64,000 nucleotides of DNA, taken from assembly GCA_024707405.1 (NCBI GenBank), contig JANPZU010000008.1, positions 248,001-312,000 of the forward strand, read 5' to 3'. Positions 1 through 64,000 of the stretch are shown piece after piece. This DNA comes from Luteimonas sp. (GTDB lineage: Bacteria; Pseudomonadota; Gammaproteobacteria; Xanthomonadales; Xanthomonadaceae). The position numbers and the translations under genes were made by a program. Under the pieces are notes generated by a model. It was not told the DNA's origin. It was given only the letters and a program-made list of their open reading frames with translations, and made no database searches. Within the stretch, counting starts at the first letter, position 1. Each line of letters opens with the position of its first letter.

Positions 1-402
1 CAGCGCCCAGTCGTGGCCGACATCGAGTTCGCTTTCGTCAAGCGCATCTTCCCCCTCTTCCGGATCCTCGGGCAGCCACAGCAGCGGCGCGAGATGGTCG
101 GGAAGGCTTTCGTCGTCATGGCGCACGCGCGCGGCGCACATGTTCCAGTGGCCCATCAGCAGGTGCTGCACCTGGGCGGCCTCTTCCGCATCGCCCCAGC
201 GCGGTGGCTTGCCACCCCACACCGCCGGCTCCCATTCGCCCTGCGCAACCGGCGAAGGCGACACCGCCAGCGCCGACAGGAACCCGTCCAGTGCCTCCAG
301 GTTGAAGCCTTTGAACGGCACCGCACGCTGTTCCAGCAGTTCGGCAAGGCGCTCGATCTGTGCGTCGTCGAGGTAGGGCGGGGGCGTGGTCGGCACGGAC
401 AT
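1..402 (-). CDS. UPF0149 (YecA/YgfB-type) family protein, C-terminus outside window
   Basis: The reverse strand reads as one open frame from an ATG at 402 to the window edge, giving 134 N-terminal residues beginning MSVPTTPPPYLDDAQIERL. It contains the family-like stretch FNLEALDGFLSALAVSP, then a Trp-rich segment (EWEPAVWGG) and an acidic tail (EDPEEGEDALDESELD). This resembles UPF0149/YecA proteins, small cytoplasmic proteins whose longer members end in a zinc-binding SEC-C motif. That C-terminus lies beyond base 1, so I cannot say whether the motif is present. The gene is divergent from oleB, with 138 bases between the starts. The molecular role of the family is poorly known and I assign no gene symbol. 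Confidence 0.7.
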   Translation of the reverse strand, partial: MSVPTTPPPYLDDAQIERLAELLEQRAVPFKGFNLEALDGFLSALAVSPSPVAQGEWEPAVWGGKPPRWGDAEEAAQVQHLLMGHWNMCAARVRHDDESLPDHLAPLLWLPEDPEEGEDALDESELDVGHDWAL

Positions 403-505
403 AGGGCGGCAGGCGGATGAATGATCGGATGTGCGCATGTTAGTCGGTGTCGGCGCCGGGATCGCCTGTCCCGGACGCACGGGCCGGCCATCCGGAACCG
501 GCCGC

Positions 506-511
506 TACAAT
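506..511 (+). promoter_or_regulatory. Probable -10 box of oleB
   Basis: TACAAT lies 29 bases before the oleB GTG at 541 in an otherwise GC-rich spacer and matches the -10 consensus at five of six positions. I see no good -35 hexamer 16-18 bases upstream, so the assignment rests on the -10 alone. Confidence 0.4.
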
Positions 512-540
512 GGCGTCCCTCTGCGAAACCATCCGGCGCC

Positions 541-1443
541 GTGCGATTCCCCGATTACGACTTCAGCAGCCACCACCTCGAAGTGCGCCCGGGCATCCGG
601 CTGCACTACCTCGACGAAGGCCCGCGCGACGGCGAGGTGATCGTCGCGCTGCACGGCAATCCGTCGTGGAGCTACTACTGGCGGCACCTGGTGCTGGGCC
701 TGCGCGACCGCTATCGCGTGATCGTGCCCGACCACGTCGGCATGGGCCTGTCGGACAAGCCCGACGACGACGAGAACGCGCTGCCGCGCTACGACTACAC
801 GCTGCAGTCGCGCGTGGACGACGTAGCCACGCTGCTCGACCACCTCGGCATCGACGGCCCGATGACGCTCGCGGTGCACGACTGGGGCGGGATGATCGGT
901 TTCGGCTGGGCGCTGTCGCATGCGGCGCAAGTGAAGCGGCTGGTGATCACCAACACCGCCGCGTTCCCGATGCCGGCGGACAAATTGATGCCCTGGCAGA
1001 TTGCGCTGGGCCGCGACTACAACATCGGCGAACTGGTGATCCGCGGCTTCAATGCATTCTCCGGCGGCGCGTCGCATTTCGGCGTCGAACGCAGGATGTC
1101 GCGCGACGTGCGCCGCGCCTACGTGGCGCCCTACGACAACTGGAAGAACCGCATCTCGACGGTGCGCTTCATGCAGGACATCCCTTTATCGCCGAAGGAC
1201 AAGGCATGGCCGCTGGTGGAAGCCGCCGGCCAGCGCCTGCCCGGATTCGCCGACCGTCCGGCGTTCCTCGGCTGGGGATTGAAGGATTTCGTGTTCGACC
1301 ATCACTTCCTCACTCGCTTCCGCGCCGACTTGCCGCAGGCCGAGGTGCATGCGTTCGAGGATGCAGGACATTACGTGCTGGAAGACAAGCACGAGGTGCT
1401 GGTGCCGGCGATCCGGGATTTCCTCGACAGGCATCCGCTGTAA
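541..1443 (+). CDS. oleB: OleB-type alpha/beta hydrolase (beta-lactone decarboxylase)
   Basis: This 300-residue protein is of the haloalkane-dehalogenase branch of alpha/beta hydrolases. It shows the oxyanion-side motif [13 protein letters not shown] near residues 37-49 and the nucleophile elbow VHDWGG with Asp114. The late catalytic His is in [10 protein letters not shown]. In long-chain olefin biosynthesis OleB decarboxylates the beta-lactone made by OleC to a cis-olefin; finding oleC and oleD just downstream is the main reason for choosing OleB over a generic dehalogenase. I chose the GTG at 541 ([10 protein letters not shown]) because the upstream in-frame sequence to 421 is Arg/Cys-rich and unlike the family. 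oleA, the condensing enzyme, is not visible here. Confidence 0.83.
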
Positions 1444-1457
1444 CGCGGGGCATGCCT

Positions 1458-1889
1458 TCAAGCCGCGATGGGCGGCGGCAACGCAGGCGGCGACGGGCTG
1501 TTGCCGCTGTCGTCGGGATGGTCGTCGTTGTCGGCATCGTCACGCCAGCGCCAGTCCGCCGCCGTCAGCACGGGCAGGCCATGGGCCACGCGCGCCTTGT
1601 CGCATTGTTCGCTGGCCTTGCCGAATTCCCATGATGCATCGACCTCGCGACAGACCGAGGGCCGTCGCGCATGGATCGAACAGCGCGAACGGCGGCCGAT
1701 GTCGGCATCCAGCGCCACGCACCGGATCGGATCGGAATAGGTGCCACGCATGCACAGCCGGTGGGCATCGAGCCGCTCGGTCAATTCGGCGGGCACGCCA
1801 CCTTCGGTCGCCGCGTCCGACTCCATCCAGTGGAACGCCACCCGGTACTGCGTGCAGCAAGCGCCACAGGTCAGGCAGGGATGCGGCAT
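1458..1889 (-). CDS. YkgJ-family cysteine-cluster protein
   Basis: This 143-residue protein opens with [12 protein letters not shown] and carries further cysteines in LCMRG, IRCVALD, RCSIH and SVCREVD. That spaced-Cys pattern defines the YkgJ/CxxCxxCC family, thought to bind zinc or an iron-sulfur cluster. The ATG at 1889 puts the first cysteines at positions 5, 8, 11 and 12, as is usual; an in-frame ATG at 1919 would add ten residues. The gene is convergent with oleB (14 bases between stops), opposite in strand to the ole genes, and so interrupts the ole cluster. The C-terminal 30 residues are acidic, then Pro/Ser-rich. The substrate and role are unknown. Confidence 0.82.
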
Positions 1890-2023
1890 GGGGGCAAGGG
1901 ATGCGGGACGGGTGCGCATTCTTGCGGCAGCACCTCCGGCGCGCAAGGGCTGCATGTGGGCGCCCGTCGCCTGGATCGGACTACCATGCCGCGACCTGCC
2001 CTCCCGCCCGCACAGGCCCCACC

Positions 2024-2434
2024 ATGACCGACACCCCGGCCGTCCATGCCGCGATCCGCGAGACGGATTTCCTGGTCGACCTGACCGACGCCACCGGCCA
2101 TGCCTGGCATGCCGACGAACCGACAGGCCTCGGCGGCGGCGACACCGCGCCCACGCCCGACCAATTGCTGCTCTCGGCACTGGGCGCCTGCACCTCGATC
2201 ACGCTGAAGATGTATGCCGCGCGCAAGCAGTGGCCGCTGGAAGGCGTGGACGTGCAACTGTCGCTCAATCCCTCAGGAAAGCCGACCGCAGGCAACGACA
2301 TCGTGCGCCAGGTCGTGCTGCACGGCCCGCTCGACGACACCCAGCGCGAACGGCTGTTGCAGGTCGCCAATGCCTGCCCCGTACACAAGCTGTTGACCGG
2401 CGAGATCCGCATCGAGACATCGCTGCAGGCGTGA
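2024..2434 (+). CDS. OsmC-family peroxiredoxin-like protein
   Basis: This 136-residue protein has the OsmC/Ohr fold signatures: [21 protein letters not shown] with Cys56, and [10 protein letters not shown] with Cys118. Those two cysteines are the usual thiol peroxidase pair that reduces organic hydroperoxides. The sequence is closer to the YhfA/OsmC-like branch than to Ohr, judged only from the motif wording. It lies 17 bases upstream of oleC on the same strand and could be co-transcribed with it. Whether it protects the polyunsaturated ole hydrocarbons from peroxidation is speculation based on position alone. The ATG at 2024 is the only start giving a family-length protein. Confidence 0.85.
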
Positions 2435-2439
2435 GCGGC

Positions 2440-2445
2440 GATAAT
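2440..2445 (+). promoter_or_regulatory. -10-like box close to oleC start (leaderless candidate)
   Basis: GATAAT is followed by six bases (CCCGGG) and then the oleC ATG. A transcript from this box would begin at or next to the A of the ATG. No Shine-Dalgarno sequence fits in the gap. Confidence 0.4.
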
Positions 2446-2451
2446 CCCGGG

Positions 2452-4098
2452 ATGACCCACGCCTGCAACATCGCCTCGGCGCTGCCGCGACTGGCCGCCG
2501 AAGACCCCGGACGCATCGCGATGCGCTGCCCCGGTCGCGATGGCCGCTACGGCATCGCACTGACCTACGGTGAACTCGACGCGCGCAGCGATGCCATCGC
2601 CGCCGGGCTGGCGAAGCGCGGCATCGCCCGCGGCACGCGCACGGTGCTGATGGTTCGGCCAACGCCGGAGTTCTTCCTGCTGATGTTCGCGCTGTTCAAG
2701 GCCGGCACCATCCCGGTGCTCGTCGATCCCGGCATCGACAAGCGCGCACTGAAGCAATGCCTGGACGAAGCGCAACCCGAGGCTTTCATCGGCATCCCGC
2801 TGGCGCAGTTCGCTCGTGTCCTGCTGGGTTGGGCGAAGTCGGCACGCACCCGCATCACCACCGGACGCTTCGCGTTGCTGGCAGATGCCACGCTGGCGCA
2901 AGTGGAACGCGACGGCCACGGCGCAGGCCCGCAACTCACGAGCACGCAACCCGACGACATCGCCGCACTGCTGTTCACCAGCGGCTCGACCGGCGTGCCC
3001 AAGGGCGTGGTCTATCGTCATCGGCATTTCATCGCGCAGATCGACATGCTGCGCGATGCGTTCGGCATCACGGCTGGCGGCATCGACTTCCCGACCTTCC
3101 CGCCGTTTGCGTTGTTCGATCCCGCACTCGGGCTGACCAGCATCATTCCCGACATGGATCCCACGCGTCCGGCGAAGGCCGATCCGCACAAGCTGCATGC
3201 GGCGATCACGCGCTTCGGCGTCGACCAGTTGTTCGGCTCGCCCGCATTGATGCGCGTGCTGGCCGAGCACGGCGAACCCTTGCCTACGCTGAGGCGCGTC
3301 ACGTCCGCAGGCGCACCGGTGCCACCAGAAGTCGTTGCGAAGATACTGTCGCTGCTGCCGGAAGACGCCGGATTCTGGACGCCCTACGGCGCCACCGAAT
3401 GCCTGCCGGTCGCGGTGATCGAAGGCCGCGAGCTGCTGCAATTGCGCCAGCGCACCGAGCAAGGCGCCGGCACCTGCGTCGGACGCGCGGTGCCGCCGAA
3501 CGACGTGCGCATCATCCAGATCACCGACGATGCGATCGCGCAGTGGTCGGACGATCTGCTGGCCGCGCCGGGCGAAGTCGGTGAGATCACCGTCGCCGGA
3601 CCAAGCGCCACCGATGCGTACTTCAATCGTGATGCGCAGACGCGACTCGCGAAGACCCACGAGCGAATGACCGACGGCGGCGAACGCATCGTCCACCGCA
3701 TGGGCGACGTGGGCTACTTCGACGCCGAAGATCGCCTGTGGTTCTGCGGCCGCAAGTCGCATCGCGTCGAAACCGCCGACGGCCCGCTGTACACCGAGCA
3801 GGTCGAGCCGATCTTCAACACGCATCCATCGGTGAAACGAACCGCCTTGGTCGGCGTTGGCTCGCAGGGTTCGCAACAACCGGTGTTGTGCATCGAAGCC
3901 AACGACGGCATCGCCAGCAGCGGCCACCCGCGCATCGAAAGCGAACTGCGCGCCATCGGCCAACGCTTCCCGCATGTCGCCGGCATCGATACCTTCCTGT
4001 TCCATCCCGGCTTCCCGGTCGACATCCGCCACAACGCCAAGATCGGTCGCGAGAAGCTCGCGGGCTGGGTGGCGGCAAAATTGAAGGACAAGGCATGA
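2452..4098 (+). CDS. oleC: OleC-type beta-lactone synthetase (ANL superfamily)
   Basis: This 548-residue protein is an AMP-forming adenylate enzyme. It has the P-loop-like motif [13 protein letters not shown] at about residues 173-185, the ANL segment [10 protein letters not shown], and the late motif [20 protein letters not shown]. In ole pathways OleC uses ATP to turn the beta-hydroxy acid made by OleA and OleD into a beta-lactone. The identification combines ANL motifs with the directly overlapping oleD: oleC ends TGA inside the ATGA that starts oleD. Length is typical for OleC. Without the neighbours it would be called a generic fatty-acid-CoA ligase. Expected substrates are two condensed long-chain fatty acyl groups. 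Confidence 0.87.
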
Positions 4099-5090
4099 AA
4101 CTTCTCGTCACCGGCGGCGGCGGTTTCCTCGGACAGGCACTGTGCCGCGGGCTGGTCGAGCGCGGCCACGACGTGACCAGCTTCAACCGTGGCCACTACC
4201 CGCAACTCGATGCACTCGGCGTGCGCCAGGTGCGCGGCGACCTCGCCGACCGCGACGCGGTACTCGCCGCTGCGACCGGCGTCGACGCGATCTTCCACAA
4301 CGCGGCGAAGGCCGGCGCATGGGGCAGTTACGAGAGCTACCACAACGCAAACGTGGTCGGCACGCAGAACGTGCTCGATGCCTGCCGTGTGCATGGCATC
4401 GGAAAACTCGTCTACACCTCCACGCCCAGCGTCACCCATCGCGCCACGCATCCGGTCGAGGGCGGCACCGCCGACAGCGTGCCCTACGGCGAGAATTTCC
4501 AGGCGCCCTACGCCACCACCAAGACCATCGCCGAGAAGGCGGTGCTGGCCGCGAACGACGTCAACCTCGCCACAGTCGCGTTGCGGCCACGACTGATCTG
4601 GGGGCCGGGCGACCAGCAGTTGCTGCCGCGTTTGGTGGAACGCGCAAAGGCCGGGCGCCTGCGTTTCGTCGGCGACGGCAACAACCGCATCGACACCACC
4701 TACATCGACAACGCCGCGCAAGCGCATTTCGATGCCTTCGAGCATCTCGCCCCGGGTGCCGCATGCGCGGGCAAGGCCTACTTCATCAGCAACGGCGAAC
4801 CCAAGCCGGTGCGCGAGATCGTCAACGCGCTGCTTGCCGCCGCAAACGCGCCGCAAGTGACGAAGACGATCCCGTTCCGCGCGGCCCATGCCATCGGCGC
4901 AGTCTGCGAAGGTCTGTGGCCGCTGTTGCGCCTGCAGGGCGAGCCGCCGATGACGCGCTTCCTGGCCGAACAACTGAGCACAACACATTGGTATTACATG
5001 GGGCCTGCAACGCAGGATTTCGGTTATAAGCCTCGCGTGACGATCGCCGAGGGCCTGCAACGGCTGGAGGCATCGCTGCAACACCCCTGA
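4095..5090 (+). CDS. oleD: OleD-type NAD(P)H-dependent 2-alkyl-3-oxoalkanoate reductase
   Basis: This 331-residue protein is an extended short-chain dehydrogenase. The N-terminal [20 protein letters not shown] holds the dinucleotide-binding glycine motif at residues 7-13. The active-site motif YATTK places Tyr139 and Lys143, preceded by the Thr/Ser strand VYTSTPSV. OleD reduces the beta-keto acid from OleA to the beta-hydroxy acid that OleC cyclises. The start ATG overlaps the oleC stop by four bases, so the two are translationally coupled. Related 3-beta-hydroxysteroid dehydrogenase/epimerase proteins would look similar alone; the overlap with oleC decides the call. Confidence 0.88.
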
Positions 5091-5113
5091 CGCAACGACA
5101 GGCGACGGCCGGC

Positions 5114-6481
5114 ATGATCGAGAACCAGACGCTCACCGATCCCGAAGCGGCACCCGTGCGCCGCAAGAAGCCGCTCTGGCACCACCTCTATTTCTGGGTA
5201 CTGCTCGGCATCGCCATCGGCATCGGCATCGGCTTCCTCGCGCCGGAACTCGGCGCCCGCATGAAGTGGCTCGCCGACCTGTTCATCAAGCTGGTGAAGG
5301 TGGTGATCGCACCGACCATCTTCGCCACCGTCGTGGTCGGTATCGCCGGACTGGGCAACCTCGCCAAGGCCGGCGGACTGGCGATGCGCACGGTGGTCTA
5401 CTTCAACGTCACCACGGTGTTCGCGCTCGCGCTCGGGCTGCTCGTAGTCAATGTGCTCAAGCCCGGCGTGGGCCTCGGCCTCGACATCGCCACCTTCGAC
5501 GCATCCGATGCCGCGCGCACCATTGCCGCCGCTGGCGGCGCGGCCGGGGAAGGCATCACCGGCTTCCTGCTCAACCTGGTGCCCAATTCGTTCTTCGGCG
5601 CGTTCGTCGAAGGCCAGTTGATCCAGGTGCTGGTGCTCGCGATCCTGGTCGCCTGCGCGCTCAGCGCGATGGGCGAACGCGCGAAGGGCGCGATCTCGGC
5701 CCTCGACACCGTGGCGCACGTGATGTTCGGCGTGATCCGCATCGTGATGTGGTTCGCGCCCTTGGGGGCGATGGGCGGCATGGCCTTCACCATCGGCGAG
5801 TACGGCAGCCAGATCCTCGGCTCGCTGGCGCAGTTCATGCTCGGCTTCTACCTGACCTGCGTGCTCTTCGTCTTCTGCGTGCTCGGGCCGATTTGCTGGT
5901 GGTGCGGCTTCAGCGTGGTTCGCTACATCCGCCTGATCCGCGAAGAGCTGCTGATCGTGCTGGGCACTTCATCCTCGGAATCGGTGCTGCCGCGCATGCT
6001 GGTGAAACTGGAGGCGGCGGGCGTGCCGAAATCCGTGGTCGGCCTGACCATCCCCACCGGTTATTCGTTCAACCTCGACGGCACCGCGATCTACATGGCG
6101 ATGGGCGCGATCTTCATCGCGCAGGCCTTCGGCATCGACGTGCCGCTGGGCACGCAGATCGGGTTGCTGGTGTTCATGCTGATCTCGTCCAACGGCGCCG
6201 CCGGTGTCTCCGGCGCGGGACTTGTGACGTTGGCCGCGTCGCTCGCGGCGTTCGACAGCGTGATCCCGCTGGCCGGCATCGCCTTGATCGTCGGCATCGA
6301 CCGCTTCATGTCCGAAGCACGCGCGCTGACCAACCTCACCGGCAACGGCATCGGCACGCTGGCCATCGCACGCTGGACGGGGCAACTCGACCGCAAGCGG
6401 CTGGACGAGGTGCTGCGGCAACCGGAACTGATCGATACCGATGCGTTGCTGAAAGCACAGGACAACCACTCGCACCACTGA
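5114..6481 (+). CDS. dctA: DctA-type dicarboxylate/cation symporter
   Basis: This 455-residue inner-membrane protein belongs to the DAACS/SDF family. The conserved hairpin and substrate motifs are clear: TSSSESVLPRML, then PTGYSFNLDGTAIYMAM, then SSNGAAGVSGAGLVTLAASL. These wordings match DctA, which takes up succinate, fumarate and malate with protons or sodium, more closely than GltP. About eight hydrophobic segments are visible, starting at HHLYFWVLLGIAIGIGIGF. The N-terminal 20 residues are a charged cytoplasmic lead (PEAAPVRRKK). It begins 23 bases after oleD on the same strand, so read-through is possible, but no functional link is evident. Substrate specificity is inferred. Confidence 0.85.
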   Translation: MIENQTLTDPEAAPVRRKKPLWHHLYFWVLLGIAIGIGIGFLAPELGARMKWLADLFIKLVKVVIAPTIFATVVVGIAGLGNLAKAGGLAMRTVVYFNVTTVFALALGLLVVNVLKPGVGLGLDIATFDASDAARTIAAAGGAAGEGITGFLLNLVPNSFFGAFVEGQLIQVLVLAILVACALSAMGERAKGAISALDTVAHVMFGVIRIVMWFAPLGAMGGMAFTIGEYGSQILGSLAQFMLGFYLTCVLFVFCVLGPICWWCGFSVVRYIRLIREELLIVLGTSSSESVLPRMLVKLEAAGVPKSVVGLTIPTGYSFNLDGTAIYMAMGAIFIAQAFGIDVPLGTQIGLLVFMLISSNGAAGVSGAGLVTLAASLAAFDSVIPLAGIALIVGIDRFMSEARALTNLTGNGIGTLAIARWTGQLDRKRLDEVLRQPELIDTDALLKAQDNHSHH

Positions 6482-6589
6482 CCCGGGTGCGGCTTTCACG
6501 GCCGCATCACGCAATTCTCACCTGGCGACGACCGGCGCTGCCGTAATTTCCCCGTGCACGCCGCAAGGCCAATCGACAGGGAACCGACC

Positions 6590-6751
6590 ATGCTCAGTTA
6601 CGCAGTCACCTTCTTCATCATCGCCATCATCGCCGCCGTGCTCGGCTTCAGCGGCATCGCCGGCGCCGCGACCAATATCGCCTGGATCCTGTTCGTGATC
6701 TTCCTGATCCTGGCCGTGGTGTCGATGCTGCGCGGCAAGCGTCCCATCTAG
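6590..6751 (+). CDS. Small DUF1328 (YtjA-type) membrane protein
   Basis: This 53-residue, two-helix membrane protein contains the family core [28 protein letters not shown] split by a short Gly/Ala turn, ending in the basic tail [11 protein letters not shown]1328 proteins are widespread tiny inner-membrane proteins of unknown role, often stress-linked. The ATG at 6590 follows AATCGACAGGGAACC, with a plausible AGGG ribosome site. It is followed 27 bases later by a strong intrinsic terminator and appears to be its own transcription unit; GTAATT at 6542-6547 could be a -10 element. Confidence 0.82.
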
Positions 6752-6778
6752 CGCCTGCGCTCAACTCACCCGCAAGAA

Positions 6779-6801
6779 GCCCGCCTTCCGGCGGGCTTTT
6801 T
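6779..6801 (+). terminator. Intrinsic terminator after the DUF1328 gene
   Basis: A seven-pair GC stem, GCCCGCC / GGCGGGC with loop TTCC, is followed by TTTTTC and more T-rich sequence. It is oriented for the plus-strand gene ending at 6751. The other orientation lacks a clean U-tract, so ddl on the opposite strand would be served poorly. Confidence 0.85.
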
Positions 6802-6836
6802 CTTTTTCGTTTTCCGTCCCCGCGACCTCATGCAGT

Positions 6837-7955
6837 TCAGGTCGAACTGCGCAACGCCGCATCGGCACGATGCCGTTCCAGTGCAAGCTCGATCAGGCGC
6901 GTCACCAGTTCGCCGTACGCCATGCCGCTGGCTTGCCACAGCTTGGGGTACATGCTGATCCGCGTGAATCCGGGCAAGGTGTTGACCTCGTTCACCACCA
7001 CGTCGCCCGCCGGCGTGAGGAAGACGTCCACGCGCGCCAGCCCGGCGCAATCGAGCGCACGGTACGCGCGCAACGCGACGTCGCGGATGCGTTCGCCGGC
7101 ATCGGCATCGATGTCGGCCGGCGCCACGACATCGGCCCCCGCTTCGTTGATGTACTTGGTGTCGTAGGCGTAGAAGTCGTCATGCACCACGATCTCGCCG
7201 CACAGGCTTGCCTGCGGCTCGTCGTTGCCCAGCACCGCGCATTCGATCTCGCGCCCTTCGATGCCGGTTTCCACCAGCACCTTGTGGTCGTAGGCGAAGG
7301 CCAGCGCCAGCGCTTCGTCGAATTGCCGGCGGTCGCGCACCTTGCTCACGCCCACCGACGAGCCCTGGTTGGCCGGCTTGACGAACAGCGGCAGGCCCAG
7401 CTGCGCGACCAGCGCATCGAAATCGACCGTGTCGCGTCGCCGCAGGCAGACGAACGGCGCAACCCGCAGCCCGGCATCGCGCAACAGGCGCTTGGCGACG
7501 TCCTTGTCCATCGCCACCGCCGAACCCAGCACCGACGACCCCACGAACGGCAGGTTCGCCATCCGCAGCAAGCCTTGCAGCGAACCGTCCTCGCCCAGCG
7601 TGCCGTGGACGATCGGGAACACAACGTCGATCTGCTCCAGCGTCGTCGCCGGATCGGCCGGCACCAGTTGCGCCTGGTCGCGGCCGGGCAGCACCGACAA
7701 CTCGTGTCCGCTCGGGTTGAACGCAATCCGCGCCGGGTCGTCGGCATTGAGCAGGAAACTGTCCGCCCGGCTCACGTGCCAGCGCCCTTGCTTGTCGATG
7801 CCGATCAGCGTCGCCTCGAAGCGATCCCGGTCGAGCGCATCGAGGATGTTGCGGGCCGACTGCAGCGAAACCTCGTGTTCGGCCGACTTGCCGCCGAAGA
7901 TGATGCCGACCCGGATCTTGCCCACACTGCGCTCCGCCTTGCTCGAGGCCTTCAT
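6837..7955 (-). CDS. ddlA: D-alanine--D-alanine ligase, DdlA length class
   Basis: This 372-residue ATP-grasp enzyme joins two D-Ala residues for peptidoglycan precursors in the cytoplasm. The N-terminal domain starts [18 protein letters not shown]. The ATP-grasp region holds [16 protein letters not shown], and the metal/substrate end is [11 protein letters not shown]. The length matches DdlA-type enzymes (about 365 residues) rather than the roughly 310 of DdlB, and the gene is not next to mur/fts genes here, also as for ddlA. The ATG at 7955 was chosen over an in-frame start at 7994 because the added residues are Arg/Ala-rich and unconserved in style. It is divergent from ubiJ. Confidence 0.92.
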
Positions 7956-8005
7956 TCTAGATCGGCCACCCGCGGCCCTTGCATGGACGGCCACCGACGG
8001 CCCGC

Positions 8006-8011
8006 TAGAAT
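8006..8011 (+). promoter_or_regulatory. -10-like box close to ubiJ start (leaderless candidate)
   Basis: TAGAAT is followed by six bases (GCCCGC) and the ubiJ ATG at 8018. Transcription would start at about the ATG itself. The whole ddlA-ubiJ divergent spacer is only 62 bases. Confidence 0.45.
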
Positions 8012-8017
8012 GCCCGC

Positions 8018-8653
8018 ATGACCTCGCCCTTCGATGCCCTCAAGCCCATCGCCGGTCGTGCGCTGGAAAGCGCGCTCAACCGCGCCCTCGCGCTCGACCC
8101 CGATACCGGCGACGGCATCCGCAGGCTGGACGGGCGCCGGATCGAATTGACCCTGGAATCGCCACCGCTGGCGCTGCAGTTGCGGGTCGAGGGCGAGCGC
8201 CTCGTGGTCGGCCCGGTCGATCCCGGCCACGAACCCGACCTGGCCGTGCGCACCACGCTGGCGGGGATGCTGTCGCAACTGCCATTCCTGCGCCGCGACG
8301 ATGCGCCACCGGTCGGCAAGGTGCGCGTGGCCGGCGACGCCGACCTCGCCCGCCAGCTGCAACGCTTGGCCGAACGCTTCGATCCCGACTGGCAGAAGCC
8401 CTTCACCACGGTCTTCGGCGATGTCATCGGCGTGCAGGTGGCCAACGCCTTCGCCGGTGCATTGCGCGGTGCACGCGATGCCGGCGGCAGGCTGGCGCGC
8501 AACGCCGCCGAGTACGTGACCGAGGAATCACGCGACGTGGTGGGCCGCGATGAACTGGATGCCTTCCACGACGACGTCGACACGCTCCACGATGGCGTCG
8601 AACGGCTGGCCGCGCGCGTGGCCCGCCTGACCGCCGCCGGACGCCACGCATGA
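8018..8653 (+). CDS. ubiJ: Ubiquinone biosynthesis accessory factor UbiJ
   Basis: This 211-residue protein has an SCP2-like lipid-binding region over about residues 15-130 ([20 protein letters not shown] through the [18 protein letters not shown] stretch). A C-terminal helical segment ([19 protein letters not shown]) may pair with UbiK. UbiJ scaffolds the late Ubi enzymes and carries hydrophobic intermediates; it acts in the cytoplasm. The gene overlaps ubiB by four bases (ATGA), the usual ubiJ-ubiB arrangement, although ubiE, which often precedes them, is absent here. Confidence 0.87.
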
Positions 8654-10320
8654 GTTCGCTGTTGCGCGCCATGCGCATCGGCCGCGTGCTGCTGCGCTAC
8701 CGGCTGGACGACCTGCTCGACGACACCCCGGTCGAACGCTGGCTGAAACTGATGCGGCCGTTCGTGCCGCGCGCCTCGCGCGAGATCGCCGCGCAACCGC
8801 GCGGCGCGCGCCTGCGGCTGGCGCTGCAGGAACTGGGCCCGATCTTCGTCAAGTTCGGGCAGATCCTGTCCACCCGGCGCGACCTGCTGCCGCCGGACAT
8901 CGTCGATGAGCTGGCGCTGCTGCAGGACCAGGTGGCGCCGTTCGACGGTGGCCAGGCGCGTGCGATCGTGGAATCCGAACTGGGCGCCGATGTCGGCACG
9001 CTGTTCCTGTCGTTCGATCCGGTGCCGCTGGCATCGGCTTCGATCGCACAGGTGCATGCCGCGACATTGCCTGCAAACGGCGATGCCGCACCGCGCGACG
9101 TGGTGGTCAAGGTACTGCGTCCGGGCGTGGAGAAGCAGATCGCTGCCGACGTGGCCTTGCTCAAGTCACTGGCCGCGGTCGCCGACCGCACGCACCCCAA
9201 CGCCGACAAGATCCGTCCGCGCGAGATCGTGGCCGAAATCGAGAACACCCTCGCCGCGGAGATCGACCTGCAGCGCGAGGGCGCCAATGCCTCGGTGCTG
9301 CGCCGCAACTGGCTGGATTCGCCCGACCTCTACGTGCCCGAGCCGATCTGGAGCCACACTGCGCAGCGCGTACTGACGCTCGAACGCGTGCGCGGCATCA
9401 ACAGCGACGATGTCGCCGCGATCGATGCCGCAGGGATCGACCGCAAGGCGCTGGCAGCGAAAGGTGTGCGCGTGTTCTACACGCAGGTGTTCCGCGACAA
9501 CTTCTTCCACGCCGACGCGCACGCCGGCAACATCTGGGTCGATCCGAAACGCAAGTCCAACCCGCGTTTCATCGCACTCGACTTCGGCATCATGGGCCAG
9601 CTCTCCAGCGAGGATCAGTACTACCTCGCCGAGAACTTCATGGCGATCTTCAACAAGGATTACCGCCGCATCGCCGAGTTGCACGTGCAGGCCGGCTGGA
9701 TGCCGTCGACCATCCGCATCGACGAGCTGGAAGCCGCCGCGCGCGCGGTGTGCGAACCGTACTTCACCCGCCCGTTGTCGGAGATCTCGCTGGCCGAGGT
9801 ACTGGGCAAGCTGTTCAAGACCGCGCAGAAGTACGAACTGACCCTGCAGCCGCAGCTGATCCTGATGCAGAAGACGCTGCTGACCATCGAAGGCATCGGC
9901 CGCCTGCTCGACCCGAAGATCGACATCTGGGCGGTCGCGCGCCCGGTGCTGGAACGCATCCTGGTCGAGCGCTACAGCCCGCAGCGGCTCGGCGCCGAAT
10001 TCCGCAAGCGGCTGCCCGAACTCATCACCCACGCCCCCGACATGCCCCGGCTGGCGCACGCCTGGCTGCAACAGCAGGTCGAAGGCCGCCACGCGCTGCG
10101 TATGCAGTCGGACGACGTGGTGCGCATCGCACGCACGCTCGAAGGCATGCAGCGCCGGATCGTCGCCGCGATCCTCGGCGTCGGCCTGCTGATCGTCGCT
10201 GCAGTGCTGTATGCGCTGGAAGCCGGCGGCCCGTCCTTCCTCGGCATCCCGGCATCTTCGTGGATCGCCGGCGTCGGTGGCCTCTGGGCGCTGGTCGCGG
10301 CCTGGCCGCGCGCGAGGTAA
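8650..10320 (+). CDS. ubiB: UbiB, atypical ABC1/ADCK kinase-like protein
   Basis: This 556-residue protein contains the family KxGQ motif ([15 protein letters not shown], Lys68 to Gln71), the ATP-site segment [11 protein letters not shown], and the catalytic-loop region [13 protein letters not shown] followed by ALDFGIMG. Two hydrophobic helices at the C-terminus (about residues 503-550, [20 protein letters not shown] and [18 protein letters not shown]) anchor it in the inner membrane. UbiB is required for ubiquinone synthesis, probably by extracting or presenting lipid precursors through its ATPase activity. It is translationally coupled to ubiJ. Length and motif order are standard. Confidence 0.93.
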
Positions 10321-10382
10321 CCTCGGGACAAGCCGCGTCATCCCCGCGCACGCACGGGAGCGGTTTCCGCGTCACATCCCGC

Positions 10383-10418
10383 GCCGGCATCCGTCTGTGA
10401 AGGGAACAGACGACCGGC
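10383..10418. repeat. Composite hairpin upstream of the flotillin operon
   Basis: GCCGG (10383-10387) and CGTCTGT (10392-10398) pair with ACAGACG (10406-10412) and CCGGC (10414-10418). It lies in the 199-base spacer between ubiB and the YqiJ-like gene. There is no U-tract, so it could end the ubiB mRNA weakly or act in the leader of the next operon. Two copies of the palindrome GGTCGACC (10434-10441 and 10494-10501) sit further downstream, 60 bases apart. Confidence 0.45.
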
Positions 10419-10519
10419 GGAAGCTGGCATCATGGTCGACCCGCGGCAAGCGTCGCGGGGCGGATCGCACGCGGCATGGAATGCCGTTGGGGCGGTCGAC
10501 CGATTGAAGGGGGCGATGC

Positions 10520-11146
10520 ATGGATGTGTTCCTGTCAACGAGCCTGAGTTTCCCCACGCTGGTCTACAGCGTGTTGCTTGCCGTCTGCCTGGTCTACTGG
10601 CTGCTCGCCGCCACGGGGCTGGTCGACATCGACCTCGACGGACTCGGCATCGACGTGGACATGGATTCGGGCGGTGTTGCCGGCATCTTTGGTCGACTCG
10701 GCCTGACAGGCCTGCCGACGATGATCGTGGTCACGCTGCTGTCTTTTTTCGGCTGGATCCTCACCTACTTCGTCCACCTGCTGGTGCTGTCGCACCTGTT
10801 CGGCCCGTTGCGCTGGCTGCTGGGCGCCGGTGTCGGCCTGCTGGCGCTGGTACCTGCGATCCTCGCGACCGCCGCGGTGCTGCGCCCGGTGCGGCGCGCG
10901 TTGATCCGCATGCGTCCGTTTCCGGAAACCTCGCTGCTGGGCCGCGTGGTGATCGTGCGCACCCCGGATGTGAACACCACTGCCGGAATGGGCGAGCTGG
11001 ACGACGGCGGCGCCGGCCTGATCCTGCAGATCCGCAGCGATGGCACGGCAGTGCCCGTACGGGGCGACCGCGTGGTGCTGATCGCGCACGACACCCACGA
11101 CAACACATGGCGGGTCGTCCCGGAACGGGACTACCACGGCGCCTGA
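10520..11146 (+). CDS. yqiJ: YqiJ-like membrane protein with C-terminal OB-fold domain
   Basis: This 208-residue protein has an N-terminal membrane helix (FPTLVYSVLLAVCLVYWLLAA), an amphipathic middle and two more helices (MIVVTLLSFFGWILTYFVHLLVL, LLGAGVGLLALVPAILATAAV). A soluble C-terminal domain follows from about residue 130 (LLGRVVIVRTPDVNTTAGMG to PVRGDRVVLIAHDTHDNTWRVVP), consistent with the OB-fold of YqiJ/NfeD-type proteins. Such proteins are paired with flotillins, and a flotillin gene follows 52 bases later. They are thought to help organise membrane microdomains. The ATG at 10520 follows GGGGGCG, a plausible ribosome site. The YqiJ assignment is by domain layout and neighbour. Confidence 0.78.
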   Translation: MDVFLSTSLSFPTLVYSVLLAVCLVYWLLAATGLVDIDLDGLGIDVDMDSGGVAGIFGRLGLTGLPTMIVVTLLSFFGWILTYFVHLLVLSHLFGPLRWLLGAGVGLLALVPAILATAAVLRPVRRALIRMRPFPETSLLGRVVIVRTPDVNTTAGMGELDDGGAGLILQIRSDGTAVPVRGDRVVLIAHDTHDNTWRVVPERDYHGA

Positions 11147-11198
11147 TGAAACCAACCCATTCGTTCCAACCGTTCTCGATTCGACAGGAGATGCCGCA

Positions 11199-13172
11199 AT
11201 GGAAGTCGCAATGATCGCCCCGTTCCTCCTCGGACTCGGCGGCCTGCTGGTGGTGCTGATCGGCATCGCGGGCCTGTTCAAGGCCTTCTACAAGAAGGTC
11301 GACCAGGGCACGGCGCTGATCGTCAACGATCTCAGCGCGCAGCCCAAGGTGCGCTTCACCGGCGCGTTGATCATCCCGGTGCTGTACCGCGCCGAGCTGA
11401 TGAAGATCAGCCTGATCACGTTGCAGATCGACCGCCGTGGCAAGGAAGGCCTGATCTGCCGCGACAACATGCGCGCCGACATCGCCGTCGCCTTCTACCT
11501 GCGCGTCAACGAGACCCAGGCCGACGTGCTGCGCGTGGCCAAGTCGCTGGGCGCCGACCGCGCCTCCGACAAGCACGCCGTCGACGAACTGTTCAACGCC
11601 AAGTTCTCCGAGGCACTGAAGACGGTCGGCAAGAAGTTCGAGTTCACCGACCTGTTCGAGAAGCGGCAGGAATTCCGCGACGAGATCATCAAGGTCATCG
11701 GCAACGACCTCAACGGCTACGTGCTGGAGGACGTCGCGATCGACTACCTCGAACAGACGCCCAAGAGCGTGCTCGACCCGCACAACATCCTCGACGCCGA
11801 GGGCATCCGCAAGATCACCGAGCTCACCGCGTCGCAGAACGTCATCACCAACGAGCTGTCGCAGAACGAGCACCTGGCGATCACCAAGAAGAACGTCGAG
11901 ACGCGCGAGGCCACGCTGGCGCTGGAACGCCAGCAGGCCGAGGCCGAGGCGCGCCAGAAGCGCGAGATCGAGACCATCCAGGCACGCGAACAGGCCGAGA
12001 CGTCCAAGGTTCAGGAAGAGCAGCGCCAGTTGGCCGAGAACGCGCGCATCGAAGCCCAGCAGCTGATCGACATCCGCGAAGAGAACCGTCTGCGTGAAGT
12101 GGAAGTCGCGGCGCAGAACCGCCAGCGCGCGGTCGCCATCGAAGCCGAGCGCGTTGCGCGCGCGAAGCAGCTCGAGCAGGTCACCACCGATCGCGAAGTG
12201 CAGCTGCAGGGCGTCGAGCGCGACAAGGTGGTCGAGCAAGGCAAGATGGACGTGGCCAACATCACCCGCGAACGCATCTCCATCGACAAGACCGTGGCGC
12301 AGGAAGAAGAGCGCATCAAGGAAGTGCGCGAGGTGTCCGAGGCCGACCGCCTGAAGCAGGTCACGATCCTCGATGCCGAGGCACGTGCGCAGCAGGCGCT
12401 GCTGGAATCGGTCAAGAAGGCCGAAGCGGACGAAACCGCGGCCAAGCACCGTGCCGTGGAGATCACCACGCTGGCACAGGCCGAACTGGAAGCCGCCAGC
12501 AAGCAAGCCGAAGCCAAGAAAGCGCTGGCCGAAGGCATGCGCGCCGAGCGCGCGGCACCGGGCCTGGCCGATGCCCAGGTGAAGGAAGCCAGTGCGGTGG
12601 CGATCGAGAAGGTCGGCATTGCCGAAGCGCGCGTGGTCGATGCGATGGCCGACGCCAACCTCAAGCAGGGTGCGGCCGAAGCGAAGGTGCTGGCCGAAAA
12701 GCTGGGCGCGCAGGCGCAGGGCGAAGAACAGATGGGCCGCGCGAAGGCGACCGCGGTGGAATCGATCGGCCTCGCCGAAGCCACGGTGGTCGGCAGCAAG
12801 CTTGCCGCCGAAGCCGAAGGGCTGGTCAAGAAGTTCCAGGCCATCGATGCGCTCAGCGACAACGCACGCGGCCACGAGGAATACCGCATGGCGCTGGATA
12901 CCAGCCTCAAGCAGGCACTGGCCTCGATCGAAGCCGGCAAGGAGATCTCGAAGGAAAACGCCGAGGTCATCGCGACCGCGTTGCGCACCGCCGACATCGA
13001 CATCGTCGGTGGTGACGGCGGCATGTTCGACAACCTGGTCAAGGCGATCTCGCTGGGCAAGTCGATCGAGGGACTGGCCGACAAGAGCCCGGTGGTACAG
13101 GAGCTGATGCAGAAGTACCTGGGCATCGAGCGCGGCGCCAAGGCGCTGCCTGGCAAGGCCGACGGCGCCTGA
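11199..13172 (+). CDS. yqiK: Flotillin/YqiK-type SPFH membrane scaffold protein
   Basis: This 657-residue protein begins with a single membrane helix (about residues 5-28, MIAPFLLGLGGLLVVLIGIAGLF). An SPFH/band-7 region follows (GTALIVNDLSAQPKVRFTGA to the EDVAIDYLEQTPKSVLDPHN stretch). Then comes a long Glu/Ala/Arg coiled coil, residues about 215-560, with repeated AEA-type heptads typical of the flotillin domain. Flotillins oligomerise on the inner face of the membrane and cluster other proteins. The ribosome site CAGGAG precedes the ATG at 11199 at good spacing. It lies second in the five-gene block and is probably its membrane platform (inference from order). Confidence 0.88.
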   Translation: MEVAMIAPFLLGLGGLLVVLIGIAGLFKAFYKKVDQGTALIVNDLSAQPKVRFTGALIIPVLYRAELMKISLITLQIDRRGKEGLICRDNMRADIAVAFYLRVNETQADVLRVAKSLGADRASDKHAVDELFNAKFSEALKTVGKKFEFTDLFEKRQEFRDEIIKVIGNDLNGYVLEDVAIDYLEQTPKSVLDPHNILDAEGIRKITELTASQNVITNELSQNEHLAITKKNVETREATLALERQQAEAEARQKREIETIQAREQAETSKVQEEQRQLAENARIEAQQLIDIREENRLREVEVAAQNRQRAVAIEAERVARAKQLEQVTTDREVQLQGVERDKVVEQGKMDVANITRERISIDKTVAQEEERIKEVREVSEADRLKQVTILDAEARAQQALLESVKKAEADETAAKHRAVEITTLAQAELEAASKQAEAKKALAEGMRAERAAPGLADAQVKEASAVAIEKVGIAEARVVDAMADANLKQGAAEAKVLAEKLGAQAQGEEQMGRAKATAVESIGLAEATVVGSKLAAEAEGLVKKFQAIDALSDNARGHEEYRMALDTSLKQALASIEAGKEISKENAEVIATALRTADIDIVGGDGGMFDNLVKAISLGKSIEGLADKSPVVQELMQKYLGIERGAKALPGKADGA

Positions 13173-13202
13173 CCACGGCGGCATGCCGATGCCATGGATG
13201 CA

Positions 13203-13224
13203 GCGCCAGCGCATGCGCTGGCGC
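13203..13224. repeat. Perfect 22-base palindrome between flotillin and ATPase genes
   Basis: The half GCGCCAGCGCA is followed at once by its exact complement TGCGCTGGCGC. It sits in the 76-base gap inside the operon, 25 bases before the ATPase ATG. There is no U-tract, so it is more likely an mRNA stability or processing hairpin, or a protein-binding site, than a terminator. Confidence 0.6.
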
Positions 13225-13248
13225 AGACAGACAGGAAGGTAGTGTTCG

Positions 13249-16200
13249 ATGATGGATCCGAAGCAAATCGACACCGGCGACAACGTCGCGACGACGCAGG
13301 CCGCCGGCGGCACCGCTGTCGACCAGGCCGTGGCGCAAGGCGGTGCGTATGACGTGCTGCGCCGTCGCCTCGGCGAACAGGGCGCGCAGCTGCGCGGCAT
13401 CGTCGATGGCCTGAACGCGCAGCGGCTGGCCGAGTTCGGCGACAGCCGGATGGAGGTCGTCGGGCGTTTCCGCATCCGCACCGAGAACAACTGCGTTGGC
13501 CGCGACATCGTGCAGGTCGGCGACGACCTGCTGCTGTTCGGCTACAACGTCTACATCGGCCTGAAGACGCAGACCCGCGTCGAGGACGTGTTCGGCCTGT
13601 ATAGGCTGGTGGAAGGCGACGGCGGCTACGACGTCACCCCGGTCGACTTCAAGGGCACCTTCCTGTCGCAGCCGGGCTTCGTCCACGACTTCAACGAGCT
13701 CTACGCCTACTACAAGCACGCGCGCCTGCTGCAGCTGATCAAGCGCGACGGCAAGCTGCTGGCCGCATTCCAGATCGGCGAGCGCAACACCGACGTGCGC
13801 GTGTTCCGCTGGTCGATTTCCAACGACGGCACGCTCACCTGGATCGATTCGCGCGGCGAACGCGACATCGCGCTGCCGCCGCCGTTCGATTTCGAATGGA
13901 CGCGCGCCACGCGTGACCTCGAGGAATCGGGGCGACACCCGCACCTCAACATCCTCGACACGGTGTTCGTCGAGACCACCGGCGGCGACCTGACCATCAA
14001 GGTCGAGAACAACACCGATACCGGCCGCGGCGTATACAGCGAACCGGTCGAGGACACCACGCAGTCGCTCGACGACGCCACGATCGACTTCGCCCGCGTC
14101 GGCTCGCTGATCCTGCTGAAGGTGTTGCCCTATCGCGAAACCGAATGGCGCGGCCTGATCTACAACACGCTGACCGGTGCAGTGGTGCGCAACGACGCCA
14201 TCGTGCAGGCCTGCGTGCAGCTGCCGGAAGACCACGGCATCATCTTCCCCGGCGGCTACTACCTGCAGAACGGCGAGCACAAGGCGTTCGACGCGTCGAT
14301 GCAGGGCATGCAGTACAAGCGCACGATCCGCTCGCCCAATGGCGAGGACGTGATGTACGTGTTCTACGCCCGCGATGCGGGCCGTTCGGCGCTGTTCGTC
14401 TACAACTCGATCCGCCGCGCGCTGCAGAACCCGGTGATCGGCCACGGCTATGCGCGCATGCAGGACGGCCGCATGGTGCTGTTCCATGCCGAGGGCGAGG
14501 AGCCGACACGCATCCACCCGATGCAGGTCTGGCAGACTCCGTTCACCAGCGAGGAGTTCGCGGCGCAGCGCCCGGCCGGCACCAGCTTCATGGGTCGCAT
14601 CGGGAACGCGTCACTGGTGCGCGGCATCTCCGACCTGCTGGAACTCAGCCGCGAGATCGACAACCCGCAGGTCTCCCTGCAGCGCTACCAGCTGCTGGTG
14701 CACAACACCCGCCGCATGTTCGACGCGCACCACTGGCTGGACGACGCGAACTGCGACGGTGCCGCGAAGCTGCTGCACGAGATCAGCGCCACCGGCGAGT
14801 CGATGCTCGACGAATACGAGAAGGTCGAGAGCATCCGGCGCCAGTCCGATGCCGCGATGACGGAATCGGTCGCGGCGCATCGCGCGCTGCTCGCGCGATT
14901 GAAGCCCGAGGACTGGACTGGCATCGACAGCTACGTCGAGGCGCTCGGCGAGATCTCGCGCCAGCGCGGCCACCTGCTGACGATCCGCGAGTACCGCTAC
15001 ATCGATACCGATGCCATCGATGCGATGGGCGTGGCGCTGCAGGAGGCGCATGACCGCATCGGTGCGGCGACGGGCGAGTTCCTCGGCGGCGACAAGGCGC
15101 TGCAGCCGTTCCAGCAGCGACTGCAGGCGCTGGACGACGCCGCGCAGAAGGCCGAGTCGGCGCGCGTGCTGGGCGAGCAGCTGCAGGGCATGCAGGCGAT
15201 GTCCGCCGAGCTGGACATGCTGTCGGAGCTGATGGCCAGCCTGAAGGTGGACGACGCTACCCAGCGCACGCGCGTGGTCGAGTCGATCTCCGCGATCTAC
15301 GCACGCCTCAATCAGGCGCGCGCGCGCGCCGAGCAGCGTCGCCGCACGCTCGGCTCGGCCGAGGCGGTCGCGCAGTTCGGCGCGCAGTTCTCGCTGTTCG
15401 GCCAATCCATCGCCAGCGCGCTGGGCTTGGCCACGGATCCCGAGCGCGCCGATGAGCAGCTGTCGCGATTGATGGTGCAACTGGAGGAACTGGAGAGCCA
15501 GTTCGGCGAACACGAGCAGTTCCTCGGCGACATCCTCGCCAAGCGCGAGGAGTTGCTGGAGACATTCGAGTCGCACAAGCAGGCCCTGCTCGACGACCGC
15601 CAGCGCAAGGCGCAGTCGGTGTTCGATGCCGCCGCGCGCATCCTCGACGGCCTGACCCGACGCACCGAGCGCTTCACCACGCCCGACGAGCTCAACGCCT
15701 TCTTCGCCGGCGATCCGCTGATCCTCAAGCTGCGCGAGCTGGCAGACCGCTTGCGCGCGTATCGCGACAGCGTCAAGGCCGACGACATCGAAGCGCGCCT
15801 GAAGGGCGTGCGCGACCAGGCCGTGCGTGCGCTGCGCGACCGCAGCGATCTGTTCGAGGCGGGCGGCAACGTCATCCGCCTCGGCCCGCGCCACCGCTTC
15901 AGCGTCAACACCCAGCCGCTGGATCTCACCATCCTGCCGCGCGGCGATGCGCTGGCGATCCACCTCACCGGCACCGATTACTACGAGACCCTGCACGACC
16001 CCGAGCTCGATGCCCTGCGCGACTGGTGGCAGGTCACGCTCGATTCCGAATCGCCGACGCTGTATCGCGGCGAGTATCTCGCCGGCCTGATCCTCGATGC
16101 GGCCGTCCATAGCCGCGAGGGGCTCGACACGGCTTCGCTCGACAAGGCCGCGGCCGATCCGGACACGCTGGAGCGCCTGGTGCGCGATTTCGCCGCGCCG

Positions 16201-18606
16201 CGTTATCGCGAAGGCTACGAGAAAGGCATCCACGACCGCGATGCCGCACTGATCCTGCACGACCTGCTGCCGATCCACCGCACCGCTGGCGTCCTGGTGC
16301 ATGCACCGGCCGCGCGTGCGCTGGCGCTGCTGTTCTGGCAGCGGCATCGGCAGCGCGACGATGTCGCAGTCTGGCCCGAACGTGCCGTCGGCGCCGAGGC
16401 CGTACGCACGCTGTTCGGATCACGCGACGGCATCGATGCGCTGCGCGACGAGATCGCCGCGGCACTGGCAGAGTTCGCCGTCGACACCGCGCTGCCCATC
16501 GATGGCGCGCTGGCAGCGATCGGCGCTGATTACCTGATCGCCGAACTGCGCGAAGGCGATCCGACCTTCAGCTTCAGCCGTTACGCGCGGCAGCTGGTCG
16601 ATGCGCTGCGCGACAAGCTGCGTGCCGCGAAGCTGGAGCCCGGCTTCGACCGTTCGCTGCAACACCTGTCCGGCAAGCCGGGTGCGCAGTGGGCGCTCGC
16701 AGCACAGTGGCTGCAGGCCATGGTGGCAGGCGACGAACACGCCGCGCTCGCCGGATACGTGCCCGAAGCGATCGCATTGCTGTTGACCGGCGACACGCTG
16801 CGTCATCGCATCGTCGATGCCACCCTGATCGCGCAGGTGTCTGGGCTGCTCGGCGAACACCCACGCATCCATGATGGCAAGCTCTCGTTGCCCATCGACG
16901 ATTTCCTGCTGCGCTGGCGCCAGCACCGCACGCAGTTCCTGCCCGGCTTCGAGCGCTACCAGCAAATCCGCCAGCGCATCGCCTCGCGCGAGCGCGACGC
17001 GCTACGGCTGTCGGAGTTCAAGGCGCGGCCACTGAGTTCGTTCGTGCGCAACAAGCTGCTCAACGACGTTTACCTGCCCGTCATCGGCGACAACCTCGCC
17101 AAGCAGATGGGCACCGTCGGCGAGAACAAGCGCAGCGACCTGATGGGCCTGCTGATGATGATCAGCCCGCCCGGCTACGGCAAGACGACGCTGATGGAGT
17201 ACGTCGCCGCGCGCCTCGGCCTGGTCTTCATGAAGATCAATGGGCCAGCGCTCGGCCACGAGGTGCGTTCGCTCGATCCTGCGCAGGCGCCGGACGCGAC
17301 GTCGCGACAGGAGCTGGAGAAGCTCAACCTCGCGCTGGAGATGGGCAACAACACCATGCTGTATGTCGACGACATCCAGCACACCCATCCCGAGTTCCTG
17401 CAGAAATTCATCTCGCTCTGCGACGGCACCCGCCGAATCGAGGGCGTGTGGAAGGGCCGTACCAAGACCTACGACATGCGCGGCAAGAAGTTCTGCGTGG
17501 TCATGGCCGGCAATCCGTACACCGAGTCCGGCGAAGTGTTCAAGATCCCGGACATGCTGGCCAACCGTGCCGACATCTACAACCTCGGCGACACCCTCGG
17601 CGGCATGGAAGACGCGTTCAAGCTCAGCTACATCGAGAACAGCCTGACCTCCAATCCGGTGCTGGCACCGCTGGCCACGCGCGATCTCGCAGACCTGTAC
17701 CTGCTGGTCGACAAGGCCGCGGGCAAGGATGTGTCCACCAACAATCTCTCGCACGGCTACAGCGGTGCGGAGGTCAACGAGATCGTCGCAACCCTGCAGC
17801 GGCTGATGCAGGTGCGCGACGTGGCCTACCGCGTCAACCAGCAATACATCGCCAGCGCTGCGCAAGCCGACCGCTACCGCACCGAACCGCCGTTCCGGCT
17901 GCAGGGCAGCTATCGCAACATGAACAAGCTGGCCGAGAAGATCTCGCCAGTGATGAACGCCGCCGAGTTGCAGCAGCTGATCGCCGACCACTACCTCGGC
18001 GAAGCGCAACTACTGACCACTGGCGCCGAGGAGAACCTGCTCAAGCTGGCCGAACTGCGCGGCACGTTGACCGACGAACAGGCCGCACGCTGGACGCAGA
18101 TCAAGCGCGACTTCATGCGCAACAAGGCGATGGGCGGCGACGACGCCGACACCGGCCAGCGCGTCGTCGCACAGCTGGCAGACATCGCCACCGGCCTGCA
18201 GTCGCTGGGCGAAGCGCAGGCCAGCACGCCGGTCACGCGCGACGTGCCTTGGGAACAACTGCTCGCGTCGCTGCAGGCCGGCGCCACGGCGAACAGCGCG
18301 CCGACGCCGACATCGAATGATCCATTGCTCGCTTCGCTGCCGGACGCCATGCGCGGTGCCTTCGAACCCGTGCTGGGTCATCTGGTGCAGGGACAGGAGC
18401 GCCAGGCGCAGCTCAATTCGGCGCTGATCCAGATGCTGGATCTGTTGCGCACCAAGCTCGCCGAATCCGCGCCCACCGGCAGCGGCGGCGCAAGCGGCAG
18501 CAAGCGGGCACGCGCCAAGACCGCTCAGGAAATCGAACTGGAAGAACTGCTGCGCCAGTTGCGTTTCCGCGCGGACGAAGGCAAAGACACACCGGAGAAA
18601 CCGTGA
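13249..18606 (+). CDS. Giant AAA+ ATPase ('DNA repair ATPase', DUF3686-like)
   Basis: This 1785-residue protein has three parts. Residues about 30-480 are beta-rich with aromatic strands (VGDDLLLFGYNVYIGL, GLIYNTLTGAVVRND), resembling the region databases call DUF3686 'ATPase involved in DNA repair'. Residues about 490-900 are coiled-coil. An AAA+ core follows: Walker A SPPGYGKTT at 1306-1314, Walker B MLYVDDIQH near 1370-1378, a sensor-like VVMAGNPY and a possible arginine finger in MLANRADIYN. The C-terminal 280 residues are helical, ending in a Lys/Arg/Glu tail. AGGAAGG precedes the ATG. Nothing in the sequence supports DNA repair directly; the setting with flotillin and TelA suggests envelope remodelling or stress response. 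Substrate unknown. Confidence 0.82.
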   Translation: MMDPKQIDTGDNVATTQAAGGTAVDQAVAQGGAYDVLRRRLGEQGAQLRGIVDGLNAQRLAEFGDSRMEVVGRFRIRTENNCVGRDIVQVGDDLLLFGYNVYIGLKTQTRVEDVFGLYRLVEGDGGYDVTPVDFKGTFLSQPGFVHDFNELYAYYKHARLLQLIKRDGKLLAAFQIGERNTDVRVFRWSISNDGTLTWIDSRGERDIALPPPFDFEWTRATRDLEESGRHPHLNILDTVFVETTGGDLTIKVENNTDTGRGVYSEPVEDTTQSLDDATIDFARVGSLILLKVLPYRETEWRGLIYNTLTGAVVRNDAIVQACVQLPEDHGIIFPGGYYLQNGEHKAFDASMQGMQYKRTIRSPNGEDVMYVFYARDAGRSALFVYNSIRRALQNPVIGHGYARMQDGRMVLFHAEGEEPTRIHPMQVWQTPFTSEEFAAQRPAGTSFMGRIGNASLVRGISDLLELSREIDNPQVSLQRYQLLVHNTRRMFDAHHWLDDANCDGAAKLLHEISATGESMLDEYEKVESIRRQSDAAMTESVAAHRALLARLKPEDWTGIDSYVEALGEISRQRGHLLTIREYRYIDTDAIDAMGVALQEAHDRIGAATGEFLGGDKALQPFQQRLQALDDAAQKAESARVLGEQLQGMQAMSAELDMLSELMASLKVDDATQRTRVVESISAIYARLNQARARAEQRRRTLGSAEAVAQFGAQFSLFGQSIASALGLATDPERADEQLSRLMVQLEELESQFGEHEQFLGDILAKREELLETFESHKQALLDDRQRKAQSVFDAAARILDGLTRRTERFTTPDELNAFFAGDPLILKLRELADRLRAYRDSVKADDIEARLKGVRDQAVRALRDRSDLFEAGGNVIRLGPRHRFSVNTQPLDLTILPRGDALAIHLTGTDYYETLHDPELDALRDWWQVTLDSESPTLYRGEYLAGLILDAAVHSREGLDTASLDKAAADPDTLERLVRDFAAPRYREGYEKGIHDRDAALILHDLLPIHRTAGVLVHAPAARALALLFWQRHRQRDDVAVWPERAVGAEAVRTLFGSRDGIDALRDEIAAALAEFAVDTALPIDGALAAIGADYLIAELREGDPTFSFSRYARQLVDALRDKLRAAKLEPGFDRSLQHLSGKPGAQWALAAQWLQAMVAGDEHAALAGYVPEAIALLLTGDTLRHRIVDATLIAQVSGLLGEHPRIHDGKLSLPIDDFLLRWRQHRTQFLPGFERYQQIRQRIASRERDALRLSEFKARPLSSFVRNKLLNDVYLPVIGDNLAKQMGTVGENKRSDLMGLLMMISPPGYGKTTLMEYVAARLGLVFMKINGPALGHEVRSLDPAQAPDATSRQELEKLNLALEMGNNTMLYVDDIQHTHPEFLQKFISLCDGTRRIEGVWKGRTKTYDMRGKKFCVVMAGNPYTESGEVFKIPDMLANRADIYNLGDTLGGMEDAFKLSYIENSLTSNPVLAPLATRDLADLYLLVDKAAGKDVSTNNLSHGYSGAEVNEIVATLQRLMQVRDVAYRVNQQYIASAAQADRYRTEPPFRLQGSYRNMNKLAEKISPVMNAAELQQLIADHYLGEAQLLTTGAEENLLKLAELRGTLTDEQAARWTQIKRDFMRNKAMGGDDADTGQRVVAQLADIATGLQSLGEAQASTPVTRDVPWEQLLASLQAGATANSAPTPTSNDPLLASLPDAMRGAFEPVLGHLVQGQERQAQLNSALIQMLDLLRTKLAESAPTGSGGASGSKRARAKTAQEIELEELLRQLRFRADEGKDTPEKP

Positions 18607-19316
18607 GCGCAGGCCACGCACCTGTCGACCTGGACGACGCACTCGCCGTCGTCGAGTACGGCAGCGATGCCGTCGATGCCGCGCTGGATGCTCGGCTGAC
18701 CGATGGCCTCGCCGATACCGGCGCAGCGACGTTGGTGGCACGACTGCGCGACCTGCATCGCGCGATGCAGGCGGGCAGGCCGCGCGAGATCCGTCGCGGC
18801 ACCGGATTGATCGGTCGCCTGCTGGGGCGCGACGTGGAGGCCGAGGCCGATGCCGCGGCGCTGCAGCAGCGGCTTGGCGTTCTGATCGCCGATGCCGACC
18901 GCAGTGCCGGCGCGCTGCGCACCAACGCCACGCGGCAACAGGCGCTGCAGGACGAACTCTCGCAAGGCATTGCGCGGATCGCGCGCACGATCAAGGCCGC
19001 GCGCGATTGGCTGGACGGCGAGGCCGTTGCCGGAATGGCGCACCCCGCGCACGAACGGCTCGAACGGCGGCTCGGCCAGCTGGCGACCGTGCAGGCCACC
19101 TGGGAACTGGGTGCGCGACAACTGCACCTGCTGCACGATCAACACCTTGAGCTGCTCGCCCGCTACCAGCGCATCCGCGACGTACTGCTGCCGACATGGC
19201 GCCAGGGCGTGCTCGCCAGTGCCGCTGCCAGTGGCGCAGCACACAACACGGCCGCCGCGGACGCGCAGGCCGCCATCGAATCCGAAGTGGCCGCGATGGC
19301 GGCTACACTCGACTGA
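18603..19316 (+). CDS. Short TelA-like helical protein
   Basis: This 237-residue, all-helical protein starts at a GTG that overlaps the ATPase stop by four bases (GTGA), so the two are translationally coupled. I do not recognise it by name. By eye its C-terminal half parallels the TelA protein encoded next: RYQRIRDVLLPTWRQ here (about 187-201) against KFNAVRNITIPSWKRQ in TelA (246-261), and TGLIGRLLG here against LPVIGGLIDKL there. It lacks the long TelA N-terminus and tail. It is probably a divergent, shortened TelA paralogue acting with the ATPase. No signal peptide or membrane helix is visible. Confidence 0.7.
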   Translation: MSAGHAPVDLDDALAVVEYGSDAVDAALDARLTDGLADTGAATLVARLRDLHRAMQAGRPREIRRGTGLIGRLLGRDVEAEADAAALQQRLGVLIADADRSAGALRTNATRQQALQDELSQGIARIARTIKAARDWLDGEAVAGMAHPAHERLERRLGQLATVQATWELGARQLHLLHDQHLELLARYQRIRDVLLPTWRQGVLASAAASGAAHNTAAADAQAAIESEVAAMAATLD

Positions 19317-19356
19317 ACCCTCACCACGCCAGCCCCATCGCCCACGGGAGACCCGC

Positions 19357-20463
19357 ATGACCCAGCCCACCACGGACACCGGACAGCTTGTCCCCGCGAA
19401 TGCCGTCGTCGACGAAGGCGCACTGAAGGCGCTGGGCCTGACCGTCGCCGACACGCCAGCCATCACCGAAATCGGCAAGTCGCTGCAGGACATCACGCCC
19501 GGCAACCTGCACGTGTTCGGGCGCGAAGCCGCCAGCAAAACCGCCGCGTTCTCCAGCCAACTGCTCGACCAGGTGCGCAACCGCGACCTCGACGACGCAG
19601 GCGACAAGCTCGGCGAAGTGGTGCGGATCGCACGTTCGCTCAATCTCGACAGTTTCGTCGGCAAGTCGAAGCTGCCGGTGATCGGCGGACTGATCGACAA
19701 GCTGCGCGCATCGAAGGGCGAGCTGGTGCAGAAGTTCAGCACGACCAACCAGCAGATCGAACAGCTGATGCAGGATGTCGCGCAGAAGCAAGCCACGCAG
19801 TCGCAGCGCGTCGGCGAGTTCGACCGCATGTACGACATCGTCCTGGAAGAACGCCGCGCACTTGGCCTGCATGTCTTGGCCGGCAAGGTGCGCCTGTCGG
19901 AACTGGCAGCCGAACAGCAGTCGCTGGCCGGGCAGGAGGATCCGCAATCCCGCGACCGCCGCGCCGGCGTCGAGAACGCGATCCGCCTGCTCGACAAGCG
20001 CGTCGGCGACCTGACCGTGATGCAGCACGCGGCCGATCAGTCACTGCCGATGATCCGCCTGATCCAGGCCAATGCGATCCAGCTGATCGAGAAGTTCAAC
20101 GCGGTGCGCAACATCACCATCCCGTCGTGGAAGCGACAGTTCGCGATCCAGCTCTCGCTCACCGAGCAGAAGAATGCGGTCGAACTGTCGAACGCCATCG
20201 ACGATGCCACCAACGAAATCATGCGCAAGAACGCCGACCTGATGCGGCAGACCTCGGTGGAAACCGCCAAGGCCAACCAGCGCGCCGTGATCGACGTCGC
20301 CACCCTGCGCCATGTGCACGAACAGTTGATCCAGACCGTCGAGGAAGTGCGCACCATCCACCGCGACGGCATGCAGGCACGCAAGCAGGCCGAAGTGGAG
20401 CTCGCGCAGCTACGCGACGACGTGCAGAAGCGCCTCGCGGCACCGACTCAGGACAACGCGTAG
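19357..20463 (+). CDS. telA: TelA-family toxic anion resistance protein
   Basis: This 368-residue cytoplasmic helical protein has the TelA/KlaA wording: GNLHVFGREAASKTAAFSSQ, KLPVIGGLIDKLRASKGELV, NAVRNITIPSWKRQFAIQLSLTE (shown in parts) and the late QRAVIDVATLRHVHEQLIQT. TelA proteins were named for tellurite resistance and often travel with Ter-type stress genes or membrane-associated ATPases; their biochemistry is unknown. It closes the five-gene block, 40 bases after its short paralogue. Its TAG stop is the first three bases of an inverted repeat. The ATG at 19357 is preceded by CACGGGAG, a good ribosome site. Confidence 0.85.
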   Translation: MTQPTTDTGQLVPANAVVDEGALKALGLTVADTPAITEIGKSLQDITPGNLHVFGREAASKTAAFSSQLLDQVRNRDLDDAGDKLGEVVRIARSLNLDSFVGKSKLPVIGGLIDKLRASKGELVQKFSTTNQQIEQLMQDVAQKQATQSQRVGEFDRMYDIVLEERRALGLHVLAGKVRLSELAAEQQSLAGQEDPQSRDRRAGVENAIRLLDKRVGDLTVMQHAADQSLPMIRLIQANAIQLIEKFNAVRNITIPSWKRQFAIQLSLTEQKNAVELSNAIDDATNEIMRKNADLMRQTSVETAKANQRAVIDVATLRHVHEQLIQTVEEVRTIHRDGMQARKQAEVELAQLRDDVQKRLAAPTQDNA

Positions 20464-20579
20464 GGCGGGTCTTGACCCGCCGTCGTACGAACGAGGCACC
20501 CGCATACCTGCGCGAAATCGATCGATCCTTGCATGCCCGCGTGCCCGCATGCAGGCGCGGCGGGTCAAGACCCGCCCTA
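20461..20579. repeat. Inverted pair of 21-base palindromic repeats supplying both stop codons
   Basis: One unit spans 20461-20481 (TAGG, then GCGGGTC-TT-GACCCGC, then C); its exact reverse complement spans 20559-20579. Each unit folds on its own (eight-pair stem, TT or AA loop), and the two can also pair with each other. The outer TAG of each unit is the stop codon of the flanking gene: telA on the plus strand and the small membrane protein on the minus strand. Similar GGCGGGTCTTGACCCGCC units are, from memory, common between genes in Xanthomonadaceae. The spacer 20482-20558 shows no ORF of note. Confidence 0.8.
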
Positions 20580-20963
20580 TGGCCGTGAACGCCCCCACGC
20601 CAGCCACCACCCCAGCCAGACCTGCAGCGGCAGCAGGCCGATGAAGCCGATGGTGAACCAGCGCGGGAAGTCGTCCCACATCGTGATCGCGCCGTGCAGG
20701 TCGGCGACCAGGTAGATGGCGAAGATCGCCCAGGCATGCACGGTCTTCGCCACTGCCGCGGCCTTCACCATCAGCCACGTACCGACGAAGCCGGCCATGA
20801 ACACCCAGAACAGATCCACGGCAAGGCGCAGCGTGCCGCCCGGCGGCAGGCCGAACGCATGGTCGGAGAGCCATGCGCCCGCGAGGTTGACGACAGGGAT
20901 GGCAACGACCGCCAGCACCAATGCCAGCAGGGTTCGCAGGACGATCTTCAAACGCCGCGGCAT
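20577..20963 (-). CDS. Small four-helix inner-membrane protein of unknown function
   Basis: This 128-residue protein has about four hydrophobic segments: IVLRTLLALVLAVVAIPVVN, LRLAVDLFWVFMAGFVGTWL, AWAIFAIYLVADLHGAI and WFTIGFIGLLPLQVWLGWWL. The N-terminus is basic (MPRRLK). I do not recognise the family. The ATG at 20963 is preceded by AGGAG on the reverse strand (CAGGAGCGTGATGGC), a better start than the in-frame ATG at 21020. It lies 84 bases downstream of tamB on the same strand, so it may be the last gene of the tamA-tamB unit. Its TAG stop lies in the inverted repeat. Confidence 0.65.
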   Translation of the reverse strand: MPRRLKIVLRTLLALVLAVVAIPVVNLAGAWLSDHAFGLPPGGTLRLAVDLFWVFMAGFVGTWLMVKAAAVAKTVHAWAIFAIYLVADLHGAITMWDDFPRWFTIGFIGLLPLQVWLGWWLAWGRSRP

Positions 20964-21047
20964 GCCATCACGCTCCTGTCTCCTCGCTCCATCGATGACA
21001 ACGAAGGAAACGGCTGGCAACAGCCAGGTCGAACCGTGCGCCCGGGC

Positions 21048-24000
21048 TCAGTCGCTCTCGTGGCGCCAGTTGATCGAACCGCGGCTCTCGATGGTGCTGG
21101 TCTCGATTTCGACGTCGAAGCCCTTGCGCAGCAGGTACTTCAGCGTCAGCACCTGGCCGGCGCCGATCAGCGACACGCCGAAGCCGACGTACACGCGCGG
21201 CGAGATCTGCTTGCCGAAGCCCAGCACGCTGCCACCCAGCGCGCGTGAATGCATCACGCCGGCATCGTCCAGCCCGATGCTGCTGCCCAACTGGCCGGCC
21301 AGCAAACTGCCGCCGGCCGCGAGCGCGGCCGATGCCGCGTCGATCTGCCTGCCCTCGGCGCTCGACAGGTTGGAGACCGAACGGCCAAGCGCCAGGTAAG
21401 ACAGCGCCTGTGAACTGTCGCTGGCCGGATTGGTCCACACGTTCGCCGTCGGTGCCGACGCGCGTCCGCCCACGTCGATGCCGGCGGTGATGTCCTCGGC
21501 CTCGATGCGACGTTCCGCGCGGATGTCGAGCATCGGATCGGAGACCGGGCCGTTGTTGAACGACAGGTTGCCGCGGGTGATGCGCAGTTCCTGCCCGTAG
21601 GCCTTGTAGATGCCGCCGACTTCCAGCCGGCCCTGCCCGCTCATCTCGCGGCCCGGCGTGGCGCGCACGCGCAATTGCCCGCCGAGCGTGCCGTCGAGGC
21701 CGAACCCGCGCAGGCGCACGTCCTCGCCCATCGCCAGGGTGAGGTCGAGCGACAGCGGCAGGCTGCCGCCGCGATCGGGATCCACCGGATCGAGCACCAC
21801 CACGTCCGGCGACACCGACACGCCATCGTCGAGGCGTTCGAGATCCAGCATCGCGGTCGGCACGACCACCTTGCCGCTCACGTCGAGCGGTTGCCGCGCG
21901 GCATAGCGCACGGTGATGTCGGGATTGGCGACCAGCCGCAGGTCGCGCGTGTCCGAGAGCAGCACATCGTTGCCGCTCAGGCGCAGCACCAGCGGCAGGT
22001 CTTCGCCGCGCCAGCCCAGCGTGCCGTCGATGTCGAGGGTGCCACTGCCCGAACGCACGCTGCCGGTGATGCGGGCGTTGCCATCGGGCTGCGCATCGAG
22101 TCGCACGTCGCCGTCTTCCAGCAGGATCGCCAGCGCGGGCAGTTCGGTGCTGAAGCCGGTCAGTCGTGCCTGCCCGCCCAGCAGCGGCTCCGAACGCGTG
22201 CCGCCCAGCGTGATGCGGCCGGACAGCTTGCCCGATGGCTCCACGATGTCCGGCGAGAACAGTTCGATCCACACAAGCTGGTCGGTGTCGACGGACACTT
22301 CGCCATCAAGCGGCGACCACGCATCCCAACCGGTGGCGACGCGCGCATCGATGCGGCCGTTGTCGTTGAACACCGTGCCCAGCGTGGCCTCGATGCGCGC
22401 GGCATCGAACTCGGCCTCCAGCCGGAAATCGCGATAGCCGATGAAGTCGTTGCGCGCACGCTCGCTGTTGCGCACGCCGCCGTCGCTGGAGGTGAGCGTG
22501 ATGCGCCCCTGCATCGCGTTGCCGGCAGGGCGCACCTGCGCATCCAGGTCGGCCGTGCCGCGCAGGATCCACGGCTGTCCGCCATCGCGTTCGGGCAGGT
22601 AGGGCGTCAGCAGCGACAGCGGCAGGCCCTGGCCTTCGACTGCAAGGCCTTCGCGTGGCCAGTCGGCGCTGGCACACAGCGAGCCGGCATTGCCGCCCTC
22701 GGTCGCGAAGCAGCTTTGCGACAACGTGATCCGTTCGCCCGACTGCGCGAAGCGTGCCGGCGACTGCAGTCGCCACGCCGGCCCTTGCGTCGGCGCCAGC
22801 CGCAGCGCATCCAGCACGCCCTGCCAGCCGCTGGCCGTGCGCTGCGCACTGCCGGCCAGGGCCAGCGCGCCGGGCTCGCCCCGCGCCACGGCATCGAGTT
22901 CGAGATCCTCCATCGCACCGCGCGCATCGACGCGAACGCTGTCGAGCGCGATGCCTGCGACCAGTTCGCGGGCTTCGAGCGTCAGCGCCCCATTGCCGCG
23001 ATGCCACGGCAAGCGCCCCTTCGCCGACAGCGACGCCGCGCGATAGTCGTCCCAGCGCAGGCCGGAACCATCGAGGTCGACATCCACGTCCGGCGCATTG
23101 CGCGCACCGGTCAGGCGCAACGTACCGCGCAAGCTGCCCTCGGCCTGCGGCAGCAGGTCGGACAGCACCAGCGGCGACAATGTCGCGTCGATGTCGAGCG
23201 CATCGGTCACCGCGCCCTTGGCATCGATGCGACTGCCGCCCAGCGCCAGCGCCACCTCGCCGAGGTAATCATTGCGGGTCTCGCCTTCCGCCGCGCCATG
23301 CATGGTGAAGTGCGCGCGTCCCTCCAGTCGGCGGCCACGAAGGTTGCCGCCCAGCGTCGGCGCATCGACCTCGACGTCCAGTCCGCCGTCGTCGCGCGTG
23401 GTTCCGGTACTTGCGAGACGCCCGTCGACCGAGCCGTTCCAGCCCGGTGCGAAATAACCGGGATCGAAGCCGGCCAGCGCCGCCTCGATCTCCCAGCGCA
23501 ATGCCGGTGCCCAACCGACGATGCCGGTCGCATCGAGCGTGCCGGTCGGCATCTCGGCGCGCGCGCGATGCAGACGCATGCCCTCGCCGTCGCCACGACC
23601 GTCGAAATCCAGCGTCGCCTGCTGGCCGTCACGGGTGAAGGTGGCGTTGCCGATCGCCGCCCAGGCCGCCGTCCTGCCCGCCAGGCCGAAATCGGCATCC
23701 ATCGCGATCGCGGGTGTCGCATCGCCTCCCTCTTCGCCACCGCCGAACGCCAGCCCGCGCGCATTGATCGCGAACTTGAAGTTGGCATCGCTCGGCTCGC
23801 TGAAATCGCCACGGCCCTTCGCGGACACGCGGCCCTCGAACACATCGACGACCAACCGGTCGATGTCCAGCACCTGGTCTTCGATGCGCAGCTTCGACGG
23901 CTGCAGGGTTGCGGTGAAGTCGCCCTGCACGAACTCGCCGCGTGCCTCCATCGCGCCGCCGATGCCCTCGGCCTGCAACGAGAACGCGATCGGCGTGCCC

Positions 24001-24980
24001 GGCGTGCCGCTGCCCGACAGCAAGCCCGGATCGAGCGCATCGGATCGTGCCGTCAGCGTCCAGCGCGGATCGGTGTCGCCACGCAGCCGCAGGTGCGCGC
24101 GCACCGGCGACGGCACGTGGCCGGAGACCGCGATGTCCATCGACGACAGGTCGCCGCGCGCGACCATCCCGATCCTCGGTCGCGTGCGTCCCAGCGGCGC
24201 CGGCAACAGCGCACTGGCGGTCAGGTTCATGCGGTAGTCGTCGCGCGGCGCGTAATCGCCATGTACCTGGAAACGGCCGCGGTCGCTGTCGACCACCACG
24301 CGTTCGGCACGCAGCCAGCCGCTACGCACGTCGATGCCGCCGCGCACGCTGGCGATGTCGATCACCGGCGCGCCGGCCTGGGTGATGCGCAGGCCGTCGA
24401 CGCGAACCACGTCGGACTCGATCGACAACGGCAGTTCGATCGCCGGCAGCGACTCCGGCCAGCGCGGCAACTCGAACGGCGCATCCGATACCGGCATGTC
24501 GAGCGTCGCGCCTTCCACGTCCAGTGCATCCAGCCGCAGCCGGCGTCCGATCAGCGGCGCGATCTCGGGATCGAGCACGATCCGTTTCGCGGTGAACGTC
24601 AGCACCGTCGGCTTGTCGCAACCGCCGAAGGCCACCGGCTCGCCCTCCACGTCGGGGCAACCGCGCTGGACGTAGCGCACGTCGTGCATCACCAGCGGCC
24701 CGGAAACCGGCCCTTCCGCGCGCGACCAGGTCAGCTCGGTGCCTGCAGGCAACAAGGCGACGATGCGTGCCAGCAGGAAGTCGCGGCCACCGAACGTCGC
24801 CAGCAACCAGTACAGCAGCACGGCGCCCAGCACGGCCAGCGCCAGCGTGCCGATGGCGCTGCGGATCGCCAGCACGCGCATGCGCTTGCGGCGGCGCTCG
24901 CGCAGTTCGGCGATGCGTGCCTCGCGTTCCTCGGGCGTCAGGTCGTCGGGCAGCCGCTGGCGACGGAACGGAAATGCCAC
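21048..24980 (-). CDS. tamB: TamB, AsmA-like inner-membrane bridge of the TAM system
   Basis: This 1310-residue protein has a basic N-terminus, one membrane helix (SAIGTLALAVLGAVLLYWLLA, about residues 40-60), a very long beta-rich periplasmic body (repeating LDAQVRPAGNAMQGRITLTS-type strands) and the conserved C-terminal DUF490 region (RATPGREMSGQGRLEVGGIY, then LSFNNGPVSDPMLDI). TamB spans the periplasm and works with TamA in outer-membrane protein assembly and/or phospholipid transport. Length is close to the E. coli protein (about 1260). The start is a GTG at 24980, one base after the tamA stop, so translation is coupled. Confidence 0.92.
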   Translation of the reverse strand: MAFPFRRQRLPDDLTPEEREARIAELRERRRKRMRVLAIRSAIGTLALAVLGAVLLYWLLATFGGRDFLLARIVALLPAGTELTWSRAEGPVSGPLVMHDVRYVQRGCPDVEGEPVAFGGCDKPTVLTFTAKRIVLDPEIAPLIGRRLRLDALDVEGATLDMPVSDAPFELPRWPESLPAIELPLSIESDVVRVDGLRITQAGAPVIDIASVRGGIDVRSGWLRAERVVVDSDRGRFQVHGDYAPRDDYRMNLTASALLPAPLGRTRPRIGMVARGDLSSMDIAVSGHVPSPVRAHLRLRGDTDPRWTLTARSDALDPGLLSGSGTPGTPIAFSLQAEGIGGAMEARGEFVQGDFTATLQPSKLRIEDQVLDIDRLVVDVFEGRVSAKGRGDFSEPSDANFKFAINARGLAFGGGEEGGDATPAIAMDADFGLAGRTAAWAAIGNATFTRDGQQATLDFDGRGDGEGMRLHRARAEMPTGTLDATGIVGWAPALRWEIEAALAGFDPGYFAPGWNGSVDGRLASTGTTRDDGGLDVEVDAPTLGGNLRGRRLEGRAHFTMHGAAEGETRNDYLGEVALALGGSRIDAKGAVTDALDIDATLSPLVLSDLLPQAEGSLRGTLRLTGARNAPDVDVDLDGSGLRWDDYRAASLSAKGRLPWHRGNGALTLEARELVAGIALDSVRVDARGAMEDLELDAVARGEPGALALAGSAQRTASGWQGVLDALRLAPTQGPAWRLQSPARFAQSGERITLSQSCFATEGGNAGSLCASADWPREGLAVEGQGLPLSLLTPYLPERDGGQPWILRGTADLDAQVRPAGNAMQGRITLTSSDGGVRNSERARNDFIGYRDFRLEAEFDAARIEATLGTVFNDNGRIDARVATGWDAWSPLDGEVSVDTDQLVWIELFSPDIVEPSGKLSGRITLGGTRSEPLLGGQARLTGFSTELPALAILLEDGDVRLDAQPDGNARITGSVRSGSGTLDIDGTLGWRGEDLPLVLRLSGNDVLLSDTRDLRLVANPDITVRYAARQPLDVSGKVVVPTAMLDLERLDDGVSVSPDVVVLDPVDPDRGGSLPLSLDLTLAMGEDVRLRGFGLDGTLGGQLRVRATPGREMSGQGRLEVGGIYKAYGQELRITRGNLSFNNGPVSDPMLDIRAERRIEAEDITAGIDVGGRASAPTANVWTNPASDSSQALSYLALGRSVSNLSSAEGRQIDAASAALAAGGSLLAGQLGSSIGLDDAGVMHSRALGGSVLGFGKQISPRVYVGFGVSLIGAGQVLTLKYLLRKGFDVEIETSTIESRGSINWRHESD

Positions 24981-24981
24981 G

Positions 24982-26967
24982 TCAGAACTCCGCGCCCAGC
25001 GTGAGGCCGATGGTGAACGGCGAGTCCGGATCGTCCAGGCCGCGTGCGATGTCGAACTTCAGCGGCCCCACCGGCGAACGCCAGCGCAGGCCGATGCCCA
25101 CGCCCGTGCGCCAGTCGGGCGTGGTGCCGTCGAACGCACTGCCGCTGTCGACGAACACCGCACCACCCCAGTTGCCGAGGAAGTAATGCTCGAACTCGAC
25201 GCTGGCCGTCACCACGTTCTTCGCGCCCAGCGCGTACCAGCCGGTTTCGTGGATATTGTTTTCTTCATCCACGTCGTAGCGGGTCAGGCGCGGGCCGACC
25301 TCGCGCCACTGGTAGCCGCGGATGCTGCGGTCGCCACCGGCGTAGAAACGCAGTGCCGGCGGCATGTCCACCAGCGCATCGGTGAAGGTGTAGCCACCCT
25401 CGCCGCGCACGATCAGCCGGCTGTTCTCGCCCATGCCCAGGAACCACGACGCGCGCGCATGCAGTTGCACGAAACTGGCATCGGAGCCGGCGCCCTGCGC
25501 GCCACCGCGCAGCATCAACGAGCCGCCGATGCCGCTGCGCGGGAACGTGCGGTCGTCGACGTTGACGTAGTCGGCGCGGATCGAGGGATAGGTGAAGGTG
25601 GCGTAGCGATAGGTGGTGGGCGCAAGCGGATCGGCACCGTCCTCTTCGTAGGCCCAGCGTTCCCGCAGTGCATGCACGGACGCGACCAGGTTGAGGTTCG
25701 GGCTGTACTCGCCGCTGCGGCTGCCGATCAGTTCCAGCCGCCGGGTGTCGATGTAATCGGTCTGTTCGTCGTAGCCGAGCAGGCTGGCCGTGTACCAGCC
25801 GTCGAGCCACGCGAACGCCGGGATGCGGTACTGCAGCGTCAGCGTCTTGCGGTTCTGTGCGTAATCGAGCTGTGCCAGCGCCTTGTGCCCGCGCCGGTTG
25901 ACGTAGCGGCGCTCCACGCCCAGGCGGATACCCGCGCCGCTGTCGGTGCCGTAGCTCACGCCGGCGGTGTAGATGCTGCGCTTGGCCGGCGTGAGCGCCA
26001 CCTTGACCGGCACTCGCTTGGCGCCATCGGGCATCACGACGGCCTGGTCGGGCATCGGCTCGATGTCGATGTCGCCGAAGTAGTCCAGCCGCGACAGCGA
26101 GGTGCGCAGGCGATCGATTCGGCCCTGGTGGTAGTACTCGCCTTCGTTCCAGTAGACCAGGTTCTCGAGGATGTCCGGACGGATGATCTCGCGCGTCTGT
26201 TCGATCGTGGTCGGGCCCATGTCGTAGCGCGGGCCGCTGCTCCACACCAGGTCGATGTCGGCCGCTTCCCGGGCGCGCGTCACCTCGACGCGGCGGGAGG
26301 AGAAGTCGGCCTCGAAGTAGCCGCGCTCGGTCAGGCGCCGGCTGATCCGGGTCTTGCTGGCCTCGTAGTCGGCGTGGTTGAGGATCGAGCCCTGGCCGGG
26401 CAGGAAGTCGTCGAGGTCGCGCTGCAGGTAGATGTCGTCGTTGCCGTCGCCGATGATCGCGATGTCGGCGTTGCGCACGCGCACCGGGCGGCCGGGGTCG
26501 ACCCGGATCACCACCGTCATCCGCCCCTGGCCGGGGCCGGGCGTGGCCGCGCGCGCGACGACTGCGTCGTCGTTGCCGGTATCGGTGTCGTTCTCGTTGT
26601 CGTCGCCCGCGTCGCCACCACGGCCGGTGGCGGTCTCGGCCTGCAGCGTGGTGCGGGTGGCCGCGCCGCCCTGTCCGATCGGCACGCCGTCGCGCAGGCG
26701 CTCCACGGTGATCGTGGGCGAATAGAAGCCGAACGGCTCCAGCGCCTCGCGGGTCTGCGCCTCGGCCTCGCGCAGCATGTAGCTCAGGCGACGCCAACTT
26801 ACCTCGCGGCCCACCGCATCGACCAGCGCCACCGACACCCGCACGTTCTCGGTCATTTCCTCGTCGAGCCCGACGATGTCGACCTTTTCGACCACGACGG
26901 CTCTCGCCGCCCCGGCCGTGGACAGCAACAACACGGCGGCGGCGAACACGAGTCGGGGGAAGCGCAT
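24982..26967 (-). CDS. tamA: TamA, Omp85-family outer-membrane protein
   Basis: This 661-residue protein has a signal peptide (MRFPRLVFAAAVLLLSTAGAARA), about three POTRA domains and a C-terminal Omp85 barrel. The barrel shows the family motif YAGGDRSIRGYQW and late strands FVDSGSAFDG and GIGLRWRSPVGPLKFDIARG, ending in Phe (LTLGAEF). TamA is the outer-membrane partner of TamB. It is about 85 residues longer than E. coli TamA. Part of the excess is an Asp/Asn/Thr-rich stretch (GDAGDDNENDTDTGNDDA) near residue 120, within the POTRA region. The ATG at 26967 gives a good signal peptide; a start at 26994 adds nine residues and would span the likely promoter. Confidence 0.93.
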   Translation of the reverse strand: MRFPRLVFAAAVLLLSTAGAARAVVVEKVDIVGLDEEMTENVRVSVALVDAVGREVSWRRLSYMLREAEAQTREALEPFGFYSPTITVERLRDGVPIGQGGAATRTTLQAETATGRGGDAGDDNENDTDTGNDDAVVARAATPGPGQGRMTVVIRVDPGRPVRVRNADIAIIGDGNDDIYLQRDLDDFLPGQGSILNHADYEASKTRISRRLTERGYFEADFSSRRVEVTRAREAADIDLVWSSGPRYDMGPTTIEQTREIIRPDILENLVYWNEGEYYHQGRIDRLRTSLSRLDYFGDIDIEPMPDQAVVMPDGAKRVPVKVALTPAKRSIYTAGVSYGTDSGAGIRLGVERRYVNRRGHKALAQLDYAQNRKTLTLQYRIPAFAWLDGWYTASLLGYDEQTDYIDTRRLELIGSRSGEYSPNLNLVASVHALRERWAYEEDGADPLAPTTYRYATFTYPSIRADYVNVDDRTFPRSGIGGSLMLRGGAQGAGSDASFVQLHARASWFLGMGENSRLIVRGEGGYTFTDALVDMPPALRFYAGGDRSIRGYQWREVGPRLTRYDVDEENNIHETGWYALGAKNVVTASVEFEHYFLGNWGGAVFVDSGSAFDGTTPDWRTGVGIGLRWRSPVGPLKFDIARGLDDPDSPFTIGLTLGAEF

Positions 26968-26973
26968 CGGCGC

Positions 26974-26979
26974 AGGATA
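26974..26979 (-). promoter_or_regulatory. -10-like box close to tamA start (leaderless candidate)
   Basis: On the reverse strand TATCCT is followed by six bases (GCGCCG) and the tamA ATG. TTGACC lies nine bases before the box, too close to serve as its -35. The box overlaps the region that would encode the extra residues of a longer TamA, arguing for the start at 26967. Confidence 0.4.
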
Positions 26980-27099
26980 CCCAAGCGCGGTCAAGAATCG
27001 ATTAACGCTTCGTCACGCGGGTTCCGCCGGGACACGTCCATGCGACGCTTTTCGCGTCCGGGAAGTACTGCTGCGGATTCACCAAGGGAACCTTCCGAA

Positions 27100-27131
27100 G
27101 CCGTCATCCCGGCGAACGCCGGGATGACGGC
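27100..27131. repeat. REP-like 15-bp-stem hairpin
   Basis: GCCGTCATCCCGGCG is followed by AA and the exact complement CGCCGGGATGACGGC. The core GTCATCCCGGCG...CGCCGGGATGAC is a repeat type I recognise from many proteobacterial intergenic regions. A related but diverged pair lies between glyS and glyQ. Confidence 0.75.
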
Positions 27132-27300
27132 TTGTTGCGCTTTTGATCTTCGTTGGGCGCCAATGCTGCCTGCAGACCCGGTGGGCGGCGGGCATGGACG
27201 CCCGCCGTTTTTCGACCAAGCCATGGATGGCGAGTCGAAAAATCCCCGCGCCACCTGCTTGGCCGGTTTGCTCTGTCAGGGAAGGCCCTTCTCTTTGGTG

Positions 27301-27328
27301 ACTTTCTCTTGGGCCAGCAAGAGAAAGT
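27301..27328. repeat. Inverted repeat ACTTTCTCTTG / CAAGAGAAAGT
   Basis: An exact 11-base inverted repeat with loop GGCCAG lies inside a longer stretch (about 27285-27345: CTTCTCTTTGGTG... to ...TTACCCGCGCGCC) that resembles, from memory, a repeated intergenic element of Xanthomonadaceae. There is no coding capacity. Confidence 0.6.
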
Positions 27329-27436
27329 TACCCGCGCGCCACAGGCGGGCGGAAGCCTTTAGCTCTGTCTTTAGAACAAACAGCAGAAAGCAAAAGCAAG
27401 CTCGCTGCGCTCGCACCCCCATCCGCCTTCGGCACT

Positions 27437-27456
27437 TTCCCCCGCATGCGGGGGAA
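27437..27456. repeat. 20-base palindrome downstream of glyS
   Basis: TTCCCCCGCATGCGGGGGAA is a perfect palindrome, 22 bases past the glyS stop in the direction of transcription. It lacks a U-tract, so it may protect the 3' end rather than act as a classical terminator. Confidence 0.6.
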
Positions 27457-27478
27457 GGAATCGAACTCCAGGGCCGTA

Positions 27479-29680
27479 TCAGGCAGACAGGTGCTCGATG
27501 GCGGCCACGCTGCCGAGGCGATCGGCAAGGCGCTTGAGCAGGGCGAGTCGGTTGCGACGCAGGGCATCGTCGTCCACGTTCACCATCACGCCATCGAAGA
27601 AGGCATCGACCTGCGGACGCAACCTCGCCAGGTGCGCGAGGGCATCGACGTAGTCGCCGTGCGCCAGCGCGTGCCCGGTCTCGGCGTACACGGCTTCCAC
27701 CGCCTCGGCCAGTGCCGATTCAGCCGGCTCGCGCAGCAGTTCCTTGTCCTCGATGGCGGGGATCTCGTCGCTGGACTTCTTGAGGATATTGAGGATGCGC
27801 TTGTTGGCCGCGGCCAGCGCCTCGGCCTCGGGCAGTTGCGCGAAGGTGCCGATGGCGTCGATGCGGCGGTCGAAGTCGTAGAGCGAAGCCGGCTTCAATT
27901 CGGCGACGGCATTGAAGTGCGAAACCGGCACGCCCTTGTCTACGTAGTAGCCGCGGAGGCGGTCGAGGATGAAATCATAAAGCTCAGCAATGCCAAGTGT
28001 TGCGTCGCCATCGCGCTCACGCTCAAAGTCGGCCTTTTGCTCGGACAGCGATTTCCTTTCTTTGTCTGACTTCGCCTCATCGAGCAGCCTGTTAGTTGCA
28101 GCCGCAGCATCGACGAAAGCGCGATGTCGAGAAACGGCAATGTAATTCAGGATGTCGAAGTCAAACCCGCTCTCGATGATCGTCCGCGCCAACCCCAGCG
28201 CATTGCGCCGCAACGCGAAGGCATCCTTGTTGCCGGTCGGCTTGAGGCCCGCGGCAAAACCGCCCGCAAGCGTGTCGAGACGTTCGGCAATCGCCAGCAC
28301 CTTGCCCAGCGACGACAGCGCAATGTCGTCGCCGGCGAAGCGCGGCTGCCAGCTTTCGTCGATGGCATTGGCGATGGCGGCGCGATCGTCCTGCGACAGG
28401 TCTGCCAGCGCCGCGTCCTGCATCGCGTAGTGGCGACCGGCGATGCCCTGCAATTCCGGGAATTCGTTGACCAGACGCGACTGCAGGTCGGCCTTCGACA
28501 GCAACGCGGCACGCTTCGCCAACGCCGCATCCACGCCGACCTGCGGCGCGATGGCTTCGGCCAGTGCGGCAACGCGTTCGACCTTCTCGGCCACCGTCCC
28601 CAGCTTGGCCTGGTAGGTGACGGTCTTCAGGCCGTCGTTCATCGACGCGAGGCCCTGCTTCATGTCCTCGACGAAGAAGAACTTGGCGTCGGCGAAGCGC
28701 GGGCGGATCACGCGCTCGTAGCCCTTGCGGATCTCGCTGTCGTCCTTCGGCTCGATGTTGGCGATGCCGATGAAGCGCGCAGTCAGCCGCCCGGCATCGT
28801 CCAGCACCGGGAAGAATTTCTGGTTGGCTTCCATCGTCGCCACCAGCGCTTCCTGCGGCACGGCGAGGAATTCTTCCTCGAACGCGCACGACACCGCCTT
28901 CGGCCATTCGTTGAGGCAGACCACCTGTTCGAGGTTGTCGGTTTCGATGCGCGCGGTGCCGCCTGCAGCCTTGGCCGCGGCATTCACTTCATCGACGATG
29001 CGGCGGCGGCGCTCGCCGGCATCCACCAGCACCTTGGCGCCACGCAACGCATCCACGTAATCGTCCGGCGTGGACAGCCACACCTGCTTGTCGTGCAGGA
29101 AGCGATGGCCACGGCTGAAGCGGTCGGCCTTCACGCCGAACACCTCGCCATCCACCACGTCCTTGCCCAGCAGCAGCACCAGCCACAGCACCGGCCGCGC
29201 GAACGCGTATTCGTGGTCGCCCCAGCGCATCGGCTTGGGGATCGGCATGGCGGCAATGGCCTCGCGCACGATCTCCGGCAACAGGTCGCGGGTTTGCGCG
29301 CCAGGCTTCACCGCGCGATGCACGAAACGCTCGCCCTTGGCGTCGCTGGTCTTCTCCAGTTGCGTCCAGTCGATGCCGGCCTTGGCCGCGAAGCCCTGCA
29401 AGGCCTTGGTCGGCTGGCCGTCGGCATCGAGCGCGATGTTGAGGTACGGGCCCAGCACTTCGGATTTCTGTTCCGGCTGCTCCACGGCCACGCCCGGCAA
29501 CAACACGGCGAGGCGACGCGGCGTGTAGAGCGGCTTGGCATCGCAGCGCTCGACCGCAATGCCGCGCTTGTCGAGCGCTGCGAGCACGCCATCGAAGAAC
29601 GCCTGCGCCAGGCCGGGCAGCGCCTTGACCGGCAGTTCTTCGGTGCCGAGTTCGATCAGGAGGGGTTGCATCGTGGTCAT
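27479..29680 (-). CDS. glyS: Glycyl-tRNA synthetase beta subunit
   Basis: This 733-residue subunit of the alpha2beta2 bacterial GlyRS begins [20 protein letters not shown], the family hallmark. It contains [21 protein letters not shown] and the C-terminal anticodon-binding region [19 protein letters not shown]. It charges tRNA-Gly together with GlyQ. Between about residues 512 and 570 there is a Lys/Glu-rich stretch ([19 protein letters not shown]) encoded by clearly lower-GC DNA (about 27960-28145), which looks like an insertion relative to the members I remember. A second in-frame ATG is at 29671. glyQ lies upstream, separated by a repeat pair. Confidence 0.95.
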
Positions 29681-29702
29681 ACGGGTAAGCCTTCTTCTGT
29701 TC

Positions 29703-29814
29703 CGTCATTCCCGCGCAAGCGGGAATCGCCTTTCAACAGCCATGTGGCTGGTCATCCAGCGCCTTTGGTGACGATTCGATCAAGAGCTGGATCCCCGCTT
29801 TCGCGGGGACGACG
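29703..29814. repeat. MITE/REP doublet between glyQ and glyS
   Basis: CGTCATTCCCGCGCAAGCGG starts the left end, whose hairpin is ATTCCCGC/GCGGGAAT at 29707-29726. The right end holds TCCCCGC-TTTC-GCGGGGA at 29792-29809 and finishes GACGACG. The ends are imperfect inverted repeats of each other, about 112 bases across, as in a non-autonomous miniature element or REP pair. It separates glyQ from glyS and should form hairpins in their joint mRNA. Confidence 0.65.
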
Positions 29815-29817
29815 ATC

Positions 29818-30723
29818 TCATTGCTTCAAACCGGGGAACCCGAGCTTCTCGCGTTGTTCGTAGTACGCCTGCGCCACCGACTGCGCCAGCTTGCGCACGC
29901 GCAGGATGTAGCGCTGGCGTTCGGTGACGGAAATCGCGCGGCGCGCATCGAGCAGGTTGAAGCTGTGGCTGGCCTTGGTGACCTGGTCGTAGGCCGGCAG
30001 TGGCAGGCCGAGTTCGACCAGCTTTACAGCTTCGGCCTCGCAGGCATCGAAGCGGTGGAACAGTTCGGCCACGTCGGCATGTTCGAAGTTGTAGGCACTC
30101 TGCTCGCGTTCGTTCTGCAGGAACACGTCGCCGTAGGTCACCACGCCCTGCGGGCCGACCGTCCACACCAAGTCGTACACGTTGTCGCAGTTCTGCAGGT
30201 ACATGCACAGGCGCTCGAGACCGTAGGTGATCTCGCCCAGCACCGGCTTGCACTCCAGCCCGCCGGCCTGCTGGAAATAGGTGAACTGGGTGACTTCCAT
30301 GCCGTTGAGCCACACTTCCCAGCCGAGGCCCCAGGCGCCAAGCGTGGGCGATTCCCAGTTGTCCTCGACCAGGCGCAGGTCGTGCACGGTCGGGTCGATG
30401 CCCAGTGCCTTGAGCGAATCGAAATACAGCTCGACGATGTTGTCCGGGTTGGGCTTCATCGCCACCTGGTACTGGTAGTAGTGCTGCAGGCGGTTCGGGT
30501 TTTCGCCATAGCGGCCATCCGTCGGACGACGCGATGGCTGCACGTAGGCCGCGTTCCACGGCTCCGGGCCCAGCGCGCGCAGGAAGGTCGCCGGATGGAA
30601 GGTGCCGGCGCCGACTTCGAGGTCGAGCGGCTGGATCAGCACGCAGCCTTGCGCGGCCCAATAGGCATTGAGGCGCGTGATGAGTTCCTGGAACGTAACC
30701 TTCGAGAGCTGGGGGCCGGTCAT
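29818..30723 (-). CDS. glyQ: Glycyl-tRNA synthetase alpha subunit
   Basis: This 301-residue catalytic subunit of the class II GlyRS has the motifs expected of Gly[55 protein letters not shown] and [20 protein letters not shown]. It forms an alpha2beta2 enzyme with GlyS, encoded 137 bases downstream on the same strand. The ATG at 30723 gives [14 protein letters not shown], a typical N-terminus. Length matches the family (about 300). A -10-like TATACT lies at a normal distance upstream, so the pair is probably transcribed from there. Confidence 0.96.
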
Positions 30724-30760
30724 CGGAAGCCTTGGATTCGGCGGTTTTACGGGGCGCGCT

Positions 30761-30766
30761 AGTATA
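30761..30766 (-). promoter_or_regulatory. Probable -10 box of glyQ in a divergent spacer
   Basis: On the reverse strand TATACT lies 37 bases before the glyQ ATG and matches the -10 consensus at five of six positions. The same AT-rich spot read on the plus strand (TAGTAT at 30760-30765) could serve gspE. No good -35 is seen for either direction. Confidence 0.45.
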
Positions 30767-30810
30767 GCGGTGCACCCCGCGCATCCCTGCCGCCCGGAGC
30801 TTCCGCCACC

Positions 30811-32610
30811 TTGAACGACTTGCGTCCACGCTCCGTGCCAACCACGTCGCAGCTGCCTCCCGGACGGCTGTCGCTGGAACCGGTGCTGGCCGCGCTGGTC
30901 GCCGACGGATTGCTGGCCGAAGCCGATGCCGAACGCGCACGCAAGGGCAGCGCGCAGGTGCGCAGCCTCGATGCGGTGCATCCGCTGGTGCTGGTGTCCA
31001 ACCTCAAGCTGCCCTCGGCACGCATCGCCGGTGCCGAACTCGGGCTGGAAGCGCTGACCGAATGGCTGGCGCGCGCCAGCGGCCATGCCTACCTGCGCAT
31101 CGACCCGACGAAGATCGTGGTGGCCGAAGTCACCGAACTCGTGTCCCACGCCTACGCGCGCCGACACCGCATCCTGCCGGTGGAAGTCACGCCCGACCGC
31201 GCCCGCATCGCCACCAGCGAGCCGATGGCGACCGATTGGCTCGGTGACGTGCAGCGGCTGTTGCGGCGCGAAGTGGAACTGGTCGTGAGCAACCCGCTCG
31301 ACCTGCACCGCTACACGATGGAGTTCTTTGGCGTGACGCGCTCGGTGCGCGGCATGCAGGACGGCGCCGACACCGCGTCGAACGCGCCGACCTTCGAGCA
31401 ACTGGTCGAACTGGGCCGCTCGGGCGAAGTGGGTGCGGACGACCACCACATCGTCCACATCGTCGACTGGCTGCTGCAGTACGCCTACGAGCAACGCGCC
31501 TCCGACATCCACCTCGAGCCGCGCCGCGACGTGGGCCGCGTGCGCTTCCGCATCGACGGCGTGCTGCACAAGGTGTTCGAGATGCCGCCGCCGGTGATGA
31601 CCGCCGCAGTCAGCCGCATCAAGGTGCTGGGGCGCATGGACCTGGCCGAACGCCGGCGCCCGCAGGATGGCCGCATCAAGACGCGCTCGCCCGGCGGACG
31701 CGAAGTGGAGATGCGACTGTCCACCATGCCCACCGCGTTCGGCGAGAAGTGCGTGATGCGCATCTTCGACCCGGATACCGCGTTCAAGGACATCGCACAG
31801 CTCGGGTTCGATGCGGACGAGGCGGCGACGTGGACGGAACTCACCAACCGCCCGCACGGCATCGTGCTGGTCACCGGGCCGACCGGCTCGGGCAAGACCA
31901 CCACGCTGTACTCCACGCTCAAGCAGCTGGCGACCAGCGACGTCAACGTGTGCACGGTCGAGGATCCGATCGAGATGATCGCGCCCGAGCTCAACCAGAT
32001 GCAGGTGCACCACCAGATCGACCTGACCTTCGCGCAGGGCGTGCGCACGCTGCTGCGGCAGGATCCTGACATCATCATGATCGGCGAGATCCGCGACCTC
32101 GACACCGCGCAGATGGCGGTGCAGGCCTCGCTCACCGGTCACCTGGTGCTGTCGACGCTGCACACCAACGACGCACCGTCGGCGATCACGCGCCTGCTCG
32201 ACCTCGGGTTGCCGCATTACCTGATCGCCTCGACGCTCAACGGCATCCTCGCCCAGCGCCTGGTGCGCACGCTGTGCCCGCACTGCAAGGTGCCGCGCGC
32301 GATCGAGCCCGAAGCCTGGGCATCGCTGCTGCCCGGCCAAGACGCACCGCCGCCGGAAGACGCCTGCGGGCCGGTCGGCTGCCTGGAGTGCCGCAACACC
32401 GGCTACTTCGGCCGCATCGGCCTGTACGAACTCATGCCGATCACGCCACGCCTGCGCACACTGGTGCGTCCGGACATGGACCTGGCCGGATTCACCCGTG
32501 CCGCGGTCGGCGAAGGCCTGCGCACGCTGCGCACCGCGGGCGCGGAGAAGATCGCGCAGGGACTGACGACGGTCGAAGAAGTGCTGACGGTGCTGCCGCC
32601 GCAGGAATGA
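30811..32610 (+). CDS. GspE/PulE-family secretion ATPase (orphan)
   Basis: This 599-residue protein has the N-terminal GSPII_E domain (residues about 25-170) and a RecA-like ATPase core. The core contains Walker [11 protein letters not shown] at 356-365, an Asp box in CTVEDPIEM, Walker [15 protein letters not shown] and a His box in [15 protein letters not shown]. The zinc-binding CPHC...CLEC set is near residues 490-530. Such ATPases drive type II secretion or type IV pilus extension. No gsp or pil genes are nearby, so its partner machine is encoded elsewhere. The start at 30811 is a TTG (next ATG far inside); the stop overlaps the next gene by four bases. Confidence 0.85.
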
Positions 32611-33365
32611 GCCACGCCGTGACGTCGCATCCCCGCCCGTTCCTGATCATCGAAACCGGCCAGCCGGTGCCGTCGATGCGGCGCCACGGCGGTTTTCCGC
32701 ACTGGATCCGCGTCGCCGCCGGCCTGTCGCGGCACGATGCACGCGCGGTCGATGTCGAGGCCGGCCAGACGCTGCCCGATGCGGACGGATTCGCCGGGAT
32801 CATCATCACCGGGTCAGCGGCGATGGTCACCGATCGCCACGACTGGAGCGAACGCAGCGCCGACTGGTTGCGCGAAGCCGCGCATGGCGATGTGCCGCTG
32901 CTTGGCATCTGCTACGGACACCAGTTGATCGCACACGCGCTCGGCGGCGAGGTCGGCGCCAACCCGAACGGTCGCGAGATGGGCACGGTGCAGGTCGTTC
33001 GCGATCCCGCCGCGCACGGCGATCCGCTGTTCGCCGGGCTGCCGGAACGCTTCAACGCACAGGCCACGCACCTGCAGAGCGTGCTGCGCCTGCCCGAGGG
33101 AGCCACCGTGCTCGCCCGCAACGACCACGACCCGCACCATGCCTTCCGCTGGCGCGACCACGTCTGGGGCATGCAATTCCATCCCGAGTTCAGCGCGATG
33201 CACATGCGCGGCTACATCCGCGCGCGCGCCGACGCACTGGCGAACGAAGGCACCTGCGCGACCCGCATGCACGATGCCGTCGCCGCCGCACCGCATGCGC
33301 GCGCGGTGTTGCGGCGCTTCGTCCGGCACGTCCGGCACACGCGCCGCGGACAGGCCATGCAGTAG
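32607..33365 (+). CDS. Class I glutamine amidotransferase (GMP-synthase-like)
   Basis: This 252-residue stand-alone amidotransferase domain has the nucleophile elbow [17 protein letters not shown] (Cys102) and the catalytic pair in [10 protein letters not shown] (His192, Glu194). It resembles the GuaA-like free amidotransferases rather than TrpG or CarA, because no synthetase domain or partner is adjacent. It presumably hydrolyses glutamine or a gamma-glutamyl compound in the cytoplasm; the substrate is unknown. The ATG lies in the ATGA overlap with the GspE-like gene, so the two are translationally coupled although I see no functional link. The C-terminal 30 residues are Arg/His-rich. Confidence 0.85.
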
Positions 33366-33412
33366 CATGTCGGTCGACGTGGCGAAGGCCACATGGGCGG
33401 GACAGCGGTTCA

Positions 33413-34330
33413 ATGACGACACGTGCACTGGGGCCGGGCGCCGGCTTCGACTGGATCAAGCGCGCGATCAACCTGGGGGCCGGCAACCCACGGGCCATCT
33501 TCGGTGGCGCGGCGCTGTTCTTCGTCGCGATCATGGGCGTGGTGATCGTGATGAGCATGGTCATCGGCCTGTTCACCGCCACATTGCAGCCCGGCAGCAC
33601 CGCGGCGCTGGCATTGAGCCTGCTCGTCACCCTGCCCCTGCTGCTGGTGGCGGCCTGCCTGATCGTCGGCTACCTGCGCACCATCGACGCGGTCGAAAGC
33701 GGCAGGCCCGCCACCGCGACCGATGTGCTCAAGGGCTTCTCGGACATGCAGACCTCGCTGCGCGCCTTCGGGCTGCTGCTGGCGCTTGCGGTCTTGCAGA
33801 ACGCCCTGGTGGCCGGCATCGTCGCCACGTTCTCGCCGGAACTCGGCACCTGGTACGCACAGATCGTGCAGGCGCAGGCCAGCGGCCAGCCGCCGACGCA
33901 ACTGCCGCAATTGCCCGCCGGCTCCGGCACCGTGTCGATCCTGATCTCGCTGGTGATGCTGCTGGTTTACGCGGTGCAGTCGATCGGGCTGGGCCAGGTC
34001 GCGCTGGGCGGCCGCCGTTTCGGCGGCGCGCTCGCAGACGGGTTCTCGGGCGCGATCCGCAACCTGCTGCCGTTGCTGGTGCTGGCGGTGGTGGTGATCG
34101 TGGCGGCCATCGCGTCCGGACTCGTGCTGCTGCTGGTGGCCGCAGTCATCGGATTGCTGGCGAAACTGCTTGGCGGCTGGATCGCGATCCTGCTCGCCAT
34201 TCCACTGTACGTCGCCATCGTGCTCGCGCTGGTGGTGGTGTCGTTCGGGGTGATGTACCACCTGTGGCGCGACGTGGCCGGCGGCGGCGCGGCGGTTCCG
34301 CCATTGCCCGAGGGCAGCGTCGAGCTCTGA
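33413..34330 (+). CDS. BPSS1780-family polytopic membrane protein
   Basis: This 305-residue protein has about six membrane helices (AIFGGAALFFVAIMGVVIVM, LALSLLVTLPLLLVAACLIV, FGLLLALAVLQNALVAGIV, SILISLVMLLVYAVQ, NLLPLLVLAVVVIVAAIAS, WIAILLAIPLYVAIVLALVV). The N-terminus (GAGFDWIKRAINLGAGNPRAIF) and the layout match the family databases name after BPSS1780; the function is unknown. It ends 13 bases from the convergent RDD gene, and a hairpin inside that gene could terminate it. The start ATG has no strong ribosome site. Confidence 0.75.
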   Translation: MTTRALGPGAGFDWIKRAINLGAGNPRAIFGGAALFFVAIMGVVIVMSMVIGLFTATLQPGSTAALALSLLVTLPLLLVAACLIVGYLRTIDAVESGRPATATDVLKGFSDMQTSLRAFGLLLALAVLQNALVAGIVATFSPELGTWYAQIVQAQASGQPPTQLPQLPAGSGTVSILISLVMLLVYAVQSIGLGQVALGGRRFGGALADGFSGAIRNLLPLLVLAVVVIVAAIASGLVLLLVAAVIGLLAKLLGGWIAILLAIPLYVAIVLALVVVSFGVMYHLWRDVAGGGAAVPPLPEGSVEL

Positions 34331-34343
34331 TCTTCGCGAGAGG

Positions 34344-35030
34344 CTAGATCAAGCCATCGAACGCCGCCTGCAGGGCGGCGTTCGTCGTTTGCAGCAGCCA
34401 CGCCAGCACCGCGAATGCGAGTGCAACCTGCGCCGCGATCCACCACTTCGCCCACGCCGGCAAGCCGCCGGGCTGCGGCAATTGCACGACCCGCGTGCCC
34501 GCCAGCAGGTCATGCCATGCGCGATGCCGCGGCGGCATCGCGGCCCACAGGTGTCCGAGGTTGAGTCCGAGCCACGACAGCACGCCGGCGGCATGCCGCA
34601 ACGCGGCGCGGCCAAAGCCGATGCGGGCACCATCGTCCGCACTCACCACGCGCAGGCCGAGCACGCGCTTGCCCGGCGTCGCCTGCCAGCGCGAAGACTC
34701 GAAGGCGGCGTGGTACGCCAGTCCCAGCAATGCGAAGGCCAGCATCGGTGGCCACGCCGCCGCCACGATCGCCGCCGCGAGTTCGGTGGTCGAAGCGCGC
34801 ATCGCGTGGTTGCCGAGCAACCCCGACACCAGCGCGGGGAACGCCCCGCCCGCATCGAACACGCGCAGCATGGCGGTGGCCACCGCATCGGACATCGAAG
34901 CCAGCGCGGCATCGGCACGCGCGAGTCCGTCGCGGATGCGCCCGTGGCTGGCGAGCACGGCCAGCGCCGCGAGCGGCGCGGCATCGAGCGACCAGGCGGC
35001 ATAACGGCGGGCGAGGCCAGCCGGCTGCAT
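34344..35030 (-). CDS. RDD-family membrane protein
   Basis: This 228-residue membrane protein opens MQPAGLARRYAAWSLDAAPLA, the Arg-x-x-Ala-x-x-x-Asp pattern of RDD proteins. It continues with RWQATPGKRVLGLRVVSADD, another family motif, and closes with a helix (WWIAAQVALAFAVLAWLLQ). RDD proteins are inner-membrane proteins of mixed or unknown function, some linked to cation exchange. Its ATG overlaps the tatC stop by one base (TGATG on the reverse strand), so it is the last gene of the tatABC unit. No functional relation to Tat export is established. Confidence 0.82.
   Translation of the reverse strand: MQPAGLARRYAAWSLDAAPLAALAVLASHGRIRDGLARADAALASMSDAVATAMLRVFDAGGAFPALVSGLLGNHAMRASTTELAAAIVAAAWPPMLAFALLGLAYHAAFESSRWQATPGKRVLGLRVVSADDGARIGFGRAALRHAAGVLSWLGLNLGHLWAAMPPRHRAWHDLLAGTRVVQLPQPGGLPAWAKWWIAAQVALAFAVLAWLLQTTNAALQAAFDGLI
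34359..34383 (+). terminator. Hairpin terminator candidate for the BPSS1780-family gene
   Basis: GAACGCCGCC pairs with GGCGGCGTTC around a TGCAG loop, followed by GTCGTTT. It lies just past the plus-strand gene ending at 34330 but inside the 3' coding end of the RDD gene. The U-tract is interrupted, so efficiency is doubtful. Confidence 0.4.
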
Positions 35031-35791
35031 CACGCCTCGTCGCCGGAACCTTCGGCTTGCTTCGGTGCCAGCAGCCGCGAAGCGACGATCCCGGCCTCGT
35101 ACAGCAGGCACATCGGGATCGCGAGCAGCAACTGGGAGATCACGTCCGGCGGCGTGATGACCGCGGCGAGGATGAAGATGCCGACGATCGCGTAGCCGCG
35201 CCATTCGCGCAGCTGCGCCGGCGTCACCCAGCCCAGCAACACCAGGATCACCAGCGCGACCGGCAATTCGAAGCTGATGCCGAAGGCGAGGAAGATCACC
35301 AGCACGAAATCCAGGTAGGCGTTGATGTCGGTCATCATCGCCACGCCTTCGGGCGTGATGTGGGTCAGGAACCCGAACACCGCCGGCAGCACCACGAAGA
35401 ACGCGAACGCGCAGCCGGCGTAGAACAGCACCACCGCCGACGCCAGCAGCGGCAACGCCAGTTTCTTCTCGCGCTTGTACAGGCCCGGCGCGACGAACGC
35501 CCAGGCCTGGTACAGCAGCCACGGCATGGTGGCGACCACCGCCACGAAGAACGCCAGCTTGAGCGGCGCGAAGAACGGCGAGGCCACTTCCACCGCGATC
35601 AGGTGCGCGCCCTCGGGCAGCTTGTCCACCAACGGCTGCGCGAACCAGCCATACAGGCGGTTGGCGAACGGCAGCAGCCCCAGCAGCACGATGCCCAGGC
35701 CGGCCAGCGCGCGCATCAGCCGCGAGCGCAGCTCGACCAGATGGTCGATCAGGCTGCTCTCGCCGTCGTCGAACTCAGCGCCGCTCGCCAT
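35030..35791 (-). CDS. tatC: Sec-independent protein translocase TatC
   Basis: This 253-residue, six-helix inner-membrane protein is the receptor core of the twin-arginine translocase. The N-terminal HLVELRSRLMRALAG motif and FVAPGLYKREKKLALPL loop are diagnostic, and a conserved Glu lies in ISFELPVALVIL. It recognises twin-arginine signal peptides together with TatB. I chose the ATG at 35791 (MASGAEFDDGESSLIDHL), which overlaps tatB by 17 bases; an ATG at 35830 would add a basic 13-residue lead and a longer overlap. The gene order tatA-tatB-tatC-RDD is a single transcription unit by spacing. Confidence 0.95.
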   Translation of the reverse strand: MASGAEFDDGESSLIDHLVELRSRLMRALAGLGIVLLGLLPFANRLYGWFAQPLVDKLPEGAHLIAVEVASPFFAPLKLAFFVAVVATMPWLLYQAWAFVAPGLYKREKKLALPLLASAVVLFYAGCAFAFFVVLPAVFGFLTHITPEGVAMMTDINAYLDFVLVIFLAFGISFELPVALVILVLLGWVTPAQLREWRGYAIVGIFILAAVITPPDVISQLLLAIPMCLLYEAGIVASRLLAPKQAEGSGDEA

Positions 35792-36239
35792 CGCCGCCTT
35801 CTTCCGGGGGGTTCGGGTCGCCGTCGGCATCGTGCGCAAGCAGGTCGGGCTGCCGCGGTTCGGTCGGCTGCGAGGCTTCTTCTTCCGCTGCCGCTTCTTC
35901 TTCCGGCACAAGGCCGCTCAGCGATTCGCGGCGCATGGATTCGACCTCGCGCCGCGCCTGCGCCTCGGCTTCGCGTACTTCTTCCTCGAGCCTGCGCGCG
36001 GCATCGCCTGCTTCCTTGCCAAGATCGCGCGCGGCCTCGCGGGTTTCCTGGAGGCTGCGCTTGAGTTCCTCGGCAGCCATTTCGCGCTCGAGTTCGGACT
36101 TCACCGAATACCACTGCGCGCGCGCGCGGCGCACCCACAGCCCGGCGAAACGCGCCGCCTTGGGCAGGCGTTCGGGGCCAAGCACGATCAGGGCGACCAC
36201 CGCGATCAGCAGCAGTTCGCCGAACCCGATGTCGAACAT
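35775..36239 (-). CDS. tatB: Sec-independent protein translocase TatB
   Basis: This 154-residue protein has an N-terminal membrane helix MFDIGFGELLLIAVVALIVL with the typical GFGEL start. A Gly-Pro hinge (LGPERLPKAAR) and an amphipathic helix follow, then a long charged coiled-coil (residues about 45-110). TatB binds TatC and the signal peptide. The C-terminal tail is acidic and Pro-rich. It lies 24 bases downstream of tatA and overlaps tatC by 17 bases, a common arrangement. Length is within the usual 130-170 range. Confidence 0.94.
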   Translation of the reverse strand: MFDIGFGELLLIAVVALIVLGPERLPKAARFAGLWVRRARAQWYSVKSELEREMAAEELKRSLQETREAARDLGKEAGDAARRLEEEVREAEAQARREVESMRRESLSGLVPEEEAAAEEEASQPTEPRQPDLLAHDADGDPNPPEEGGDGERR

Positions 36240-36263
36240 CGAAAGACGCCGCGACCGTCCGCG

Positions 36264-36494
36264 TCAGCGCGGGACGGAATCGTCCTGGCGGGATTTGTCG
36301 GCGGTCGCCTCGCCGCGGCGGGATTGGTCGTCGAGTTCGCCGGCCGGTTTGTCGTCGTCGTCGCTGAGGCCTTTCTTGAAGCCCTTCACCGCTTCGCCCA
36401 GGCCCTTGCCGGCGCCGCGCAGCCGCTTGGTGCCGAACACCAGCAGCACGACCACCAGCACGATGATCCAATGCCAGATGCTGAAGCTGCCCAT
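36264..36494 (-). CDS. tatA: Sec-independent protein translocase TatA
   Basis: This 76-residue protein begins [20 protein letters not shown], the TatA membrane helix, followed by the [23 protein letters not shown] hinge and amphipathic helix (quoted in family form) and a charged, Asp-rich tail. TatA oligomerises to form the translocation pore for folded proteins. It is the first gene of the tat unit on the reverse strand. I see no distinctive promoter in the 89-base spacer from the SYLF gene end. Confidence 0.95.
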
Positions 36495-36583
36495 TGCGCG
36501 TTCTCGTTGCCGGAAGGACGCTCAGGATAACGCACCGCGCCGGCATCGACCGTCGACGCCGGCACGCAACCGCATTCAGGCGA

Positions 36584-37442
36584 TCAGGGCAGCGGTTCGA
36601 CCGTCGCCGGGTTGTCGTCGACCGGCTGGAACGGCTCGGGCTGGGCGTCGGAGGCCGGTTGCGGCTGGTTCGGGACGGACGCCGGCGCAGGCCTTGATGC
36701 AGGCTGCGTGCCGGTGGTGCCGCGGGCGCTGCGCGCGATCGCGGTGGCTTCCTCGAGGCGATCACGGAAATCGACCACCGCACTGGACGGTGCCTGCGGT
36801 GCACGACCCTCGAAGATCATGCGTGGCGTGGTGTCGCGGCCGTAGACGGCCTCGTTTGCGCGGTCGTCGATGGTCAGCGCGGCACCGTCGAGCGCGACGC
36901 CGGCGAACAGTCCCCGGGCGCGTGACCACGACCAGATCTCGGCCTTCAACTGGCCGTCGGTCGCGGCGGACGCATTGCGTCCCACCGGGCCGGCGGCGAC
37001 GCCGGCATCGGCACCGAGCGTGATCTTGCCGTTGACGATGGATTCGAGGCTGCGGTCGTTGCGGAACACCAGCACCACGTCTGACGACTGCACGCCCGCC
37101 TGGAAGCCGATGCTGCCACCGGTGATGCGCACGAAGCTGGGGTTGGGACCAGGTGCCGTCGGGCGACTTCACCGACAACAGGCCATGGCCGCGGCGACCG
37201 CCGAGCGCGAGCGCGACCTTGACCGTGTCGGGGATCACCACGATCGCCTTGGCATCGTCGAGCAGGCGATCCGGGATGGCCGATTCCGGGATGGCCTGGA
37301 CTTCGGTGAGCACCCGCACCGCGTTGCGCGCGCGCTCGTCCTCGCGCGAACCCGCCGATGCATGTCCGGCGACCAGCAGCAAGGCGATGGCGATCGCGGC
37401 AGCGGCCGTGCGCAGGGAATGGATTCGATGGCGTTGGAACAT
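36584..37442 (-). pseudogene. SYLF/YSC84-type lipid-binding protein gene with a single-base frameshift
   Basis: Reading from an ATG at 37442, the frame encodes a signal peptide (MFQRHRIHSLRTAAAAIAIA, then LLLVAGHASA) and the start of a SYLF domain (DAKAIVVIPDTVKVALALGG, then LLSVKSPDGTWSQP). The frame then shifts at a run of four G on the plus strand (37139-37142). The remainder continues one frame over from VRITGGSIGFQAGVQSSDVV through DRSLESIVNGKITLGADAGV to a Pro-rich tail ending at 36584. Three G instead of four would restore a protein of about 285 residues. SYLF proteins bind phosphoinositides or lipids and are often exported in bacteria. The break may be a homopolymer error or a real mutation. 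Confidence 0.82.
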
Positions 37443-37582
37443 CGGGGTGGCTCCTGTCGGAATCGGGCCGCGGCACGAAAGCGCCGCGGTGGCATCGGCG
37501 GAGGCTAGTCGCGGCGGGATGAATCGACCATGAGTTCGCCGGGACGAGCATCGCGCCGCGAGTCCTGCGATCCTATGCCGAT

Positions 37583-38560
37583 ATGACGACTGCGTCCCAT
37601 GCCCCCGATACCGCACTTGTGCTGGCGAACCTCGGCACACCCGACGCGCCCACCGCATCCGCCGTGCGCCGCTACCTGGCCGAGTTCCTCGGCGACCCCT
37701 TCGTGGTGCAGATCCCGCGGCTGTTGTGGCTGCCGCTGCTGCACGGCCTGATCCTGCCGTTGCGCTCGCGCCGCGTCGCCGGGAAGTACGCCGAGATCTG
37801 GCTCGATGGCGGTTCGCCGCTGGCCGTGCATACCCGCGATCTCGCCGCCGCCGTGCAGGCGCGCCTGCCCGGCATCCGCGTCGTGCACGCGATGCGCTAC
37901 GGTTCGCCCGCGCTGGCGCAAGCGTTGCCGGCGCTGCATGCCGAAGGCGTGCGCCGCATTTTGGTGCTACCGCTGTACCCGCAGTATTCCTCGACCACCA
38001 CCGGCACCGTCGAGGCGCTGGTCGCGCAACGCACGCCACGGGATGTGCAGGCACGGGTGTTGCACGACTACGCGGTCGACCCGGGCTGGGTCGAGGCGGT
38101 CGCCGGTTCGATCCGCGCGCACTGGCAGGCGCATGGCCGCGGCCAACTGCTGTTGCTGTCCTTCCATGGCATTCCACAGCGACTGGCCGATGCCGGCGAC
38201 CCGTATGCGACGCAATGCGAAGCCAGCGCGCATGCAATCGCCGAGGCGCTCTCGCTCGAACCGGGCGCGTGGCGGATGACCTACCAGTCGCGCTTCGGCC
38301 GCGAACGCTGGCTGGAACCGGCGACCGATGCCACCTTGCGCGAACTCGCCGCGGCCGGCGTGGGCGACATCGACGTCGCCTGCCCGGGCTTCGCGGTGGA
38401 TTGCCTGGAGACGCTGGAAGAGATCGCGATGCAGAACGCGGAACTGTTCCACGAAGCCGGTGGCGACGCATTGCGCTACATCCCCTGCCTCAACGATGCC
38501 CCGGCGCACGCCGACGCACTCGCCGCATTGGCCACGCGCACGCTGGACGCGTGGCGTTGA
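37583..38560 (+). CDS. hemH: Ferrochelatase
   Basis: This 325-residue enzyme inserts iron into protoporphyrin IX, the last step of heme synthesis. Family motifs are LVLANLGTPDAPT, LPLYPQYSSTTTGT, the metal-site LLSFHGIPQR (His) and the catalytic-acid region VDCLETLEEI. Length is typical of bacterial HemH. It is cytoplasmic or membrane-associated. The downstream hydrolase gene starts within its stop (TTGATG), so the two are coupled. Other heme genes in the window (hemD, hemY) lie 12 kb away and are not part of this unit. Confidence 0.95.
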   Translation: MTTASHAPDTALVLANLGTPDAPTASAVRRYLAEFLGDPFVVQIPRLLWLPLLHGLILPLRSRRVAGKYAEIWLDGGSPLAVHTRDLAAAVQARLPGIRVVHAMRYGSPALAQALPALHAEGVRRILVLPLYPQYSSTTTGTVEALVAQRTPRDVQARVLHDYAVDPGWVEAVAGSIRAHWQAHGRGQLLLLSFHGIPQRLADAGDPYATQCEASAHAIAEALSLEPGAWRMTYQSRFGRERWLEPATDATLRELAAAGVGDIDVACPGFAVDCLETLEEIAMQNAELFHEAGGDALRYIPCLNDAPAHADALAALATRTLDAWR

Positions 38561-39405
38561 TGCGCGAGTTCGGACTCGACGTCCCGGTCGGACGCATCCA
38601 CGGACTGCGCTGGGGCGAACCCGGCCAGCCGCGCGTACTCGCCTTGCACGGCTGGCTCGACAACGCCGCGAGCTTCGTGCCACTGGCACCGCGGCTGCAC
38701 GGGATCGACCTGGTCGCACCCGACCTGCCGGGCCACGGTCGCAGTGCTCACCAGCCACGCGGGACGGACTATTCATTCGCCGGCGCCGTGCACCACGTGC
38801 TCGACATCGCCGACGCGCTCGGCTGGGAACGCTTCTCGCTGCTCGGACATTCGATGGGCGCCGGCATGTCCAGCCTGGTGGCGGCGGGCGCACCCGACCG
38901 CATCGAACGCCTCGTCGCCATCGAGGCCCTCGGCGCGCTGCCCGAAACCGTCGAACGCACCGTCGAACGCCTGCGCAAGGCCGTGGCCGCGACCCGTGCA
39001 CTGCCGTCCAAGCGCTTGCGCGTATTCCCGCAGCTCGAACCGGCGATCCGTGCGCGGATGCAGGCAAACGGACTCGGCGAAGCGTCCGCGCGCCTGCTGG
39101 TGGAACGTGGCGTGTCGGAAGTCGAGGGCGGATTCGCGTGGAACAGCGACCCGCGGCTGACGCTGCCGACCATGGTCCGCATGACCGCCGAACAGATCGA
39201 TGCATTGGTCACCGGCATCGAATGCCCGACGCGGGTGATCTACGCCACGCCACCGCAACCGTACCTGCCCGAACCCGACCGCAGCCGCCGTGCGGGCCTG
39301 CTGCCGGATGGCGAACTGATCCTCGTCCCGGGTGGGCACCACCTGCACATGGAAGATCCCGCGGCGGTGGCCACGGCGATCGGCGATTTCCTGTCGGCGC
39401 CCTGA
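38560..39405 (+). CDS. Alpha/beta-fold hydrolase
   Basis: This 281-residue protein has the HGWLDNAASF oxyanion motif (about residues 30-39), the nucleophile elbow LLGHSMGAGM with the serine near 99, and the late His in VPGGHHLHMEDP. It resembles the serine hydrolase/esterase group found beside hemH in related bacteria, as far as I recall; the substrate is unknown. The ATG shares its A with the hemH stop, so it is translated by coupling. It converges on a lipoprotein gene with ten bases between stops. Confidence 0.85.
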   Translation: MREFGLDVPVGRIHGLRWGEPGQPRVLALHGWLDNAASFVPLAPRLHGIDLVAPDLPGHGRSAHQPRGTDYSFAGAVHHVLDIADALGWERFSLLGHSMGAGMSSLVAAGAPDRIERLVAIEALGALPETVERTVERLRKAVAATRALPSKRLRVFPQLEPAIRARMQANGLGEASARLLVERGVSEVEGGFAWNSDPRLTLPTMVRMTAEQIDALVTGIECPTRVIYATPPQPYLPEPDRSRRAGLLPDGELILVPGGHHLHMEDPAAVATAIGDFLSAP

Positions 39406-39415
39406 GCGCCGCCGA

Positions 39416-39940
39416 TCACTGCGCCTGCTTGCCCGCGCTGAGCTGCACGCTCAACGAAACACCCTGCTCGCCGCCATTGCTGAAGGCCAGCATCGCGTTG
39501 CGCTCGCCTTTCTCGAAAGCCAGCATCGCGCTGTCCACCGAGTGCTGCATGGCCAACGTTTCCTTCCAGCCATGCCCGGCCATCGCTTCGCGCGCATCCG
39601 CGAACAGCCCGGATAACTTGCCCGGCGCACGCAGGTTGAGCACGTTCACGCCTTCCAGATCCATGACGCTGTTGATGGCATAGCCATCCGGCAGGTAGAC
39701 GTCGCCGGGAAACGCCTCGGGCAACGACAGCGATTCGCCACTCCGCACGATGGACTGCCCGTCCGCCGTCGCGACGGTCACCGTATCGCCATCGCGTTCA
39801 ACCTTGACCTGCCCGCCACTGGCACGTTCGATGGCGCCATCGGCCAGGCTGTCTGCGGAGCGTTGGCAGCCAACGAGGCCCAGCATGGCCACGGCCACGA
39901 GCATGCATCGTCGTCCGCTGGTGAACATCGTGTTGGCCAT
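39416..39940 (-). CDS. Predicted lipoprotein of unknown function
   Basis: This 174-residue protein has a lipoprotein signal (MLVAVAMLGLVGC, lipobox LVGC), so the mature part is tethered in the envelope. The body includes GQVKVERDGDTVTVATADGQ, VYLPDGYAINSVMDLEGVNV and GHGWKETLAMQHSVDSAMLAFEKGERN-type strands (quoted in short pieces), with no motif I recognise. The ATG at 39940 is preceded by AAGGGG on the reverse strand, which favours it over upstream ATGs. It is a single gene; the 186-base spacer to the metallopeptidase gene (39941-40126) holds nothing I can identify. Confidence 0.72.
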   Translation of the reverse strand: MANTMFTSGRRCMLVAVAMLGLVGCQRSADSLADGAIERASGGQVKVERDGDTVTVATADGQSIVRSGESLSLPEAFPGDVYLPDGYAINSVMDLEGVNVLNLRAPGKLSGLFADAREAMAGHGWKETLAMQHSVDSAMLAFEKGERNAMLAFSNGGEQGVSLSVQLSAGKQAQ

Positions 39941-40126
39941 GGCTACCCCTTCTGGACACGTGGTCATGGGGCGGCAGCCGCGCCGACCCGATCCGGCCGG
40001 CGGCATCCATCCCCTAACGTGTGTACGCAATCGCCTTCCCGGGACGGACAACCCGGCCGCGGTTGTCCCGAGGGACAAGGATTGCGCCATGCGATGCAAA
40101 GAGGGCCTGCACGATGCCCGGCCCGG

Positions 40127-40912
40127 TCATCCCAGCAGGGCGTGCAGCGTGGCCTTCAATCGCCGCCCTTCGGCATGGAAGTAGTCGCGCTCGTCCTTCC
40201 AGGCCGGGAACCGCGCTTCCACTTCGCGCCAGAACCGGCGCGAATGGTCGGCATGGATCAGGTGGCACAGCTCGTGCACCAGCACGTACTCGAACGCGGA
40301 CGGGCGGCCAAGCACCAGTGCGAGATCCAGCGTGAGCGTGCCATCGGGCGCCAGCGATCCCCATTGCGAAGACAGCACGCGCAGGCGGATGCGCGACGGC
40401 GGGCGCGGCAGGGCCGGCAGGTACTTCGGCATCCACGCCGCCACGTCGGCGCGTGCCTCGGCCTCGTAGAAATCACGCAACGCGCGGCCAATGGCCGCAT
40501 CGCCGGCGCGAGGCGGCAACTGCAACGCCACGCCGTCGCCGTCGCGCACGGCACGCGCGAAGCGTCCTTCGCTCCAGCGCAGCGGCAAGCGTTCGTCGCG
40601 CAACGGCAGGCTCGCGGTTTCGTGGCGTATCGGTGGCGCCACGTCGGCAGGCATGCGTGCCAGCTGTTCGGTCAACCAGTCGCGATGCTCGTGCAGGAAG
40701 CGGTCGCCCGAGACCATGCTGGCGCGCATCGGCAGGGTCAGCCGCGCACCACGCTCACCAACGGTCAGGCGCAGGCGCTTGGCGCGCGGATCGCGCACGC
40801 GCAGCACGTCGATGCGACGGCCGTCGGCCAGCACGAAGGGGATCGCGTCGCGCTGCAAGCCACCGGGTTTCGATAGTGGCTTGGGCGACAACAAACGGAG
40901 CAATGACGGCAT
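40127..40912 (-). CDS. YgjP-like zinc metallopeptidase (M48-type, DUF45)
   Basis: This 261-residue protein has the zinc motif HELCHLIHADHS, with His213, Glu214 and His217, in the setting typical of YgjP/SprT-like proteins (SSQWGSLAPDGTLTLDLALV upstream; the family motif is usually S-x-W-G-S). The N-terminal half is beta-rich (RRIDVLRVRDPRAKRLRLTV). It is a predicted cytoplasmic metal-dependent hydrolase; the substrate is unknown. A -10-like TAGAAT lies six bases before the ATG, so the transcript may be leaderless. It follows rdgC on the same strand after 37 bases. Confidence 0.82.
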   Translation of the reverse strand: MPSLLRLLSPKPLSKPGGLQRDAIPFVLADGRRIDVLRVRDPRAKRLRLTVGERGARLTLPMRASMVSGDRFLHEHRDWLTEQLARMPADVAPPIRHETASLPLRDERLPLRWSEGRFARAVRDGDGVALQLPPRAGDAAIGRALRDFYEAEARADVAAWMPKYLPALPRPPSRIRLRVLSSQWGSLAPDGTLTLDLALVLGRPSAFEYVLVHELCHLIHADHSRRFWREVEARFPAWKDERDYFHAEGRRLKATLHALLG

Positions 40913-40918
40913 GCGTGG

Positions 40919-40924
40919 ATTCTA
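40919..40924 (-). promoter_or_regulatory. -10-like box close to the YgjP-like gene start (leaderless candidate)
   Basis: Reverse-strand TAGAAT, six bases (CCACGC), then ATG. It is the same hexamer at the same distance as at ubiJ. It lies in the 37-base gap after rdgC. Confidence 0.42.
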
Positions 40925-40949
40925 TCCGCGCACATGGCTGAACGCGCAC

Positions 40950-41855
40950 TCAGCCATCGGCTTTCGACAGCTTCAACGCTTTCTCCAGTACCGTGAACAG
41001 CCGCGAGAACTCGGCGCTCATCAGCGCGAAGCGCGCGTCGAGTTCGGCACGCAGGTCTTCGCGCTCGGTCGATTCGAGCTGGTCGACCGCTCCATCGAGC
41101 AACTTGAATTTGCGGATTACCAGATCCTCGCCGAGCACGAACGAGACATGGTCGTCGAGGGTCAGCGCCAGCCGCGTGACCTGCTTGCCGACTTCAAGGT
41201 GTTTGGCGATCTCGTCCGATTGCAGGTCCTGATGCTGGCATTTCACCACCGCGCCACCGTCCATCGGATCCTTCAGCTCGCATTCCTCGCCCAGCGACAG
41301 ACCGTCTGGCAGCGGATCGCCTGCGATCCAGCCTGTCAGCACATTGCGTGGCGCGACTTCTGAATTCAGCGGCAGTGCCGGGAAGCTGCCCATGGCGTGG
41401 CGGATCTCGGATACCACCGCCTCACCGTTCTTGCGGCTGGAGGTATCGACCGCGCAGACACCGTTCACGATGTCGATCAACGCATCGGTGCGCATCGGAC
41501 GCACGAAGGCGCGCGGCAGCAGTTCATGCACCAGGTCTTCCTTCATCTGCTTGCGCATGCGGCTGCCGGGCTTGCGACCCTGCTTCTCTTCCATCTCGGC
41601 CAGCTTCTTGGCCAGCAGGTCGTTGACCACCGCCGACGGCAGCAGCTTGTCCTCGCCGCCGACGGTCAGCCAGATGGCATCGCCGATGCGGTGAGACAGC
41701 GCTTCGCCATCGCGCCCGAACGGCGACACGAAGCCGCGCGAGGACAGCTCCAGTGCGCCGACCGGCTTGAGCGGGTGGTCGGCGAGCAGTTCATCAAGCG
41801 TGGAGAAGTCGACCGAGGACGGGAAGCGGAACAGCGTGAGGTTTCTGAAGAACAT
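40950..41855 (-). CDS. rdgC: Recombination-associated protein RdgC
   Basis: This 301-residue protein starts MFFRNLTLFRFPSSVDFSTL and contains the family stretches GFVSPFGRDGEALSHRIGD, LPSAVVNDLLAKKLAEMEE and MRKQMKEDLVHELLPRAFV. RdgC forms a DNA-binding ring that restrains RecA and affects replication-fork repair. The start is clear from the conserved N-terminus. It lies 76 bases downstream of ttcA on the same strand. Sequence and length are ordinary for the family. Confidence 0.94.
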   Translation of the reverse strand: MFFRNLTLFRFPSSVDFSTLDELLADHPLKPVGALELSSRGFVSPFGRDGEALSHRIGDAIWLTVGGEDKLLPSAVVNDLLAKKLAEMEEKQGRKPGSRMRKQMKEDLVHELLPRAFVRPMRTDALIDIVNGVCAVDTSSRKNGEAVVSEIRHAMGSFPALPLNSEVAPRNVLTGWIAGDPLPDGLSLGEECELKDPMDGGAVVKCQHQDLQSDEIAKHLEVGKQVTRLALTLDDHVSFVLGEDLVIRKFKLLDGAVDQLESTEREDLRAELDARFALMSAEFSRLFTVLEKALKLSKADG

Positions 41856-41931
41856 GGGCACTCGAAAGATGGGGGAAGGAACGAACGACGCAACGCCCGC
41901 CTGCGCGGGTGCAGCCATCGAAACAGTAAGG

Positions 41932-42825
41932 TCAAGCGCCTTCGCTGGACGGCTCACCGGACAGCCACGCATGCGCGTCGGCTTGCACGGCGCCATCGCG
42001 ATGGCCCAGCGACAGGAAATCGAACAGGTTCGGGTCGGACAACTGCGACGGGCGGATGTCGCCAAGCGCGCGGGCGATGGTCTCGATGCGGCCGGGGCTG
42101 TCCTTCTCCCACTGCTGCATCATCAATCCCACCTGCTTGCGCTGCAGGTTCTCCTGCGATCCGCACAAGTTGCACGGGATGATCGGGAAGGCCTTCGCCT
42201 CGGCATAGGCGGCAATATCGTCCTCGCGCACGTAGGCCAGCGGACGGATGACCACGTGCCTGCCGTCGTCGGACAGCAGCTTCGGCGGCATCCCGCTGAG
42301 CTTGGCGTGGAAGAACAGGTTGAGGAAGAAAGTGGCGACCAGGTCGTCGCGATGGTGGCCCAGCGCGATCTTGGTGATGCCGTTCTCGGCCGCCCAGGTG
42401 TACAGCGCGCCTCGCCGCAGCCGCGAGCACAGCGAACACATGGTCTTGCCTTCCGGGATCACCCGGCTGACCACCGAATAGGTGTCCTGTTCGATGATGT
42501 GGAAATCCACGCCCAGCGCGCGCAGGTAATCGGGCAGCACGTGTTCCGGGAAGTCCGGCTGCTTCTGGTCGAGGTTGACCGCGATTATCGAGAACGACAG
42601 CGGCGCCTTCTTCTGCAGCTGCAGCAGCACGTCCAGCATCGTGTAGCTGTCCTTGCCGCCGGACAGGCACACCATCACCTTGTCGCCGTCCTCGATCATG
42701 CCGAAATCGGCGATCGCCTTGCCCACCTGGTGGCGCAGGCGCTTGGCCAGCTTGTTGGACTCGTGCGCGCCGCGGCGGTCGGCGTTGCGCAGCGTCGGCA
42801 TGGGCAGGGGAACGACGGTACTCAT
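41932..42825 (-). CDS. ttcA: tRNA 2-thiocytidine(32) synthetase TtcA
   Basis: This 297-residue PP-loop enzyme has the ATP-binding SGGKDS at residues 55-60 and the paired cysteines CSLC at 130-133, which bind the iron-sulfur cluster with a further cysteine in [26 protein letters not shown] is the expected TtcA wording. It thiolates C32 of certain tRNAs in the cytoplasm. The ATG at 42825 lies seven bases after a TAAAAT box. The gene is divergent from adhP, with 142 bases between, so that spacer holds promoters for both. Its cluster makes it oxygen-sensitive. Confidence 0.95.
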
Positions 42826-42832
42826 TGCGGTG

Positions 42833-42838
42833 ATTTTA
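42833..42838 (-). promoter_or_regulatory. -10-like box close to ttcA start (leaderless candidate)
   Basis: Reverse-strand TAAAAT is followed by seven bases (CACCGCA) and the ATG of ttcA. It matches the -10 consensus at five of six positions and leaves no room for a ribosome site. Confidence 0.45.
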
Positions 42839-42895
42839 CCGGCGCACGCCGCGTCGCGGACGCACCAATGCACGAAGCGGCAGATTTGCACGGGT

Positions 42896-42909
42896 TTGAT
42901 CGCGATCAA
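42896..42909. promoter_or_regulatory. FNR/Anr-type binding site upstream of adhP
   Basis: TTGATCGCGATCAA is a perfect match to the FNR/Anr consensus TTGAT-N4-ATCAA. Its centre lies 65 bases before the adhP start codon. If the site acts at -41.5, transcription would begin near 42944, with CAGACT (42932-42937) as a weak -10. It predicts oxygen-responsive activation of adhP; an effect on the divergent ttcA is also possible. Confidence 0.7.
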
Positions 42910-42967
42910 GGCCCTGCGAATGGGCCCGGGGCAGACTGGAACATCCCCGGAATGCATGGAGATCGCG

Positions 42968-43996
42968 ATGGACAAGACCATGAAAGCCGCAGTGGTGCGC
43001 GCCTTCGACCAGCCGCTGGTGATCGAGGAGGTAGCCGTGCCGCGCCCCGGCGCCGGACAGATCCTGGTGAAAGTGCAGGCCTGCGGCGTCTGCCACACCG
43101 ACCTGCATGCCGCCGAAGGCGACTGGCCGATCAAGCCGAACCCGCCGTTCATTCCCGGCCACGAGGGCGTCGGCCACGTGGTCGCGGTGGGTGCGGGCGT
43201 CTCCCATGTGAAGGAAGGCGACCGTGTCGGCGTGCCGTGGCTGTATTCGGCCTGCGGGCATTGCACGCATTGCCTGGGCGGCTGGGAAACGCTGTGCGAG
43301 TCGCAGCAGAACACCGGCTACTCGGTCAACGGCAGCTTCGCCGAGTACGTGGTGGCCGATGCCGGCTATGTCGGCCACCTGCCCGACGGCATCGGTTTCG
43401 TCGAAATCGCCCCGGTGCTGTGCGCCGGCGTAACCGTCTACAAGGGCCTGAAGGTCACCGACACCAAACCCGGCGACTGGGTGGTGATTTCCGGCATCGG
43501 CGGCCTCGGCCACATGGCGGTGCAGTACGCGAAGGCGATGGGGCTCAACGTGGCGGCCGTGGACGTGGACGACGACAAGCTGCGGCTGGCCCAACGCCTC
43601 GGTGCGACGGTGACGGTCAACGCGCGCAACACCGATCCGGCCGCGTTCCTGAAAAAGGAAATCGGCGGTGCGCATGGCGCGCTGATCACCGCGGTTTCGC
43701 CGAAGGCCTTCGAGCAGGCCACCGGTATGTTGCGCCGGGGCGGCACGATGTCGCTGGTCGGCCTGCCGCCGGGCGACTTCCCGCTCGACATCTTCGGCAT
43801 GGTGCTCAACGGCATCACCGTGCGCGGCTCGATCGTCGGCACGCGCCTCGACCTGCAGGAGTCGCTGGACTTCGCCGCGCAGGGCAAGGTGGCGGCCACG
43901 GTGGCGCCGGAAAAGCTGGAGAACATCAACGACGTGTTCGCACGGATGCACAGGGGCGAGATCGAAGGCCGCATCGTGCTCGACATGGACGCCTGA
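42968..43996 (+). CDS. adhP: Zinc-dependent alcohol dehydrogenase AdhP
   Basis: This 342-residue medium-chain dehydrogenase has the catalytic zinc ligands Cys42 ([10 protein letters not shown]) and His65 (GHEGVGHV), with a further Cys in VLCAGVT. The structural zinc cysteines are Cys96, Cys99, Cys102 and Cys110, and the NAD site is [19 protein letters not shown]. AdhP enzymes interconvert ethanol-type primary alcohols and aldehydes with NAD. A perfect FNR/Anr box upstream suggests induction at low oxygen, fitting a fermentative role. Two further in-frame ATGs are close: 42956 upstream and 42980 (MKAAVV) downstream; 42968 is a compromise. Confidence 0.92.
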
Positions 43997-44129
43997 CTGC
44001 TGATCGAGCCAAGGCCGGCACGCCCGGCAGGTTTGCGTCTCTCCCGCGAACCTGCCGCCGCGTGTCGCGCCACCATCCCGCGCGGGTTAAGCTGGCGGCG
44101 CGCCCCATGGAGTGGACGAAAACGACGCC

Positions 44130-44336
44130 ATGCTCCCCGTCGATCCCGCCGAGATCCCACGCAAGCTGGCCGACCTTCGGCTGGAGCACCGCGACCTCGA
44201 CACCGCGATCGCGAAACTGCAGGCCGACATCGCCAACGACGAACTGACGATCAAGCGCATGAAGAAGCGCAAGCTACTGCTCAAGGACATGATCATCAGG
44301 CTCGAATCGGCGCTGATCCCCGACGAACCCGCGTAG
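44130..44336 (+). CDS. Small YdcH/DUF465-like coiled-coil protein
   Basis: This 68-residue protein is nearly all helix: DLRLEHRDLDTAIAKLQADI, then LTIKRMKKRKLLLKDMIIRL. The EHRDLD...KKRKL...LKD pattern matches DUF465 (YdcH), tiny cytoplasmic coiled-coil proteins of unknown function. The ATG at 44130 gives MLPVDPAEIPRKLADL; an in-frame GTG at 44112 would add six residues. It lies between adhP and the large secreted protein on the same strand, with no sign of a shared function. Confidence 0.75.
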   Translation: MLPVDPAEIPRKLADLRLEHRDLDTAIAKLQADIANDELTIKRMKKRKLLLKDMIIRLESALIPDEPA

Positions 44337-44406
44337 GGCCTGTCAACGCTCTGGCATACTCGCCACGGCCCCGGTGCAACCGGGTGCGCCGCCACAGGGG
44401 ACATCG

Positions 44407-46986
44407 ATGACCGCGACCCGCATGCCCGGCCCCGCGCCGGGGCGCAGCCTTGCCCGTTACGCCCGTCTGCACGTGATCGCCGCGCTTTGGGTGGCGCTTG
44501 CGATGGTTCCCGTGCATGCGATGGCCGGCGACGAAGCGCCACCGCCACCAGCGGACGAGTCTTCCGTGTCGCCCGACGCCACCGACGCGGGCGAGCCGAT
44601 CACCGATCTCACGCTCGCGGACTGGGGCCTGCTCGGCGATCTGGTGGGGACGCGTTGGCGTGCGCAGGAGGGCGGCACCGTGTTCGTCTACGAATGGGTG
44701 GATCCCGGTCGCGAACTGCGGCGCACTGCGCCCGGGTCGCTGGCGACTGACATCTCCATCCGTCGTGGCGAAGCACCGGGTGAACTGATCTACCGGCAAG
44801 GCCCCGGCACCCAGTTCACCGGGCGCGCCGATGCCGACGGCACCCTCACCTTCGAACGCAACTTCCCCCGCGGCACCGCCATCCGCATGTCGCGCGCCAG
44901 CGAAGGTGCGCTGCTGGTCGAATGGGTGCGCCTGCGGGATGGCCGGGTGTCGTATCCCACGCGCTACGACAACGTCTCCGCGATGCATGCCGCCGCCGTC
45001 CGGGCCGGGCCGTCGCTTGACGCGGATCCCGCGACCTGGGGCGTGTATGCGCGACTCCTGGGCACCGAGCTGTTCGCCGACGACGGGATGTACCGTGCCT
45101 GGCGCTGGGCGGAAGGCGGGGAGATCGTCGAGGATCGCGGCAACCAGGGCACCTACCAGATCGCGCGCGACGGCGAAGGCGGGCTGTTGCTCAAGCAGCG
45201 CGGCAATCCGTCGTGGCGCGGCACGATTGCCGCGGACGGCGCCGTGACCTGGACGATGCCGACGGGCGGGCGCCTGCTCAATGCACTGGGCGGCCTGGCC
45301 GCATCGGACGATCGTCCCTACCGGGTACGCACCGATGGAGACGGCGCGATCATCGAACACGTGCGCATGCGTGGCCACGAGGTCGAGGCGGTCGCGGCCG
45401 GCACGTCGTTCCGGGGCACCCTGCCTGATCCTGGCGATGCGCTGCCGCGGGTCGCCCGCGCCGCAAGTCCCGCATCGCCCGCCGCCATCGCACCGGCCAA
45501 CGCGGTCACGTCGACGCCCGCGCCGCATGTCGCCGCAGGCGCGACCGCGACGACGCAGCCGCCTGCGTTGTTCGACGCACTGTTCCGCCATGCAGGCAAA
45601 CGCCTGGTGGGTGGCACCAGCCAGCTGGAAATCCAGCGCGTCGACAACGACACCCTGATCGTGCAGTTCTACACCGCCGACGGACGCAGGAATGGCTTCT
45701 ACCGGATCGCGCGATCGGCCAGGCGACCGGATCGGTTGACCCTGGAGGACAGTCGGTTCGGCAAGAACCGGCGCGAAGCCGAATTGCGTCCCGGCGGAGC
45801 ACTGTTCGTGGAATCCCAGGATGGCTGGGCCCATGGCTGGCGCTATACCTACCTGTTCGAGCCAACGACGGACGGCGTGGTCGCCACGTTCAATTCGCAC
45901 TTCAAGAACCAGTTGCGGATCACCCTCAGCGGGATGGGAGGGACGACGGACGAGCGCACCGTCTATCTCCCGCTCACCGAACAACGCGTGGCGGACGCCG
46001 TGGTCGCGACGCGCGTGCAGGCCGAACGCGAACGCATCTCCCGCGAGAATCGCCGGCGCGAACAGCAGGAGCGCGATGCCATGGTCGCAGCCGTGTTCAG
46101 CGGCCTCACCCAAGGCGTGTCCAGCGCGATGGCCGACCAGGCACGCGACCGCGAGCGCCAGCAACAATTCCTGGACGAGACCGCGATCCGTGCACAGGCC
46201 ATCGCCGAGCATCGGCAACGCGAACAACAGGCTGCACAGCAACAGGCCGCGCAACAAACCGCGCAACGGCAGCAGGCATCGAACGACGCCCTGGCGCGCC
46301 AACTGGCCGAGGGTATCGCCTACCGTGACGCGCAGGCGGCGAAGGCCACCGATCCGGGCCTGCGGCAACAGTGGCAAGAGGAGAACGACAAGGCGATGCA
46401 GGAAGCGCAGCGCCTCGGCATTGGCGCACAGGTCGGCCAACAGGTGGCCTCGAACCGGCAAGCCGCTTCCGCCGAACGCGCAGAGTCGGAACGTGTCGCG
46501 CAAGCCGACGACGCGGCACGCAGGCAGGAGGAACAGCGCCAGCAAGCCGAACGCCAAAGGCTGGCGACTGCGCAGGCGGATGCCGAACGCCAACGCCAGC
46601 AGGAACAAGCCGAAGCCGAACGCCAAAAGCAATTCGAAGCCCGCCGCATCGCCGAGGAACGCGCACGCCAGGAGCAGCAGGAGGCCTGGCAGCGCTCTTT
46701 GCAGCAGGCGCGCAGCACGCTGCAATTGGGCGCCACCATGTGCCCGGGCGGCAGTGGTCGCTATTACGTCACCGGCCCGCGCGCCAACGTGCAGGGCTGC
46801 GTCACCGTGAGTTACGAAGCCCGCTGCACCGGCACGCCGTCGGGTAGCGGCAGCCGCGGACGCCAGCACAACTATGTCGGCGGCAGTTGCCTCGGCGTGG
46901 GCGATGCCATCGCGATCCCGGGCTCGCCGCTGTCGTGTCCCGTCACCGACGTGCGCGTGGACGTACTGGACGTGACAGGGTGCTGA
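44407..46986 (+). CDS. Large exported protein: three repeated beta modules, coiled coil, Cys-rich end
   Basis: This 859-residue protein is not one I recognise. It has a signal peptide (LHVIAALWVALAMVPVHAMA, cleavage near residue 40). Three related beta-rich modules follow: about 55-195 (LVGTRWRAQEGGTVFVYEWV), 205-345 (LLGTELFADDGMYRAWRWAE) and 395-520 (HAGKRLVGGTSQLEIQRVDN). Residues about 523-778 are a Gln/Glu/Arg/Ala coiled coil (RQQEQAEAERQKQFEARRIA). The last 80 residues have six Cys (MCPGGSG, GCVTVS, RCTGT, SCLGVG, SCPVTD, TGC-end), probably disulfide-bonded in the periplasm or outside. The ATG at 44407 follows GGGGACATCG. CATACT at 44353-44358 may be a -10 box. Confidence 0.75.
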   Translation: MTATRMPGPAPGRSLARYARLHVIAALWVALAMVPVHAMAGDEAPPPPADESSVSPDATDAGEPITDLTLADWGLLGDLVGTRWRAQEGGTVFVYEWVDPGRELRRTAPGSLATDISIRRGEAPGELIYRQGPGTQFTGRADADGTLTFERNFPRGTAIRMSRASEGALLVEWVRLRDGRVSYPTRYDNVSAMHAAAVRAGPSLDADPATWGVYARLLGTELFADDGMYRAWRWAEGGEIVEDRGNQGTYQIARDGEGGLLLKQRGNPSWRGTIAADGAVTWTMPTGGRLLNALGGLAASDDRPYRVRTDGDGAIIEHVRMRGHEVEAVAAGTSFRGTLPDPGDALPRVARAASPASPAAIAPANAVTSTPAPHVAAGATATTQPPALFDALFRHAGKRLVGGTSQLEIQRVDNDTLIVQFYTADGRRNGFYRIARSARRPDRLTLEDSRFGKNRREAELRPGGALFVESQDGWAHGWRYTYLFEPTTDGVVATFNSHFKNQLRITLSGMGGTTDERTVYLPLTEQRVADAVVATRVQAERERISRENRRREQQERDAMVAAVFSGLTQGVSSAMADQARDRERQQQFLDETAIRAQAIAEHRQREQQAAQQQAAQQTAQRQQASNDALARQLAEGIAYRDAQAAKATDPGLRQQWQEENDKAMQEAQRLGIGAQVGQQVASNRQAASAERAESERVAQADDAARRQEEQRQQAERQRLATAQADAERQRQQEQAEAERQKQFEARRIAEERARQEQQEAWQRSLQQARSTLQLGATMCPGGSGRYYVTGPRANVQGCVTVSYEARCTGTPSGSGSRGRQHNYVGGSCLGVGDAIAIPGSPLSCPVTDVRVDVLDVTGC

Positions 46987-47034
46987 GGATCGCGCACGCA
47001 ACCCGCCCCCGCCTGCGCCGGAGGTGGCGCCCGG

Positions 47035-49857
47035 TCAATCGACCGTGGCAGGCGTTTCCGGCTTCACCGCTTCCGGGCTGACCTTCTCGATGGTGTGCCG
47101 CATCTCGCGGCCGAGGATCACCTTGGCGTCCTTCGCCCAGGCGTTGAGGCGCTCGTCGAACACCAGCTTGCTGTTCTCGTCCAGCTTCACAAGGCCCAGT
47201 TCACGCAGCTTCTGGATGAAGCCGCGGAACAGGGCCTTGTCGAAGAACTCCGGCGCAGCCGGCGCGTACAGCATCGACAGGCGTTGCGCGGCGAGTTGGC
47301 ACAGGCTTTCCAGTTCGCCGGCGCCCAGCGTGCCGGGGCCGTTCTTGGCCAGCACCGAGATGGCGATGTAGTAACGCTCGAACGCCTGCTGCAGCGGATG
47401 GCCCAGCGCGCGCAGGCGGAACACTTCGTCGGACTGTCCGGCGTTGCGCGCGAGGATGCCGCCGTCGTCCTCGCTGGCCTGCTCCAGCAAGCCTTCGCGC
47501 ACGAACACGTCGATGGTCTGGTCGATCCGTTCGGCGAAACCGTCCTCGTCCCACGGCAGGAACAGCTCGCCCTGCAGGAACGGATACACCGCCCGGCCGA
47601 TGCGGCGCAGGTTGTTGCGCGACATGCGACGGTTGTGCAGGAAGCAGCACGCGATCCATGCCGACGCGGTGAACAGGTGCAGCACGTTGTTGCGGAAGTA
47701 GCTCAGCAGCACCGCGTCGTCGTCGCCGACGCTGAACACGTCGCCGAGCGGATGCGCGATACGGCGCAGCACGCCGATCTCCTCGCCGTGCGCCACGATC
47801 TCGCGCGGCGTGTGCGGCGTGACCGTGACGCGATCCGAATACGGCACGTCGGCCAGCAGCACCTTCGACAGTTCGATCTGCGCCATCAGGTCGCCCTCGC
47901 CCATCGTGTGCTTGGGCGTGGACAGCAGCGCCAGCGCAAGCAGGTTGATCGGGTTCACGTCGGCGGCGCGGTTGATATTGACCTGGATGCGCTCGGCGGC
48001 CACGTCGACGGTGTGCGCCAGCCAGTCGGGCTTGTCGTCGTCGCCCAGCGGCTTGCCGTCCCAGTCGGTGGCGTGTTCGGCGAGCAGGTCGTTGAGCGGG
48101 ATCGGCTCGCCGAAGTTCACCACCACCTGGCCGTAGTTCTGCCGCAGCACCTTCGGGATTCCCCACAGCAGCGCCCAGATCGATTCCTTTTCCTTGGGCT
48201 TGCCGCTGAGTTCGTCGAGGTAGCTGTTGCCTTCCATCAGCTTCTCGTAGCCGATGTACACCGGTTGGAACACCACCGGGCGCGTCGGTTGGCGCAGGTA
48301 GGCACGCAGGGTCATCGAGATCATGCCGCCCTTGGGCTGCAGCAACCGGCCGGTGCGCGAGCGTCCGCCTTCGACGAAGTATTCGATGGAATAACCGCCC
48401 GCGATCAGCTGCGCCACGTATTCGGCCAGCACCGCCGAATACAGCGCCGAGCCGCGGATCGAACGGCGGATGAAGAACGCGCCGCCCTTGCGCAGGATCG
48501 AACCGACCACCGGCAGGTTGAGGTTGATGCCGGCCACGATGTGCGGCGGCACGATGCCCTTGGTGTACAGCAGGTACGACAGCAACAGGTAATCCATGTG
48601 GCTGCGATGGCTGGGCACGTAGACGATCTCGTTGCCCGGCGCCACGGCCTTGAGGTGGTCGAGGTGGTGCACCAGCACGCCGCGGTAGATGCGGTTCCAC
48701 ACTGACGTCAGCAGGAACGAGGCCGAACGCACCACCGGGTGCGAGTAGTCGGCGGCGATCTCGTAGGCCATCGCGTGGGCTTTCTTCCACGCGTCCTCGG
48801 GCTTGCTGTTGTCGCGCCGCGCCTGGTCGGCGATGGCATCGCGCACCGGCTGCGACGCCAGCACCTTGTCGACCAGCAAGCGGCGCGTGGACAGGTCGGG
48901 GCCGATGATTGCTTCGCGGATGCGGTTGAAGTGCGTGCGCAGCAAGCGCTGCAGCTTGCGCACCGTGCGCTCGGGCGTGAGGTCTTCGGCGAGCAGGCTG
49001 CGCATGTCCACCGGCGCGGCGAACTGCACCAGCGTGTCGCGACCGTTGAGCAGGATCGACAACAGGCGACGCGAGCGGCCGACGATGGCCCAGTTCTCGG
49101 AGAACAGCACCGAGAACCAGCCGCTGGCCTTGTCAGGCGAGCGGCCGACGAAGATCGACACCGGCACCAGTTGCACGTCCAGCGCGGGATCGATGCGATG
49201 CGCATCGAGCAGGCGGGCCAGCGATTCGGAATGGGTCTTCTTCGACGAGGTTTGCCCGGTCGCCAGCGCAAGTGCGCCGCCGGCATTGCGCCGCGACAGT
49301 GCGACATAGGCGCGCTTGCGACCCAGCGGATCGCCCGGCAACGGCTGCAGCGGCGACGGCAGCCCCGCCTCGCGGCAGGCGCGGTCGAGGATCAGCGCAT
49401 TGGAGACGCCATAGTCTTCCAGCACGTAGCAGACCGGTCGGCCGTCGATTCGCTCCTTCGGCGCCTGCGGCTCGATCTTGATCGCGATCCACGGATTCAG
49501 CACTCCGCCCAGCAGCTTCGCCCACCACGGTCGGCGCGCCCGCACCTCCCGCCGGGCCACCATCGGCATCGGCATGGCCGGGTCGCCGGATGCCGGCGGC
49601 TGCGCGGGCTCGGGGCCAAGGCCGAGTTCCGGTGCGGCCTCGCCGGACGCGTCGTCTGCCGGGGAAATCGCCGCGTCCGCGGCTCCAGCCCCGTCTTCGA
49701 CACCCTCTCCGGTACCCGCCGCAGTCGCTCCGGGCGCTTGGGCAGCATCCGCCGGCAAAGGGGCTTCCGGCCCGGCAGCGGACGCGGCGCCACCCGTCGC
49801 CGGGTCGGGCTTGCGGGTGGGGTCGTTGTCGAACAGGTTGGGCTGGGTCGGACTCAT
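47035..49857 (-). CDS. plsB: Glycerol-3-phosphate 1-O-acyltransferase PlsB
   Basis: This 940-residue membrane-associated enzyme adds the first acyl chain to glycerol-3-phosphate in phospholipid synthesis. Acyltransferase blocks are all present: VPSHRSHMDYLLLSY (His417-x4-Asp422), GGAFFIRRSIRGS, YFVEGGRSRTGRLL and RPVVFQPVYIGYEKL. It is longer than E. coli PlsB (807) mainly through about 95 N-terminal residues rich in Pro, Ala, Gly and Glu, predicted disordered. I chose the ATG at 49857: the only nearby alternative, at 49866, overlaps a CATAAT -10-like box. It converges with the modular secreted protein gene (48 bases). Confidence 0.95.
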   Translation of the reverse strand: MSPTQPNLFDNDPTRKPDPATGGAASAAGPEAPLPADAAQAPGATAAGTGEGVEDGAGAADAAISPADDASGEAAPELGLGPEPAQPPASGDPAMPMPMVARREVRARRPWWAKLLGGVLNPWIAIKIEPQAPKERIDGRPVCYVLEDYGVSNALILDRACREAGLPSPLQPLPGDPLGRKRAYVALSRRNAGGALALATGQTSSKKTHSESLARLLDAHRIDPALDVQLVPVSIFVGRSPDKASGWFSVLFSENWAIVGRSRRLLSILLNGRDTLVQFAAPVDMRSLLAEDLTPERTVRKLQRLLRTHFNRIREAIIGPDLSTRRLLVDKVLASQPVRDAIADQARRDNSKPEDAWKKAHAMAYEIAADYSHPVVRSASFLLTSVWNRIYRGVLVHHLDHLKAVAPGNEIVYVPSHRSHMDYLLLSYLLYTKGIVPPHIVAGINLNLPVVGSILRKGGAFFIRRSIRGSALYSAVLAEYVAQLIAGGYSIEYFVEGGRSRTGRLLQPKGGMISMTLRAYLRQPTRPVVFQPVYIGYEKLMEGNSYLDELSGKPKEKESIWALLWGIPKVLRQNYGQVVVNFGEPIPLNDLLAEHATDWDGKPLGDDDKPDWLAHTVDVAAERIQVNINRAADVNPINLLALALLSTPKHTMGEGDLMAQIELSKVLLADVPYSDRVTVTPHTPREIVAHGEEIGVLRRIAHPLGDVFSVGDDDAVLLSYFRNNVLHLFTASAWIACCFLHNRRMSRNNLRRIGRAVYPFLQGELFLPWDEDGFAERIDQTIDVFVREGLLEQASEDDGGILARNAGQSDEVFRLRALGHPLQQAFERYYIAISVLAKNGPGTLGAGELESLCQLAAQRLSMLYAPAAPEFFDKALFRGFIQKLRELGLVKLDENSKLVFDERLNAWAKDAKVILGREMRHTIEKVSPEAVKPETPATVD

Positions 49858-49864
49858 CACGGGC

Positions 49865-49870
49865 ATTATG
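49865..49870 (-). promoter_or_regulatory. -10-like box close to plsB start (leaderless candidate)
   Basis: Reverse-strand CATAAT, seven bases (GCCCGTG), then the plsB ATG at 49857. The box overlaps an upstream in-frame ATG, which makes that ATG an unlikely start. Confidence 0.42.
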
Positions 49871-49922
49871 CCGAACGTGGCTCCGCGGGCCTGCCAACCG
49901 TGGTTTTCCTGAATGGGCGGGG

Positions 49923-50399
49923 TCAGCGGCGCAGGATCGCCACGTAGCGGGCCCGGGCCTCGGTCGCGATGCCGCCTTCGGGCAGCGGCACCCGGCATGC
50001 CAGCGTGGTGCGGGCCCGGCCCCGTTCGCGCAGGGTGGTGATGAAGGTTTCCCACGAAGCGCCTTCGTCCAGCGAGGATTCGGCTTCGAGGTCGGCGTAC
50101 AGCGGGGCGAGATAGCGCACGTCGGTATCGGCCACGAACACGTCGGCGTCCAGCCCGGCTTCCTTCACCTTCAGCGTCACCAGCCCCCACGAGGCCAGCG
50201 TCATCAGCGACACCAGGCTGCCGCCGAACGCGCAGTCCTTGTCGTTGACGTGCAACGACAGCGGCGCGACCAGCGTCAATCGCTCGCCATCGTAGCCGCC
50301 AATGCGCGGCTGCATCGCCGCCACGGGCGGCATCGCCAGGTAATGCGCTTCCAGCGCGCGCAATGCATCGTCAAACGCCACGGAACCTTCCAACGCCAT
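49923..50399 (-). CDS. YiiD C-terminal-type thioesterase-like protein
   Basis: This 158-residue single hot-dog-fold candidate contains SLHVNDKDCAFGGSLVSLMT and WGLVTLKVKEAGLDADVFVA, wording typical of the putative thioesterase domain that forms the C-terminus of YiiD. It stands alone here without the acetyltransferase domain. The substrate is probably an acyl-thioester, by fold only. A good ribosome site (AAGGAG) precedes the ATG at 50399. It lies upstream of plsB on the same strand and is divergent from hemD; a link to lipid metabolism with plsB is possible but not shown. Confidence 0.78.
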   Translation of the reverse strand: MALEGSVAFDDALRALEAHYLAMPPVAAMQPRIGGYDGERLTLVAPLSLHVNDKDCAFGGSLVSLMTLASWGLVTLKVKEAGLDADVFVADTDVRYLAPLYADLEAESSLDEGASWETFITTLRERGRARTTLACRVPLPEGGIATEARARYVAILRR

Positions 50400-50456
50400 C
50401 GTCTCCTTGATCCTTCCGAACTTGCGGCGGCCACGTCGAGCCACCAAGCTGGCGCC

Positions 50457-51218
50457 ATGGTATCGAACCGAACCCGCCCTCCGCTGCACGGCGGCATCGT
50501 GCTTTCGTTGCGCCCGGTCGGCGCGCACGGCGCCCTGCGCCGCGCCGCGGCGAGGCAGGGCGCGCGCGTGCTGGCGCTGTCGCCGTGGCGCATCGCACTG
50601 CGCGATGACGCGGCGACGCGCAAGACACTGCGCGAAGCGCTGGCCGCCGATGCCGTGGTGTTCACCAGTCCCAACGCGGTGCGCGCGGCGGCAAACCTGC
50701 TGCCGCTGCGCAAACGCAAAGGCGCGGAGTGGCTGGCAGTCGGTGCCGGTACGGCATCGGCCTTGCGTCGTGCCGGCATCGCCAATGTCGCGTCACCTGC
50801 GCGGATGGACAGCGAAGGCCTGCTGTCGCTGCCGGCATTGCGCGACGTGCGCGGCAAGCGCGTCGGGCTGGTGACTGCTCCGGGCGGACGCGGCGTGATC
50901 GCCGCCACGCTGGCACGACGCGGCGCACGCATCACTCGTGCGGATGTGTACGAACGCATCGTGATTACGCCTTCGCCACGCGCGGTCGCCACGCTGCGCA
51001 CATTGCGCACGCGCCCGTGGCTCGCCCTGAGCAGCGGTGAAGCGCTGCAGCACGTCCTCACCGCGTTGCCTGCAGATGCGGCCCGGCGGTTGCGCACGTC
51101 GCGGGTATTGGCCGCGAGCGAGCGGCTGGCCGAACTCGCGCGCGAGCTCGGCTTCAATAACATCCATGTCGCAACGGATGCCCGCCCGCGCGCACTGCTG
51201 GACGCCGCGACGCGCTGA
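50457..51218 (+). CDS. hemD: Uroporphyrinogen-III synthase
   Basis: This 253-residue protein has the two-lobed HemD layout. The N-terminal lobe contains DAVVFTSPNAVRAAANLLPL and VGAGTASALRRAGI. The second lobe has GKRVGLVTAPGGRGVIAATL, then ADVYERIVITPS and WLALSSGEALQHVLTALP. It closes the linear hydroxymethylbilane to uroporphyrinogen III in the cytoplasm. HemD sequences are poorly conserved, but the TSPNAV and APGGRG segments and the following hemY support the call. hemC is not nearby. hemX, often between hemD and hemY, is missing. Confidence 0.85.
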   Translation: MVSNRTRPPLHGGIVLSLRPVGAHGALRRAAARQGARVLALSPWRIALRDDAATRKTLREALAADAVVFTSPNAVRAAANLLPLRKRKGAEWLAVGAGTASALRRAGIANVASPARMDSEGLLSLPALRDVRGKRVGLVTAPGGRGVIAATLARRGARITRADVYERIVITPSPRAVATLRTLRTRPWLALSSGEALQHVLTALPADAARRLRTSRVLAASERLAELARELGFNNIHVATDARPRALLDAATR

Positions 51219-51302
51219 CCCGTTGCCGGCGGTTCACGCAGGTGTAGGCGGCAACCACGCGCCCCACGGTAGCTTCGTCCAGGACGACGAAGGAGCCTCG
51301 AC

Positions 51303-52568
51303 ATGCCCCTGCTGCGCAACCTGCTGTTCTGGATCGTGCTCGCGCTCGTCGGCGCGGGCGTCGCTGCATTCGTGCTGTCGCAGGATCCCGGCCACGTGCT
51401 GGTGCGCTGGCGCGGCACCGACTACACCACCACCGTGCTGCATGCGGCCTGGATGGTGCTGGGCGTCGCGCTCGCCCTGTGGATCACATGGACGTTGTTG
51501 GCATGGCCGTTCCGTGCGTGGAGCCTGCATCGCGACCGGCAGCAACGCGCGCGCGTTGGCGACGGTTTCGAGGCGCTGCACCAGGGCCATTACACGCGCG
51601 CCGAAAAACTGCTGCTGCAAACCAGCGACGACGAACAGGTCGAAGCCGCGGCACGCATTGGCGCTGCACGCGCCGCATTGGCACGGGGCGACCACGCGGC
51701 AGCACGCACGCACCTCGACGGATTCGCCGACCGCCATCCCGCGTCGCGCGCGATTGCCCTTGCCGAACTCGCATTGCAGGAGGGACGGCCGACCGACGCA
51801 TTGGTCGCACTCGACGCACCAGCCGCGCAACCGCTGCCGCCGCGCGGACTCGCCCTGCGGGCGGAAGCACTGGCACAGTCCGGGCAATCCACGCAGGCCT
51901 ATGGGCTTGTCGGCGTGCTGCGCAAGCAACAGGCATGGACGGAGGCGGAACTGGCTGATCGAGAAGTGCGTTGGGCGACCGCATCGCTGCGCGAGGGTGA
52001 CGAAAACGCGTTCGCGCAACAGTGGGAGGCCATGCCGAAATCGTTGCGCACCGAACCCGTGGTCGTCATCGCCCATGCCACGCGTGCGGCGGAACTGGGT
52101 TGGGAGGAAGCCGCGACCAGGAGCATCGAACGCGCGCTCGACGCACGCTGGGACGAGCGCCTCGCCACGCTCTACGGCAGGCTGCCGGTCGGACGGCTCG
52201 AACATCGCCGCGCACAAGCCGAACGCTGGCTGCAGGCGCATCCCGGCAGCCTCGCACTTCCCGCCACGTTGGCCCGGATCACGTACGCGCAGCGCGACAT
52301 CGCGGCGGCCGACGCTTATTGGCAGCAGGCATTGGCCCAAGGTGGCAGCGCCGAGGACTGGGAGGCCGTGGGCGACGCCTGCGCATCGCGCGGCGACGAA
52401 TCGCGTGCGCGCCAGTGCTATGCGAATGCCTTGCGCGCATCGCGCGGCGAACGCGTCGCGCCGATCGATGCACCCGCGGTCGCGACGCAAACGACCGAGC
52501 CCGACTACGCGAATGCACGCGACGAGAACGGCGTGCCGTGGCTGCACGACCCGGGCCGCCGTGGATAG
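51303..52568 (+). CDS. hemY: HemY-type heme biosynthesis membrane protein (TPR)
   Basis: This 421-residue protein has two N-terminal membrane helices (LLFWIVLALVGAGVAAFVLS, and VLHAAWMVLGVALALWITWT) and the family opening DPGHVLVRWRGTDYTTTVL. A helical, TPR-like body (ERALDARWDERLATLYGRLP, LARITYAQRDIAAADAYWQQ) ends in PWLHDPGRRG. This HemY is the enterobacterial-type inner-membrane protein linked to heme synthesis, not the Bacillus protoporphyrinogen oxidase of the same symbol. AAGGAG precedes the ATG. It lies 84 bases after hemD on the same strand. Confidence 0.9.
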   Translation: MPLLRNLLFWIVLALVGAGVAAFVLSQDPGHVLVRWRGTDYTTTVLHAAWMVLGVALALWITWTLLAWPFRAWSLHRDRQQRARVGDGFEALHQGHYTRAEKLLLQTSDDEQVEAAARIGAARAALARGDHAAARTHLDGFADRHPASRAIALAELALQEGRPTDALVALDAPAAQPLPPRGLALRAEALAQSGQSTQAYGLVGVLRKQQAWTEAELADREVRWATASLREGDENAFAQQWEAMPKSLRTEPVVVIAHATRAAELGWEEAATRSIERALDARWDERLATLYGRLPVGRLEHRRAQAERWLQAHPGSLALPATLARITYAQRDIAAADAYWQQALAQGGSAEDWEAVGDACASRGDESRARQCYANALRASRGERVAPIDAPAVATQTTEPDYANARDENGVPWLHDPGRRG

Positions 52569-52592
52569 TCCGCGCCGCCACCCGGCGTGCCC

Positions 52593-52598
52593 TATAGT
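52593..52598 (+). promoter_or_regulatory. -10-like box close to the DUF4010 gene start (leaderless candidate)
   Basis: TATAGT, six bases (CCGCCG), then ATG at 52605. It matches the -10 consensus at five of six positions and lies directly after hemY. Confidence 0.45.
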
Positions 52599-52604
52599 CC
52601 GCCG

Positions 52605-53843
52605 ATGCCAACGACCGACAACCTCCCGCTCCTCTCGCTGACCACCGCACTCGGCATCGGCCTGCTGATCGGACTGCTGTACGAGCGCCGCAAGGAACAC
52701 GACCCCGCCATAGCCGCCGGCCTGCGCACGCACACGCTTGCGTCGCTGGTCGGCGCGATCTCGCTGTGGCTGGGCATGCCGGTCTTCATCGTCGCACTGG
52801 TCGCGACCGGCGCCTTCGCAGCGCTCAGTTACCAGCGCACCAGCAGTATCGATAGCGGCATCACCTCCGAATTCGCGCTGCTGTGCTGCTGCCTGCTCGG
52901 CGGCCTGGCGATGCGCATGCCCGGCGCGGCCGGCGCGCTGGCGGTGTTGGTGGCGATCCTGATCTACGCCAAGCCCAAGCTGCACCGGTTCAGTCGCGAA
53001 CTGGTGAGCGACCGCGAGATCGCCGATGGCCTGGTGCTGCTCGCGGGCGCATTGATCGTGCTGCCCCTGCTGCCGGACGAACCCATCGGCCCCTATGGCG
53101 CGCTCAACCTCGCCACGGTGTGGAAGCTGGTGGTGCTGGTGATGGCGATCGGCGCGCTCGGCCACGTCGCGCTGCGCCTGATCGGCAGCCGCTGGGGCCT
53201 GCTGGTCTCCGGTTTTTTCGCCGGCTACGTGTCGTCCACCGCGGCCACTGCCGGATTCGGGCAACGCGTGAAGGAACAACCGGCGCTGATGCCATCGGCC
53301 ATCGGCGCGACCATGCTCGCCAACCTCGCATCCGTCAGTCTGTTCGTGCCGATCCTGATCGCGATCGCGCCGGCGCTGTTGCGCGATGTCGGGCTCGAAC
53401 TGCTGGCGGCAGGCGCGGTGCTGGTCGCCGGCGCCTTGTTCGGCATTCGTCGTGGCGACAAGGTCGACGCACCTCCGCCCACCGCCGATGCGCGCATGTT
53501 CCGCATCGGCCAGGCCCTCGGCTTCGCCGCGATCATCGCCGGTGTGTTGTTCGTGTCGCACATCGCCGCGCAATGGCTCGGCCCGAACGCTGCGCTGGCG
53601 GCCGCATTCCTCACCGCACTCGCGGAATTGCACGCGGCCGTCGCCACCGTCGGCACGCTGTTCCGCGACGGCACCATCGATGCACGCCACGCACAGTGGG
53701 CCGTGGTCGGACTGCTGGCCGCGAGTTCCGCCGCGAAATCCGTGGTCGCCTTCGTCAGCGGTGGGCCTGCCTTCGGCGTCCGCGTCGCGCTCGGATTGAG
53801 CGCAATGACGCTCGCGGCGGCAGCCGTCGCGATCTTCGGTTGA
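52605..53843 (+). CDS. DUF4010/MgtC-like polytopic membrane protein
   Basis: This 412-residue inner-membrane protein has about eleven hydrophobic segments. The N-terminal part, LTTALGIGLLIGLLYERRKE and GLRTHTLASLVGAISLWLGM, is the MgtC/SapB-like region. The later LLVSGFFAGYVSSTAATAGF and LGPNAALAAAFLTALAELHA belong to the DUF4010 region. MgtC-like proteins are tied to magnesium homeostasis or virulence, but the function of these long fusions is not known. I chose the ATG at 52605 over an in-frame GTG at 52587 because the GTG would lie upstream of, and span, the -10-like box. Confidence 0.8.
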   Translation: MPTTDNLPLLSLTTALGIGLLIGLLYERRKEHDPAIAAGLRTHTLASLVGAISLWLGMPVFIVALVATGAFAALSYQRTSSIDSGITSEFALLCCCLLGGLAMRMPGAAGALAVLVAILIYAKPKLHRFSRELVSDREIADGLVLLAGALIVLPLLPDEPIGPYGALNLATVWKLVVLVMAIGALGHVALRLIGSRWGLLVSGFFAGYVSSTAATAGFGQRVKEQPALMPSAIGATMLANLASVSLFVPILIAIAPALLRDVGLELLAAGAVLVAGALFGIRRGDKVDAPPPTADARMFRIGQALGFAAIIAGVLFVSHIAAQWLGPNAALAAAFLTALAELHAAVATVGTLFRDGTIDARHAQWAVVGLLAASSAAKSVVAFVSGGPAFGVRVALGLSAMTLAAAAVAIFG

Positions 53844-53873
53844 CGCGCCGCGACCCGTCACGGCCGCGCGCGT

Positions 53874-54125
53874 TCAATTCAACGGCAACGGTTCGGCGGC
53901 GCCCGCCAGCAATCGAATCGCGAACACCGTCAGCAGGACGCCCGACACGCCGTAGACGGCGAACATCAGCCAGTACCCCAGTGGCTGTTCCTTGCGGTGG
54001 AACTCCAGCCGGCCCTTCAACCCGTTCGGCCCGCACGGCAGCCAGCCCAGCGACAGGCTGCGGTAATCGACCACGAGCAGGCCGAGACCGAAGAACAGGA
54101 ACAGCAGGCCCTGGACGATGTGCAT
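53874..54125 (-). CDS. Small two-helix membrane protein of unknown function
   Basis: This 83-residue protein has an N-terminal helix (MHIVQGLLFLFFGLGLLVVD), a charged loop with Cys (LGWLPCGPNGLKGRLEFHRK) and a second helix (YWLMFAVYGVSGVLLTVFAI). I recognise no family. GGAG lies at a suitable distance before the ATG at 54125 on the reverse strand, which supports translation. It follows the next (upstream) secreted-protein gene by 36 bases on the same strand, so the two may be one unit. Confidence 0.6.
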   Translation of the reverse strand: MHIVQGLLFLFFGLGLLVVDYRSLSLGWLPCGPNGLKGRLEFHRKEQPLGYWLMFAVYGVSGVLLTVFAIRLLAGAAEPLPLN

Positions 54126-54161
54126 GGCGGAGACTCCATCAGGCGACAGCCGCGGCCGCGA

Positions 54162-54779
54162 TCAAAGTGCAGCGGCGATCTCGTCCACCACTCCGGACGC
54201 GCACTCGGCGACGACGCGATCGACGACGGCATCGAAGCGACCCGGCGCCTGCAACTCGTCCCGGGCGATCTGGAATTCGGGGCGGCTCTTGTTGACCTTC
54301 ACGATGCAGCGCGTTTCGACCAGCGTGCGCGCCGCATCGTCCACGACCCGGAGGTAGGCGCCGTAACCGTATTGGTAGGTCGCCCAGCGCATCGGCCGAT
54401 AGCCGAGGAAGTTCATCGTGGTGAACACGACGAGGGACCTCGATCCCCGCGGATTCTCGATCTGCTTCGTCGTCCTGGGCCCTGGCACCGCCCGGGCCGG
54501 CAACGTCAGGATCGCATCGGTCCGATCCTGCAGCAAGCGCAGCAATGCCTGCGCGAACCGCTCGCCGGGATCGGCGCCGAACGACGGCTGGCCGGGGCCG
54601 ACACCGATCCCCGGGCCGCCCAGCACAGGGGCGTGCTCGGGGGACGAGAAGAACATCCTCGGCGCCTCGTAGACCACGACCTGGACATCCTCCGAGGCAA
54701 ACGCCGGCGCCGCGGCGATCAACAAGGCCGCGCACAACACGACGCCACGAAGGCGCGCACCCGCGGTTTTCCCCTGCAT
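54162..54779 (-). CDS. Exported protein of unknown function
   Basis: This 205-residue protein has a signal peptide (LRGVVLCAALLIAAAPAFAS, cleavage near residue 28) and a mixed body with DVQVVVYEAPRMFFSSPEHA, SLVVFTTMNFLGYRPMRWAT and the C-terminal VVDRVVAECASGVVDEIAAA. Two cysteines (in TRCIVK and AECASG) could form a disulfide in the periplasm. No motif tells me its role. GGGAG precedes the ATG at 54779. It is downstream of the thiolase gene on the same strand, with 83 bases between. Confidence 0.65.
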   Translation of the reverse strand: MQGKTAGARLRGVVLCAALLIAAAPAFASEDVQVVVYEAPRMFFSSPEHAPVLGGPGIGVGPGQPSFGADPGERFAQALLRLLQDRTDAILTLPARAVPGPRTTKQIENPRGSRSLVVFTTMNFLGYRPMRWATYQYGYGAYLRVVDDAARTLVETRCIVKVNKSRPEFQIARDELQAPGRFDAVVDRVVAECASGVVDEIAAAL

Positions 54780-54862
54780 GGCACTGCTCCCGGCCGAATG
54801 GACCCGCCGATACGATACAACCTGCGTGGCGATGTGCGTCCGGTACGCGCGCGAAGAGCGCT

Positions 54863-56140
54863 TCAGCGTTCCAGGATCGCCACCACGCCCATGCCGCCTG
54901 CGGTGCAGATGGAGATCAGCGCACGGCCGCCGCCGCGTGCCTTGAGTTGCTTGGCGGCGGTGGCGACGATGCGCGCACCGGTCGCGGCGAAGGGATGGCC
55001 CGCGGCAAGCGAGGAGCCGACCGGGTTGATCTTCTCGGGATCGATGCGACCCAGCGGTGCGTCGAGGTGCAGGCGGTTGCGGCAGTAATCCTCGCTCTCC
55101 CACGCACGCAGCGTGCACAGCACCTGCGCGGCGAAGGCTTCGTGTATCTCGTAGATGTCGAAGTCCTGCAGGGTGAGGCCGTTGCGCGCCAGCATCTCGG
55201 CCACGGCGACGGTCGGCGCCATCAGCAGGCCTTCGCCATGCACGAAGTCCACCGCGGCGACATGCACGTCGCGCAGGTGGCACAGCACTTCGTGGCCATG
55301 CGCGGCAGCCCATTCGTCGCTGGACAACAGGCAGGCGGCGGCGCCGTCGGTCAGCGGCGTGGAATTGCCGGCGGTGAGCGTGCCGCGGCCACTGGTTCTG
55401 TCGAACGCCGGCTTGAGCGTGGCGAGTTTTTCCAGCGACGAATCCGGGCGCAGGATGTTGTCGCGCGAGACGCCACGGAAGCTGACCACCAGGTCGTCGA
55501 AGAAACCGGCGTCATAGGCCGCGGCCAGCTTGTGGTGCGAGGCGACGGCGAGTTCGTCCTGCGAATCGCGGGCGATGTTCCACTCCTTCGCCATGTCCTC
55601 GCAGTGCTGGCCCATCGACTTGCCGGTGCGCGGCTCGGCCACGCCGGGGAAATCGGGCTTGAGTTCGCGCAGCTTGAAGCCCTTGAACGCAGCGATCTTG
55701 TCCTTCGTGGTCTTGGCCGCATTCGCGGCCAGCAGGCGGCGGCGCAGCGACTTACCGTACACGATCGGCACGTCGGAGGTGGTGTCCGAACCGCCGCCGA
55801 CGCCGGACTCGATCTGGCCGGTGGCGATCTTGGTGGCGATCAGGTTGATGCTGTCGAGCGACGTGCCGCAGGCGCGCTGCAGGGTGATGCCGGGCGTCAG
55901 CGGCGACAGGCCGGACGACAATGCCGCTTCACGACCAAGGTTCCAGTCGCTGCTGTGCTTGATCACCGCGCCCATCGCCACTTCGCCGAGCTGCTGCCCA
56001 TGCAGGCCAAACTTCTCGACCAACGCACCGAGCGTGCGCACCGACATGCCGAGGTTGCCGACGTCCGAGTACGCGGTGTTCTGACGGCAGAACGGAATGC
56101 GGACGCCACCCAGCACGGCGACGGGACGACCTTGCAGCAT
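54863..56140 (-). CDS. Acetyl-CoA C-acyltransferase (FadI-like thiolase)
   Basis: This 425-residue thiolase has the acyl-accepting Cys91 (LQRACGTSLDS), the His motif NPVGSSLAAGHPFAATGARI and the C-terminal proton-transfer Cys in ISICTAGGMGVVAIL. Such enzymes cleave 3-ketoacyl-CoA in beta-oxidation or condense acetyl-CoA. The wording and length resemble FadI/AtoB-like thiolases, but no fadJ or other beta-oxidation gene is adjacent, so I leave the symbol empty. The ATG at 56140 (MLQGRPVAVLGGVRIPF) fits the family; the start at 56176 adds 12 unconserved residues. Confidence 0.88.
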   Translation of the reverse strand: MLQGRPVAVLGGVRIPFCRQNTAYSDVGNLGMSVRTLGALVEKFGLHGQQLGEVAMGAVIKHSSDWNLGREAALSSGLSPLTPGITLQRACGTSLDSINLIATKIATGQIESGVGGGSDTTSDVPIVYGKSLRRRLLAANAAKTTKDKIAAFKGFKLRELKPDFPGVAEPRTGKSMGQHCEDMAKEWNIARDSQDELAVASHHKLAAAYDAGFFDDLVVSFRGVSRDNILRPDSSLEKLATLKPAFDRTSGRGTLTAGNSTPLTDGAAACLLSSDEWAAAHGHEVLCHLRDVHVAAVDFVHGEGLLMAPTVAVAEMLARNGLTLQDFDIYEIHEAFAAQVLCTLRAWESEDYCRNRLHLDAPLGRIDPEKINPVGSSLAAGHPFAATGARIVATAAKQLKARGGGRALISICTAGGMGVVAILER

Positions 56141-56180
56141 GGGGAATTCCTCTCGCGACGGGCCCACAGCAAGCAACGGG

Positions 56181-56186
56181 CATAAT
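56181..56186 (+). promoter_or_regulatory. -10-like box in the thiolase/unknown-gene divergent spacer
   Basis: CATAAT lies 25 bases before the ATG at 56212. A partly overlapping AT-rich spot (AGTTTAA, 56193-56199) could serve the thiolase in the other direction. The divergent spacer is only 71 bases. Confidence 0.35.
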
Positions 56187-56211
56187 CATGCGAGTTTAAC
56201 GCCGTGCGCGC

Positions 56212-57096
56212 ATGGAACCAATGAACACACGCCATCCGAACGAAGCCCGCGATGCGCCGACGCGCGCGATGGGCGTGCTGGCACTGGAACTCGCCCCCGG
56301 AACCGGGATCGACGTCGCAGCCTTGCCGCCACCGGAAGCCGCGCGACTGGCTTCACTGCTGGCACGCGACCTCGCCGCGCTGGTGCCTGATGCGGGCAAG
56401 CTGGATTTCTGCCTGGCCGCGGCGCATTTCGACCCGGCCGAAGCCTTGCGCGCCGGCTGGCCGCTGCATCGGCGTCTCGACGAGCTGCATGCGCGCGCCC
56501 CGCGTGGCGATGGCAGCCCGAGGATCATGGCGTTCGCTGCCGATGCGCAGGGTGACGTGCCGTTGCCGCTGCAATGCGACCCGGCGCTGCGTGGCGGCCA
56601 GTTGCGCGTGTTGCCGTGGCTGTTCGCGGGCGATCCGGCACGCGTCGCCGAAGTGGGCGAAGCGTTTGAAACGCTGCTGCTCGACCAGGGCATGGCGCAA
56701 CCCGACACCGCGCTGTGCGCGCAGGACGCCTTCGACACGCGCATCGAACATGCCCGCGCGATGACCGCCCACGACCTCGCTGCGATGATGGCGTTGCAGT
56801 ACGAGAACGCCGGCCTGGCGCCGCTGTGGCCGGTGATCGAAACCGCGCTGCTCGCACCCGGCGAGACTTGCGTGCTGGACGATGCGCCGGAACCCCTGCT
56901 GCATTACGCCGATGGCGAGGCGCGGATCGCGCTGTTCACGCCGGATGCGTGGCGCGCCCGCTACGCGGCCGGCGACGACGATTGCGAGCGCCTGCGCAGG
57001 CGCTTCGCACAGTTCGAGATGCGGCAGAAACAGTTCGCCGCGGTGCTGGGCGCACACGGCGTCCCGGTGCTGTTCGAGCAGGCCGGAACGCCGTAG
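56212..57096 (+). CDS. Conserved-looking soluble protein of unknown function
   Basis: This 294-residue protein has no signal peptide or membrane helix. Features seen are the start MGVLALELAPGTGIDVAAL, a region rich in Leu/Ala helices, DLAAMMALQYENAGLAPLWP and the basic-acidic end FAQFEMRQKQFAAVLGAHG. Codon usage matches its neighbours and the frame is open and GC-skewed at third positions, so it is a real gene. I do not recognise the family. It is divergent from the thiolase and converges on sodC with 13 bases between stops. An in-frame ATG at 56221 is an alternative start. Confidence 0.65.
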   Translation: MEPMNTRHPNEARDAPTRAMGVLALELAPGTGIDVAALPPPEAARLASLLARDLAALVPDAGKLDFCLAAAHFDPAEALRAGWPLHRRLDELHARAPRGDGSPRIMAFAADAQGDVPLPLQCDPALRGGQLRVLPWLFAGDPARVAEVGEAFETLLLDQGMAQPDTALCAQDAFDTRIEHARAMTAHDLAAMMALQYENAGLAPLWPVIETALLAPGETCVLDDAPEPLLHYADGEARIALFTPDAWRARYAAGDDDCERLRRRFAQFEMRQKQFAAVLGAHGVPVLFEQAGTP

Positions 57097-57109
57097 CGTC
57101 GAAGACCGA

Positions 57110-57700
57110 TCAGCCGCCGGCCTGGATCACGCCACAGGCCAGGCGCGCGCCGGCATTGCCGGTCGGCTGGGTGGCGTAGTCGTCCGCGTCGGCATGCACG
57201 ATCACGCCCTTGCCGACGATGTCGGTCGTGGCACCATCGCCGATGGTCACGCCCTCGAAACTCGCGTGCACGCTGGCCACGCCATCGGCGTTCGACGCGA
57301 GGTTGTCGCTGTCGCCGCCGTGGTGCTCGCCTTCGCCGACGCGGCCGTGCTGCGTCGTCGCCGGATTGAAGTGTCCGCCGGCGCTGGTGCCGTCCGGCGC
57401 GCTGCAATCGCCGGTTTCATGGATGTGGAAACCATGCTGGCTGTCGGGCTTGAGCCCGGTGACCTCGCCCATCGCATGCACCACGCCATCGGCGAAGGTG
57501 AAGCTGAGCGTGCCCGCGGTCTGGTTGCCCTCGGTCGGCGCCAGCGTCACGGTGGCGGTCGCGGGCGCGATCACCGCTGCCGGCTCGGCCACCGGATCGG
57601 CCGGCAAGGCGGATTCCGTCGCGAGATCGCTGGCGGGCTGCGAGCACGCCACGCAGGCGATCATCAAAGGGGCGAGCAACAGCGAACGGGAACGACGCAT
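57110..57700 (-). CDS. sodC: Cu/Zn superoxide dismutase, exported
   Basis: This 196-residue protein has an N-terminal export signal with a possible lipobox ending at Cys16 or Cys19, a Pro/Ala linker and a complete SodC domain. Expected metal ligands are all seen: His92 and His94 (HGFHIHETGDC), bridging His110 (GGHFNP), His118, His127 and Asp130 (HGGD) and His169 (VIVHADADD). The disulfide pair is Cys99 and Cys189. It removes superoxide in the periplasm. A degenerate homologue lies 60 bases upstream on the same strand. Confidence 0.93.
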   Translation of the reverse strand: MRRSRSLLLAPLMIACVACSQPASDLATESALPADPVAEPAAVIAPATATVTLAPTEGNQTAGTLSFTFADGVVHAMGEVTGLKPDSQHGFHIHETGDCSAPDGTSAGGHFNPATTQHGRVGEGEHHGGDSDNLASNADGVASVHASFEGVTIGDGATTDIVGKGVIVHADADDYATQPTGNAGARLACGVIQAGG

Positions 57701-57760
57701 CGTGAATCTCCATCGGTGGGGCGGCCATCCGGCCGGATGCGACCACTTTACCCGCTGCCT

Positions 57761-58303
57761 TCATTCGATGGCCGTGACGATGCCGCAGGCGACGCGCGCA
57801 CTGATCGCACCCGGCGTCGCCCCCAGCACCAGCAGGGAGCGTCCGACGATGTCGTTGTCGGCACCACCGCCCAGCACCGCACCACGGATCAACAGATCGA
57901 CCCTGGCCACGCCTTCGGCATCGGCGACGATCCGGCCGGGCGTTTCGCCGACCGCACCATGCTGGATCGCACCGGCCAGCGGATCGTAATAACGGCCGGC
58001 GCTGGCGGCATCGACCGCACTGCAATCGCCGCGCTCATGCACCTGCATGCCGTGCGCTCCGTTGCGCACCAGCCCGCCGACGAGGCCGCGAATGCGCACG
58101 CCGCCCTCGGCTTCCACCAACACCATGCGTCCGCTGACCAGGCTGCCCGAAGCGGACGCAAGGTTGGCGATGGCCTTCGCGGCGGTACCGCTCTGCGCGA
58201 TCTGTCGCGGCACTTCGACCGGCACGGGCTCTCGCGGCGGTGGCGACGTTGCACAGGCACCCAACAACAGGGCGACAGCGGCGGTGAAGAACAGGGTGCG
58301 CAT
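57761..58303 (-). CDS. SodC-like lipoprotein lacking most metal ligands
   Basis: This 180-residue protein has a lipobox (LLLGAC, Cys17) and a SodC fold, recognisable by HGMQVHERGDC, SAGRYYDP, IQHG, ADAEGVARVD and ARVACGIV. Compared with the adjacent SodC it keeps only His89 and His115 as metal ligands. The first Cu His is Gln87, the bridging His is Tyr105, the last His is Leu160, and the zinc-loop His/Asp are absent. The disulfide cysteines (Cys94, Cys173) remain. It is therefore unlikely to dismutate superoxide, and may be a scaffold, a copper-independent binder or a decaying duplicate. The ATG at 58303 starts the signal. Confidence 0.87.
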   Translation of the reverse strand: MRTLFFTAAVALLLGACATSPPPREPVPVEVPRQIAQSGTAAKAIANLASASGSLVSGRMVLVEAEGGVRIRGLVGGLVRNGAHGMQVHERGDCSAVDAASAGRYYDPLAGAIQHGAVGETPGRIVADAEGVARVDLLIRGAVLGGGADNDIVGRSLLVLGATPGAISARVACGIVTAIE

Positions 58304-58376
58304 CGAACATCCCTTTTCGATCAATGATCCGTGACGTTAGCGGGTGCCGCCTTGCCGGTCGATGAAGTCCGTGCGC

Positions 58377-59766
<1,390 letters not shown>

Positions 59767-59777
<11 letters not shown>

Positions 59778-60897
59778 CCACGGCCTCCTTCGCCTCGCCA
59801 TCGTCGTTGTCGAGCGGCAGCAGCAGCGTGAACACCGTATGCCCCGCGCGCGAGCGATAGGCCAGCGATCCGCGGTGCTCGCGTGCCACCTGTTGCGCCA
59901 GCGCAAGGCCGAGTCCAGTGCCATCCGCGCGCCCCGAGACCAGCGGCAGGAAGATCTGCTCGGCCAGTTCCTCGGGCACGCCACGACCATCGTCGATGAT
60001 CTCCAGCCGCAATGCCTTCATGTGCACGGCATCGGCGATACGCACGCCATGTTCGATCCGCGTGCGCAGCGTGACGTTCGCGGCACCGGCCTGGATCGCG
60101 TTGCGCACCAGATTCCACACCGCCTGCACCAGCCGGTCGATATCGCCGGCCAGGTCGGGCAGGCTGGGGTCGTAATCGCGCACCAGTTTCACGATCCAGC
60201 CCGCCTCGGCCTCGGCCAGCACCACCACCCGCTCCAGTACGGCGTGGATGTTGAGCGGCAGGTGCGGGTTCGGCGGAGCGGGCGCGAGCAGGTCGTCGAC
60301 CAGCACCGTCAGGCGCACGACTTCCGACTGGATCAGTTCCAGCAATTCGCCCGCAGCCGGATCGTCGATGCGCCGCTTGAGCAACTGCGCCGCGCCCTTC
60401 AGGCCCGCCAGTGGATTGCGCAACTCGTGGGCGAGGCCACGCAACGCGGCCGACAGCGCGCTCGGCAGCACCTGCAACGGATCGTCACCGGGAAACTCGT
60501 CCACCGGATGCGCCTCCAGCAACCAGCCGCCGCCCTCGCGACGGCTCAGCCAGCCGTCGGCGAAGCGCGGCGCGCCACCGAGGAAGGCCAGTTCGATACG
60601 GCGCAGGCGAAGCTGGTCACTGTCGGCATCGCCTTCGGCCAGCGCCCGGCGCAACACGTCGCCGCTGGCCTCCAGCGCCGCCAATGGCTGGTCGAGCAGC
60701 CGCCGCATGCTGACCCCCAGCCAGCGCGCAAAAGCGGCGTTGCAGCCTTCGATGCGGGCATGGGCATCCGTCCACGCAACCGGGGTCAGCAATCGATCAA
60801 GCGCGACATCATGGGCGGAGGGGGGTTCATCGCACCATTCTGGGGCATGCACCAGAATGATGCGAGAGACGCCGATCACGCCTTCATTCGATGGCAT
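59767..60897 (-). CDS. ntrB: Nitrogen regulation sensor histidine kinase NtrB
   Basis: This 376-residue cytoplasmic kinase has a PAS-like N-terminal region (WTDAHARIEGCNAAFARWLG), the phospho-acceptor His157 in LAHELRNPLAGLKGAAQLL, an N box in AVWNLVRNAIQAGA, and G boxes DDGRGVP and GTGLGLALAQQV. It has no membrane helix, as expected for NtrB. It phosphorylates NtrC and is held in check by PII (GlnK), whose gene is 2.5 kb away. I chose the ATG at 60897 over the GTG at 60900. The gene start overlaps the amidase stop by 14 bases, so ntrBC may be co-transcribed with it. Confidence 0.92.
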
Positions 60898-61651
60898 CAC
60901 CCACAGGCGGCACCGACGACTTGCGCCATGTCAGCGCATGCAGGATGCGCAGGTCTTCGTCGTCCAGCGTCTTTTGGTTGTCGCCGCGGAAGCGCATCCG
61001 ATAGGCGTGGATGGTGGCTTCGAGGTTGTCTGTCGAATAGCCGATGAGCCGCAAGGCATTGACTGCATCGAAGCCCGGCGGTGGCGGCGGCGCGTCTGGA
61101 TCGGGCCAGAGGCCGAAGCCGGCATCGAACAGGCGCTTCCACGGGAACAGCGGGCCGGGATCGATCTTGCGGCCGGGCGCGAGGTCGGAGTGGCCGATGA
61201 CTTCGGTCTTCGGGATGCGGTGGCGCGTGGTGAGGTCGTCGAGCAGGCGGATCAGCGCTTCGACCTGAGCATCGGAAAACGGCTCCTTGCCATCGTTGTC
61301 GATCTCGATGCCGATGGACGCGGAGTTGAGTTCATGGATGTTGCCCCAGCTGCCGGCGCCGGCATGCCAGGCGCGGTGTTCGTCGGAGACCAGTTGGTAG
61401 ATCCTGCCGTCATCACCGACCAAGTAGTGCGCGCTGACCCGTCCACCGCTGTTGCGCGTGCGCAGCGTGTTCAAGCTGCGCTGCACCGAGTCCTGTTCGG
61501 TGTAATGCACCACGATCACCTGCGCGCGTCGGGTGTCGTAATTCTCGGACGGCACCCAGATCGCCATCGGGTTGCGCGGTGCGGTGGTCTGGCAAGCGGC
61601 GAGCACGACAGTGCATGCAGCGGCGAGGGCGAGTGCGTGCGATCGGTTCAT
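60884..61651 (-). CDS. AmiD-like N-acetylmuramoyl-L-alanine amidase lipoprotein
   Basis: This 255-residue protein has a lipobox (TVVLAAC, Cys19) and an amidase_2/PGRP domain with zinc ligands in VIVVHYTEQDS (His), HRAWHAG and VIGHSDLAPGRKIDPG (His and Asp). It cleaves the amide between MurNAc and the peptide; lipidation places it in the outer membrane, like AmiD, rather than the cytosol, like AmpD. The C-terminal NALRLIGYSTDNLEATIHAY region is a helical add-on, also seen in AmiD. I chose the ATG at 61651, as it directly gives the lipoprotein signal. It overlaps ntrB by 14 bases. Confidence 0.87.
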   Translation of the reverse strand: MNRSHALALAAACTVVLAACQTTAPRNPMAIWVPSENYDTRRAQVIVVHYTEQDSVQRSLNTLRTRNSGGRVSAHYLVGDDGRIYQLVSDEHRAWHAGAGSWGNIHELNSASIGIEIDNDGKEPFSDAQVEALIRLLDDLTTRHRIPKTEVIGHSDLAPGRKIDPGPLFPWKRLFDAGFGLWPDPDAPPPPPGFDAVNALRLIGYSTDNLEATIHAYRMRFRGDNQKTLDDEDLRILHALTWRKSSVPPVGDAIE

Positions 61652-61747
61652 GTCCGCATTGCATCGCCTGCTGGCGGGGAATGCAAGCGCTGGCGGCCTT
61701 CGTGGCAACGGCACGCACCTTCGCGGTACGACGGTCGCCATTTCGGC

Positions 61748-61824
61748 AGAGCCGGGCTTGCTCGGCTGTCGCGACAGCTGATTCGCCATGTCGATCGGAA
61801 AGCCAGCCGAGCAAGCTCGGCTCT
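61748..61824. repeat. Imperfect inverted pair of AGAGCCGAGCTTGCTCGGCT-type repeats
   Basis: The left arm 61748-61767 (AGAGCCGGGCTTGCTCGGCT) and the right arm 61805-61824 are reverse complements with one mismatch. Each arm also holds its own palindrome (CCGAGC...GCTCGG on the right). The layout (two palindromic units facing each other, 37 bases apart) matches the pair after telA. It lies in the 264-base spacer between the amidase and amtB. Confidence 0.7.
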
Positions 61825-61858
61825 ACGACGTGGTTCCCGACAGCGAGCGGAGGATTCC

Positions 61859-61889
61859 AAAAAAGCGGGCAGCGTTTCCGCTGCCCGCT
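61859..61889 (-). terminator. Strong intrinsic terminator of the glnK-amtB unit
   Basis: On the reverse strand AGCGGGCAGCG pairs with CGCTGCCCGCT across a GAAA tetraloop and is followed by TTTTTGG. It lies 26 bases past the amtB stop. The 11-pair stem, stable loop and U-tract make it a convincing terminator. Confidence 0.92.
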
Positions 61890-61915
61890 GTCCACCCGTG
61901 GGGGAGTGGTGTCGC

Positions 61916-63335
61916 TTACTTCTCGTAGGCCGCTTCGCCGTGCGAAACGATGTCCAGGCCGATGCGCTCGTCCTCCTCGCTCACGCGCAGGCCCACCACG
62001 ACCTTGGCGATCAGGATGGCGATGGCCGTGACCACGGCGCACCAGACGATGGTGAACAGCACGCTGAAGGTCTGCGCCCAGACCTGCGCGCCGATGGCCA
62101 GGTCGACCTCGGTGCCACCCAGCGATTCGGCACTGAACACGCCGGTCAGCACGGCACCGACGATGCCGCCGATGGCATGCACGCCGAACACGTCGGCCGT
62201 GTCGTCCACGCGCAGCAGGCGCTTGAGGCCGTTCACGCCCCAGACGCAGATCGCGCCGGCGGCGAAGCCGATGACGATTGCGCCCATCGAGACCCACCGT
62301 GCCGGCGGCCGGCGTGATGCCGACCAGGCCCGCGATGGCACCCGATGCCGCGCCCAGCGCAGAGGGGCGGCCCTTGGCGATCGCTTCCACCAGGCTCCAC
62401 GCCACTACGCCGGCGGCCGTGGCCACCATCGTGTTGATCATCGCCAACGACGCGATCTCGTCCGCGGCCACCGCCGAGCCGGCATTGAAGCCGAACCAGC
62501 CGACCCACAGCAGCGAGGCGCCGATGAAGGTGAAGGGCACGTTGTGCGGCTTGAGCGCTTCCTTGCCGAAGCCCAGTCGCTTGCCGAGGAAGTACGCGCC
62601 CACCAAGCCGGCGATGCCCGCGTTGATGTGCACCACTGTGCCGCCCGCGAAGTCGAGCACGCCCTTGTGCGCCAGGAAGCCGCCGCTCCACACCATGTGC
62701 ACCATGGGCAGGTAGGCGAACGTCACCCAGATCACCGAGAACAGCAGCACCGCGGTGAACTTGATGCGTTCGGCGAACGAACCGACGATCAGTGCGGTGG
62801 TGATGCCCGCGAACGTGGACTGGAACACGATGAACAGGAACTCGGGCAGGCCGTCTGCATCGGTACTGGCGGTGATGCCCTTCAGGAATGCCTTCTCGGT
62901 GAACGATCCGAAGAACGCATTGCCTTCGGTGAAGGCCGCGCTGTACCCGTAGGAAACCCAGACCAGGATCACCACCGAGAACACCACCAGCACCTGCATC
63001 AAGACCGACAGCACGTTCTTGGAGCGCACCATGCCGCCGTAGAACAACGCCAGGCCGGGCACCACCATCAGCAGCACCAGGAAGGTCGCGGTGAGCATCC
63101 AGGCGACGTTGCCGCTGTCGAACGCCGCGGCTGTTTCCTCTTCGGCGACGACAACGGTTTCCTCGACCACTGCTTCGGTCGCTTCGACGGTCGCTTCCAC
63201 CGCTTCTGCAACCGGCGTTTCGGCATCCTGCGCCAGCACGCCCTGCGGCGCGACCAGCACGGCTATGCCGCACATCACCGCGAACACCGCGGCCTGCAAT
63301 CGGGTTTTCCACCCGGGGAGATGACGAATCTTCAT
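61916..63335 (-). pseudogene. amtB: Ammonium channel AmtB gene with a single-base frameshift
   Basis: From the ATG at 63335 the frame encodes a signal peptide (LQAAVFAVMCGIAVLVAPQG), an acidic Val/Glu/Thr-rich lead to about residue 75, and Amt helices with FYGGMVRSKNVLSVLMQVL, AGGTVVHINAGIAGLVGAY and GWFGFNAGSAVAADE. At about 62286-62297 the frame shifts by one base after PAAGTVG. It resumes as MGAIVIGFAAGAICVWGVNG, then FGVHAIGGIVGAVLTGVF and a tail SHGEAAYEK ending at 61916. The rest is intact, so either an extra base is a sequence error or the gene is newly broken. Intact, it would make about 472 residues and import ammonium under GlnK control. Confidence 0.88.
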
Positions 63336-63354
63336 GTGTGCCTCCGTGGGGTGG

Positions 63355-64000
<646 letters not shown>

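Follow-up and report, generated by a model that had tools for sequence, protein, structure and literature searches.

A conserved tip motif on a predicted disordered N-terminal extension of PlsB with a leaderless-type start

The plsB gene in the window, i.e., the whole stretch of 64,000 nucleotides of Luteimonas sp. DNA that was analyzed, has a conserved start and encodes an N-terminal extension that is predicted to be disordered, shows selection at the protein level in close relatives and carries a conserved short motif at its tip. We put at roughly three in four the probability of the whole explanation, in which plsB would give a leaderless mRNA whose translation starts at position 49857, and a disordered tether of variable length would present a partner-binding motif, Q-x-x-L-(x)-F with acidic residues behind it, at the free N-terminus, where it could let the membrane-bound enzyme hold a protein partner.

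The plsB product, its extension and the loci compared

47035..49857, minus strand: plsB coding sequence, glycerol-3-phosphate 1-O-acyltransferase, 940 residues from the ATG at 49857 (Pfam and NCBIfam profile matches)
49537..49857, minus strand: N-terminal extension of 107 residues, putative disordered tether (start of the profile matches, AlphaFold2, composition, dN/dS)
49489..49536, minus strand: start of the conserved PlsB core, RRPWWAKLLGGVLNPW, with a helix at residues 111–123 (sequence, profile match, alignment, AlphaFold2)

The 940-residue product scored 1073.4 bits against NCBIfam NF003441 (cut-off 610) and 991.2 bits against TIGR03703 (cut-off 618.5), and residues H417 and D422 of the acyltransferase motif HX4D were invariant in a 66-row alignment; by these curated cut-offs and HX4D it is a PlsB and a putative acyltransferase. 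A Foldseek search of the PDB gave, at E ≤ 0.001, matches to acyltransferases alone (8e4y, 1k30). With canonical PlsB, as represented by the two models, it has in common the whole catalytic core, HX4D and the conserved start region, whereas its 107 extra residues with their conserved tip motif have no counterpart there: the model alignments begin only at residues 108 (NF003441) and 119 (TIGR03703), and RRPWW of the conserved core begins at residue 108. The first-pass annotation had recognized an extension but made it about 95 residues long, ending at 49560, a position that corresponds to residue 100; the extension stands, with its length corrected to 107 residues, down to 49537.

Loci for comparison came from 42 named loci, 30 of the same genus, 60 stretches picked for genus spread and 24 further loci, and two copies of the window (L001, L075), one locus that was not plsB (L002), one at a contig end (L043) and sequence duplicates were dropped. 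Over the length compared, some same-genus loci matched loci named Luteimonas exactly (e.g., L046 and L003). The set of 145 loci consists of 61 rows, window included, and 84 others; 124 of them show the promoter and start arrangement described below, and their deduplication gave 119 unique N-termini. The 21 loci left out comprise 18 from more distant genera (L146 included), the contig-cut L084, and L097 and L132, two fragments cut just before the -10 box that still show QTPLPF.

The description of the extension as rich in Pro, Ala, Gly and Glu was borne out, as these residues make up 61% of its 107 positions (A27, P18, G13, with D9 and E7), and its charged residues are 16 acidic and 5 basic. 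AlphaFold2, run on the 66-row alignment, left residues 1–5 and 15–96 below a pLDDT of 50, placed the first helix at 111–123 and was mostly confident from residue 111 on, except for 240–259, so the disorder proposed earlier agrees with the prediction. The same annotation missed, however, that the extension is more than a low-complexity feature: its first approximately 10 residues are conserved.

Among the 119 loci, the distance from the ATG to the anchor (window residues 105–125) ranged from 16 to 173 aa, and the linker had no consensus across genera, its length varying several-fold, while the linkers behind the motif carried a net negative charge in 102 of 114 loci. This variation in tether length speaks against a tip that controls activity or dimerization by folding back on PlsB or its membrane face. 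Motif and core do share one chain, and residues 6–14 have a somewhat higher AlphaFold score than the remaining tail, but the rise is small (ten-residue means of 47 and 48) and comes with no assigned helix or strand, and we regard such folding back as improbable. Very long extensions were seen in L120 (173 aa to the anchor), L097 and L132; that of L120 contains, by eye, imperfect Ala/Glu/Pro repeats, which suggests growth by slippage.

Start codon and promoter

49865..49870, minus strand: CATAAT, -10 box of a leaderless-type promoter (sequence; conservation among relatives)

The gap between CATAAT and the ATG at 49857 is 7 nt. A consensus promoter scan found no sigma-70-type site in 49700–50100, and the sole -35-like hexamer spotted by eye, TTGGCA, lies 21 nt upstream of the -10 box; with no site from the scan, the promoter call rests on conservation among relatives. 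An A-T-rich -10 box followed by an in-frame ATG, in most cases at a distance of 7 nt, was present in 124 of the 145 loci (window included), in agreement with the earlier placement of the start at 49857. In the 119 unique loci the box reads CATAAT in 92 and GATAAT in 25, and the gap to the ATG is 7 nt in 96; upstream of the box, the latter 96 have G at -2 in 97%, T at -5 in 78% and C at -18 in 72%. Given such a very short distance between box and ATG, transcription should begin at the ATG or a few bases from it, and the plsB mRNA would then be leaderless. A search of open-licence PMC literature for leaderless mRNAs in Xanthomonas yielded, by title, no map for this family among the matches listed. 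Directly upstream of plsB, a minus-strand frame at 49923–50528, which presumably resembles a YiiD-type thioesterase, stops about 65 nt before plsB.

The window plsB has one codon more than its nearest relatives at the very start (ATG AGT CCG ACC CAG versus ATG CCG ACC CAG and similar), so that its protein begins with MSPTQPNLF and theirs with MPTQPNLF. A PDB chain of a relative's PlsB, 9vuq_E, matches locus L139 (genus g51), read from the leaderless Met, without a difference over 898 aa, and it begins, after three extra residues, at the Met corresponding to the leaderless start. Its extension, MPDRHSPDQPGLFD..., is of the same type as that of the window PlsB and has the same kind of start, but is shorter, with QPGLF at residues 9–13; this chain was absent among the 50 Foldseek matches listed (PDB to April 2026).

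The earlier suggestion that the extension is probably translated gains from this chain and from codon evolution. In the 16 most similar locus pairs, which are not independent and in which some loci recur, dN/dS over the aligned extension minus its last 18 codons was 0.08–0.53, and in each pair the third codon position holds the most differences of the three. Protein-level selection on the extension in close relatives is thus supported by sequence comparison, and we are nearly certain that the extension is translated. Both results count against a true start at an internal codon (M95, M97 or M99) with the extension left untranslated: in-frame ATGs do exist at these three positions, and some ATG occurs in that neighborhood in 17 of 61 loci (window included), but the other 44 have none there, and an internal start seems barely credible.

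The tip motif and its distribution

49831..49845, minus strand: QPNLF, a short linear motif at residues 5–9, followed by D (114 of the 119 unique N-termini, that of the window among them, carry the motif)

A tip of the Q-x-x-L-F or Q-x-x-L-x-F/L type was found in 114 of the 119 unique N-termini, as Q-x-x-[LMF]-F in 32 and as Q-x-x-[LMF]-x-[LFM] in 82; the five that lack it are L027, L039, L110, L130 and L158. The motif appeared in 1.0% of shuffled first-25-residue strings and in 0.6% of whole-extension shuffles, frequencies that overstate significance and give no p-value, as the sequences share ancestry. Farther along the extension, 9 of 180 blocks of 24 aa matched, and the background in other long reading frames from the flanks of 40 loci was 88 of 4215 such blocks (2.1%), obtained with a regular expression slightly narrower than that for the N-termini and with PlsB excluded by one string, so that a few copies may remain. 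The tip motif is not a product of composition. Its appearance is that of a short linear motif at the end of a disordered tether, and we hold it very probable that the motif is functional.

The consensus of the extension in the 66-row alignment is MPxQxxLxxP, followed mostly by x. The Q stands at residue 4 in 90 N-termini and at residues 5–10 in 24, i.e., the motif is kept despite its shifted place. Codon 2 encodes P in 83 of the 90, with a third-base entropy of 1.97 bits against 0.88 bits at Q, and both Q codons and four Leu codons are used over the 114 motifs. This synonymous variation at P2, Q4 and L7 indicates that the amino acids are constrained and not the codons. A conserved stretch directly at a leaderless-type start could also reflect a need of leaderless initiation for particular first codons, with the remainder as a passive spacer, yet the variable third positions, the displaced motifs and a distant locus (L146) that keeps QPSLPL without the -10/ATG arrangement make this very unlikely. 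On a 68-row core tree, the five- and six-residue forms exchanged at least three times by a quick method, and genus g39 contains both QPTLPL and QPNLF.

The extension is not peculiar to this PlsB, a point that the first-pass annotation missed: extension and tip motif occur in 36 of the 50 other genera sampled (53 seen). For this count, duplicates and loci outside the 119 were read from the first in-frame ATG; L099 counts as motif-less only through this reading, as its start gives QNPLPF. In 13 of the 14 genera without the motif the first in-frame ATG is no more than 32 residues ahead of the anchor, and in g54 it lies 58 or 17 residues before it, again with no motif; the extensions of L152 (g5) and L155 (g33) are short, about 30 residues, and lack the motif. 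The majority of the motif-less genera belong to the more distant ones, 60–71% identical in the core, but two loci at this distance do carry it, L141 (g34, 70%; QTQFPF) and L146 (g19, 68%; QPSLPL). Outside the family, 30 loci of the order were read, of which 23 could be anchored and 21 had a readable upstream in-frame ATG, 0–45 residues away; none of these 21 shows the motif. In the sequences sampled, the extension is therefore a family trait, missing in more distant genera. The QPSLPL of L146, at residues 14–19 of its frame and within a short extension, is very Hda-like.

Searches of open-licence PMC literature did not find the tip motif in work on PlsB, and matches for an N-terminal extension were unrelated by title; nothing was found there on PlsB in Thermomonas, and the only match for PlsB, glycerol-3-phosphate acyltransferase and cryo-EM structure together concerns lipopolysaccharide control.

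Candidate partners of the tip

The best-matching known motif is that of proteins binding the beta-clamp, DnaN. According to PMC11139829, the clamp-binding consensus is QL(S/D)LF but varies widely (QVELEFD, QADMF and, in the disordered N-terminus of Hda, QLSLPL), the flanks of the motif are mostly acidic, and a clamp dimer offers two sites for binding; the hydrophobic residues at positions 4 and 5/6 both dock in one pocket (PMC11139829, PMC9690074). The clamp motif of DnaQ is given as QTSMAF in PMC4478557. The tip follows this pattern with Q at position 1 and L at position 4 (QPNLF in the window; 110 of the 114 loci have L there and 4 have F), with F (111) or L (3) at position 5 or 6, with its two lengths of five and six residues, with D or E among the next three residues in 98 of 114 loci (0.39 in the background), and with a place that appears accessible and disordered, the window having low pLDDT around the motif. 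It departs from the pattern at position 2, typically Leu or another aliphatic residue, as none of the 114 has L, V, I or M there (P 45, N 38, T 20, S 6, A 3, D 1, E 1); QADMF and QTSMAF also lack Leu at this position, so that Leu there is a preference.

The genome's own DnaN is orthodox and aligns over residues 1–366 with clamps of solved structure. Among clamp-binding proteins, Hda comes closest to the PlsB tips, having in common with them Q-x-x-L-x-L/F near a disordered N-terminus with an acidic flank; the genome's own Hda begins with MIVPSPQLPLAL and has the clamp-type motif QLPLAL. The genome's DnaQ contains QGEIGF, which we take, by eye, to occupy the place of QTSMAF in E. coli, and its DnaE (L194) reads GIVDMFG, with no Q, at the internal clamp site where E. 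coli has QADMF (correspondence by eye), so known clamp motifs do drift in this genome. Unlike the clamp-binding proteins, PlsB is a membrane-lipid enzyme, has no Leu or large aliphatic residue at position 2, and its binding is putative; we know of no reason for such an enzyme to bind the clamp. The likeness is good but incomplete and makes PlsB a candidate binder, which we do not class as a clamp-binding protein.

DnaN is, by resemblance only, the best single candidate for the partner of the tip, though we consider it rather unlikely to be the partner; it would bring the first phospholipid step near the replisome or let PlsB sense the replisome. A link between PlsB and the clamp was not found in open-licence PMC literature, where, among the matches listed, a genome report was the only one to contain DnaN, phospholipid synthesis and PlsB together, and a search combining DnaN, phospholipid and clamp-binding gave, by title, only replication reviews. 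More plausible, if short of an even chance, is that the motif serves another partner, such as a lipid-synthesis enzyme, ACP, a protease adaptor, or a division or shape protein. The conservation of the motif fits this equally well, and position 2 is off the clamp consensus in all 114 loci. To our knowledge, on the other hand, no bacterial partner other than the clamp has a pocket for Q-x-x-L-(x)-F. Sister clients were also missing from a search of eight genomes with a DNA pattern joining leaderless start and motif, which hit plsB alone in four genomes and nothing in the other four, the pattern covering the six-residue form with a final F and with its Q at residue 4, so that it misses even the window's own plsB. 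A partner other than DnaN also accords with E. coli, where post-translational control of PlsB suffices to balance membrane synthesis with growth, its signals being described as not identified (PMC7439487). A family-wide docking motif, kept while the linker changes, would offer a handle on the control or placement of PlsB in another lineage, and if the partner were the clamp, it would connect membrane growth physically and directly with genome duplication.

The fullest form of the clamp proposal, which we rate as doubtful, is that the PlsB of Lysobacteraceae would be a sliding-clamp client by way of a disordered tether of variable length encoded from a leaderless start; the tip motif, joined in some genera by a second one, QxELP[MIV], closer to the membrane, would physically couple membrane synthesis with the replication fork. 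Around the site of this second motif, the window has a weak candidate:

49561..49578, minus strand: AMPMPM, residues 94–99, near the site of the relatives' QxELP[MIV] (weak; correspondence by eye)

A strict Q..LP[MLIVF] occurs beyond residue 25 in 16 of the 119 loci, the window not being among them, typically shortly before a basic stretch and the core (e.g., QAELPM, QPELPM, QTELPI). Two motifs would fit avidity for the clamp dimer, but the second is found in a minority of loci. Near the core end of the extension, L080, L095, L106, L125 and others carry a motif of the Q-x-[ED]-L-[PA]-[MIV] type.
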